This document shows positions 1 to 36,664 of a DNA stretch of 36,664 bases, one piece after another. Every line of letters starts with the position of its first letter. Within the stretch, counting starts at the first letter, position 1. Under the pieces are notes generated by a model. The model had not been told where the DNA came from. It worked only from the letters and a program-made list of their open reading frames with translations, and searched no databases. Made by a program: the position numbers and the translations under genes. Location: the NCBI GenBank assembly GCA_025060455.1, contig JANXBY010000059.1:1-36664 (forward strand). Direction: 5' to 3'. The stretch is from Armatimonadota bacterium (GTDB lineage Bacteria; Sysuimicrobiota; Sysuimicrobiia; Sysuimicrobiales; Sysuimicrobiaceae).

Positions 1-1
1 C

Positions 2-646
2 CAGAGCCACGTGCGCGCGGCCCGGGCCACCCGGGAAGGCCGGTTCTCTGGGCACCTGGTGCCGGTGGAAGGGCTGGACCCGCAGGGACGGCCGGCGGTG
101 GTGGAGCACGACGAGGGGATCCGGTTCGAGCCGTCCCTGGAGCGCATGCTGCAGCTGCCGCCCGCGTTCCGGCCCGACGGACGGCTGACCGCCGGAAACA
201 GCTCGCAGATCTCCGACGGGGCCGCGGCGGTATTGGTGGCAGACCGCGAGTTCGCCCGCGCCCACGGGCTACGGGCCCGCGCCCGGTTCCGGGCGCGGAT
301 GGTGGTGGCGGGAGACCCCACCCTGCAGCTCATGGAGGTGGTGCCTGCCACGCGCGCCGCCCTGCAGCGGGCGAGGCTGGCCCTGGAGGACGTGGACGTG
401 GTCGAGATCAACGAAGCGTTCGCCAGCGTGGTCCTCGCGTGGGCGCGGGAGCTGGAACCGGACATGGAACGTGTGAACCCCAACGGCGGGGCCATCGCAC
501 ACGGCCATCCCCTGGGTGCCACCGGCGCGGTGTTGATGGCGAAGCTTCTGGACGAGCTGGAGCAGCGGGACGGCCAGTTCGGCCTGCAGGTGATGTGCAT
601 CGGCCACGGGATGGCCACGGCGACAGTCCTGGAGCGGGTCGCCTGA
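2..646 (+). CDS. Thiolase family protein (acetyl-CoA acetyltransferase), C-terminal part
   Basis: The reading frame is open to the left edge, so the N-terminal half, with the acylated active-site cysteine, lies outside the window. The visible 214 residues carry the C-terminal thiolase signatures: [11 protein letters not shown], the NEAF motif, then [14 protein letters not shown] with the conserved active-site histidine, and [10 protein letters not shown] with the second catalytic cysteine near the end. Thiolases condense or cleave acyl-CoAs in beta-oxidation or acetoacetyl-CoA formation in the cytoplasm. The usual CxGGG is CIGHG here, which suggests a broad-specificity acyl-CoA thiolase rather than a strict acetoacetyl-CoA enzyme; this is an inference. 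Only 7 bases separate it from the acyl-CoA synthetase alpha gene, so the two probably share a transcript and substrates. Confidence 0.9.
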
Positions 647-653
647 GAGCCGC

Positions 654-2093
654 ATGGTCGAAGCCTGCGGTGCAGCACCTCAGGGGCTGGACGCGTTCTT
701 CGCGCCGCGCGGGATCGCGGTGGTCGGAGCGTCCGCGGAGCCTGGGGGACCTGGCCACCAGATCGTGGCGCAGCTGCAGCAGACCCACTACGCAGGCGGC
801 GTGTACCCTGTAAACCCGCGCGCCACGGAGGTCCGGGGCCTGCCGTGCTACCCCACCGTCCTGCAGGTGCCGGGCTCGGTGGACCTGGCCGTGGTGGTGG
901 TCCCGGCGCCCGCGTGCCTGGTGGTGGCTGCGCAGCTCGCATCCCGCCGTCAGCAGAGGGGGGACGCAGCAGCCGCGGTGGTGGTCTCCGGCGGGTTCGC
1001 GGAGACCGGGCCGGCGGGACGTGACCTTCAGGACCAGCTGGCGCGCACCCTCCGCGCCGCGGGTATCCGGCTGGTGGGCCCGAACTGCCTGGGCGTGGCG
1101 GACGCCCACACGGGGTTGACCACGAGCTTCGACCTGGGACCATACCCCGCGGGTGGGGCCTCCCTGTTAAGCCAGAGCGGGGCATTCGTGATGTCGTTCT
1201 TGCAGTGGGCGCGGCCCCTGGAGATGGTGGGCCTGTGCAAGCTGGCCTCCGTGGGGAACATGGCCGACGTCAGCCTCACGGAGCTGCTGGCGTATCTGGC
1301 GGAGGACCGGTGCACTCGGGTGGTGGGCATCTACCTGGAGGGCGTCCAGGACGCCCGAGGATTCGTCCAGACGGCGGCCCGGGTGGCCCGTCGCAAGCCG
1401 GTGGTGGTGCTGAAGCCCGGGCGGACGGAAGCGGGGGGCCGCGCCGCGCAGAGCCACACGGGTACGGTGGCCAGCCCCGACGCCATCTACGACGGCGCGT
1501 TCCGCCAGGCCGGGGTGGTGCGGGCCAGAACGGTGTCGGAGTTCTACGGGGTGGTGCGGGCCTTCGAGCGGTTGCCGCTCCCTCGGGGAGGCCGCGTGGC
1601 GGTGCTGAGCGCGGTGGGCGGCCCCGGGACGGTGTGCGTGGACGAGGTGGCCAGCGAGCCCCGCCTGCAGCTGGCCCGTTTTTCCCCGCGGACCTCCCAG
1701 CAGCTGCGGGCGGTGCTTTCCGAGCTGGCCACGGTCGGCCAGCCCGACGGGTACGTGGACATGACAGGGGCCCTGGTGGCCCGGACCCACGGGGACGCCC
1801 TCCGGGTGCTGCTGGAAGACGACGGCGTGGACGCGGTCATCCTGCTCACCCCGCCACCGGCCTTCCTGGACGAGCAGGAGGTGGCACAGTCGGTGCTCGA
1901 AGCCTACCGGGAGCAGCCCCCGGACCGAGCCAAGCCCGTCCTCGTGGTGCTGACCTTCGGAGACGCGGCCATGGCCGCCCGCAAGACCCTGGAAAAGGGC
2001 GGGCTGTGCACCTTCGAATTCCCGGAGGAGGCGGTGCGGGTGTTGGCGCGGATGGTGGAGTACGCGCAGGCCCGTCACCGGTTCCAGCGGTGA
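654..2093 (+). CDS. acdA: Acetate/acyl-CoA ligase (ADP-forming), alpha subunit
   Basis: The 479-residue protein has the CoA-binding Rossmann domain at the start (FFAPRGIAVVGASAEPG, about residues 13-30), then two succinyl-CoA-ligase-like domains. VGPNCLGV, LLSQSGAF and AQSHTGT are seen in order; His268 in SHTG is the expected phosphohistidine. The complex converts an acyl-CoA plus ADP and phosphate to the acid, CoA and ATP, so it makes ATP during amino-acid fermentation. Length matches the separate archaeal-type alpha subunit (about 460-480 residues) rather than the roughly 700-residue alpha-beta fusion common in bacteria. The gene overlaps the beta subunit by four bases (GTGA). The start ATG has only a weak ribosome site, consistent with coupling to the upstream thiolase. 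Confidence 0.92.
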   Translation: MVEACGAAPQGLDAFFAPRGIAVVGASAEPGGPGHQIVAQLQQTHYAGGVYPVNPRATEVRGLPCYPTVLQVPGSVDLAVVVVPAPACLVVAAQLASRRQQRGDAAAAVVVSGGFAETGPAGRDLQDQLARTLRAAGIRLVGPNCLGVADAHTGLTTSFDLGPYPAGGASLLSQSGAFVMSFLQWARPLEMVGLCKLASVGNMADVSLTELLAYLAEDRCTRVVGIYLEGVQDARGFVQTAARVARRKPVVVLKPGRTEAGGRAAQSHTGTVASPDAIYDGAFRQAGVVRARTVSEFYGVVRAFERLPLPRGGRVAVLSAVGGPGTVCVDEVASEPRLQLARFSPRTSQQLRAVLSELATVGQPDGYVDMTGALVARTHGDALRVLLEDDGVDAVILLTPPPAFLDEQEVAQSVLEAYREQPPDRAKPVLVVLTFGDAAMAARKTLEKGGLCTFEFPEEAVRVLARMVEYAQARHRFQR

Positions 2094-2857
2094 GTCACCC
2101 GGCGGTCGAGCGGGCCGCACGAGAGCGGCGTCAGGTTCTGCGGGAGTGGGAGGGCTACGAGCTGTGCGCGGCCTACGGCATCCCGCACCCGCCGTGGGCC
2201 CTGGCCCACAACGAGGAGGAGGCGGTGGCCGCAGCCTGCGGGTTGGGCGAGGCCGTGGTGTTGAAGGTGTCTTCCCCAGACGTGGTGCACAAGTCGGACG
2301 TGGGCGGAGTGCTCGTGGGCCTGCGGGGCGAACGCGCGGTCCGGGAAGGGTTCCGCCGGCTGCGGGCGGAGCTGGAGCGGCGTGCCCCAGGGGCGCGGTG
2401 GGAGGGGGTCCTGGTGCAGCCGGTGGTGGCGGGCGGCGTGGAGGTGGTGGTGGGTGGCCTCCGCGACCCCCAGTTCGGTCCGGTGGTGATGGTAGGTTCC
2501 GGCGGCGTGCTGGTGGAGGTCCTGCAGGACGTGGCCTTCCGTCTGGCCCCTGTGGACCGGGAGGAAGCGCTACGGCAGATCCAGGACACCGCGTGCTACC
2601 GCCTGCTGCAGGGCGTCCGGGGTCAGCCGCCCGCGGACGTGGAGGCCCTGGCGGAGGTGGTGGTGCGGGCCGGCGAGCTCCTGGTGGCGGAACCCTACGT
2701 GAAGGAACTGGACCTCAACCCCGTGATCGCGGGGCCTCAGGGGTGCTGGGCGGTAGACGTACGGGTCATCCTGGATCGCGACGTGCCGTCCGTGGGTGAG
2801 GGTACCGGCCAGACGTCGTCGTACACGCAGGACTGGGGTCCGGCGACCGCCGAATGA
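2090..2857 (+). CDS. acdB: Acetate/acyl-CoA ligase (ADP-forming), beta subunit (ATP-grasp)
   Basis: The start is the GTG at 2090 that overlaps the alpha stop codon; the frame stays open far upstream, but that extension is only the shadow of acdA. The resulting 255-residue protein is an ATP-grasp domain with the diagnostic VVLKVSSPDVVHKSDVGGV segment (about residues 46-64), a central acidic metal-binding region near VELDLNPV-like residues (KELDLNPVIAG), and a glycine-rich VMVGSGGVLVEV strand. It binds ADP/ATP and transfers phosphate to and from the alpha subunit histidine. Length is close to the usual 230-240 residues of split beta subunits, with an extra C-terminal tail of about 20 residues (GEGTGQTSSYTQDWG) that I do not recognise. 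Alpha and beta should form a 2:2 complex. Confidence 0.92.
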   Translation: MSHPAVERAARERRQVLREWEGYELCAAYGIPHPPWALAHNEEEAVAAACGLGEAVVLKVSSPDVVHKSDVGGVLVGLRGERAVREGFRRLRAELERRAPGARWEGVLVQPVVAGGVEVVVGGLRDPQFGPVVMVGSGGVLVEVLQDVAFRLAPVDREEALRQIQDTACYRLLQGVRGQPPADVEALAEVVVRAGELLVAEPYVKELDLNPVIAGPQGCWAVDVRVILDRDVPSVGEGTGQTSSYTQDWGPATAE

Positions 2858-2932
2858 GGCGCACTGAGTGGGCGCGGAGGTCCCGCAAGTGCGGTGGCAA
2901 TCCCGGCTCGTGACGACCGGTGACGGCCAGCT

Positions 2933-4177
2933 GTGTTGAGCCGTCCAGAGGTGGTGGTGGTCGGGGCCGGGGCCGTGGGCCTGTGGTGCGCGTGCACGCT
3001 CGCAGAGGCAGGGCTCCGGGTCACCGTGTTGGAGCGAAGACACCCCGGTGCGGGCGCCTCCTGGGGCAACGCGGGCTGGGTGGTCCCCTCCCACAGCGTG
3101 CCGCTGGCGCATCCGGGCGCCCTGCGGCGCGGCCTGCGGTGGCTTCTGGATCCTGAAAGCCCCCTGTACGTGCCCCTGAGGCTGGAGGGGAGGCTTTGGA
3201 GCTGGCTGTGGCAGTTCCGCAGGTTCAGCACGCCCGCCCACGTGCGGCGCGCGGTGCCGCTCCTTGTGCGCTTGCAACGCCGGAGCGCGGAGCTGTACGG
3301 CCAGCTGGCGGCGCAGGGGCTGGAGTTCGGATGGCAACGGGCCGGGTCCATGTCCACGTTCCTCGACCCTCAGGAGTACCGCGGCTTCCTAGACGAGGTG
3401 GAACTCCTCCGACAGGAGGGCGTGGCCGCGGAGGAGATGGACGCGCCCTCCGCGCGGGAGTGGGAGCCCCTGTTGCGAGCGGGGCTGGCGGGCGCGGTGT
3501 ACTTCCCGGAGGACGGCCACCTCGACCCCGCGGCACTGGTTGCAGCCCTGGCGCAGCGGGCTGTTCAGCTGGGTGCGAAGGTGCAGAGCGGGACCGAGGT
3601 GCGGTTGAGGGCGGACGGGCGGAAGGTTACCGTGGAGACCCCGACTTGGCGCGCGCAGCCGCAGCTGTTGGTGGTGGCCGCGGGCGTGTGGAGTGCGCTG
3701 CTGCTGCGCGGGGTGGGCGTGCGCCTTCCGGTGGTGCCCGCGAAGGGCTACAGCATCACCGTGGACGGGCAGGCCGGCCCGTGTTGCCCGCTCATGTTGA
3801 CCGAGGCTCGGGTGGCCGTCACCCCTCTGCGGGGCCCGGACGGTTCACCCCGCGTGCGGCTGGCAGGGACCCTGGAGTTGGGGGTATGGGACTCTCAGCC
3901 CAGGTCCCGGCGGGTGGACGCCATCCGGAAGGCGGTAGGCCGCTACCTGCAGCTGGACCCCCAGGGCGGTGAGGTGTGGGCGGGGCTGCGGCCGTGCACT
4001 CCGGACGGGCTTCCCGTGGTGGGGCGGCCGAGGGCGCTCGACAACCTGCTGGTGGCCACCGGGCACGGGACGCTGGGGATCTCCCTGGCCCCCGCCACCG
4101 CAGAGCTGGTGGCCCAGCTGGCGCGCGGCGAAGACCCGGAGGAAGTGCGGCTCCTCCGTCCGGATCGATTCGGGTAG
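2933..4177 (+). CDS. FAD-dependent amino-acid oxidoreductase, DadA family
   Basis: The 414-residue protein starts with a dinucleotide-binding fold, VVVVGAGAVGLWCACTLAEAG (residues 7-27), followed by GASWGNAGWVVPS, a DadA-type segment, and ends with the FAD-contacting GHGTLGISLAP motif (about residues 372-382). This is the D-amino-acid dehydrogenase/D-hydroxyproline dehydrogenase group: it oxidises a D-amino or imino acid to the keto acid and passes electrons to a quinone or another carrier, usually at the inner face of the membrane. The start is a GTG at 2933, just before the beta strand; a TTG follows directly. It lies 75 bases downstream of the acyl-CoA ligase genes on the same strand, which fits amino-acid catabolism. 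Substrate cannot be read from the sequence. Confidence 0.82.
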   Translation: MLSRPEVVVVGAGAVGLWCACTLAEAGLRVTVLERRHPGAGASWGNAGWVVPSHSVPLAHPGALRRGLRWLLDPESPLYVPLRLEGRLWSWLWQFRRFSTPAHVRRAVPLLVRLQRRSAELYGQLAAQGLEFGWQRAGSMSTFLDPQEYRGFLDEVELLRQEGVAAEEMDAPSAREWEPLLRAGLAGAVYFPEDGHLDPAALVAALAQRAVQLGAKVQSGTEVRLRADGRKVTVETPTWRAQPQLLVVAAGVWSALLLRGVGVRLPVVPAKGYSITVDGQAGPCCPLMLTEARVAVTPLRGPDGSPRVRLAGTLELGVWDSQPRSRRVDAIRKAVGRYLQLDPQGGEVWAGLRPCTPDGLPVVGRPRALDNLLVATGHGTLGISLAPATAELVAQLARGEDPEEVRLLRPDRFG

Positions 4178-4183
4178 CTGCTT

Positions 4184-5317
4184 TTAGGACGCGTGCAGCT
4201 GTCTGGCCAAGTACGCTACCCGGTGCTCCACCTCCGCGGGCATGGGGTGCAGTCCAGGTGGGTAGCGGTGTCCCTGGTCCAGCAGGTGTTGGAGCCCTGC
4301 CAGGAGCAGGGCAGCGGTGAGGTCAAACGCGTCGTACGGGTCGCCACCGCCCGCGGCGAGGTTGAACATCGCACCCCCGGCGAGCAGGTACACGCGCCGG
4401 CCGGGAAGTCGGACTTCTTCCAGGTGGGGCCTCAGGCACCGGGTGGGATGGCGGCGGAGGGCCTCGGTGTCCAGCTCCTGGTTGGAGTGGCCCACGTTCA
4501 GCAGGAACGCTCCGTCCCGCAGCAGGTGGAAGTGCTCCTCCCGCAGGACGCCGTCCCGTCCGGTGGCGGTCACCACCACATCCGCCCGGGGCAGGGCCCG
4601 CTCCAGCTCCTGCACCTCGCAGCCCGCGTGGCGCGCCAGCAGCTGCCGGTCGGGCCTCAGCTCCACCACCACGGGCAGGGCACCCAAAAGCCGCGCGTAC
4701 TCCGCCACGCCCTGGCCGACAGGCCCGTAGCCCAACACCGCGACCCGCTTGCCGTACAGGGTCACGCGCGCCACGTCCAGGAACGTGATCCACGTGACCA
4801 GCCCCACCAGGTGACGGTTGTGGAGCCCCTCCTTCAAGGGGAGGGCGTTCCAGTCCAGCACGGGAAACGGGAGCACCGCCTGCTGGAGCCGCTGCACGCC
4901 CGTGCCGGTGGCCTCCATGGCCGCCCGCACCGGACCGGCCAGCTCGCGGTCCCGGGCCGCGCGGGTGCTGAGGTCTGCCCCCATCTCGCACAGGTAGTGG
5001 GGACCTTGCCGCAGGGCCCAGGCAAAGCCCGCCTCCCACTCCTCCGGGCGCATGCCTCGCCGCGCACGCACCTGGGCGCCCTGCTCGGCCAGGTAGGAGC
5101 ACACCTCGTCCCGCACGGTGGCGGGGTTGCAGCTAACCACAAGGACCTGTGCACCCCCGGCCAGCACCGCCTCGATCACCGGGACGGTCTTGAGGTCCAG
5201 GTGCACGGAGAACGCCACGCGCACGCCCCGCAGGTCCCGCCCGCGCACCGCCTCCGCGACCCGCGCGGTGAGTGGGGTCTGCTGCCGCAGGTACTCCAGC
5301 TCCTCCCGGAAGCCCAT
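4184..5317 (-). CDS. S-adenosylhomocysteine hydrolase-like protein, divergent active site
   Basis: The 377-residue product aligns along its length with adenosylhomocysteinase: HLDLKT (residues 39-44, the conserved substrate-binding His), SCNPAT, a Rossmann NAD site VLGYGPVGQGVAEYA (194-208), NVGHSNQELD (274-283) and LLAGGAMFNLAAGGGDP. True enzymes release adenosine and homocysteine. Here key positions differ: DDGGDLT is CEMGADLS (110-117), EETTTG is MEATGTG (second Glu replaced by Ala136), and the catalytic K..FDN is K162-EGL-H166-N167, so the catalytic Asp is His. The C-terminal LT..Q..Y tail is also missing. Start ATG at 5317 is chosen because GAAGG lies 9 bases upstream and a promoter (5353-5381) overlaps the alternative GTG at 5362. 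It converges with the DadA gene, six bases apart. Function is probably not standard SAH hydrolysis. Confidence 0.8.
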   Translation of the reverse strand: MGFREELEYLRQQTPLTARVAEAVRGRDLRGVRVAFSVHLDLKTVPVIEAVLAGGAQVLVVSCNPATVRDEVCSYLAEQGAQVRARRGMRPEEWEAGFAWALRQGPHYLCEMGADLSTRAARDRELAGPVRAAMEATGTGVQRLQQAVLPFPVLDWNALPLKEGLHNRHLVGLVTWITFLDVARVTLYGKRVAVLGYGPVGQGVAEYARLLGALPVVVELRPDRQLLARHAGCEVQELERALPRADVVVTATGRDGVLREEHFHLLRDGAFLLNVGHSNQELDTEALRRHPTRCLRPHLEEVRLPGRRVYLLAGGAMFNLAAGGGDPYDAFDLTAALLLAGLQHLLDQGHRYPPGLHPMPAEVEHRVAYLARQLHAS

Positions 5318-5352
5318 GGTCGGCCCGCCTTCGCGAGCGCCACGCGTCCGCC

Positions 5353-5381
5353 ATGCTACCACCGGGCGTCCAAGGGCTCAA
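5353..5381 (-). promoter_or_regulatory. Sigma-70-type promoter for the SAHH-like gene
   Basis: On the minus strand TTGAGC (5381-5376) is followed after 17 bases by TAGCAT (5358-5353). Transcription would begin near 5346, giving a leader of about 30 bases before the ATG at 5317. This rules against the GTG at 5362 as a start. Four of six bases match consensus in each box. Confidence 0.5.
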
Positions 5382-5476
5382 CGCGAACTTTCGGGCCCTG
5401 CAGGAATGCCCCCCGTGGAGGCGAAGACGGTTTGAAAAACGTGCGGGAGGTGGTGGCCGTGTGCGGGCCGGTGGTG

Positions 5477-6292
5477 ATGGAGGCCGTGGCGGAGGAGGTG
5501 AGCCGTCGCAGGTTCCTGAGCGCCGCCGCGGCCGCGGTGGTGGGCGCGGTGAGCTCGCAGCTGGTGGGCCCTCAGCCGGTTCTCGCAGCTCCCCGCACGG
5601 GCGGGTTCCGCCGGATCCAGGACCTCACCCACACCCTCAAGCCCACGTTCCCCTCGTTCTCGGGCCAGCCCGTGTTCAAGACCGAGGTGGCGGTGACCGT
5701 CCAGAAGGATGGTTACTACGGGCTGAACGTCAGCTACTTCGAGCACATCGGGACCCACATGGACGCGCCCGCCCACTTCGGAGACGGCGCCCGGACGGTG
5801 GAGCAGCTGTCGCCCTCGGTTCTGGTGGCGCCCGTGGCGGTGGTGCACATCCACGAGCGGGCGGCCAAGGACCACGACGCGCAGGTGACCCCGGACGACG
5901 TCCGCGCGTGGGAGAGGCGGTACGGGCGCCTGCCGCGGGGTGCTGCGGTGTTCATGCACAGCGGGTGGGAGTCCCGGGTGGGCAGCTCCCGGGCCTTCCG
6001 CAACCCGGATAGCTCGGGGGTGATGCACTTCCCGGGCTTTCATCCGGACACGGCGGAGTTCCTGCTCCGGGAGCGGGACGTGGTGGGGATCGGTGTGGAC
6101 ACCCTGAGCCTGGACTTCGGTCCCTCCACGGACTTCAAGACTCACCGCACTTGGCTTCCCGCCAACCGCTGGGGGCTGGAGAACCTGGCCAACCTGGCCC
6201 GGATTCCTCCTGCGGGCGCCTGGGTGTTCGTGGGGGCCCCGAAGGTGGCGGGAGGGTCCGGGGGCCCGTGCCGGGTGTTCGCCCTGTGGTGA
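5477..6292 (+). CDS. Cyclase/kynurenine-formamidase family protein with Tat signal
   Basis: The 271-residue protein opens with a twin-arginine signal (SRRRFLSAAAAAVVGA, about residues 9-24) and an Ala-x-Ala type end near VLAAPR, so it is probably exported folded. The mature part has the metal-binding HIGTHMDAPAHFGDG motif (PF04199 cyclase family) and later DTLSLDFGPSTDFKTH, where further metal and catalytic residues lie. Family members hydrolyse N-formylkynurenine, cyclise polyketides or open lactones and amides; the substrate here is unknown. ATG at 5477 is preferred because it places the RR motif near the N-terminus; a GTG six codons earlier is also possible. It is followed by a UlaG-like hydrolase on the same strand with about 70 bases between. 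Confidence 0.85.
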   Translation: MEAVAEEVSRRRFLSAAAAAVVGAVSSQLVGPQPVLAAPRTGGFRRIQDLTHTLKPTFPSFSGQPVFKTEVAVTVQKDGYYGLNVSYFEHIGTHMDAPAHFGDGARTVEQLSPSVLVAPVAVVHIHERAAKDHDAQVTPDDVRAWERRYGRLPRGAAVFMHSGWESRVGSSRAFRNPDSSGVMHFPGFHPDTAEFLLRERDVVGIGVDTLSLDFGPSTDFKTHRTWLPANRWGLENLANLARIPPAGAWVFVGAPKVAGGSGGPCRVFALW

Positions 6293-6363
6293 GGCGGGAG
6301 CAGGAGGAGGCCAGCGGGGCGCCTAACCGAAACCTGTGAAAGGCCTGCGGGGAGGTGCTGCCC

Positions 6364-7050
6364 ATGAAGATCACGTACTTCGGGCACGCCTGCTTCCTCC
6401 TGGAGAGCCGGGAAGGCAAGCGGATCCTCATCGACCCGTTCAACCACCAGGTGGGCTACCCGGTCCCGCGGGTGGCCGCGGACCTGGTGCTGGTGAGCCA
6501 CGAGCACTTCGACCACAATCACGTGGAGGCGGCCACCGGCTCCCCGCGGGTGATCCGCGGCCTGCGGGACGACGGCCGGGAGTTCGCGGACGTCAAGGAG
6601 ACGGTGGAGGGTGTGCGGGTGGTGGCCATGCCCACCTACCACGACGCCGTGCAGGGGGCGCAGCGGGGCAAGAACGCCATGTTCCGGATCGAGGTGGACG
6701 GCCTGAAGATCCTGCACTGCGGGGACCTGGGGCACGACCTGGAGGGCGCCAACTTCCACGAGGGGGCCTACAAGGGTGCGCTGAAGCCCGACATCCTGAT
6801 GGTGCCCGTGGGAGGGCACTACACCATCGACGCCCGCACCGCGGAGATGGTGGTGAACCGCCTGCAGGCGCGGGTGGTCATCCCCATGCACTACCGCACG
6901 GAGGCCAACCCCGACTGGCCCCTGGCGCCCGTGGACGAGTTCCTGGCAGGCAAGCGCAACGTGACCCGCGTGGGCCACCGAGTGGAGGCCACGCCACTTC
7001 CGAGCTACCGGGAGGTGTGGGTGATGGACTGGAAGGAGAAGGGAGCGTGA
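6364..7050 (+). CDS. UlaG/YtkL-like metal-dependent hydrolase (MBL fold)
   Basis: The 228-residue protein begins MKITYFGHACFLLE and carries the metallo-beta-lactamase metal ligands SHEHFDHNH (HxHxDH), HCGDLGHDL and GGHYTID, followed by VIPMHYRTEANP. These are the features of the UPF0173 group (YtkL-like), soluble hydrolases of about 225-230 residues whose natural substrates are largely unassigned. Start ATG 6364 has GGGGAGG at 6349-6355, nine bases upstream, so the GTG at 6355 is rejected. It overlaps the pyrophosphatase gene by four bases (GTGA), so both are translationally coupled. Confidence 0.88.
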   Translation: MKITYFGHACFLLESREGKRILIDPFNHQVGYPVPRVAADLVLVSHEHFDHNHVEAATGSPRVIRGLRDDGREFADVKETVEGVRVVAMPTYHDAVQGAQRGKNAMFRIEVDGLKILHCGDLGHDLEGANFHEGAYKGALKPDILMVPVGGHYTIDARTAEMVVNRLQARVVIPMHYRTEANPDWPLAPVDEFLAGKRNVTRVGHRVEATPLPSYREVWVMDWKEKGA

Positions 7051-7538
7051 ACGACAGAAGTGTGCTGGCCCGGGTGGAGATCCCCCGGGGCAGCCGCAAC
7101 AAGTACGAGTGGGACCCCGTGCGGGGCGTGCGGCTGGACCGCGTGCTGTACTCGCCCCTCCACTACCCCGCGGACTACGGTTTCCTCGAAGACACCCTGG
7201 CGGAGGACGGAGATCACCTGGACGTGCTGGTGTTCACCTTCGAGCCCACCTTCCCCGGCTGTCTGGTGGAGGTGCGGCCCATCGGGGTGCTGGACATGCG
7301 GGACGAGAAAGGGCGTGATCAGAAGATCCTGGCGGTACCCGTGGCGGACCCACGGTTCGACGGCGTCACGGAGCTCGACGGGGTCCCCCCGCACTTCCTC
7401 CGGGAGGTGGAGCACTTCTTCGCGGTGTACAAGGAGCTGGAGCGCAAACCGGTGGAGATCTACGGTTGGGCCGGGGCGGAGGCCGCGTGGCGGCTGGTGG
7501 AGGAGGCACAGCGCCGGGCGCGGAAGCAGCACGGTTAG
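7047..7538 (+). CDS. ppa: Inorganic pyrophosphatase (family I)
   Basis: Hydrolyses pyrophosphate to two phosphates with Mg2+, pulling biosynthetic reactions forward in the cytoplasm. The 163-residue protein has the family I order: EIPRGSRNKYEWD, RVLYSPLHYPADYGFLEDT, and the signature EDGDHLDVLVF, where the usual Pro of DxDPxD is His. It ends with VEHFFAVYKELE. Length is typical for prokaryotic enzymes. The GTG start at 7047 overlaps the upstream stop; AAGGAG at 7033-7038 serves as ribosome site. Its stop TAG shares the four bases TTAG with the stop of the convergent gene at 7535. Confidence 0.93.
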   Translation: MNDRSVLARVEIPRGSRNKYEWDPVRGVRLDRVLYSPLHYPADYGFLEDTLAEDGDHLDVLVFTFEPTFPGCLVEVRPIGVLDMRDEKGRDQKILAVPVADPRFDGVTELDGVPPHFLREVEHFFAVYKELERKPVEIYGWAGAEAAWRLVEEAQRRARKQHG

Positions 7539-7786
7539 CCCCGCGCCCGCAGGCCCGAGGCGGCTCCGTAGACCGCGATGGCAAGCCAGACCAGGTTCAC
7601 GAAGGCAGAGGGCACGGCCCCGTAGTACAGGCTGTTGGCGCCCAGCAGCAGGCTGCCGGCGGCGTTCAGCCCCTGATACAGCAGGCTACCGCCGTGCACG
7701 CGGCGGCTGGAAACCAGGAAGTACGCCAGCAGCAGGGCCGCCGCGCCCACCCACCCCAGGGCGTCCACCAGGGCGCTGCGGGGCAC
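7535..7786 (-). CDS. Small membrane protein, CBU_0592-like
   Basis: The 83-residue protein is almost entirely hydrophobic and should form two or three membrane helices: LGWVGAAALLLAYFLVSS, LLYQGLNAAGSLLLGANSLYY and AFVNLVWLAIAVYGAASGL. The order GW-GA..LL.AY.L.S, S.LYQ..N..GS and PSA..N..W..I matches the small CBU_0592-type family, whose function is unknown. The GTG start at 7786 lies one base after the pepA stop, with GGAGG inside the end of pepA, so it is the last gene of the minus-strand peptidase operon. Confidence 0.75.
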   Translation of the reverse strand: MPRSALVDALGWVGAAALLLAYFLVSSRRVHGGSLLYQGLNAAGSLLLGANSLYYGAVPSAFVNLVWLAIAVYGAASGLRARG

Positions 7787-7787
7787 C

Positions 7788-9245
7788 CTACACCTCCGCC
7801 AGCCACCGCAGGAGGGTGCGGACTCCGAACCCCGTGGCCCCCTTGGGCAGGTGGGGTGCCTGCCCTTCCTGCTTGTCGAGGAACGCCACGCCGGCGATGT
7901 CCAGGTGCGCCCAAGGGTGCGGGCCCACGAACGCCTTCAGGAAGGCCGCTCCCTTCTGCGCCCCGCCGTACCGACCCCCGGAGTTCTTCCAGTCCGCCAC
8001 CTCTCCCCGCATGGCCTCCACGAACTCCTCGTACAGCGGCAGCTCCCACAGCCGCTCGCCGGCCCGGCGACCCGCGTCCACCAGGCTGCGCACCAGCTCC
8101 TGGTGGTTGCCTAGGATGGCCGCCGCAAAGTGCCCGAGGGCTACGATGGCAGCACCCGTGAGGGTGGCCAGGTCCACCACCGCGTCCGGGCGGTAGCGGC
8201 GGCCGTAGGCGAGGCAGTCGGCCAGCACCACCCGTCCTTCTGCGTCGGTGTTGGTGATCTCGATGGTCTGCCCGTCCAGGGCCCGTACCACGTCCCCGGG
8301 TTTGAAGGCGGCCTCTCCCAGCAGGTTCTCCACCGCCCCCACGATTCCCACCACGCGGTGCGGGACCTCCAACGCGGGCAGCGCCCGCAGGCAGGCCAGC
8401 ACCGCGGCGGCGCCGGCCATGTCCGCCTTCATGGTCTCCATGCCCTCGTGGGTCTTGATGTCCAGGCCGCCCGCGTCGAAGGTGACGCCCTTGCCCGCCA
8501 GCACGTAGGTGTTGCGCGGGCGGGGTGGCCGGTAGTCCACCACGATCATCTGCGGCGGCTGCCGGCTGCCAGCCCCCACCGCCAGGATGGCGCCCGCACC
8601 CATGCGGCGCAGCTGCGGGGGCCCGAACACGCGGACCTGCAGTCCGGCCTGCCGGCCTATCTGCCGCGCCACCTCCGCCAGAAACGGCGGGTTCACCTCG
8701 TTGGGCGGGCCGTTCACCAGGTCCCGGGCAAACCAGGTGGCCTCCGCCAGCACCCGCGCGCGCCGCACAGCCGCACCGGCGCCGCGCACTCCGACCACCT
8801 CCACCGCCTCCACCGCGGGCTTCTTCTCGGTCTTGTGCCGCGTGTACCGGTAGCTGCCGAGCAGCGCTCCCTCCACCATGGCCGCGGCCACCTCGGGGGT
8901 CGCGGGGAAGCTGCCGGGCCACAGCCCCAGCCGCGTGGCCCGCACCGCCTGCGCGTGCCGGGCCGCGGCGGCCGCCGCCCTGCGCACGGCGTCCGTGGGG
9001 TCGTCTGGCTGGCCGGTGCCCACCAGCACCACGCGGGAAGCGGGCAGGCGGCCGTGGGTGAACAGGTGCAGCACCGCGTCGCGCTTTCCCTCGAAGCGCT
9101 CCAGCTGAACCGCCTCCCGCAGCCACCCGTCCAGGGCTTGGTCTAGAGCTTCCAGTCCGTCCAGGACGCCAGAGGACTTGACCGGGATGGCCAGCACGTC
9201 ACAGCGGAGCTGGCTCCAGGGGCGGTCGGACACCGCGACCTTCAT
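7788..9245 (-). CDS. pepA: Leucyl aminopeptidase, M17 family
   Basis: Cytosolic two-metal aminopeptidase removing N-terminal residues from peptides, normally a hexamer. The 485-residue protein has the small N-terminal macro-like domain (VLAIPVKSSGVLDGLE) and the catalytic domain with LAGKGVTFDAGGLDIKTHEG, METMKADMAGAAAVL and the family hallmark NTDAEGRVVLADCL; these contain the expected metal-binding Lys, Asp and Glu residues and the catalytic Lys and Arg. Start ATG 9245 has AAGGAGG nine bases upstream, so an upstream start at 9272 is rejected. It overlaps the Cys-rich Rossmann gene by 47 bases and is fifth in a six-gene minus-strand operon for peptide use. Confidence 0.95.
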   Translation of the reverse strand: MKVAVSDRPWSQLRCDVLAIPVKSSGVLDGLEALDQALDGWLREAVQLERFEGKRDAVLHLFTHGRLPASRVVLVGTGQPDDPTDAVRRAAAAAARHAQAVRATRLGLWPGSFPATPEVAAAMVEGALLGSYRYTRHKTEKKPAVEAVEVVGVRGAGAAVRRARVLAEATWFARDLVNGPPNEVNPPFLAEVARQIGRQAGLQVRVFGPPQLRRMGAGAILAVGAGSRQPPQMIVVDYRPPRPRNTYVLAGKGVTFDAGGLDIKTHEGMETMKADMAGAAAVLACLRALPALEVPHRVVGIVGAVENLLGEAAFKPGDVVRALDGQTIEITNTDAEGRVVLADCLAYGRRYRPDAVVDLATLTGAAIVALGHFAAAILGNHQELVRSLVDAGRRAGERLWELPLYEEFVEAMRGEVADWKNSGGRYGGAQKGAAFLKAFVGPHPWAHLDIAGVAFLDKQEGQAPHLPKGATGFGVRTLLRWLAEV

Positions 9246-9990
9246 CCGTTGCACCCTCCTTTCGACCTCCATCGGGCGTGGCGTCGGTGCACCCTTCGAG
9301 CACGAGGCAACTGCCCACCCCGTGGCAGTGGGAGGCCGTCAGCACGCCCACCCGCTGACCCGGGGCTGCGTGGCGGGCGAGCCACCGCCGGGCCGCCTGC
9401 AGCCGCCGGACGGGAATGGTGCCCACACCGTATACGAAGTGCAGGCAGGAAAACCGCAGCACAGGTAGGTCGGCGTAAGCGGCCACGGTCGTACCAAGGT
9501 CCCACGCGCGCGGCGTCCGGGTGGCCGGGCACACCTGCGGCTCGGGGCAGGTGGCCGGGCAGCGCCAGGCGGCCTCGCTGAGGTAGCGCCGGTCAGCCAC
9601 GGTGACGTCGTACGCCACCGGGTAGGCCCCGGCGAGTGGCTGCCGCGACACCCGTAGGTCCGGCCGCAGCTGCCCCAGCGACTGCGCCAGCCACTCCGCA
9701 AGAACGTGCGGCGCCAGGGGAGCGGGCACCAACTGCGCGTCGTGCGGTGCTTCGGGCACGTAGCGGGTGAGGTACGCAGTCCACTCCTCGGTCACCAGCT
9801 CCGCCTGGCCGGAAAGCTCGGTGCGGGCTCTGCAGTGCGGGTTGCGGTCCACCACCACGAGCCGCCCGTACTCTACCCGGCCGGCCCGGCGGGCTCTCAC
9901 CAGCTGGCGGGCGTGGAAGCAGCCGTAGCAGCCGCCCCCGAGGATCACCACGTGGGAGGCGCGCAAGGCCTTCGGGTGCCAGCCCCTCAC
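9199..9990 (-). CDS. Uncharacterised Cys-rich Rossmann-fold protein
   Basis: The 263-residue frame opens with a nucleotide-binding fold, VVILGGGCYGCFHARQL (residues 14-30), and a second strand ending in VVVDRNPHCRA. Its middle has a compact cysteine cluster, C144-P-x-x-C148-P-E-P-x-x-x-C154-P, and the C-terminal part has H221-C-H223-G-V-G-S-C228 plus C234, together a plausible metal or iron-sulfur site. I do not know a function; from memory, similar proteins with CPxxCPEP occur in anaerobes, but I cannot confirm this. The GTG start at 9990 overlaps the upstream stop (GTGA); GTG codons at residues 14-15 are alternatives. The last 15 residues overlap the start of pepA, including its ribosome site, so the extreme C-terminus may be poorly conserved. 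Confidence 0.65.
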   Translation of the reverse strand: MRGWHPKALRASHVVILGGGCYGCFHARQLVRARRAGRVEYGRLVVVDRNPHCRARTELSGQAELVTEEWTAYLTRYVPEAPHDAQLVPAPLAPHVLAEWLAQSLGQLRPDLRVSRQPLAGAYPVAYDVTVADRRYLSEAAWRCPATCPEPQVCPATRTPRAWDLGTTVAAYADLPVLRFSCLHFVYGVGTIPVRRLQAARRWLARHAAPGQRVGVLTASHCHGVGSCLVLEGCTDATPDGGRKEGATDEGRGVRPPLEPAPL

Positions 9991-10955
9991 CCTCCGTCCA
10001 GCCCCAGGTCCAGCCTCCGGCCCACGCCGCGCTGCACCGCCCGCTCGTACGCCAGGTGGGCCGCCACCACGTCCTCCAGGGCGATGCCCTGGGAGCAGAA
10101 CAGGGTCACCTCGGAAGGCGAGGTGCGGCCCGGGGCGCTACCCGCCACCACCTCCGCCAGCTCCACGGCCCGTTCCCACCGGAACGCGCCTTCCGCGGCG
10201 GCCTGGATGAGGTCGCCGCACTCGGCCCGGGCCTGCGGCAGGTCGTCCACCACCACCCGGCCCGCCCGGGCCACGGCCTCTGCGTCCAGCTCCCGGCGGT
10301 GGGCCCAGTTGGACCCCGCGGCGTTCACGTGCACTCCGTCACGGAGCCAGCGGCCCAGCAGCACGGGCTCGCGGGAGGTGGTGATGGTGCAGACCACGTC
10401 CGCTTCCGCGACCGCCTCCTCCACGGAGGCGGCCGCCACCACGGGCAGGCGCAGCCGCTCGCCCATCTGTTGCGCGAACCGCTCGCGGCGCTCCGGTGTG
10501 CGGCTGAACACCCACGCCTGCTCCACGGGACGCACCGCGCACACCGCCTCCAGCTGCGTCTGAGCCTGCCAGCCGGTGCCGATGACCGCCACCGTGCGGG
10601 CGTCGGGGCGAGCCATGTACCGGGTGGCGAGACCTGTGGCCGCGCCGGTGCGCCGCTGGCCCAGGGTGTCCGCCTGCATCACCGCCAGCAACCGGCCCCG
10701 GCCGTCGTACAGCAGCACTAGAAAACGCCCGCCCTCCCGGGAAGTGGTGTACGCCTTCAGGCCCAGCACTTCCGGCCCGGCCCACGCCGCGGACATCACG
10801 TGCAGCACGGTCCCCGAGGGCAGCGCCGCACGCCCCCGGGGCACGTTGGCGGCCTGCCCTGCGGCCTTGTCTCGGAAGGCCTGCTCCAGGGCATCCACCA
10901 GCTCTGCCACGGACACCAAACACGCCACCTCAGACTCCGTCAGAAACAGCGTCAT
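9987..10955 (-). CDS. Ornithine cyclodeaminase/mu-crystallin family dehydrogenase
   Basis: The 322-residue protein has the family order: a substrate-binding part with LGLKAYTTSREGG (Lys67), then a Rossmann NAD(P) domain VAVIGTGWQAQTQLEAV (residues 123-139) and a C-terminal SEVTLFCSQGIALEDVVAA. Family members are ornithine cyclodeaminase, archaeal alanine dehydrogenase, ketimine reductase and related amino-acid dehydrogenases. Where ornithine cyclodeaminase has GGD with the catalytic Asp, this protein reads AAGSNWAHRRELD, with Asn, so a dehydrogenase or imine reductase is more likely than a cyclodeaminase (inference). ATG at 10955 overlaps the upstream stop (ATGA); the frame is open further upstream but the GTGs there lie inside the neighbour. 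It sits among aminopeptidases, fitting amino-acid catabolism. Confidence 0.85.
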   Translation of the reverse strand: MTLFLTESEVACLVSVAELVDALEQAFRDKAAGQAANVPRGRAALPSGTVLHVMSAAWAGPEVLGLKAYTTSREGGRFLVLLYDGRGRLLAVMQADTLGQRRTGAATGLATRYMARPDARTVAVIGTGWQAQTQLEAVCAVRPVEQAWVFSRTPERRERFAQQMGERLRLPVVAAASVEEAVAEADVVCTITTSREPVLLGRWLRDGVHVNAAGSNWAHRRELDAEAVARAGRVVVDDLPQARAECGDLIQAAAEGAFRWERAVELAEVVAGSAPGRTSPSEVTLFCSQGIALEDVVAAHLAYERAVQRGVGRRLDLGLDGG

Positions 10956-11794
10956 GCTCCCACCAGCTCCTCGACCACCGCGGCCAGGGGGCTCGGCGCG
11001 GGACCGGTGACCTCCAGGTACGCTTCCCACCGCCTGCGCAGCTCTACGGCTTCTGGCGTCCAGACACCCAGGGGGGCGCCGGTCCACGGGGGCACGTCCG
11101 GGTCCAGGGCAGCGCGGTCCAGGTAGGCCAGCACGTCGTCGAGGAAGGTGCGCACGCTCTGCGTGTCCAGGCCAGGCCCGCTGAACGGCTGCCCGGAAAG
11201 TTCCTCCGAAAGGGCCACCAGCACCCGGGCGGTGGCCGCCAGCACGGCCACGGACCGGACCTCGTGCCAGCGCGCCTGGATGTTGGTGGACGTTGGGTCC
11301 AGCTCCCGCTGCGCCCGCATCTCCGCCATCCACCCGTCGGCCACGCCCACCAGCCGCCAGCTGGCCCGGCGCAGGACCTCACCCGGCTCCGGCTGGGCCA
11401 GGGCCGCGCGGGCGGCCGCCACCACCGCCTCATGGACCTTGGCGGCGTACGGGGGCGTTACGATCCGCGGCATCAGCACGTCCCGCTCGTACACGCCCTG
11501 GGCCACCAGGGGCAGGTTGGCGGGGGTAATCCGGTCGGGCAGCTGGGCCCTGTACGCCGCCCGGATCCGCTGGCCGCGGGCGCCCGCCAGCTCCACCGCC
11601 AGCCGCAGGGGCACGAAGACCCCCGCACCCCACAGCATCGCCCAGAAGAACCACCGATCCCACCCCAGCGCCGTCGCGGTGGCCGCAAACCCCACACCAC
11701 AGCCCGCGGCCACGTAGCGGCCAAACCGGCGCCGGCTGTCCGCGCTGGCCAGCCGAACCAGCCACAGCCCTACCCCGCGCCCTCCGGGGTGCAT
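10952..11794 (-). CDS. Uncharacterised membrane protein with two N-terminal helices
   Basis: The 280-residue product has a short N-terminal cytoplasmic stretch, then two adjacent hydrophobic segments (YVAAGCGVGFAATATALGW and WFFWAMLWGAGVFVPLRLAV, about residues 27-70). The remaining 200 residues are soluble and largely helical, rich in Ala, Arg and Glu, with no motif I recognise. ATG 11794 overlaps the M42 stop by one base (TGATG) and its own stop overlaps the next start (ATGA), so it is firmly embedded in the peptidase operon. A role in membrane recruitment of the neighbouring enzymes is possible, but nothing in the sequence proves it. Confidence 0.7.
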   Translation of the reverse strand: MHPGGRGVGLWLVRLASADSRRRFGRYVAAGCGVGFAATATALGWDRWFFWAMLWGAGVFVPLRLAVELAGARGQRIRAAYRAQLPDRITPANLPLVAQGVYERDVLMPRIVTPPYAAKVHEAVVAAARAALAQPEPGEVLRRASWRLVGVADGWMAEMRAQRELDPTSTNIQARWHEVRSVAVLAATARVLVALSEELSGQPFSGPGLDTQSVRTFLDDVLAYLDRAALDPDVPPWTGAPLGVWTPEAVELRRRWEAYLEVTGPAPSPLAAVVEELVGA

Positions 11795-12867
11795 CAGGCC
11801 ACCAGCCGTTCCAGGGTGGCGGTGTCCAGCCGGCGGAGCACCGCGGTCACGAGCCGCACGGTGTTGTCGAAGTCGTCGCGGTGCAGGATGGCGTTGTGGC
11901 TGTGGATGTAGCGGACGGGCGCCCCGATGACCACCGACGGCACCCCCACCCCGAAGGTGTGGATGCGCCCGGCGTCCGTCCCGCCCCGGGCGACCCGGTC
12001 GAACTGGTACGGGATGCCCTCCGCCTCCGCGGTCTCCACCACCAGGTCCCGCAGCCGCACGTGCGGGATCATGGTGGCGTCGTACAGCAGGATCACAGGC
12101 CCTTTGCCCAGCCTGCCCTGCGCCTCGTCGGGCTTGACACCCGGCGTGTCCCCCGCGATCCCCGTGTCCAGAGCGATCCCCACGTCCGGCTGCACCAGGT
12201 GGGACGCCGTCTGCGCGCCCCGCAGCCCGACTTCCTCCTGCACGCTGCACACCCCGTACACGGTGTTGGGGTGCGGTTCGTCCTGCAGGGCCCGCAGGAT
12301 CTCCACCACCGCGGCGCAGCCGAACCGGTTGTCCCACGCCTTGGCCACCATCAGCTTGGGGTTGTGCAGCACCGCAAACGGGGAGTCGGGCACCACAGGG
12401 TCGCCTGGCCGGATCCCGAAACGCTCCGCCTCCTCGCGGCTCGTGGCGCCCACGTCGATGTACATGTCCTTGACATCCACGGGCTTTTTGCGTTCGTCCT
12501 CCTCCAGCAGGTGTGGCGGCTTGCTGCCCACCACCCCCAGCACCGGCCCTTGCCGCGTCCACACCCGGACCCGCTGCGCCAGCATCACCTGGGACCACCA
12601 CCCGCCCAGGGTCTGGAACTTCAGGTAGCCTTCGTCGGTGATGCGGGTGACGAGGAACCCGATCTCGTCCATGTGCCCGGCCACCATGACTTTGGGTGTA
12701 GGGGAAGTTCCCTCCTTGCGGGCCACCAGGCTGCCCAGCCGGTCCTGCAGGATCTCCCCGAGGGGGGTGAGGTACTTGCGGAGCACCGCCCGGACCGGCT
12801 GTTCGAAACCCGCGACGCCGGGCGCTTCTGTCAGCTCGCGGAACATCTCCACCACGCGGTCGCTCAT
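11794..12867 (-). CDS. M42 family glutamyl/leucyl-type aminopeptidase
   Basis: A 357-residue co-catalytic metallo-aminopeptidase, usually a large tetrahedral dodecamer that trims peptides in the cytoplasm. The metal and catalytic residues are visible in order: AGHMDEIGF (His and catalytic Asp), AWDNRFGC (bridging Asp), QEEVGLRGA (catalytic Glu pair), ALDTGIAGD (metal Asp) and YIHSHNA (metal His). Length is normal for M42. Start ATG 12867 has GGGAGG five bases upstream; the open frame upstream of this is a shadow of the divergent region. It is the first gene of the minus-strand operon and is divergent from an M20 dipeptidase across about 200 bases, which probably hold both promoters. Confidence 0.93.
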   Translation of the reverse strand: MSDRVVEMFRELTEAPGVAGFEQPVRAVLRKYLTPLGEILQDRLGSLVARKEGTSPTPKVMVAGHMDEIGFLVTRITDEGYLKFQTLGGWWSQVMLAQRVRVWTRQGPVLGVVGSKPPHLLEEDERKKPVDVKDMYIDVGATSREEAERFGIRPGDPVVPDSPFAVLHNPKLMVAKAWDNRFGCAAVVEILRALQDEPHPNTVYGVCSVQEEVGLRGAQTASHLVQPDVGIALDTGIAGDTPGVKPDEAQGRLGKGPVILLYDATMIPHVRLRDLVVETAEAEGIPYQFDRVARGGTDAGRIHTFGVGVPSVVIGAPVRYIHSHNAILHRDDFDNTVRLVTAVLRRLDTATLERLVA

Positions 12868-13064
12868 GGCTGCCTCCCACTCCGCGGCGCGGAGGTCGCC
12901 AACGGGCCTGTCCGGGCTTCCAGGAGCCCCTCCTGGCCCTTCCCAAAGTTTATCCCGTTCCCCTACATCTCCCCAGCGGGTGCGGACCGGCAGGGTTCGG
13001 ATGTTGCGGGGTCGTACTGGGTAGGGGCGGCGGGTTGCGACCTCTCGCACCTCAGGAGGGTCCC

Positions 13065-14435
13065 ATGGAACGGGCCATCGCGTACGCCAGAGAGCACCGC
13101 GCCAGCTTCCTGGAGGAGCTCCAGGAGTGGCTGGCGATCCCCAGCGTGAGCACGCTGCCGGAACACGGGCGGGACTGCGAGCGGGCGGCCGGGTGGCTGG
13201 CAGACCGCATGCGCCGGGCTGGCCTGCAACGGGCGGAGGTGGTCCCCTCCCGGCAACAGCACCCGTTGGTGTACGGGGAGTGGCTGGGCGCACCCGGTGC
13301 GCCCACGGTGCTGGTGTACGGCCACTACGACGTGCAGCCGGCAGACCCCCTGGAGCTTTGGGAAACTCCGCCCTTCCAGCCCACCGTGCGGGGCGACAAC
13401 CTGTACGCACGGGGCGCCTCCGACGACAAGGGCCACGTGTTTGCCACCCTCAAGGCGCTGGAAAGCCTGCTGGCCACCGACGGCCTGCCGGTCAACGTGA
13501 AGGTGCTCGTGGAGGGCGAGGAGGAGAGCAGCGGGGCGGAGATCGCGCGCTACGTACCCCGACACCGCCGGCGCCTGCGGGCGGACTGCGCCCTGGTGAT
13601 GGACTCGGGGTTCGTGGCGCCCGGTGTTCCCTCCATCACCGTGGGGCTGCGGGGCATCCTGTACACCGAGGTGGAAGTCCGCGGTCCGGCCACCGACCTG
13701 CACTCCGGCACCTTCGGGGGTGCTGCGCCCAACCCCTTCCACGAGGCCATCCGTCTGCTGGCTTCCCTGCGGGACCGTCGGGGCCGCATCCGCATCCCGG
13801 GCTTCTACCGGCCGGTGCGGGAGCCCTCCGAGGCGGAGCGGGCCGCGTGGAGGGAGCTTCCTGTAGGGGAGGAGGAGTTCGCCCGCAGCATCGGCGCCCG
13901 CGGCACCGTGGGGGAGGAGGGCTACTCCCTGCTGGAGCGGCTGTGGGCCCGGCCCACCCTGGAGGTCCACGGCATAGCCGGCGGGTTCACCGGACCGGGG
14001 GCCAAGACGGTCTTGCCCGCTCGGTGCGTGGCCAAGGTGAGCATGCGGCTGGTCCCGGATCAGAACCCCGACCGGGTGTACCGTGCCTTCGAACGGTACC
14101 TCCTGCGCAACGTCCACCCCGCGTACGAGGTCATGGTCCGCAAGCTTCACACGGGCCGGCCCTGGATGGTGTCCCCGGAGGAGCCGGCGGTGCAGGCCGC
14201 GGCACGGGCGTGGTCCGCCGCGTACGGAGCGCCGGCCCGGTTCGTCCGGATGGGCGGTTCCGTACCGGTGGTGGACCTGTTCAGCCGCGTGCTGGGCCAG
14301 CCGGTGGTGGTGACGGGATTCGGGCTTCCCGACGACAACCTGCACGCGCCCAACGAGAAGGTGAACCTGCCGCTGCTCTGGGGTGGGGTGGAGGCGGTGA
14401 TCCGCTTCCTCCACGAGGTCCGCGCGCTGCGCTGA
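13065..14435 (+). CDS. M20 family dipeptidase
   Basis: The 456-residue protein is a two-zinc M20 peptidase close to the CNDP-like dipeptidases. Visible sites are VLVYGHYDVQPAD (metal His and catalytic Asp), RGASDDKGHVFATLKALE (bridging Asp), EGEEESSGAE (catalytic Glu and metal Glu), MDSGF (metal Asp) and, near the end, the final His in DDNLHAPNEKV. The dimerisation lid domain lies between (residues about 190-330). It would split dipeptides left by the neighbouring aminopeptidases. ATG 13065 has AGGAGG at good spacing; an upstream start at 13035 lacks one. It is separated from nadE by 40 bases. Confidence 0.92.
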   Translation: MERAIAYAREHRASFLEELQEWLAIPSVSTLPEHGRDCERAAGWLADRMRRAGLQRAEVVPSRQQHPLVYGEWLGAPGAPTVLVYGHYDVQPADPLELWETPPFQPTVRGDNLYARGASDDKGHVFATLKALESLLATDGLPVNVKVLVEGEEESSGAEIARYVPRHRRRLRADCALVMDSGFVAPGVPSITVGLRGILYTEVEVRGPATDLHSGTFGGAAPNPFHEAIRLLASLRDRRGRIRIPGFYRPVREPSEAERAAWRELPVGEEEFARSIGARGTVGEEGYSLLERLWARPTLEVHGIAGGFTGPGAKTVLPARCVAKVSMRLVPDQNPDRVYRAFERYLLRNVHPAYEVMVRKLHTGRPWMVSPEEPAVQAAARAWSAAYGAPARFVRMGGSVPVVDLFSRVLGQPVVVTGFGLPDDNLHAPNEKVNLPLLWGGVEAVIRFLHEVRALR

Positions 14436-14438
14436 CGC

Positions 14439-14467
14439 TTCCCCAAGGCTGCGGCGTGCGGGATACT
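14439..14467 (+). promoter_or_regulatory. Weak promoter that may give a leaderless nadE transcript
   Basis: TTCCCC (14439-14444) and GATACT (14462-14467) are 17 bases apart. Transcription would start near 14474, right at the nadE ATG (14476). The -35 box matches only three of six bases, so this is weakly supported. Confidence 0.25.
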
Positions 14468-14475
14468 GCTGGGGG

Positions 14476-16242
14476 ATGCGTCGGCTGCGCGTGGCCCTGG
14501 CTCAGATCAACCCCGTGGTGGGCGACCTGGAGGGGAACGTCCGGCGGATGGTGGAGCAGATCCACCGGGCCCGCCGGCAGGAGGCGCACGTGGTGCTGTT
14601 CCCCGAGCTGGCGGTCACCGGCTACCCTCCCGAGGACCTGCTGCTGAAGCCCGACTTCGTGGAGGCCAACCTGGCGGCCGTCCACGAGGTGGCCCGGCAC
14701 GCCACGGACCTGGTGGCGGTGGTGGGGTTCGCGGACCGGGCCAACTACCTGTACAACGCCGCGGCGGTGTGCGCCGCAGGCCGCGTGCAGGGCGTTTACC
14801 ACAAGCGGCTGCTGCCCAACTACGGGGTGTTTGACGAGAAGCGCTACTTCGCGCCGGGCCAACAGGCGCCCCTGTTCCTCCTGGGCGACGTGCCGGTGGC
14901 GGTGAACATCTGCGAGGACATCTGGTTTCCCGACGGCCCGTGCGCGGTGCAGGCGCGCGCGGGTGCTCTGGTGGTGTTCAACATCAACGGCTCGCCCTAC
15001 CACCGGGGCAAGTGGCGAGAGCGGGAGGAGATGCTGCGCACCCGGGCCCGCGACTGCGGGGTGGTGCTGTGCTACGTGAACCTGGTGGGCGGACAGGACG
15101 AGCTGGTCTTCGACGGAGACAGCGTGGTGCTGGACCAGTCGGGGCGCCTCTTGGCCCGGGCCCCGCAGTTCGAGGAGGCGTTGCTGGCGTGCGACGTGGA
15201 CGTGGACGCCGCGCGGCGTCACCGGGCCCGGCGCACGGGGGTGGACGAGTCCGAACGGTTCCCCGTGGGGGACGTGTCCTTGTGCCCCACGGTGGTGGTG
15301 GAGCTTCCCCTGCGGGAGCCCTCCTCGGAGGTGCCGCGGGTGGTGGCAGAGCCCCTGCCGGACCTGGAGGAGGTGTACCGGGCGCTGGTGGTGGGCACCC
15401 GGGACTACGTAAGGAAGAACGGGTTCCGCCAGGTGTTCGTGGGCCTTTCCGGCGGGGTGGACTCGTCCCTGGTGGCCACCGTGGCCACGGACGCCCTGGG
15501 GCCAGAAGCCGTGGTAGGGGTTTCCATGCCGTCCCCCTACACCTCCGCGGAGAGCCTGCGGTATGCGGAGGATCTGGCCCGCAACCTCGGCATCCGGCTA
15601 CTGACGCTGCCCGTGCACGGCCCCTTCCAGGCGTACCGGGAGGCGCTGCGGCCCGCCTTCGGGGACCGGGAGTGGGACGCCACGGAGGAGAACCTGCAGG
15701 CGCGCATCCGGGGCAACTACCTGATGGCGCTGACCAACAAGCTGGGCGGAATCGTGCTCACCACGGGGAACAAGAGCGAGCTCAGCGTGGGCTACGCGAC
15801 CCTGTACGGGGACATGGCGGGCGGGTTTGCAGTGCTCAAGGACGTGCCGAAGACCCTGGTGTACGCCCTGGCGCGGTGGCGCAACGAGCGGAGTCCTGTG
15901 ATCCCCGAGGGGGTGCTGACCCGGCCGCCCACCGCGGAGCTGCGGCCGGGACAGGTGGACCAGGAAGTGCTGCCGCCGTACGAGGTGCTGGACCCCATCC
16001 TGGAGCTGTACGTGGAGCAGGACACCCCGCCGGAGGACATCGTGCGGGCCGGGTTCGACCCGGAGGTGGTGGCGCGGGTGGTGCGGATGGTAGACCGCAG
16101 CGAGTACAAGCGGCGGCAGGCACCTCCTGGCGTGAAGATCACCCCGAAGGCCTTCGGACGGGACCGCAGGCTGCCCATCACCTCCTGGTACCGGGCGTGG
16201 GCACGGGTGCAGGCAGAGTCGGCGGCTCGCGACGGCTCCTGA
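14476..16242 (+). CDS. nadE: Glutamine-dependent NAD+ synthetase
   Basis: Makes NAD+ from nicotinate adenine dinucleotide, ATP and glutamine; the last step of NAD synthesis, in the cytoplasm. The 588-residue protein is a fusion of a nitrilase-type glutaminase (residues 1-265) and the synthetase domain (from about 290). The glutaminase triad is present: Glu in LFPELAVTGYPPEDLL, Lys in YHKRLLPNYGVFDE and Cys in VNICEDIWFP. The synthetase has the ATP pyrophosphatase loop GLSGGVDSSLVATVA and TTGNKSELSVGYATLYGDMAGGF. Length fits the one-chain glutamine-dependent type. The ATG is preceded by a G-run rather than a normal ribosome site, and possibly by a promoter at 14439-14467. Confidence 0.96.
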   Translation: MRRLRVALAQINPVVGDLEGNVRRMVEQIHRARRQEAHVVLFPELAVTGYPPEDLLLKPDFVEANLAAVHEVARHATDLVAVVGFADRANYLYNAAAVCAAGRVQGVYHKRLLPNYGVFDEKRYFAPGQQAPLFLLGDVPVAVNICEDIWFPDGPCAVQARAGALVVFNINGSPYHRGKWREREEMLRTRARDCGVVLCYVNLVGGQDELVFDGDSVVLDQSGRLLARAPQFEEALLACDVDVDAARRHRARRTGVDESERFPVGDVSLCPTVVVELPLREPSSEVPRVVAEPLPDLEEVYRALVVGTRDYVRKNGFRQVFVGLSGGVDSSLVATVATDALGPEAVVGVSMPSPYTSAESLRYAEDLARNLGIRLLTLPVHGPFQAYREALRPAFGDREWDATEENLQARIRGNYLMALTNKLGGIVLTTGNKSELSVGYATLYGDMAGGFAVLKDVPKTLVYALARWRNERSPVIPEGVLTRPPTAELRPGQVDQEVLPPYEVLDPILELYVEQDTPPEDIVRAGFDPEVVARVVRMVDRSEYKRRQAPPGVKITPKAFGRDRRLPITSWYRAWARVQAESAARDGS

Positions 16243-16249
16243 GCGCCCC

Positions 16250-17206
16250 ATGAGCCGTTCGTACAGCGTGGCGCAGACCCGCGCGGAGATGGTGGAGCTG
16301 GTCTTCCCCGAGCACACCAACGCGAGGGGCTCCCTGTACGGCGGCCGCATGATGCGGTGGATCGTCACGGTAGGCACCCTGGCCGCGTCCCGGCTGAGCC
16401 GGGGACTGGTGGTGTTGGGGTCTATGGACGAGCTGGACTTTCTGGAGCCGGTGCTGGCCGGGGAGGTGGTGCAGCTGGCCGCCGCCGTCCCCCTGGTGGG
16501 GCGTTCGTCCATGGAGGTGGACGTGGAGGTGCACGCGGAGAACCCTGCCACGGGGCTCCGGCGGCGGGCCACCCGGGCGTCCTTGGGGTTCGTGGCGGTG
16601 GACGCACAGGGCCGTCCACGGCCGGTGGGCGCGCAGGTGGTGGCCGCGGACGCAGAGGAAGCGAGGTTGCAACACGAAGCACAGCGGCGCCGCGAGCGGC
16701 GACTGGCCCGGCTGGCGCGGCGGCGGGCCCCGGAGGCCGAGGAGCCGCCGCCCCGCCACCACCTGGAGACGTGTCGGGTGGTGTTCCCAGAAGACGCCGT
16801 GGTGGGAAACCTGATGTTCGCGGGCCGGCTCGTCATGGACCTGGACGAGGTGGCTTCCATCGTGGCCATGCGGTACGCCCGCGGGCCCGTGGTGACCGCG
16901 TCCGTGGACGCCCTGGACTTCGTGAACCCCATCCGCGTGGGCAACCTCGTCTACTACCGCGCGGCGCTCAACCACGTGGGCCGGAGCTCCATGGAGGTGG
17001 GGGTGCGGGTGCTGAGCGAGGACCCGCTGTCGGGCCGCGTGCAGCACACCTGCAGCACCTTCGTCACCATGGTCCACACCGACCTGCAGGGCAGGCCCCA
17101 GCCGCTGCCCCCGTACGAGCCGCAGAACGAGGCGGAGCGGAGGCGATGGGAACAGGCGGAAGCGCGCCGCCGGCTCCGGCAGGCGCGGTTGCGGAGCGTG
17201 CGGTGA
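16250..17206 (+). CDS. Double-hotdog acyl-CoA thioesterase
   Basis: Hydrolyses acyl-CoA to free acid and CoA. The 318-residue chain contains two hotdog domains in tandem (about residues 8-125 and 170-285), each ending with a GRSSMEV strand, joined by a charged linker rich in Arg and Glu and followed by a charged tail. In the first domain the catalytic Asn is present (HTN24ARGSLYGG) but the catalytic Asp position is Val (RWIVTVG). In the second the Asn position is lost (PEDAVVGNLMFAG) but the Asp is present (MDLD199EVAS). This is the ACOT7-type arrangement, in which one residue from each domain forms a single composite site (known for that family). It sits 7 bases behind nadE and overlaps the next gene. 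Confidence 0.88.
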   Translation: MSRSYSVAQTRAEMVELVFPEHTNARGSLYGGRMMRWIVTVGTLAASRLSRGLVVLGSMDELDFLEPVLAGEVVQLAAAVPLVGRSSMEVDVEVHAENPATGLRRRATRASLGFVAVDAQGRPRPVGAQVVAADAEEARLQHEAQRRRERRLARLARRRAPEAEEPPPRHHLETCRVVFPEDAVVGNLMFAGRLVMDLDEVASIVAMRYARGPVVTASVDALDFVNPIRVGNLVYYRAALNHVGRSSMEVGVRVLSEDPLSGRVQHTCSTFVTMVHTDLQGRPQPLPPYEPQNEAERRRWEQAEARRRLRQARLRSVR

Positions 17207-17661
17207 GCGAGTTGTGGTGGCTGGCGGCCCTGAGCCTGGTCCCCTGGGTGGAGCTGCGGGGCTCCATCCCCCTGGCGGTGGCGGTGGGCTACCCGCCGCT
17301 GGCTAGCTTCGTAGCCTGCACCGCGGCCAACCTGCTGGCGATCCCCCTTGGGTGGGCGTTCCTGGACTGGACCTACCGCCGGTGGCTTTCCCGGTGGCCG
17401 TGGGTGCGCCGTCAGGTGGAGAGGGTACGGCGCCGCGGGGAGGGCTACGTGCGCCGCTACGAAGCTTTGGGACTGGCGTTGTTCGTGGCCGTGCCCCTGC
17501 CGGGGACCGGCGCGTACGCGGGAACGCTGCTCGCCTGGCTTTTGGGTCTTCCCCGGGCACGGGCGTGGGCCGCGGTGGCCGCGGGGGTGGTGCTGGCCGG
17601 TATCGTGGTGACGGCGGTGGTGACGGGGGTGGTGGCGGGTTGGAAGTGGGCAGTCCGGTAG
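17203..17661 (+). CDS. Small multidrug-export-type membrane protein (COG2426)
   Basis: The 152-residue protein has an initial membrane segment containing VELRGSIPLAVAVGY, a second around ACTAANLLAIPLGWAFL, a basic loop (RRWLSRWPWVRRQVERVRRRGE), then VPLPGTGAYAGTLLAWLLGL and a final helix VVLAGIVVTAVVTGVVAG. The ELRG.IPL and PLPGTGA motifs are those of the Sm_multidrug_ex family. The family name is historical; transport activity is poorly established. GTG 17203 overlaps the thioesterase stop (GTGA). It is the last gene before the gene-poor interval. Confidence 0.85.
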   Translation: MSELWWLAALSLVPWVELRGSIPLAVAVGYPPLASFVACTAANLLAIPLGWAFLDWTYRRWLSRWPWVRRQVERVRRRGEGYVRRYEALGLALFVAVPLPGTGAYAGTLLAWLLGLPRARAWAAVAAGVVLAGIVVTAVVTGVVAGWKWAVR

Positions 17662-17821
17662 GCTGCCTTATCCCTGGTACGAACGCGTGCCCCGCGAGGC
17701 CGTACGCTGAAAGCTGTGGAGGTGCTAGGGAGCAGTAGACAGGACCCAGGGAGGCCATGCACCGGGGTGTCGCGCCCGTTTGGGCCTGCGATCGTGGGTA
17801 GTCTACCGGACCGAGTGAGAG

Positions 17822-18230
17822 GAGTTGGTGGCGGCGTCCGTGGGGCGGTCCCGGAAGAAAATCAGCCGCTCGACCTTGGGATGCTATCCGACGGGTCCAG
17901 CACGGGAGCCGACGGTGGCGACAGGTGCTGCATATGGGTCTGCGGCCGTGGCACGAGTCGCAAAGTATGCAGAACGGGTGCAGCAATGTGAGCTGGCTCA
18001 GCTTCGAAGGCGCCTCCCACTCTCCGGGGTCGGGTGGTGCTCCTGACGGCTGGTGGCTGCCTGGCTCAACCCCGAAGTGGACGCTCAACGAGTTCTCTAG
18101 GACGCCCCGGAGTGGCCTTGAGCCTAGGCGACTGCGGCTTCTGCCACCAAGAGGGTGGTGATCATCACCAGGACCCCAACCGAGGTACGGAGGAGGCCCG
18201 GCGGGTCGAGCAGGAGTGTGGGAGGTGCGA
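17822..18230 (+). pseudogene. Possible decayed small gene in shifted frames
   Basis: After AGGAG at 17819-17823, a frame running to 18046 gives VGRSRKKISR, a GCYPTGPAREP stretch and the helix-like VARVAKYAERVQQCELAQL. Past its stop, another frame reads RLVAAWLNPEVDA (near 18043-18085), and a third reads SLGDCGFCHQEGG and then ARRVEQECGRC with a CxxC pair each. The changes of frame suggest one ancestral protein with indels, but no family is recognised and chance open frames are common in GC-rich DNA. Low confidence. Confidence 0.22.
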
Positions 18231-18443
18231 GATCCTGCTCAAAACCACGAGGAGCTCAGCCTCGGTACAGGCAGGGACCTCCTCGTCACCTGCCGAGAGT
18301 ACCCCGCCCCTGCTCCGCTGGGCCGAAGAGCCGCTCTGCCCTTTCCTACCCCAACCCCAGCCCCGCCTAGATCCTCTTCGACGCCTGCCGCATCGCAGCG
18401 TCTCCACTAAGGCTGTGCGCACTCAAGATCGAGCTGCTCAAGG

Positions 18444-18470
18444 ACGTGACGACTTCAGAAGCCGTCACGT
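18444..18470. repeat. 27-base near-perfect palindrome
   Basis: Arms ACGTGACG (18444-18451) and CGTCACGT (18463-18470) enclose inner arms CTTC and GAAG around a central A at 18457. Twelve of 13 base pairs are complementary. There is no T-run afterwards, so it is not a simple terminator; a binding site for a dimeric regulator is more likely. It lies 84 bases upstream of the -35 box of the lipoprotein promoter. Confidence 0.7.
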
Positions 18471-18553
18471 ATAGGTGCAAAAGTAGCTACGAAACATATC
18501 CCCCGGCCTCCTCCCCTCATCAGTGACCAAGTTTATTCGCCGCTGCCGCGCGC

Positions 18554-18581
18554 TTGACAAGGCCTGCTCTGCTGCTACGTT
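18554..18581 (+). promoter_or_regulatory. Sigma-70-type promoter for the lipoprotein gene
   Basis: TTGACA (18554-18559), a perfect -35 box, is followed after 16 bases by TACGTT (18576-18581). The start of transcription would be near 18588, giving a leader of about 35 bases with a G-rich ribosome site (CGGGGGTG) before ATG 18623. Confidence 0.65.
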
Positions 18582-18622
18582 AAAAGCCAAGCGGTCGGTC
18601 TAACCAGCAACGGGGGTGTCGC

Positions 18623-19051
18623 ATGTCCCTTCTTCACTCTTGCGGAAAGAAGTGGTTGGTGCTCGCATGGGTCGTGGCAACCCTGACTTCCGGCTGTGGA
18701 GGCGGGGGGGGCTCTCCGCCGCCTGTGTCGCTGACGGGACGCTGGGTTGGGACCTGGCAAGCTACTCCTCCGTGGCAAGGAGGGGGTTCCTTCATCGCTG
18801 ATCTTGTCCAAACTGGGAGTTCACTTTCTGGAACTGTCCAACTTGGCGGAAGTCCGTGCTTCACCTTATTAACCGCCTCGGGATCCGTCTCGGGTAACAC
18901 ATTCGTGCTACAACTCGCAACTGGGACAGTGGCGCGTGCTTCGGCGAGCGGCAGCGTTTCGGGGAACAGTATAAGCGGCACCTTTGCTGCGCTCTTCACT
19001 GGTACTCCGTGCGACGGCTCGCAAGGAACATTCACTGCTACGAGATCCTAG
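18623..19051 (+). CDS. Lipoprotein with predicted small beta-barrel domain
   Basis: The 142-residue protein begins with two Lys, a hydrophobic stretch WLVLAWVVATL and a lipobox TSGC, so Cys25 should be lipidated and the protein anchored outside the membrane. A glycine-serine linker follows. The rest reads like a small antiparallel beta domain with repeated SGTVxLGGSPC, SGSVSGNTF and SGSVSGNSISGTF strands and two Cys (SPCF, TPCDGS) that could pair. Similar lipoproteins of unknown role occur in many bacteria (from memory). It has its own consensus promoter and codon use is less GC-biased than the neighbours. No partner gene lies nearby. Confidence 0.72.
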   Translation: MSLLHSCGKKWLVLAWVVATLTSGCGGGGGSPPPVSLTGRWVGTWQATPPWQGGGSFIADLVQTGSSLSGTVQLGGSPCFTLLTASGSVSGNTFVLQLATGTVARASASGSVSGNSISGTFAALFTGTPCDGSQGTFTATRS

Positions 19052-19722
19052 GAGCCTCAGCGCGACACGCGGCGGCACGATGTACCGCGGCCTGCGTTGG
19101 CGGAGGGTCCTGGCTCTGCGGACCGCGCGGAGCACGCGCTTCCTCGTTCACGACTTCACGGCGACCGAGGGGGTCGCGTTCGCGAGAGCAGAGGGCGTGG
19201 CAAGGCGCTCGTAGCCAGGACTACCAGGACTGCAGTGTAGAGCTCGGCGGAGGATGTAGCCGGACGTGGTGGGCGGTAAGGGCACCGGGCCCTGGGTGTC
19301 TCAGCTACGAGGCGGCGGAGGCCTGCACGCCCTCCGGGCTCGTTTCAACAGCGCGGTTCCGGTGCGCGACAGGGGCAGTAGAGGGACGTGACCGAAGTCT
19401 CGAGGTTGAGAGCAGCAGGATCCGGTAGGCCGCGGATTTCGCCACGTGCGACTGCCGCCCGGCCGGGGCGGTGGCGCAGGACGCCGGCAGCAGCGTATGA
19501 GAGTGCGCCAAGGAGCCTGAGGGAGACGACGTTCGCCCGAGCATCGGGCGGCAACAGGATAATGGGGAACGGCGGTGCGTTTGCCACGGACGGGGTTGGA
19601 AGGCGGCGAGCGTGGGCGGGAAGGGCACCGTAGAGTGGTCGGGAGCCCGAAGAAGGTGGAGCGGACTGACATTGCGGGGATTCGGATGGGTTACACCGGC
19701 AGAGGATTACCTGCGAGGTTGG

Positions 19723-19980
19723 CTACGTGCCGGTTCCCTCCAGATCCAGCACCACGGTGACAGGCGTGTCCGGCCCGGACGGGTGGAGTGCTCCGCGAGC
19801 GCGTCCGGTTGAGGGTGACCGAGTTGTCGCCCGCGTTGCCACGTAGATCCCGGACGGGTTGGCGCTGGCGCGCGGGGAGACGGTGCAGCTCGCCGTCAAC
19901 ACCGTGACGACGACCACCCCCAGGATTCCTGCTGCGGGCCACGGTTGCTCGCCTATGTCCGCCTGAGACGGAGTGGGGCT
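19723..19980 (-). pseudogene. Lipoprotein-like fragment without a clear start
   Basis: Read in one minus-strand frame it gives PWPAAGILGVVVVTVLTASC, a hydrophobic stretch ending in a lipobox-like LTASC, then ASANPSGIYV and, at the end, TPVTVVLDLEGTGT before a TAG. A GTG at 19917 lies inside the hydrophobic part and no good start precedes it. A second frame over the middle reads GDNSVTLNRTRS, hinting at a frameshift. Probably debris of a secreted protein; low confidence. Confidence 0.22.
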
Positions 19981-20144
19981 CGGCGCGGAGCGGACATCGG
20001 ATCTCGGAGGCTGTCGTGGTCTGTCCGGCTGCAGCTCCGAGGGCAGGGTGCGGCAGATCTTCGGGGCACCACGGGCACGGCGCTGTCACAGTCGGGATGT
20101 CGCCATCGCGTGAAGGGACACCGCGACGCTGACCGGTCGGTCTC

Positions 20145-20173
20145 TTGACCCGGCGCCTACTAGTTCCTAGGAT
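20145..20173 (+). promoter_or_regulatory. Sigma-70-type promoter for speD
   Basis: TTGACC (20145-20150) and TAGGAT (20168-20173) are 17 bases apart. Transcription would start near 20180, giving a leader of about 100 bases. An inverted repeat (20164-20191) covers the -10 box and start. Confidence 0.55.
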
Positions 20174-20191
20174 GAGTTCTGATCCGAGGAA
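20164..20191. promoter_or_regulatory. Inverted repeat over the speD promoter, candidate operator
   Basis: TTCCTAGGAT (20164-20173) and ATCCGAGGAA (20182-20191) are reverse complements with one mismatch, separated by 8 bases. The left arm contains the -10 box. Spacing of 18 bases centre to centre fits a dimeric DNA-binding repressor. Confidence 0.45.
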
Positions 20192-20280
20192 CCGTCCCTG
20201 GGCGCAGTAGGACGTGGCGCCCGGGGACGTGTGTGTTTGGGGGTCGAGACCGCGGAGACGCGACAGGCAGGAGGAGGTCC

Positions 20281-20751
20281 ATGGACACGGTGGGACACCA
20301 CTACATCGTGGAAGCCTCGGGGTGCGACCCGGAGGTCATCAGCCGGGTGGAACGCGTGGAGCAGATCCTGACCCGGGCCGCGGAGGTGGCCGGCGTTCAG
20401 ATCTGGGCCATCTCCTTCCACCGCTTCTCCCCGGTGGGCGTCAGCGGCGTGGTGGTCATCTCCGAGTCCCACCTGTCGGTGCACACGTGGCCGGAGACCG
20501 GGTACGTGGCCCTCGACATCTACACCTGCGGGGACGACGCCAAGCCCGAGGCCGCGGTGGAGTACGCGCTGGCGGAGTTCCGGGCCAAGAACGTCCACAT
20601 CACCGAGGTCACCCGGGGGCTGGATGAGGGCGACCGGGTGTACTTCCACAGCATCGTCACGTGGGAGGAGGAGCGCCTGCCGACGGCCGCCACCCCCGCC
20701 GCCCGTCCCCGGGCCAAGCGGAAAGCCGCAGCGGCGCGGAAGTCCCGGTAA
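20281..20751 (+). CDS. speD: S-adenosylmethionine decarboxylase proenzyme
   Basis: Pyruvoyl-dependent enzyme that makes decarboxylated SAM, the aminopropyl donor for spermidine. The 156-residue proenzyme should self-cleave between Glu62 and Ser63 in VISESHLSVHTWPE, turning Ser63 into the pyruvoyl group; His68 and Cys83 (DIYTCG) are the processing and catalytic residues known from the Thermotoga enzyme. The start ATG 20281 has GGAGGAGG just upstream; the open frame before it (from 20233) lacks such a site. The normal core ends near residue 135; an extra basic, Ala-rich tail (RPRAKRKAAAARKSR) follows. No spermidine synthase gene lies in the window. Confidence 0.94.
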   Translation: MDTVGHHYIVEASGCDPEVISRVERVEQILTRAAEVAGVQIWAISFHRFSPVGVSGVVVISESHLSVHTWPETGYVALDIYTCGDDAKPEAAVEYALAEFRAKNVHITEVTRGLDEGDRVYFHSIVTWEEERLPTAATPAARPRAKRKAAAARKSR

Positions 20752-20813
20752 CAGTTGACCGCGCCGACCGTGGCCGCCTGCCGTCCGGCGCGCGCGCAAG
20801 AGGCGAGCGTCCC

Positions 20814-21707
20814 GTGCTGCTGAACGTCGTCGGGCCGGTGGTCCTGCTGGTCCTCACCGGCTACCTGCTGGGGCGGTACCGGCCCGTGGAAGTCTCCTCC
20901 CTCGCCCCGGTCTCCATGTACCTGTTCGCGCCTGCCCTGGTGTTCCAGTCCCTGACCCACTCCCCGCTGGCCTCCGGGTACGCGCCGCGCCTGCTGGCCA
21001 CCTGCGCGGCGCACCTCCTGAGCATGGTGGCGCTGGGACTGGCTTCGGCGGGGCTGCTGGGCCTGCGGGGCACCCGTCGGGCGGCCTTTGTGTTGCCGGC
21101 GTTTCACTACAACGCGGGCAACTACGGGCTTCCGGTGTCCCTGTTCGCCTTCGGACAGCCGGGCTTCCAGGCGGCGACTTTGGTGTTCGTGGTGAACGCC
21201 ACCCTGGGGAACTTCACCGCCGGGGTGGTGGCCGCCTGGGGAAGCCGGGGAGGCCTGAAGCGGGCGGTGGCGGAGATGCTCCGCCTGCCCCTGGTGTACG
21301 CGGTGGCCGTGGCCCTGCTGGTGGCGGCCACGGGGTGGAGGCTGCCGGAGTGGCTGGACCGGACGGTGGCCATCCTGGCCTCGGGAGCGATCCCCCTCCT
21401 GGTGGTGACCCTCGGGATCCAGCTGGCCCAGGGCGGCGGGGTGCAGCCGTCCGGGGAGCTTCTGGCCGCGGTGGCCCTGCGGCTGGTGGCGTCCCCCCTT
21501 TTGGCCGCGGGGCTGGCGCACCTGACCGGCCTGGAAGGCGTGGGGCGGGACGTGTTCGTCCTGGTGGCCGCGATGCCCGCGGCGGTAAACGCCTTCCTGT
21601 TCGCTTCGGAGTTCGGGTGCGACCCGGCCTTTGTGGCCGGTGTGGTGTTCACCACCACCTTGCTGAGCTTCGCCACCGTCAGCGCGGTGCTGTGGCTGTT
21701 GCTGTGA
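20814..21707 (+). CDS. AEC (auxin efflux carrier) family transporter
   Basis: The 297-residue membrane protein has about ten hydrophobic helices, starting NVVGPVVLLVLTGYLLGRY and ending VVFTTTLLSFATVSAVLWLLL. The AEC pattern is visible in the mid-helix segments FHYNAGNYGLPVSLFAFG and AAMPAAVNAFLFASEFGCD. Family members export or take up small organic acids such as malate or malonate, and some carry auxin in plants; the substrate here is unknown. GTG 20814 is preferred because AGAGG lies upstream and the first helix then starts at once; the frame upstream overlaps speD. It converges on yggT with four bases between the stops. Confidence 0.85.
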   Translation: MLLNVVGPVVLLVLTGYLLGRYRPVEVSSLAPVSMYLFAPALVFQSLTHSPLASGYAPRLLATCAAHLLSMVALGLASAGLLGLRGTRRAAFVLPAFHYNAGNYGLPVSLFAFGQPGFQAATLVFVVNATLGNFTAGVVAAWGSRGGLKRAVAEMLRLPLVYAVAVALLVAATGWRLPEWLDRTVAILASGAIPLLVVTLGIQLAQGGGVQPSGELLAAVALRLVASPLLAAGLAHLTGLEGVGRDVFVLVAAMPAAVNAFLFASEFGCDPAFVAGVVFTTTLLSFATVSAVLWLLL

Positions 21708-21711
21708 CCGG

Positions 21712-21978
21712 TCACGGGCCTTGGAGCAGGGCGAGCACCACCCGGCGGACAGCCTCCAGCAGGAGGAAGGCCACCACCGGCGAGATGTCCAGCCCTCCCA
21801 CAGGGGGCACCAGGCGGCGCAGGGGTGCCAGCACCGGTTCCGTGAGGGTCACGAGCAGCCGCACCGCAGGCGTCCGAGGATCCAGTCCGGGGATCCAGCT
21901 GGAGACCACCCGCGCCAGGAGGGCCAGGCTGTACAAGTAGAAGGCGTCGTTCAGCAGCTCGGCTGCCGCGTCCATCAT
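21712..21978 (-). CDS. YggT family membrane protein
   Basis: The 88-residue protein has two membrane helices (FYLYSLALLARVVSSWI and ISPVVAFLLLEAVRRVVLALL) joined by the YggT loop with LTEPVLAPLRRLVPPVGGLD. YggT proteins are often encoded near cell-division genes or osmotic functions; role unclear. Start ATG at 21978 (next codon also ATG). It follows a strong terminator of the cold-shock gene, so it probably needs its own promoter. Confidence 0.85.
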   Translation of the reverse strand: MMDAAAELLNDAFYLYSLALLARVVSSWIPGLDPRTPAVRLLVTLTEPVLAPLRRLVPPVGGLDISPVVAFLLLEAVRRVVLALLQGP

Positions 21979-22019
21979 TACTAGGTTCGGCAAAGGGCCA
22001 GACTGTCCCTGCCGCCTGG

Positions 22020-22052
22020 AAAAACCGGAGGGCCCCCTGTTGGGGCCCTCCG
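22020..22052 (-). terminator. Rho-independent terminator of the cold-shock gene
   Basis: On the minus strand an 11-base-pair GC-rich stem (22052-22042 with 22036-22026, arms CGGAGGGCCCC and GGGGCCCTCCG) with a 5-base loop is followed, one or two bases on, by TTTTT (22024-22020). It lies 22 bases beyond the cold-shock stop codon. Confidence 0.9.
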
Positions 22053-22073
22053 AAGAAAGATCCGGGGTCGGGC

Positions 22074-22274
22074 TTACAGCGGTGTTACGTTCGCTGCCTG
22101 CGGGCCCTTCCGGCCGTCCACGATGTCGAACTTCACCCGCTGCCCCTCCTGGAGGGTGCGGTATCCGTCCATGTTGATGGCGGTGTAGTGGACGAACACG
22201 TCCTTGCCACCGTCCACGGAGATGAAGCCGTAGCCCTTCTCCGCGTTGAACCACTTGACCGTGCCAACTGCCAT
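22074..22274 (-). CDS. Cold-shock protein (CspA family)
   Basis: The 66-residue single-domain OB-fold protein binds single-stranded RNA and DNA and helps translation or transcription antitermination. It has [13 protein letters not shown] (RNP1) and DVFVHYTAI (RNP2), and ends [14 protein letters not shown] 22274 has AAAGGAG at seven bases; the upstream frame to 22346 is rejected. It is a monocistronic gene with its own promoter and terminator, leader about 55 bases. Confidence 0.96.
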
Positions 22275-22336
22275 TCCCTTGCTCCTTTCGGCCTTGCCGT
22301 AGATTTGAGCACCCGCCCGGGCGAGGGCTCCGGCCG

Positions 22337-22365
22337 AGCGTAGCACGGGGCGCGGTCGGTGTCAA
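22337..22365 (-). promoter_or_regulatory. Sigma-70-type promoter for the cold-shock gene
   Basis: TTGACA (22365-22360) is followed by 17 bases and TACGCT (22342-22337) on the minus strand, with TGC just before the -10 box (extended -10). Transcription starts near 22330. Confidence 0.7.
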
Positions 22366-22387
22366 ACAGCCAACACCCGCGGGCCGT

Positions 22388-23296
22388 TCACCCGCTTGGG
22401 CGCCAGCGGAGGGTTCCGCGCTCCAGCTCCCAGGTCGCCTCGCCGAGCTCCAGCAGGTGTGCCAGGTGGGCCATCACGGTGGCCCGCAGCAGGAAGTACG
22501 TGGACGGGTTGGCGGGGGGTGAGCGGAGCTCCGCGGCTACCCGGTGGGTCACCTCGTCCGCGGTGGCACCGCCGGCCAGCGCACGCCGCACGCGGTCGGT
22601 GGCCTGGCGGACCGCTCGCAGGTTGGCCTCCAGCACCGGGGCGAGTTCGTGGCGCCGCACGGGCGCCCCGTGGCCGGGTACGAACCACTCGTACGGCCAG
22701 TTCCGCATCCGCTCCAGGGTCTCCTGCTGGCCGGCCACGTGGTGGGTGAAGGGGATCTCGTACTTGTCCAGCACCTCTGGCCCGAAGAAGCTGTCCGCGG
22801 CATAGCACACCGGCCCGAACCCCAAAGCGGCCTGGCGGGCACTGTGGCCGTCGGCCGGGTGGACCCGCAGGACAAGCCCCGCCACCTCCAGCTGGCCGTC
22901 TGCGGTGGAGTACACGTGGTGGACCGCGGAGGGCTTGGCCATAAGCCACTTGTTCTGCAGCGCCTCGGGCGGGCGCGCCCCGTAAAGCGAGAACGGCTCC
23001 AGGTACGGGTTACGCAGCACCGCCTCCTCCAGCTCCGGAGCCCACACCTCCAGGCCCGGCAGTTGGCGCAGCAGGTAGTCGTTGCCGCCGTAGTGGTCCG
23101 CGTGGGAGTGGGTGTTGACCACCGCCGTCAACACCAGCCCCCGCGCCTGGACCGCGCGCAGCACGCTGCGCCCTACATCCCGGTCGCCGCCGGTGTCCAC
23201 CGCCACCGCGGCCCCGTTTTCGCTCCACACCACTCCCGCGTTCACCGCGCCGGGCAGGTACCCGCATCCGGGCGCCAGCTCCACCAGATCTCCCAC
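22388..23296 (-). CDS. MBL-fold metallo-hydrolase
   Basis: The 302-residue protein has NAGVVWSENGAAVAVDTGGD near the start, then the metal motif NTHSHADHYGG (HxHxDH), a second site VHPADGHSA, a third AADSFFGP and a fourth VPGHGAP. These are glyoxalase II/arylsulfatase-like two-metal ligands; substrate unknown. The C-terminal helical part (after about residue 220) is a lactonase-type extra domain or dimerisation part, not assigned. GTG 23296 has GGAAGGAGG at good distance. It precedes the cold-shock gene on the same strand but that has its own promoter. Confidence 0.87.
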   Translation of the reverse strand: MGDLVELAPGCGYLPGAVNAGVVWSENGAAVAVDTGGDRDVGRSVLRAVQARGLVLTAVVNTHSHADHYGGNDYLLRQLPGLEVWAPELEEAVLRNPYLEPFSLYGARPPEALQNKWLMAKPSAVHHVYSTADGQLEVAGLVLRVHPADGHSARQAALGFGPVCYAADSFFGPEVLDKYEIPFTHHVAGQQETLERMRNWPYEWFVPGHGAPVRRHELAPVLEANLRAVRQATDRVRRALAGGATADEVTHRVAAELRSPPANPSTYFLLRATVMAHLAHLLELGEATWELERGTLRWRPSG

Positions 23297-23410
23297 CGCT
23301 TCCTCCTTCCCCTCTTGGGATTCGGCTCGCCCGCGGCCGGACCTGCCGGGCCGCCCCGTGGCAGGCCAGCAGTAGGCGTCCGTCGAATCCTGCCACAGGA
23401 GGTTTCCGGG

Positions 23411-23761
23411 ATGGCCTACTACCTGGTTCGGGCCAAGCCTCGCAGGGAGCGGATGTCGGACCTACAGCGCCGGCTGGCGGCGGGAGAGTTCCTGCCCATG
23501 CGGCCGTTCGGAAAGGCCCTCTCCATAGCGCTGGAGGGCGCTCGGCTGGACCCGGTCACGGGGGAGGCGGTGTGGGAGGAGGAGGACTACTGTACGCCAC
23601 CCCTGGCCATGGAGCGGGAGGCGGTCCTCGACCAATATTTCCTGGATCTGCGTGTGCAACCCGTGCGCCGGGGCGAGGGCTGGGCGCAGGTGGCGCACCT
23701 TCCGAGCCTGTGGGGAGCCCCGCCGCTTGCGCCCCGACTGAATGGCAAGGCCCGGGACTAG
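23411..23761 (+). CDS. Conserved-looking protein of unknown function
   Basis: The 116-residue protein begins MAYYLVRAKPR and has distinctive segments FLPMRPFGKALSIALEGAR, EAVWEEEDYCTPPLAMERE and QVAHLPSLWG, with a single Cys. Such a compact, motif-like composition suggests a real conserved soluble protein, but I cannot place it in a family. ATG 23411 has AGGAGG nine bases upstream; the long frame before it (from 22544) is the shadow of the MBL gene. Its stop shares the four bases CTAG with the stop of the universal stress gene on the other strand. Confidence 0.75.
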   Translation: MAYYLVRAKPRRERMSDLQRRLAAGEFLPMRPFGKALSIALEGARLDPVTGEAVWEEEDYCTPPLAMEREAVLDQYFLDLRVQPVRRGEGWAQVAHLPSLWGAPPLAPRLNGKARD

Positions 23762-24639
23762 CCCCGCGCGTGGCAGATCAGCACGGGGACCGGGCTGCGC
23801 CGCAGCACGCACTCCGCGACGCTGCCCAGCAACAGGTGCGCGAGCCCCGTCAGGCCCCGGGTCCCGGTGCAGACCAGGTCTGCGCCCAGTTCCTCCGCGG
23901 CATGCACCACACCGCTACCTGCGGCGCCCAGGCGGACCTCCAGCCGGTCACCCTCCCGTGCCAGGGCCCGGAGCTGCTGGGTGGCCCGGCTGACCAGGTA
24001 GTCCCGGATCCGCTCGCCCACCGCGGGCGCCAGGATCTCCTTGGGGACGCTGGCGAAAGTCTCCGGGTTCAGCTCCACCACGTGTAGAAGGACCAGTTCG
24101 GCGCCGCACCGGTCCGCCAGCAGCCTCGCCCACTCCACCGCCTGGCGGGCCGCGGGTGAGAAGTCCGTGGCGGCCAGCACCCGCGCCAGGGCCGGGGAGC
24201 GTCCGGGGCGTACGGTGAGCACCGGCACAGGCGCGGTGCGCGCCACGTGTTCGGCCACGCTGCCGAACACCGTGCGGGCCACGCCGCTGCGGCCGTGGGT
24301 GCCCATACACACGAGGTCGGCTCCCAGCTCCACGCTGGCCCGCGGGATGGCCTCCCTCGGGGACCCCTCCACCACCACCGCCTGTCCTCCCCCAAACCGC
24401 TGGCTCCAGCGCTCCAGCTCCTCCTCAGCCCACCGACGTGCTGCCTGGCGCAGCTCCGTGGTGCCCGGGGCGCGCTTCACCAGTTCCTCCGGCAGCGCCC
24501 ACCACTCCACCTCCAGGGCGTGCAGGAAGGTGACGGCTGCACCGAACCGCTGCGCCAGCCACGCGGCCCAGGCTGCGGAGGACTCCGACGCCACCGAGAA
24601 GTCTGTTGGGGCGAGAATCTGCTGGACCTTGGGTTCCAC
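23758..24639 (-). CDS. Tandem universal stress protein (two UspA domains)
   Basis: The 293-residue protein has two UspA domains (about residues 4-145 and 152-293). Each begins with ILAPTDFS or VLAATDFS and ends with the ATP-binding loop: GTHGRSGVARTVFGSVAEHV and GTRGLTGLAHLLLGSVAECV, both matching GxxGx9GS. UspA proteins bind ATP and help survival under stress. GTG 24639 has AGGAGG upstream with spacing of seven. The gene is divergent from radA across 470 bases. Confidence 0.93.
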   Translation of the reverse strand: MEPKVQQILAPTDFSVASESSAAWAAWLAQRFGAAVTFLHALEVEWWALPEELVKRAPGTTELRQAARRWAEEELERWSQRFGGGQAVVVEGSPREAIPRASVELGADLVCMGTHGRSGVARTVFGSVAEHVARTAPVPVLTVRPGRSPALARVLAATDFSPAARQAVEWARLLADRCGAELVLLHVVELNPETFASVPKEILAPAVGERIRDYLVSRATQQLRALAREGDRLEVRLGAAGSGVVHAAEELGADLVCTGTRGLTGLAHLLLGSVAECVLRRSPVPVLICHARG

Positions 24640-25106
24640 CCGTACCTCCTGTGTTCACTCGGTTCTGTGCGCCCCGGCATGGAGCGCGTTCGACTCCAGG
24701 CTGCCACGCGAGTTGCCCTGGTGCGCGCTTCCGCACCGGCAGCGGCCGTGCGGCTGGCCACGACCCTCGCAGGGAACTCGACCTGCCGGCGCAACCCGGT
24801 GCGCCCGTGCGGCCGGGCCCAACGCCCTCTTCCAGCCTGCCAGGCTGGCCCGCTGCGGATCCTGACGGCGCGGTTCCAGGAGCGCGCTCCCAGTGGTGCT
24901 TCTCGCCACCGTGGCGGTTTCCCTTCTGCGGGGCATCGCCAAGCAGGCGGCGGGCGCCGTGTGCTCCCGGAGTGTAGCCCGGTTCCGCGGGGCGGGAATC
25001 CGCGTCATCATGGCTAGGGAACCGGGATGCAGCGGCCCCTAGCGGCACGCGGTGGCTGGCAGCCCTGGCCGCGGAGCTGGCTCCCGGCCAGAGATCGGAG
25101 GCAAGC
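24640..25106. other. Intergenic region between usp and radA
   Basis: About 470 bases without a supported gene; open frames here are shadows of neighbours. It contains a 17-base perfect palindrome (24832-24848) and should hold the divergent promoters of the two genes, but no clear -35/-10 pair is visible. Confidence 0.6.
24832..24848. repeat. 17-base perfect palindrome between usp and radA
   Basis: CCAGCCTG (24832-24839), central C, CAGGCTGG (24841-24848). The zero-length loop rules out an RNA hairpin of full size, so a DNA-binding site is more likely. GC-rich composition makes chance palindromes more common. Confidence 0.4.
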
Positions 25107-26444
25107 ATGAGGGTCCAGTACGTGTGCCAGCAGTGTGGGTTCCGGACGCCGCGGTGGCTGGGACGGTGCCCGAACTGCGACGCCTGGAACAGCATGGTGG
25201 AGGAGGTAGAAGGTCCCCGCAGGCCCGCGCGGCCGCGGGCTGCCAACCCTACCCCGCTGCCTGAGGTGTCCCCCCTTCCGGAAGAGCGGTGGCCCACCGG
25301 CATTACGGAGCTGGACCGGGTGCTGGGCGGCGGGATCGTCCCGGGGTCGTTGGTGTTGGTGGGCGGTGACCCTGGCATCGGCAAGAGCACCCTGGCCCTG
25401 CAGGCCGCGCACCGACTGGCGGAGGCGGGCCGCCCGGTGCTGTACGTGGCCGGGGAAGAGTCCGCGCAGCAGACGCGCATGCGCGCCGAGCGGCTGGGCG
25501 CGGTGTCCCGCGGCGTGTGGGTGGTGGCGGAGACGGACCTGGACGCGGTACTGGCCGCCGCGCGCAAGCTCCGGCCCGCCCTGTTGGTGGTGGACAGCAT
25601 CCAGACGGTGTACCGGCCCGAGGTTCCCAGCGCCCCCGGCAGCGTGGGACAGGTGCGGGAGTGTGCCGCCTCCCTCCTGCAGCTGGCCAAGTCTGAGGGG
25701 GTCGCGGTGGTGCTGGTGGGCCACGTGACCAAGGAGGGTGCCCTGGCAGGCCCCAAGGTCCTGGAGCACTTGGTGGACACGGTGCTGTACTTCGAGGGCG
25801 AACGCCACCAGGTGTACCGGATCCTGAGGGCGACGAAAAACCGATTCGGCTCCACCAACGAGATCGGCGTGTTCGAGATGGGACCGGCGGGGCTGGTGGA
25901 GGTGGCAAACCCGTCGGCGGCCTTTGTCGGGGAACGGCCCCCGGGAGCCGCGGGGGCGGCGGTGGTGTGTACTTTGGAGGGCAGCCGGCCGCTGCTGGTG
26001 GAAGTACAGGCTCTGGTGAGCCCGTCGGTATTCGGGACCCCGCGTCGGGCCACTTCCGGAGTGGATCCCAACCGGCTGCTGCTCCTGCTGGCGGTGCTGG
26101 AAAAACACGCGGGGCTGGCGTTCTCGCAGGCGGACGTGTACGCCAACGCCGCAGGAGGCGTGCGGGTGGAAGAGCCCGCCGCGGACCTGGGCATCGCCCT
26201 CGCCGTGGCCTCCTCCTACCGCAGCGTGGCGCTGGACGACCGCACGGTGTTCTGCGGGGAGTTAGGGCTGGCAGGAGAGGTGCGTCCGGTACCGCACCTC
26301 GGCCGGCGGTTGGCGGAGGCCCGCAAGCTGGGTTTTGGACGCGCGTTGGTGCCGCGGGGAGGGCCGGCCGGAGAGGAGGTGGGGCTGGAGGTGGTGGCCG
26401 TGGGCACGGTGACAGAGGCCCTCGACCTAGCCCCGTGGCGTTAG
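25107..26444 (+). CDS. radA: DNA repair protein RadA (Sms)
   Basis: Branch-migration ATPase used in recombinational repair. The 445-residue protein has the N-terminal C4 zinc finger (C7, C10, C21, C24), the RecA-like ATPase with Walker A GDPGIGKST (residues 87-95), LLVVDSIQTVYRPE as Walker B, the RadA-specific K244-N-R-F-G motif, and the C-terminal Lon-protease-like domain (from about 300) with GGVRVEEPAADLGIALAVASS. Length and order are complete. ATG 25107 has GGAGG five bases upstream. It is the first gene of the conserved radA to sigH block. Confidence 0.97.
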   Translation: MRVQYVCQQCGFRTPRWLGRCPNCDAWNSMVEEVEGPRRPARPRAANPTPLPEVSPLPEERWPTGITELDRVLGGGIVPGSLVLVGGDPGIGKSTLALQAAHRLAEAGRPVLYVAGEESAQQTRMRAERLGAVSRGVWVVAETDLDAVLAAARKLRPALLVVDSIQTVYRPEVPSAPGSVGQVRECAASLLQLAKSEGVAVVLVGHVTKEGALAGPKVLEHLVDTVLYFEGERHQVYRILRATKNRFGSTNEIGVFEMGPAGLVEVANPSAAFVGERPPGAAGAAVVCTLEGSRPLLVEVQALVSPSVFGTPRRATSGVDPNRLLLLLAVLEKHAGLAFSQADVYANAAGGVRVEEPAADLGIALAVASSYRSVALDDRTVFCGELGLAGEVRPVPHLGRRLAEARKLGFGRALVPRGGPAGEEVGLEVVAVGTVTEALDLAPWR

Positions 26445-26493
26445 GGACCAGGCCGTCTGGGTCCAGGGCCCTCCCCGGAACACGTGCATAGCG

Positions 26494-26522
26494 CGGACAC
26501 CCGACAAAGGCCGGCTTATACT
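26494..26522 (+). promoter_or_regulatory. Promoter for a probably leaderless PIN/TRAM transcript
   Basis: CGGACA (26494-26499) and TATACT (26517-26522) are 17 bases apart. The expected start of transcription is about 26529, three bases before the GTG at 26532, so the message would have almost no leader. No ribosome site precedes this GTG. Confidence 0.5.
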
Positions 26523-26531
26523 GGGCTCGAA

Positions 26532-27611
26532 GTGGCAGCGCAGGGCCGGACGGCAAGGCGGGTAGCCGCGTGGGCAGGGGCGGTACTGGGAGGTGCCCTG
26601 GGCGTCCAAGTGGCCGTGGCGCTGGCTGCCTTCCTGCCGATCCGAGGCTGGCCCCGGGTCGGTGCGGAGGTGGCGGGCACCTTGGTGGGTGCTGTTCTGG
26701 GCGCGACGCTGGCGCCTCCTGCCTGGCAGCTGTTCGTGCGGGTGATGGGCCGTGTCCTGAACCGCCTGGGGCACGTCCCGTGGCGGGAGGTGGAGATCGG
26801 CCTCGCGGGTTCCCTGGTGGGGCTGCTGGTGGCCACCGCGGTGGGGTACCTGGTTTCCGGGATCCCCGTGATCGGAGGGTACCTGCGGGTGGCGGCCCTG
26901 GTGGTGTTTGGGTACCTGGGCCTGCAGCTGGCCCTGCAAAGGCGCGAGGAGGTAGCTAGCTTGCTGGACCGGAGCCGCAGGGCCCGGGGACCTGGAAAGG
27001 TGCTGGACACCAGCGCCATCATCGACGGCCGGATCGCGGACGTGGTCCGCACGGGTTTTTTGGAAGGGCCGTTTTTGGTCCCGCGGTCGGTGCTGCGGGA
27101 GCTGCAGGCCATCGCGGACTCCCCCGACCCGGTGCGGCGGGCGCGGGGCCGGCGGGGGCTGGACGTCCTGCACCGGCTGCAGGAGGAGTCGCAGGCGGTG
27201 CAGATCGTGGAGGACGACGGCGAAGGTGAGGTGGACGAGCGCGTGGTCCGGGTGGCCCGGTCCAGCCGGGCCAGCGTGGTCACCACGGACTTCAACCTGA
27301 ACCGGGTGGCACAGCTGCAGGGTGTGCGGGTGCTGAACCTGAACGACCTCGCCTCGGCCCTCCGGCCCGTGGTGCTGCCGGGGGAGGAGGTGACCGTGCA
27401 GCTGCTGCGGGAGGGCAAGGAGCCAGGCCAGGGGGTGGGTTACCTGGAGGACGGCACCCTGATCGTGGTGGAGGGTGGAAGACCGCTCGTGGGGACCACC
27501 GTGGAGGCGGTGGTCACCAGCGTCCTGCAGACCACCGCGGGCCGCATGGTGTTCGCGCGGCCCAAGCAGGAGCTCGCCGCGCGGCGCGGTGGGACGGTGT
27601 CCTCTCGGTGA
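26532..27611 (+). CDS. PIN/TRAM-domain membrane protein (YacL family)
   Basis: Predicted 359 residues: four membrane helices in the first 130 residues (for example VAAWAGAVLGGALGVQVAVALAAFL and LAGSLVGLLVATAVGYLVSG), then a PIN nuclease domain starting KVLDTSAIIDGRIADV (D159 metal-binding Asp) with VVTTDFNLNRVA, and a C-terminal TRAM RNA-binding part (VTVQLLREGKEPGQGVGYLEDGT). YacL proteins are membrane-tethered putative ribonucleases in the radA-ispD region of Firmicutes. Start at GTG 26532 is favoured because the promoter at 26494-26522 would make a start further upstream (26484) lie outside the transcript. It overlaps ispD by four bases. Confidence 0.88.
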   Translation: MAAQGRTARRVAAWAGAVLGGALGVQVAVALAAFLPIRGWPRVGAEVAGTLVGAVLGATLAPPAWQLFVRVMGRVLNRLGHVPWREVEIGLAGSLVGLLVATAVGYLVSGIPVIGGYLRVAALVVFGYLGLQLALQRREEVASLLDRSRRARGPGKVLDTSAIIDGRIADVVRTGFLEGPFLVPRSVLRELQAIADSPDPVRRARGRRGLDVLHRLQEESQAVQIVEDDGEGEVDERVVRVARSSRASVVTTDFNLNRVAQLQGVRVLNLNDLASALRPVVLPGEEVTVQLLREGKEPGQGVGYLEDGTLIVVEGGRPLVGTTVEAVVTSVLQTTAGRMVFARPKQELAARRGGTVSSR

Positions 27612-28312
27612 AGGGACGGTCCAGGCGCGGGCGGGTGGCGGCCATCATCGCCGCGGCGGGCCGGAGCGCGCGCATGGGCCAGGGCACTCCCAAGGTCCTG
27701 CTGTCGTTGCACCAGGTGCCGGTGATCGTGCGGTCCATCCTGCCGTTCCACCACAGCTCCGCGGTGGACGAGGTAGTGGTGGTGGCTACGGAGGCGTCCA
27801 TCGAGCGGGTGCGGGAGCTGGTGGGCCGGTACGGTCTCGGCAAGGTGTCCGCGGTGGTGGCGGGAGGGCTGAAGCGCCAGCAATCGGTGGCCCTGGGCCT
27901 GCAGGCGGTGGGTCCATGCGAGGTGGTGCTGGTGCATGACGGCGCCCGGCCCCTGGTGACCGGCGACATCATCGAGCGGGTGGTGGAGGCGGCTTGGGAG
28001 TACGGGGCCGCGGTCCCCGCGGTGTCCGTGCGGGACACCATCAAGCGGGTGGACGGCGACCACGTGGTGGAGACCCTGGACCGGGACACCCTGCGGGCGG
28101 TCCAGACCCCGCAGGGCTTCCGGTACGAGGTGCTGGTGGCCGCACACGACCGTGCCCGCGCGGAGGGATTCTACGGGACCGACGACGCCACCCTGGTGGA
28201 ACGCATGGGCCACCCGGTGGCGGTGGTCCCCGGAAGCCCGGAGAACCTCAAGATCACCACCCCCGAAGACCTCGCCATCGCGGAGGCCCTGCTGCAGTGG
28301 CGGGAAGGGTGA
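27608..28312 (+). CDS. ispD: 2-C-methyl-D-erythritol 4-phosphate cytidylyltransferase
   Basis: Third step of the MEP isoprenoid pathway: CTP plus MEP to CDP-ME and pyrophosphate. The 234-residue protein has AAIIAAAGRSARMGQGTPK (nucleotide-binding loop), VVLVHDGARPLV (metal-binding Asp), RDTIKRV, QTPQGFRY, DDATLVE and PENLKITTPEDLAIAE, all in family order. The GTG start overlaps the upstream stop and its own stop overlaps ispF, so the three genes are coupled. Small N-terminal basic stretch (MKGRSRRGR) is extra. Confidence 0.96.
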   Translation: MKGRSRRGRVAAIIAAAGRSARMGQGTPKVLLSLHQVPVIVRSILPFHHSSAVDEVVVVATEASIERVRELVGRYGLGKVSAVVAGGLKRQQSVALGLQAVGPCEVVLVHDGARPLVTGDIIERVVEAAWEYGAAVPAVSVRDTIKRVDGDHVVETLDRDTLRAVQTPQGFRYEVLVAAHDRARAEGFYGTDDATLVERMGHPVAVVPGSPENLKITTPEDLAIAEALLQWREG

Positions 28313-28785
28313 GGGTGGGGATCGGGTACGACGTGCACCGCTTCGCGCCCGGGCGGCGGCTGGTCCTGGGAGGGGTCACCGTGCCCCACCCCCGGGGGCT
28401 GGCAGGCCACAGCGACGCGGACGCCCTCACCCACGCGGTCATGGACGCGGTGCTGGGTGCCTGCGGCCTACCGGACATCGGCACCCTGTTCCCAGCCGAC
28501 GACCCGCGGTACGAGGGGGCCGACAGCCTCCAGCTGCTGGACGAGGTCCTGGCGCGGGCCCGCGCCCGCGGCTGGCGGGTGGCGCAGGTGGACTGCGTGC
28601 TGGTCGCCCAGGAGCCGCGCCTGGGCGAGTTCCTGGCCCGCATGCGGGAGACCCTGGCCGCGCGCATGGGCCTCGGGGTGGACGCGGTGGGCGTGAAGGC
28701 CACCACCCCGGAAGGGTTGGGCGCCCTGGGCCGGGCGGAGGGCGTGGCGGCGCTGGCGGTGGCGCTGGTAGAGACCGTGGAGTGA
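28309..28785 (+). CDS. ispF: 2-C-methyl-D-erythritol 2,4-cyclodiphosphate synthase
   Basis: Fifth step of the MEP pathway, a zinc-dependent trimer. The 158-residue protein carries the metal ligands D8, H10 and H42 in MRVGIGYDVHRF and HSDADALTH, then DIGTLFP, and KATTPEGLGALGR at the end (substrate phosphate binding). GTG 28309 overlaps the ispD stop (GTGA); the GTG two codons later is an alternative. Length is standard. Confidence 0.96.
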   Translation: MRVGIGYDVHRFAPGRRLVLGGVTVPHPRGLAGHSDADALTHAVMDAVLGACGLPDIGTLFPADDPRYEGADSLQLLDEVLARARARGWRVAQVDCVLVAQEPRLGEFLARMRETLAARMGLGVDAVGVKATTPEGLGALGRAEGVAALAVALVETVE

Positions 28786-28808
28786 AGTCCTGGACGCGGA
28801 GGTCTGTG

Positions 28809-30335
28809 GTGGCCCTGTACGTGACCAACACCCTCACCCGCCGGAAGGAGCCCTTCGAGCCGTGGAACCCGCCGGAGGTCCGGATGTACGTGTGCGGGGT
28901 GAACCTGCACGGCCCGGCCCACGTGGGCCACGCGCGCAGCTACCTGTTCTTCGACGTGGTGCGCCGCCACCTGGAGTGGACGGGCTACCGGGTGCGCCAC
29001 GTGCAGAACTTCACGGACATCGAGGACAAAATCATCGCCCGGGCCCAGCGGGAAGGGCGCAGCCTTGACTCCATCGCCCGGGAGTACATCGACCGGTTCC
29101 TGCGGGAGATGGACGCCCTCCACGTGCTGCGGGCCCACCACTACCCCCGGGCCACGGAAGCCATCCCGGACATCCTCCGCATCGTCGAGGGGCTGATCCG
29201 CAAGGGCCACGCCTACGTGGTGGACGGCGACGTGTACTTCCGCGTGACCTCCGACCCTGACTACGGCAAGCTGTCCGGCCGGTCCCTGGAGGAGCTGCAG
29301 GCAGGGGCGCGGGTGGAGGTGGATCCGCGCAAGGAACACCCCATGGACTTCGCCCTGTGGAAGGCCGCCAAACCCGGGGAGCCCTCGTGGCCCAGCCCCT
29401 GGGGCCCCGGCCGCCCCGGGTGGCACATCGAGTGCTCCGCCATGTCCATGAGTTACCTGGGCGAGCAGCTGGACATCCACGGGGGCGGGGAGGACGTGAT
29501 CTTCCCGCACCACGAGAACGAGATCGCCCAGAGCGAGTCCCTCACGGGAAAGCCCTTCGTGAAGTACTGGCTGCACAACGCCCACCTGCGCATGGAGGGC
29601 CAGGAGGAGCGCATGACCCGCTCCCTGGGCAACGTGGTGTGGATCCAGGACGCCCTGAGCCGCTACCGCCCCGACGCCATCCGCCTGTTCCTGCTCAGCT
29701 CCCACTACCGGACGCCCATGACGTGGCGGGAGGAGGCCGTGGGCGCGTCCGAGCGGGGGGCTCTGCACCTGCGGGCGGCGGTGGAGGCCGCGGAGAGCCT
29801 GCTGCGGCGCACCCGGCCGTCCGGCCGCGTGTCCGCGGCAGGGCAGCGCTTGCGGGAGGAGGTGGCGCGGCTGCGACACGCATTCCGGGCGGCTCTGGAC
29901 GACGACTTCGACACGCCTTCCGCCATCGCGCACCTGCACGCCCTGGCCACCGAGGTCAACCGGCTGACGGACGCTGTGGCCAAGCGCCAGCCGGACGCAG
30001 GCCAGCCGGAGGACGCCGCGGAGGCGGTGGCCGAGGCCCGCGACGCACTTCGGGAGCTGGGAGGGGTGCTGGGGCTGAGGCTCACCGAACCAATCCCTGA
30101 CTCCCTGGCGGCGGCCCTGCGCCGGCTGGTCCGGGAGGACGACGCACTGCGCGAGGTGGACGGAGAGGGATCGCCGGAGGCGATTCTGGACCACGTGCTG
30201 GAGGTACGCCAGCGGGCCCGGGAACGCCGGGACTTCGCCACCGCAGACCGCATCCGCCAGAAGCTGCTGGACCTGGGTGTGGCCGTGGAAGACTACCCCG
30301 GGGGCAGCCGCTGGCGCATCCGCGACGGGGCTTGA
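28809..30335 (+). CDS. cysS: Cysteinyl-tRNA synthetase, divergent signature motifs
   Basis: Class I aminoacyl-tRNA synthetase charging tRNA-Cys. The 508-residue protein has C29, C209 and HHENE (zinc ligands of the family), GPAHVGHA as the HIGH-type motif, and the C-terminal DALR-like region with tRNA-binding helices. The usual KMSKS loop is R268-M-T-R-S and the first motif is [14 protein letters not shown] rather than VCGPTVYD..HIGH, so the catalytic loop is atypical. GGAGG at 28798-28802 fits GTG 28809 (spacing six); the second GTG at 28806 is closer than usual. It lies 23 bases behind ispF, as in other Firmicutes-type genomes. Confidence 0.93.
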
Positions 30336-30339
30336 GCGC

Positions 30340-31146
30340 GTGCCGCAGCAGGCCGACCCCTCTCCCGGAAAAAACGACGCGCCCGAGGCACGCGCGGACC
30401 TGGTGGAAGGCCGCAACCCGGTTCGGGAGGCGCTGCGGGCGGGCCAGCCGGTCCGTAAGCTGCAGGTGTCCAGGTCCGCGCGGCTGCGGGGTGCCCTCCG
30501 GGAGATCGTGGAGGAAGCGCGACGGCGCGGGGTGCCGGTGCAGTTCGTGGACCCCAGGTACCTGGACCAGCTATCTGCCACGGGTGCCCACCAGGGCGTG
30601 GTGGCGTGGCTGGCCGTCCGGCCCCTGCTGGATTTAGAAGACGTGCTGCAACGGGCCCGCTCCGCACCCGACCCGGTGTTGGTGCTGGTGGACGGGGTGG
30701 AGGACCCGCGGAACCTGGGAGCCATCCTGCGCACCGCGGAGGCTGCGGGGGTGGTCGGTGCTGTGATCCCCACGCGGCGGTCCGCGGGGCTTTCTCCGGC
30801 GGTGGCGAAGGCCTCGGCGGGGGCGGTAATGCACCTGCCGGTGGCGGGCGTGTCCAACATGGCCCGGGCGGTGGACGCGTGCCGCGAGGCAGGCTTCCGG
30901 ACCGTGGCCGCAGACCCACGGGCGCCCGTGGACTACGACCGAGCGGACCTCGACCCTCCTGTGGCGCTGGTGGTGGGAGGAGAGGAGCGGGGAGTCCGCC
31001 GGCTGGTGCGCGAACGGTGCGACGTAAGCGTGCGCATCCCCATGTACGGCAGGGTGGAGTCGCTGAACGCCTCCGTGGCCGCGGCCATCTTGCTGTACGA
31101 GGTGGTGCGGCGGGTGCGGGCCCGGAAGCGGCCGGAGGGGGTGTGA
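30340..31146 (+). CDS. rlmB: SpoU/TrmH-family 23S rRNA 2'-O-methyltransferase
   Basis: Methylates ribose in 23S rRNA (RlmB-type, around G2251 in E. coli) with SAM, via the knotted SPOUT fold. The 268-residue protein has an N-terminal RNA-binding part (LVEGRNPVREALRAGQPVRKL) and the three SpoU motifs: DGVEDPRNLGAILRTAEAAG, GGEERGVRRLV and IPMYGRVESLNASVAAAILLYE. GTG 30340 starts 4 bases after the cysS stop, too close for a usual ribosome site, so coupling is likely. It is followed by an overlapping vanW gene instead of the usual rae1 (yacP). Confidence 0.93.
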   Translation: MPQQADPSPGKNDAPEARADLVEGRNPVREALRAGQPVRKLQVSRSARLRGALREIVEEARRRGVPVQFVDPRYLDQLSATGAHQGVVAWLAVRPLLDLEDVLQRARSAPDPVLVLVDGVEDPRNLGAILRTAEAAGVVGAVIPTRRSAGLSPAVAKASAGAVMHLPVAGVSNMARAVDACREAGFRTVAADPRAPVDYDRADLDPPVALVVGGEERGVRRLVRERCDVSVRIPMYGRVESLNASVAAAILLYEVVRRVRARKRPEGV

Positions 31147-32498
31147 GGAGCGTCCTGTGGGTGGCCGCGGCGCTGGCCGCCGCACTCGGCGCGGCAGCGA
31201 CGTGGGACCACGTACGGCACGCGGGCAGGGTGCTGCCCGGGGTGTGGGTGGACGGCGCGCCCGCAGGAGGAATGACCCCTGCCCAGCTCGGGGAACGCCT
31301 CGCCCGGTCCGCGCGGGCCGAGTTATCAAGGCCCGTCCAGGTGCGGGCGGGCAGTCGGCGCTGGGTGGTGCGGGCATGGCAGCTGGGGTTGCAGGTGGAC
31401 GTGGAGGAAGGGGTTCGCCGCGCGTACCTCGTGGGCCGTGAGGGCACGTGGTGGTCGAGGGTCCGGCAGCGGTGGCGCCTGTGGAGGGCCGCCGTGGAAG
31501 TCGAAGTGCCCAGGCGGGTGGAAGGCAGGCGGCAGCGCGCGTTCCTGGACCGGGTATCCCGCGAGGTGGACGTTCCTGCGCAGGACGCGCGGCTGGTGGT
31601 CGCGTCCGGACGGGTGGAGGTGGTGCCGGGCCGCGCCGGGCTGGCGGTGGACATCCCCGCCGCGGAGGAACGCCTGCGAAACGCCCTCCTCTTGCCCGTA
31701 GCGGAGGTGGAGCTGCCGGTAAGACGCGTAGAACCGCGCTGGACCGCAGAACGGTTGGTAGCCCTGGGGATCTCGCAGCCGGTGGCCAGTTTCACCACCC
31801 ATTTCAGCGGTGACCCGGACCGCGCCCACAACGTCGCCTTGGCGGCGTCACGGCTACGGGGGGTGCTGCTGCCCACGGGGTCGGAGCTTTCCTTCAACGC
31901 CCTCGTAGGCCCCCGCACCCAGGCCGCGGGGTTCCGACAGGCGCCTGTGCTGGTGGAGGACGAACTGGTCCCAGGAGACGGGGGAGGGGTGTGCCAGGTG
32001 TCCACGACCGTGTTCAACGCGGCGCTGCTGGCCGACCTAGAGGTCCGACAGCGGGTCAACCACACGCAGCCGGTGCCCTACGTCCCCGTGGGCCGGGACG
32101 CCACGGTGGTGTACCCCTCGGTGGACCTGCGGGTGCGCAACCCAGGCCCGCCGCTGCTCCTCTGGACGGAGGTGACCGGCGACCGGCTCACCGTTACCTT
32201 TTACGGTCCCGTACGGCCCCGCCGCCGGGTCAAGGTGTTGGTCACGGACGTGCAGGTCATCCCACCCCCCGGAGGCCACGTGGTGCGGGCTGATCCCGAC
32301 CTGCCCGTGGGACGGTGGAGGGTACTGCCCGCGCGGCCGGGATACCGCGCGACCACGGTCCGGGAGGTGTGGGAGTCGGGGCGTCTGGTGCGGAGGGAGG
32401 TGGTGGCCCGGTCCGTGTACCGCCCCGTGCCCCGGACGGTCAGGGTGGGCGACCGCCCCACCGCTGGGAGCGCACAGCTCCAGGGCCGGCGTCCTTGA
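31143..32498 (+). CDS. VanW-family protein with C-terminal G5-like domain
   Basis: The 451-residue protein starts with a signal/anchor (VLWVAAALAAALGAAATW) and is probably exported. A peptidoglycan-binding-4-like domain (about 50-200) precedes the VanW domain, recognised by FTTHFSGDPDRAHNVALAA, LLPTGSELSFNALVG, GGGVCQVSTTVFNAALLADL and VNHTQPVPYVPVGRDAT. The last 70 residues resemble a G5 surface domain. VanW proteins occur near vancomycin-resistance and cell-wall genes but the activity is unknown. GTG 31143 overlaps the rlmB stop. Its end lies directly beside the sigH promoter. Confidence 0.88.
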   Translation: MRSVLWVAAALAAALGAAATWDHVRHAGRVLPGVWVDGAPAGGMTPAQLGERLARSARAELSRPVQVRAGSRRWVVRAWQLGLQVDVEEGVRRAYLVGREGTWWSRVRQRWRLWRAAVEVEVPRRVEGRRQRAFLDRVSREVDVPAQDARLVVASGRVEVVPGRAGLAVDIPAAEERLRNALLLPVAEVELPVRRVEPRWTAERLVALGISQPVASFTTHFSGDPDRAHNVALAASRLRGVLLPTGSELSFNALVGPRTQAAGFRQAPVLVEDELVPGDGGGVCQVSTTVFNAALLADLEVRQRVNHTQPVPYVPVGRDATVVYPSVDLRVRNPGPPLLLWTEVTGDRLTVTFYGPVRPRRRVKVLVTDVQVIPPPGGHVVRADPDLPVGRWRVLPARPGYRATTVREVWESGRLVRREVVARSVYRPVPRTVRVGDRPTAGSAQLQGRRP

Positions 32499-32523
32499 CC
32501 CGTGGATAGACGCTCTCTATAAT
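32495..32523 (+). promoter_or_regulatory. Consensus promoter for sigH
   Basis: TTGACC (32495-32500), 17 bases, TATAAT (32518-32523), almost perfect. Transcription starts near 32530, giving a leader of about 50 bases. The -35 box begins inside the last codons of vanW. Confidence 0.85.
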
Positions 32524-32541
32524 CTGCTCAGCATCCGGGGA

Positions 32542-32598
32542 ATGGACGTGCGGCAACATTCAAGGCGCGGAGGCGGTGCCGGTGGCGGTGGCGCGTAA
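32542..32598 (+). CDS. Possible 18-codon leader peptide overlapping sigH
   Basis: ATG 32542 lies just downstream of the predicted transcription start, after a CCGGGGA stretch, and runs MDVRQHSRRGGGAGGGGA to a TAA at 32596-32598, out of frame with and overlapping the sigH start. Could couple or dampen sigH translation; too short to prove from sequence. Confidence 0.2.
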   Translation: MDVRQHSRRGGGAGGGGA

Positions 32599-33217
32599 AG
32601 AAGCGACTCCGTACCCCGAAATGCTCGACGAAGACCTCGTGGAGGCCGCCAAAGCCGGAGACGATCGCGCGTCGGAGTTCCTCATCCACAAGTACCGCAA
32701 CTTCGTCCGGGTCAAGGCGAAGGCCTACTTCCTCATCGGCGCCGACCGGGAGGACATCATCCAGGAGGGGATGATCGGCCTGTACAAGGCCATCCGGGAC
32801 TTCCGGCGGGACAAGCTGAGCAGCTTCCGCGCGTTCGCGGAGTTGTGCATCACGCGTCAGATCATCACCGCCATCAAGACGGCTACCCGTCAGAAGCACA
32901 TCCCCTTGAACTCCTACGTGTCGCTGAACAAGCCGATCTACGACGACGACTCTGACCGGACCCTGCTGGACGTGATCGGGGGCCTGAAGGTGGCGGACCC
33001 TGAGGAGCTCGTGATCAACCGGGAGTCCTCGGCCCGCATGCGGCAGCGGATCCGCCAGAACCTCAGCGAGCTGGAGCACCGGGTCCTCAACCTGTACCTG
33101 GACGGCAAGTCCTACCAGGAGATGGCCAACGAGCTCCAGCGGCACGTGAAGTCCATCGACAACGCCCTCCAGCGGGTCAAGCGCAAGCTGGAGAAGAACC
33201 TGGAGCAGGACGACTAG
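32582..33217 (+). CDS. sigH: RNA polymerase sporulation-type sigma factor SigH
   Basis: Directs RNA polymerase to stationary-phase or early sporulation promoters. The 211-residue protein has the full SigH pattern: LVEAAKAGDDRASEFLIHKYRNFVRVKAKAYF (region 2.1), LIGADREDIIQEGMIGLYKAIRDF (2.2), RAFAELCITRQIITAIKTATRQKHI (2.3-2.4) and YQEMANELQRHVKSIDNALQRVKRKLEK (region 4.2 helix-turn-helix). I chose GTG 32582, eight bases from GGAGG (32569-32573); GTG 32576 gives two more residues but too little spacing. It is cotranscribed with a zinc-ribbon gene. Spore formation itself cannot be judged here. Confidence 0.96.
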   Translation: MAVARKEATPYPEMLDEDLVEAAKAGDDRASEFLIHKYRNFVRVKAKAYFLIGADREDIIQEGMIGLYKAIRDFRRDKLSSFRAFAELCITRQIITAIKTATRQKHIPLNSYVSLNKPIYDDDSDRTLLDVIGGLKVADPEELVINRESSARMRQRIRQNLSELEHRVLNLYLDGKSYQEMANELQRHVKSIDNALQRVKRKLEKNLEQDD

Positions 33218-33222
33218 GACGG

Positions 33223-33366
33223 GTGGTCCAAATCCCCTGTCCCCGCTGCGGGGTGCCCATCCTCCGCCTCAGGCCCAGCGAACCCGAGGAGTGGGTCACG
33301 TGCCCCCGTTGCGGCCACCGGTTTGAACCGGTGGAGGAGTTCTGGGTCGACGCCGAGGACATCTGA
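33223..33366 (+). CDS. Small zinc-ribbon protein next to sigH
   Basis: A 47-codon gene starting GTG 33223, five bases after the sigH stop. It reads VVQIPC6PRC9G, a 17-residue spacer and VTC27PRC30GHRF, then an acidic end EFWVDAEDI. Two CPxC knuckles are typical of a zinc ribbon of the MJ0042 type. Firmicutes have rpmG (ribosomal protein L33, also two CxxC pairs) directly behind sigH, but this acidic protein lacks the basic residues of L33. Very small size explains why automatic gene calls may miss it. Function unknown; perhaps a partner of SigH or RNA polymerase. Confidence 0.7.
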   Translation: MVQIPCPRCGVPILRLRPSEPEEWVTCPRCGHRFEPVEEFWVDAEDI

Positions 33367-33465
33367 AGGCCGCAACCACTGGAAGGAAGGCGCCCGGGGG
33401 CCCCGAATTCCACGGACATCACCTGGGGCCGTCCCCGGGAAGTCGCGGTGCGTCGGGGGAGATGG

Positions 33466-35610
33466 GTGCGGAACCGGGACGCCGCCGGCCTGTGCATCTT
33501 CCTCCTCGGCCGGTTCCGCGTGGTCGTGGGAAGCCGAGAAGTGCCCCCGGGCGCCTGGCGCCTCCGGCGGTCGTCGGCCCTGGTGAAACTCCTCGCCCTG
33601 TCGGCCGGCCATGTCCTGCCCCGCGAGCGGCTGTTGGACCTCCTGTGGCCTCGGGCTGGGCTGAGGTCCGCGTCCAACTCCTTCCACCAGACGCTGTATT
33701 TCGCCCGGAGGGCGTTAGAGCCGGCGATTTCCCACCGGGCGCCCTCCCGGTACCTGCTCCTCTCTCAGGGCCTCGTGCGGCTGACGGCTCCGGGTGGGAT
33801 CTGGGTCGACGCGCAGGAATTCTGGAACTGGAGCGAGAGACCGGACGACCTCGGGTCGCTGCGCCGGGCCTTCGAGCTGTACCGGGGCGACCTCCTCCCG
33901 GAGGACGCCTACGAGGAGTGGGCCGCGTCTGCCCGGGAGTCCCTGCGGACGCGGTTCCACCGGGTCGCCCTCGCTCTTGCTGAGGCCGCGCGGGGGGCAG
34001 GAGACCTGGCCCTGGCCGAGCACGCCCTGCAGCGGGCGCTGGAAAATGACCCAGCCCTAGAGGCCGCCCATGTGGGCCTCGTGCGCCTGTACCTGGAAAG
34101 AGGCAACGTCCAGCAGGCCACCCGGCAGTACACGGCCCTGGAGGCGGCCCTGCGTAGTGAGCTGGGTACAGAGCCCGGACCGGAGGCCCAAGAGCTCCGG
34201 AAGCGCCTGAGTCGGATGCTCGCTCAGCCCGCCCGGCGCCCCCCAAGCACCGCAGCCCTGCCGAGCCCGCTCTCTCCTCTCGTCGGCCGCCGGCGCGAGC
34301 TGGACGAACTGACCGGGAGGATCACCGGACACCGAGTGGTGACCCTCACCGGGCCACCGGGTGTCGGGAAGACCAGACTCGCGCTCGAGGCGGCCCGCCG
34401 CCTGTCCGACCGCGAGCCGTCGCTCCCTGTGTACGCCGTCGACCTTTCAGAGGTCTCGCACGCGGAGGTGCTGCGGGCTGTCCGGTCCGGTGTGAGGCTC
34501 CCCGAGGTCCCCGGGCACGCTGACTTAGACGTCCTGGTCGAGGGCCTGTCCGGGCGAAGGGCCCTCCTGTTGCTCGACGGCTGTGAGCGCACTGTGGCCA
34601 CCTGCGCAGAGCTGGTGAGGAGGCTTGTGGAGGCTGGCCCGGGCCTCCGCGTGCTGGCCACGAGTCTGGAGCCTCTCGGGCTGTCAGGAGAGGTCGTCTT
34701 CCGGGTCCCTCCGCTTGCCGTGCCGTCTGCCGAGGGGGACACCGCGATCTCCCAGCTGGGATCGGTAGAAGCGGTCGCGCTGTTCTTGGACCGAGTTCGG
34801 CTGGTGGATCCAGACTTCGTCCTCTCTCCCTCCAGGGCCCAGACGGTCGCGGAACTCTGCCGGCGGCTTGACGGCCTCCCGCTCGCCATCGAGCTCGCTG
34901 CCGCGCGGGTCCCGGCCCTGGGCGTGGAGGGCGTTCTCACCTCGCTCGAGCGGCGGCTCGATGTTCTCGCAGGCGGGAGCGGGGGACGTCCAGCGCGCCA
35001 CCGGACGCTGCGGGCGGCTCTGGACTGGAGCTACGCGCTGCTCGCGCCCCGGGAGCGGCTCGTGCTGGACCGCCTGAGCGTGTTCGCGGGGGGGTTCGAC
35101 TGGGCGGCTGCCGCGGCGGTGGCCGGCGAAGCTTTCCCCGGGGAGGTCCTGGAGGTGCTCGCGCGGCTCGTGGAACGGTCGATGCTGTTGGCGGAGGAGA
35201 ACCCCGCGGGGACCGTCCGGTACCGGCTGCTGGAGACCACCCGTGCCTACGCGGGCGAGCGGCTCCGGGCTTCCGGCGAGGAGGAGCAGGTCCGCGGTGC
35301 TCACGCCCGTCACTTCCGGGAGCTCGCGGAGAGCTGGACATCCACCCCAGCGGGCCCACACAGGTGCGGATGGGTGGACCAGCTGGCCCGCGAGCACGAC
35401 AACCTACGGGCTGCATTCCTCTGGTCCCTGAGAGCCGACCCCGAGGGTGCCGTACGGCTGGCTGTAGCTCTGGCGCACTGCGCGGGGGCGGCGGGCCGCC
35501 TGCGTGAGCTCCGGGACTGGCTGGACGCCGCGCTCAAGACGGAGCCGACGGGCAGCCTTCCTGGCCCGGACCCTGCTCGCCGCAGGCTCCCTCGCCCGTC
35601 GGGCGGGTGA
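33466..35610 (+). CDS. AfsR/SARP-type transcriptional regulator, N-terminal and ATPase part
   Basis: A large signal-integrating regulator. Domains in order: OmpR-type winged helix (LLGRFRVVVGSREVPPGAWRL onward, about residues 12-100), bacterial transcriptional-activation domain (WVDAQEFWNW to RLYLERGN, 113-230), an NB-ARC/STAND ATPase with Walker A GPPGVGKT (296-303) and Walker B LLLLDGCE, a winged-helix repeat (LDWSYALLAPRERLVLDRLSVFAGGF) and the start of TPR helices. The last 15 residues (SLPGPDPARRRLPRPSGG) look out of frame: the TPR helix continues in another frame downstream. GTG 33466 is preferred over 33448 because GGGGGAG lies 5 bases upstream. Probably the broken 5' part of a single gene (see 35504-36358). 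Confidence 0.82.
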   Translation: MRNRDAAGLCIFLLGRFRVVVGSREVPPGAWRLRRSSALVKLLALSAGHVLPRERLLDLLWPRAGLRSASNSFHQTLYFARRALEPAISHRAPSRYLLLSQGLVRLTAPGGIWVDAQEFWNWSERPDDLGSLRRAFELYRGDLLPEDAYEEWAASARESLRTRFHRVALALAEAARGAGDLALAEHALQRALENDPALEAAHVGLVRLYLERGNVQQATRQYTALEAALRSELGTEPGPEAQELRKRLSRMLAQPARRPPSTAALPSPLSPLVGRRRELDELTGRITGHRVVTLTGPPGVGKTRLALEAARRLSDREPSLPVYAVDLSEVSHAEVLRAVRSGVRLPEVPGHADLDVLVEGLSGRRALLLLDGCERTVATCAELVRRLVEAGPGLRVLATSLEPLGLSGEVVFRVPPLAVPSAEGDTAISQLGSVEAVALFLDRVRLVDPDFVLSPSRAQTVAELCRRLDGLPLAIELAAARVPALGVEGVLTSLERRLDVLAGGSGGRPARHRTLRAALDWSYALLAPRERLVLDRLSVFAGGFDWAAAAAVAGEAFPGEVLEVLARLVERSMLLAEENPAGTVRYRLLETTRAYAGERLRASGEEEQVRGAHARHFRELAESWTSTPAGPHRCGWVDQLAREHDNLRAAFLWSLRADPEGAVRLAVALAHCAGAAGRLRELRDWLDAALKTEPTGSLPGPDPARRRLPRPSGG

Positions 35611-36358
35611 CCTGCCGCAGGCGTCTGGTTACCTCGGCGAAGCCTTGCGGATCGCGGAGGAGAGCGGGGATCCCCTCTTGACCACGGAGGTGCTGACCGA
35701 AAGAGCAGCCGTGGCCTACGTTCAGGGGGACTACGATCACGCGGCGTCCCTAGCGCGGAAAGCCTTGGACGTCCTGCGACCCGTCGGCGACCTGCGCAGG
35801 AAGGCGGCGCCCGCAACATCCTGGGGCTCACAGCCCGCCACAGGGGGTGACGCCCGCACGGCGCGTGCACACTTCGTGGAGGTCCTGGAACTGGCGCGGC
35901 GGGTGGACGACCACGGCGGTGTAGCCGCGGCGCTCAGGAACATCGGCTGGGTCGCCCTGTGTGAGGGGAGCTGCGCGAGCGCCCAGGCCTACTTCGAGGG
36001 AGCCCTCGCCGAGCACAGACGGCTCGGTGACCGCCAGACCATCGCCGACCTCCTGAACGACCTCGGAGAGGCTGTGCAAGCCCGGGGAGACTGCTCGCGC
36101 GCGGAAGGCCTCTACCGTGAGGCGCTGATGCACTACGTGGCCACGGGCGACCGGGCGGGCCTCGCGGACTGTCTCCTCAAGCTGGCGTATGTGGCGCTCG
36201 GCCCCGGGCAAGTAGACCGGGGCACACGGCTTGTGGCCGCCGGCGACCGGCTGCGGTGCGAGGTCGGCGCGGGCCTGCCAGAGCGCGGACTGCGGCAGTT
36301 CAAGGAGCACGTGGGAGCAGCCCGGAGGGCCTTGGGAGAACAGTTCGACGGGGTCTAG
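35504..36358 (+). pseudogene. Frameshifted C-terminal TPR part of the AfsR/SARP-type regulator
   Basis: The upstream frame ends at 35610, but TPR repeats continue in the next frame from about 35543 (AAFLARTLLAAGSLARRAGD) to the stop at 36358, with repeats such as TTEVLTERAAVAYVQGDYDHA and AALRNIGWVALCEGSCASAQAYFEGAL. Between about 35810 and 35853 a third frame gives the expected TPR helix (RNILGLTARHRG) where this frame reads nonsense (ATSWGSQPATG), before the frames meet again at DARTARAHF. So three indels are needed to restore one gene. True decay, sequencing error or, for the first, programmed frameshifting are the options. Confidence 0.65.
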
Positions 36359-36562
36359 GCTGGCGGACGGGCCATGGGCCTAACGGAGGCCGTAGCCCTG
36401 GCGCTGGGTAGCTGGCCACCCCCGGACCCCGTGAGCCCGGCCCCGCGGGGCGTCTCTCTCCGACTGACTCGAACCTCCACATTCGTTGAAGAATCGCATA
36501 AGAGCGACCGGCTAGCCTCTAGTCCTGTGGCAGGGGTGCGACGTCGTACGGGGGTGAGGCAG

Positions 36563-36664
36563 GTGAGCGGGACCGGTGTCCGTGTGTACGCCATCGTGGT
36601 TGGCCTGACCGCGGCGCTCCTGGCGCCGGCCCTGGCCCAGTCGCCGTCACCGGTTCCCATCGCA
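36563..36664 (+). CDS. Start of a secreted protein, cut by the window edge
   Basis: From GTG 36563 the frame reads a short N-region with one Arg, a hydrophobic core YAIVVGLTAALLAPALA and an Ala-x-Ala cleavage site before Gln, then a Ser-Pro rich start (QSPSPVPIA). This is a standard Sec signal peptide. A GTG at 36554 in the same frame would add three residues. The protein's identity is beyond the window. No strong promoter is visible in the 200 bases since the regulator gene. Confidence 0.55.
   Translation, partial: MSGTGVRVYAIVVGLTAALLAPALAQSPSPVPIA

What the first reader, a model, noticed from the sequence alone, without database searches (positions are those of the whole stretch)
4184..5317. 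SAHH homolog with a rebuilt active site and no C-terminal tail
The NAD fold, His39, Lys162 and Asn167 are kept, but the second Glu of EETTTG is Ala136, the catalytic Asp before Asn167 is His166, and the DDGGDLT loop is CEMGADLS. The family tail is missing. This looks like a new oxidoreductase/hydrolase activity derived from SAH hydrolase, next to amino-acid catabolism genes rather than methionine-cycle genes.
Basis: partly seen in the sequence, partly recalled or inferred. Interest (0 to 1): 0.55.

Follow-up and report, generated by a model that had tools for sequence, protein, structure and literature searches.

The report
SAH-hydrolase look-alike with rebuilt active site
This gene encodes an enzyme shaped like S-adenosylhomocysteine hydrolase that has exchanged residues needed for that reaction; the same exchange is fixed in relatives from three bacterial phyla, so it looks like an old, unrecognised enzyme family that databases probably misname adenosylhomocysteinase.

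Summary
Window 4184-5317, minus strand, encodes a 377-aa protein with the S-adenosylhomocysteine hydrolase (SAHH) fold (AlphaFold2 pLDDT 92; Z 46 to human SAHH). Against human SAHH, H55, T157, K186, N191, H301 and the NAD motif are kept; D131 is Met, E156 Ala, D190 His, H353 Asp, and the C-terminal tail is absent. This is not one odd gene: in 22 of 22 aligned members (window included) from Armatimonadota, Actinomycetota and Klebsiella, position 190 is His, 131 Met/Ile and 156 never Glu. They form one clade (support 100/100) outside the canonical SAHHs sampled. I call it the HNR family, after K-x3-H-N-R. The host genome has a separate canonical SAHH; a Klebsiella record has MTA/SAH nucleosidase and LuxS instead. 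So HNR proteins are unlikely to recycle SAH.

Best reading: the family kept the half of SAHH that oxidises a hydroxyl with NAD and lost the C4' acid/base, the 2'-OH contacts and the cap over NAD, suggesting an NAD(H)-dependent oxidoreductase or epimerase on another, possibly anionic, substrate. The substrate is unknown; neighbours hint weakly at D-amino-acid metabolism. Nothing has been assayed. I rate it a new variant of a known kind.

The parts
4184..5317 (-). HNR-family SAHH-fold gene, 377 aa plus stop
   Evidence: translation; Pfam; AlphaFold2 and PDB comparison; alignment of 22 members
5201..5203 (-). codon of H39 (= human H55), kept in 22 of 22 family rows
5189..5197 (-). codons of D41-L42-K43 (= human T57..E59); HxDxK in 17 of 22 family rows
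   Evidence: compare HxTxE and HxExK in PMC10978960
4982..4984 (-). codon of M112 (= human D131, the C4' acid/base); Met 21, Ile 1 of 22
   Evidence: role of D131 from PMC4647836
4910..4912 (-). codon of A136 (= human E156, a 2'-OH ligand); Ala 18, Met 2, Val 1, Thr 1 of 22
4907..4909 (-). codon of T137 (= human T157, a 3'-OH ligand), Thr in 22 of 22 rows
4814..4834 (-). K162-x3-H166-N167-R168 motif (= human K186, D190, N191, L192); K, H, N and R in 22 of 22 rows
4715..4732 (-). Rossmann NAD motif, G196-x-G198-x-x-G201
   Evidence: the acidic residue E219 (= E243) is kept, which points to NAD rather than NADP (inference)
4484..4489 (-). codons of H277-S278 (= human H301-F302); His 22 of 22, Ser 21 of 22 where canonical has Phe 20 of 20
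4340..4342 (-). codon of D326 (= human H353); Asp in 17 of 22 rows
2933..4177 (+). convergent neighbour: FAD-dependent D-amino-acid-dehydrogenase-like protein (DAO fold)
   Evidence: PRK00711 250 bits, below its cut-off of 383; conserved beside the gene in L033, L034 and L006
5477..6292 (+). divergent neighbour: Tat-signal-like start (by eye), then Putative cyclase / arylformamidase-like domain
   Evidence: PF04199; start read; homologue beside the gene in L033, L034, L006 and, one gene further off, L035

Best explanation
The gene encodes a member of an old family (here called HNR) that shares the SAHH fold but probably does not hydrolyse S-adenosylhomocysteine. Shown by sequence: the residues that SAHH uses to oxidise the 3'-hydroxyl with NAD (K186, T157, N191, the NAD motif) and the two histidines near the 5' group (H55, H301) are kept. 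The residue that moves the C4' proton (D131), the pair that holds the 2'-OH (E156, D190) and the tail that caps NAD on the neighbouring subunit are gone. Inferred: without the C4' base the elimination and water-addition steps should fail, so the protein most likely performs only the redox half. It would be an NAD(H)-dependent dehydrogenase, or an epimerase/racemase that oxidises and re-reduces, with K162 and T137 handling the hydroxyl proton and H166 helping K162 or the substrate. Losing three carboxylates and gaining a histidine at the ribose end suggests a substrate with an anionic group there. Losing the cap would let NAD come and go, as a dehydrogenase needs. Substrate and pathway are unknown.
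For: Active-site table: 22 of 22 HNR rows have H at 190, M/I at 131, non-Glu at 156, and keep H55, T157, K186, N191, H301; 20 of 20 canonical rows have D131 and D190, 19 of 20 E156. Roles in mouse SAHH (passages of PMC4647836): E156+D190 bind 2'-OH, T157+K186 bind 3'-OH and K186 is its acid/base, D131 donates the proton to C4'. In the SAHH homologue AgmF, D129A and D188A (read here as the D131 and D190 equivalents) abolish activity (passages of PMC8599513). One clade, 100/100. Fold and NAD domain kept: pLDDT 92.2, Z 50.2 to 7r37 and 46.4 to human 1li4. Probably not for SAH recycling: 12 of 12 genomes of the phylum that hold the gene also hold a second, SAHH-like match of 34-38% identity, of which the 6 aligned have all canonical residues (the other 6 were not aligned, and the one in G038 is partial); the same holds for the 4 actinobacterial genomes checked. 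The Klebsiella record CP125156 has MTA/SAH nucleosidase and LuxS, and its only AdoHcyase_NAD match over the cut-off is the HNR gene. The tail in SAHH contacts NAD of the adjacent subunit (PMC10978960 section 13); the 22 HNR rows have 2-22 residues after the P387 column.
Against: No assay and no ligand-bound structure. The two 5'-side histidines (H55, H301), which in SAHH serve elimination and water addition, are kept in 22 of 22 rows, which a pure dehydrogenase would not obviously need. E111, next to M112, is Glu or Asp in 22 of 22 rows and could reach the proton. Tail loss is also seen in other SAHH-like groups, among them VxExK proteins that keep D131/E156/D190, so it does not by itself mean exchangeable NAD. 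Gene neighbourhoods differ between lineages. The tree program warned that long branches meet, HNR rows among them.
Confidence: 0.45

Rival explanations
1. It is still an eliminase/hydrolase of a thioether- or hydroxyl-bearing nucleoside, but of a different one (for example an inosyl, 2'-deoxy or otherwise altered nucleoside). E111 or H166 supplies the missing acid/base, and D41/K43 read a 6-oxopurine as E57/K59 do in SIH-preferring enzymes.
For: H55 and H301, the 5'-side residues, are in 22 of 22 rows. 17 of 22 rows carry HxDxK, close to the HxExK motif of S-inosylhomocysteine-preferring enzymes (PMC10978960 sections 9 and 11). AgmF shows that the scaffold can take a new nucleoside (passages of PMC8599513).
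Against: D129 and D188 are essential in AgmF and their equivalents are missing in 22 of 22 rows. HxDxK is absent in the 5 Nocardioides-type rows, which share the same catalytic changes.
Confidence: 0.27
2. It is a pseudoenzyme: a non-catalytic NAD(H) or nucleoside sensor, comparable to IRBIT among animal SAHH relatives (that comparison is from memory).
For: Catalytic acids are lost while the fold and NAD motif are kept.
Against: K162, H166, H39, H277 and T137 are the same in 22 of 22 rows from three phyla, more than a pure binding role needs. No partner gene recurs across the lineages examined.
Confidence: 0.13
3. It is an ordinary SAHH/SIHH, as annotated in databases ('adenosylhomocysteinase', Klebsiella WP_004184774).
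For: Same fold; 22-32% identity to the solved SAHHs listed; NCBIfam adenosylhomocysteinase models match it (best 255.5 bits).
Against: Below the curated cut-offs (255.5 against 275; 209.2 against 497.6). It lies outside the canonical clade, three catalytic positions are changed, and the genomes examined carry another SAH-disposal route.
Confidence: 0.07
4. It is an NAD-dependent amino-acid or hydroxy-acid enzyme in a D-amino-acid pathway (a specific form of the best explanation, so its odds overlap with it).
For: In 6 of 11 Armatimonadota loci a GNAT-like gene and a TIGR01928 (o-succinylbenzoate synthase model; N-acylamino-acid racemases fall in it, recalled) gene follow on the same strand. 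In L035 they follow directly, and the longest open frames of HNR and GNAT overlap by 16 bases. menD is below its cut-off in the three family-f4 genomes checked that have the pair (G014, G017, G018), so there menaquinone is an unlikely purpose. In the window and 3 close relatives (L033, L034, L006) the neighbour is a D-amino-acid-dehydrogenase-like gene.
Against: In 5 of the 6 loci other genes lie between (nicotinate phosphoribosyltransferase, usually also CorA). G035 and G005, which also have the pair, do have menD over cut-off, and G018 is only 80% complete. The GNAT label rests on one weak Pfam match (L040) and on similarity; L035 gave no Pfam match. Klebsiella and actinobacterial neighbours are unrelated.
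Confidence: 0.15

Closest known systems
Canonical S-adenosylhomocysteine hydrolase (AhcY/SAHH; human 1li4, Thermotoga 3x2f)
   Same: Whole fold (Z 46.4 and 49.2, 377 and 376 residues aligned), NAD domain, H55, T157, K186, N191, H301.
   Different: D131 to Met, E156 to Ala, D190 to His, H353 to Asp, M358 to Phe, F362 to Ala; no C-terminal tail; separate clade.
Archaeal and archaeal-type SAHH/SIHH with the HxExK motif (Pyrococcus furiosus 7r37, Methanococcus maripaludis 7r3a)
   Same: Among the best structural matches (Z 50.2 and 49.9); HxDxK resembles HxExK; a short C-terminus.
   Different: They keep the catalytic acids (the two rows printed show D-D-G-A-D, E-E-T-T-T and K-x3-D-N-R) and have a shortened C-terminus rather than none (PMC10978960).
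AgmF, the angustmycin A dehydratase (PMC8599513)
   Same: An SAHH homologue that does not use SAH and has NAD tightly bound.
   Different: AgmF keeps H56, D129, K184, D188 and H299, all essential (passages); the HNR family lacks two of these five. The AgmF sequence was not held here and was not aligned.
D-2-hydroxyacid dehydrogenase superfamily, including the NAD-dependent racemase PbfF (PMC12366243)
   Same: Related NAD domain: PF02826 scores 43.4 bits. A precedent for an NAD-dependent racemase in a dehydrogenase fold (passages).
   Different: SAHH-type substrate domain; the PF02826 match covers only residues 184-287.

Membership tests
Canonical SAHH (AhcY) | SAHH fold, NAD-binding domain and Pfam AdoHcyase families | tested here: met
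   PF00670 90.1 bits (cut-off 27), PF05221 36.7 bits (cut-off 25); Z 46.4 to human 1li4 over 377 residues
Canonical SAHH (AhcY) | Curated NCBIfam equivalog score | tested here: not met
   NF004005 255.5 against 275; TIGR00936 209.2 against 497.6
Canonical SAHH (AhcY) | Catalytic Asp131 and Asp190 (human numbering) | tested here: not met
   M112 and H166; 0 of 22 family rows have either Asp, 20 of 20 canonical rows have both
Canonical SAHH (AhcY) | Glu156, ligand of the 2'-OH | tested here: not met
   A136; 0 of 22 family rows, 19 of 20 canonical rows
Canonical SAHH (AhcY) | His55, Thr157, Lys186, Asn191, His301 | tested here: met
   22 of 22 family rows
Canonical SAHH (AhcY) | HxTxE(Q) base motif | tested here: not met
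   HLDLK in the window; HxDxK in 17 of 22 rows, other in 5
Canonical SAHH (AhcY) | C-terminal tail that covers NAD of the next subunit | tested here: not met
   17 residues after the P387 column; 2-22 in the family
Canonical SAHH (AhcY) | Falls in the canonical clade | tested here: not met
   HNR clade 100/100, canonical clade 99/98
Canonical SAHH (AhcY) | Hydrolysis of SAH | not testable with these tools
   needs purified protein
S-inosylhomocysteine hydrolase (HxExK type) | HxExK base motif | tested here: inconclusive
   HxDxK: the Lys is kept and Asp stands for Glu in 17 of 22 rows
S-inosylhomocysteine hydrolase (HxExK type) | Catalytic acids D131, E156, D190 | tested here: not met
AgmF-type dehydratase | H56, D129, K184, D188, H299 all essential | tested here: not met
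   The equivalents of D129 and D188 are Met and His (residues from passages of PMC8599513); mapped through human numbering, AgmF itself not aligned
AgmF-type dehydratase | Dehydration of psicofuranine | not testable with these tools
   needs an assay
D-2-hydroxyacid dehydrogenase family | Family catalytic triad (Arg, Glu/Asp, His; recalled) | not tested
   Only the NAD domain matches PF02826 (43.4 bits, residues 184-287)

The most novel reading that the evidence does not exclude
An unrecognised enzyme family, marked by K-x3-H-N-R, in which the SAHH scaffold works as an NAD(H)-dependent oxidoreductase or racemase of an anionic substrate (possibly in D-amino-acid metabolism). It would have kept the redox half-reaction of SAHH, and it is carried by organisms from Armatimonadota to Klebsiella under the wrong name.
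Probability: 0.25. Interest if true: 0.7.

Novelty: new variant of a known kind. Interest (0 to 1): 0.5.

Why it matters
SAHH is a textbook enzyme with an unusual internal redox cycle, and NCBIfam names its homologues adenosylhomocysteinase by default. Here is a clade, found in three phyla, in which residues for one half of that cycle are gone and those for the other half remain. That gives a natural test of which residues do what, and a case where automatic annotation may add a false SAH-recycling step to metabolic models, for example of Klebsiella, whose examined record already has MTA/SAH nucleosidase and LuxS. If the redox-only reading holds, it would show how a redox-neutral hydrolase fold and an NAD dehydrogenase can pass into each other.

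Tried and rejected
Considered and rejected or weakened. (1) A degraded duplicate of the host's own SAHH: rejected, because the family is a separate clade and dN/dS is 0.20-0.25 in 4 pairs, though the host's canonical SAHH is more constrained (0.087, one pair). (2) The SAH-disposal enzyme of its host: unlikely. (3) A fixed operon: not seen across lineages. In Klebsiella it stands between an HPP-family gene and cobT/cobS on the opposite strand. In actinobacterial loci L071, L072 and L074 a FAD-enzyme gene lies beside or near it; only the L072 copy was scanned (geranylgeranyl reductase family, 182.5 bits), the others are its homologues. CorA and nicotinate phosphoribosyltransferase are beside it in 5 of 11 Armatimonadota loci, and the phosphoribosyltransferase alone in a sixth. 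A link to nicotinate metabolism (NAPRTase there, cobT in Klebsiella) was noticed and judged coincidence. (4) Phage-borne copies: the viral contig scan found none (66 pattern stretches, none confirmed). The phage collection has 4 records with matches of 27-40% identity, not examined further. (5) E. coli: no match to the Klebsiella gene in a collection of 5,426 genomes by blastn, which would miss DNA under about 65-70% identity. (7) Paper searches (listings, then passages or sections of four papers) brought up AgmF and archaeal SIHH but nothing on this clade; only open-licence papers are held, so this is weak evidence of absence. (8) The search for papers on the succinyltransferase/racemase pair (listing only) gave nothing that I used; that pathway is cited from memory.

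Papers: PMC10978960, outline and sections 9, 11, 13; PMC8599513, passages; PMC4647836, passages; PMC12366243, passages.

Rows left out: Yersinia plasmid copy L054 (open frame interrupted), L056 (same gene as L010), and L001-L005, L007, L008, L013-L024 and similar loci that repeat genes already in the set. L062 was counted as canonical although it lacks E156 and H353. In one search, sequences were cut at 460 residues, which clips long tails; of the four actinobacterial canonical rows (L078-L081) at least three end early for that reason, so the shortest canonical counts (22, 25, 31, 31) should be read with that in mind. One search scored only the best 5 candidates per genome, and its list of matches was cut; I read the 15 best loci.

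Full report
What is there. Window 4184-5317 on the minus strand encodes 377 residues. The convergent gene (2933-4177, +) is a D-amino-acid-dehydrogenase-like FAD protein. The divergent gene begins at about 5477 (+) and is a cyclase/arylformamidase-like protein. The protein matches Pfam AdoHcyase_NAD and AdoHcyase above their cut-offs but falls short of the cut-off of each of the five NCBIfam adenosylhomocysteinase models that match it; the nearest are NF004005, 255.5 against 275, and TIGR00936, 209.2 against 497.6.

Structure. AlphaFold2 with an alignment of 10 rows gives mean pLDDT 92.2 and pTM 0.88. The 50 rows listed by each structure comparison are SAHHs or entries titled only 'hydrolase': Foldseek TM-score 0.90-0.93 (query-normalised) for the 13 best rows, VIA-align Z 50.2 (2.2 A, 377 residues, 32% identity) to Pyrococcus furiosus SAHH with inosine and Z 46.4 to human SAHH.

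Active site. With human numbering (sequence verified against 1li4) the map is H39=H55, D41=T57, K43=E59, E111=D130, M112=D131, E135=E155, A136=E156, T137=T157, K162=K186, H166=D190, N167=N191, E219=E243, H277=H301, D326=H353, F331=M358, A335=F362. In mouse SAHH, E156 and D190 hold the 2'-OH, T157 and K186 the 3'-OH, and H55, D131 and H301 the 5'-OH; D131 handles the C4' proton and K186 the 3'-oxygen proton (passages of PMC4647836). So the protein keeps the set for NAD oxidation at the 3'-OH, keeps the two histidines on the 5' side, and loses the C4' acid/base and both 2'-OH ligands.

Family. The change is not private. All 12 also hold a second match of 34-38%, with a clear gap between the two; 6 of those second matches were aligned and have the canonical residues, 6 were not aligned. 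Named relatives are in Nocardioides, Humibacillus and an Actinomycetota MAG (42-46%), each with a canonical SAHH as well. In an actinobacterial order search, 6 of 391 genomes hold the motif among the 15 best loci, which I read. Klebsiella pneumoniae has a member at 41.6% (WP_004184774, annotated adenosylhomocysteinase; 2 records in the plasmid collection), and a Yersinia frederiksenii plasmid has an interrupted one. Across 22 aligned members: H at 190 in 22, M/I at 131 in 22, E156 in 0, K186, N191, H55, H301 and T157 in 22. Across 20 canonical rows: D131 20, D190 20, E156 19. Positions that also separate the two sets include S278 (F302), G323 (A350), F331 (M358) and W176 (I200). I call the group HNR; the name is mine.

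Tree. Maximum likelihood on 54 rows puts the 22 HNR rows on one side of a branch (100/100). On the other side are the canonical SAHHs (99/98), two other divergent SAHH-like groups and two single HxExK rows. The program warned that some long branches meet, among them HNR ones, and the root is a midpoint, so the direction of descent is not shown. Within the genus dN/dS is 0.20-0.25 in 4 pairs; the host's canonical SAHH gives 0.087 in one pair. The gene is therefore kept by selection, under looser constraint.

Physiology. The host genome (95% complete) has the canonical SAHH (G000:C51) and no match to MTA/SAH nucleosidase or LuxS. The Klebsiella record CP125156 has both of these, and its HNR gene is the only AdoHcyase_NAD match over the cut-off. 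HNR proteins thus occur with either SAH route, which suggests that they serve neither.

Head group. 17 of 22 rows have D57, K59 and D353 together (HxDxK ... G-D); the 5 Nocardioides-type rows have none of the three, while the catalytic residues are the same. I read this as one chemistry with two head groups. HxDxK recalls HxExK, whose Lys binds O6 of hypoxanthine (PMC10978960 sections 9 and 11), so a 6-oxopurine remains possible for the 17.

Tail. SAHH tails reach over NAD of the next subunit (PMC10978960 section 13); HNR proteins have 2-22 residues after the column of human P387. Loss of the cap fits exchangeable NAD, but VxExK proteins with intact acids lack it too.

Neighbourhood. In 6 of 11 Armatimonadota loci a GNAT-like gene and a TIGR01928 gene (331.9-363.4 bits for the four scanned, cut-off 200.65) follow on the same strand, directly in L035 and after one or more other genes in five. 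The GNAT label rests on one weak Pfam match (L040) and on similarity. Of the six genomes checked for menD, three of family f4 have the pair but no menD over cut-off, so there the TIGR01928 gene is more likely an N-acylamino-acid racemase (inference; the succinyl-D-amino-acid pathway is recalled). G000, G035 and G005 do have menD, so in G035 and G005 the gene may serve menaquinone. With the D-amino-acid-dehydrogenase neighbour of the window genus, this is a weak pointer to D-amino-acid metabolism. The other lineages examined do not share it.

Conclusion. Solid: an SAHH-fold clade in three phyla with a fixed, rebuilt active site, whose examined hosts have another way to dispose of SAH. Inferred: NAD(H)-dependent oxidoreductase or epimerase. 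Open: the substrate. The precedent AgmF changed substrate but kept all five essential residues (passages of PMC8599513); this family goes further.

Noticed in passing
L066-L070 and L076 10200-11435 (VxExK group, 6 rows): Another divergent SAHH-like clade: 6 of 6 rows keep D131, E156 and D190 but have V at 55 and G at 301, i.e. they have lost both 5'-side histidines. L067 runs on into an amidohydrolase-like sequence (by eye).
   Followed up: partly
L063, L064, L065, L085 (HxExK_N group, 4 rows): A third divergent clade with D131 to Asn, D190 to Glu and HxExK in 4 of 4 rows. In Vibrio nigripulchritudo plasmid L085 it lies between nucleoside hydrolase and adenosine deaminase/ribokinase genes.
   Followed up: partly
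L076 8923-11435 (Roseateles sp. XES5 plasmid NZ_CP084754): Two SAHH homologues of different groups in tandem, inside a cluster with sugar-type ABC transporters, an amidohydrolase and a nucleoside hydrolase: a candidate pathway for uptake and breakdown of a nucleoside.
   Followed up: no
L040 10434-14357 (genome G018): The open frame 12051-13346 joins the start of the GNAT-like gene to the end of the nicotinate phosphoribosyltransferase gene, with near-identical copies beside it: a local tandem duplication or an assembly error.
   Followed up: no
L054 about 9642-10920 (Yersinia frederiksenii plasmid NZ_MT039226): An unannotated HNR-family copy at 72% to the Klebsiella protein, with its reading frame interrupted.
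   Followed up: no
L055 (CP125156.1): A 5.37-Mb Klebsiella record filed as a plasmid; by its size and gene number it looks like the chromosome.
   Followed up: no
L036-L038 and L040-L042, around the HNR gene: An AhpC/TSA-type peroxiredoxin gene on the opposite strand in 6 loci and, in 5 of them, CorA plus nicotinate phosphoribosyltransferase on the same strand, closely spaced.
   Followed up: partly
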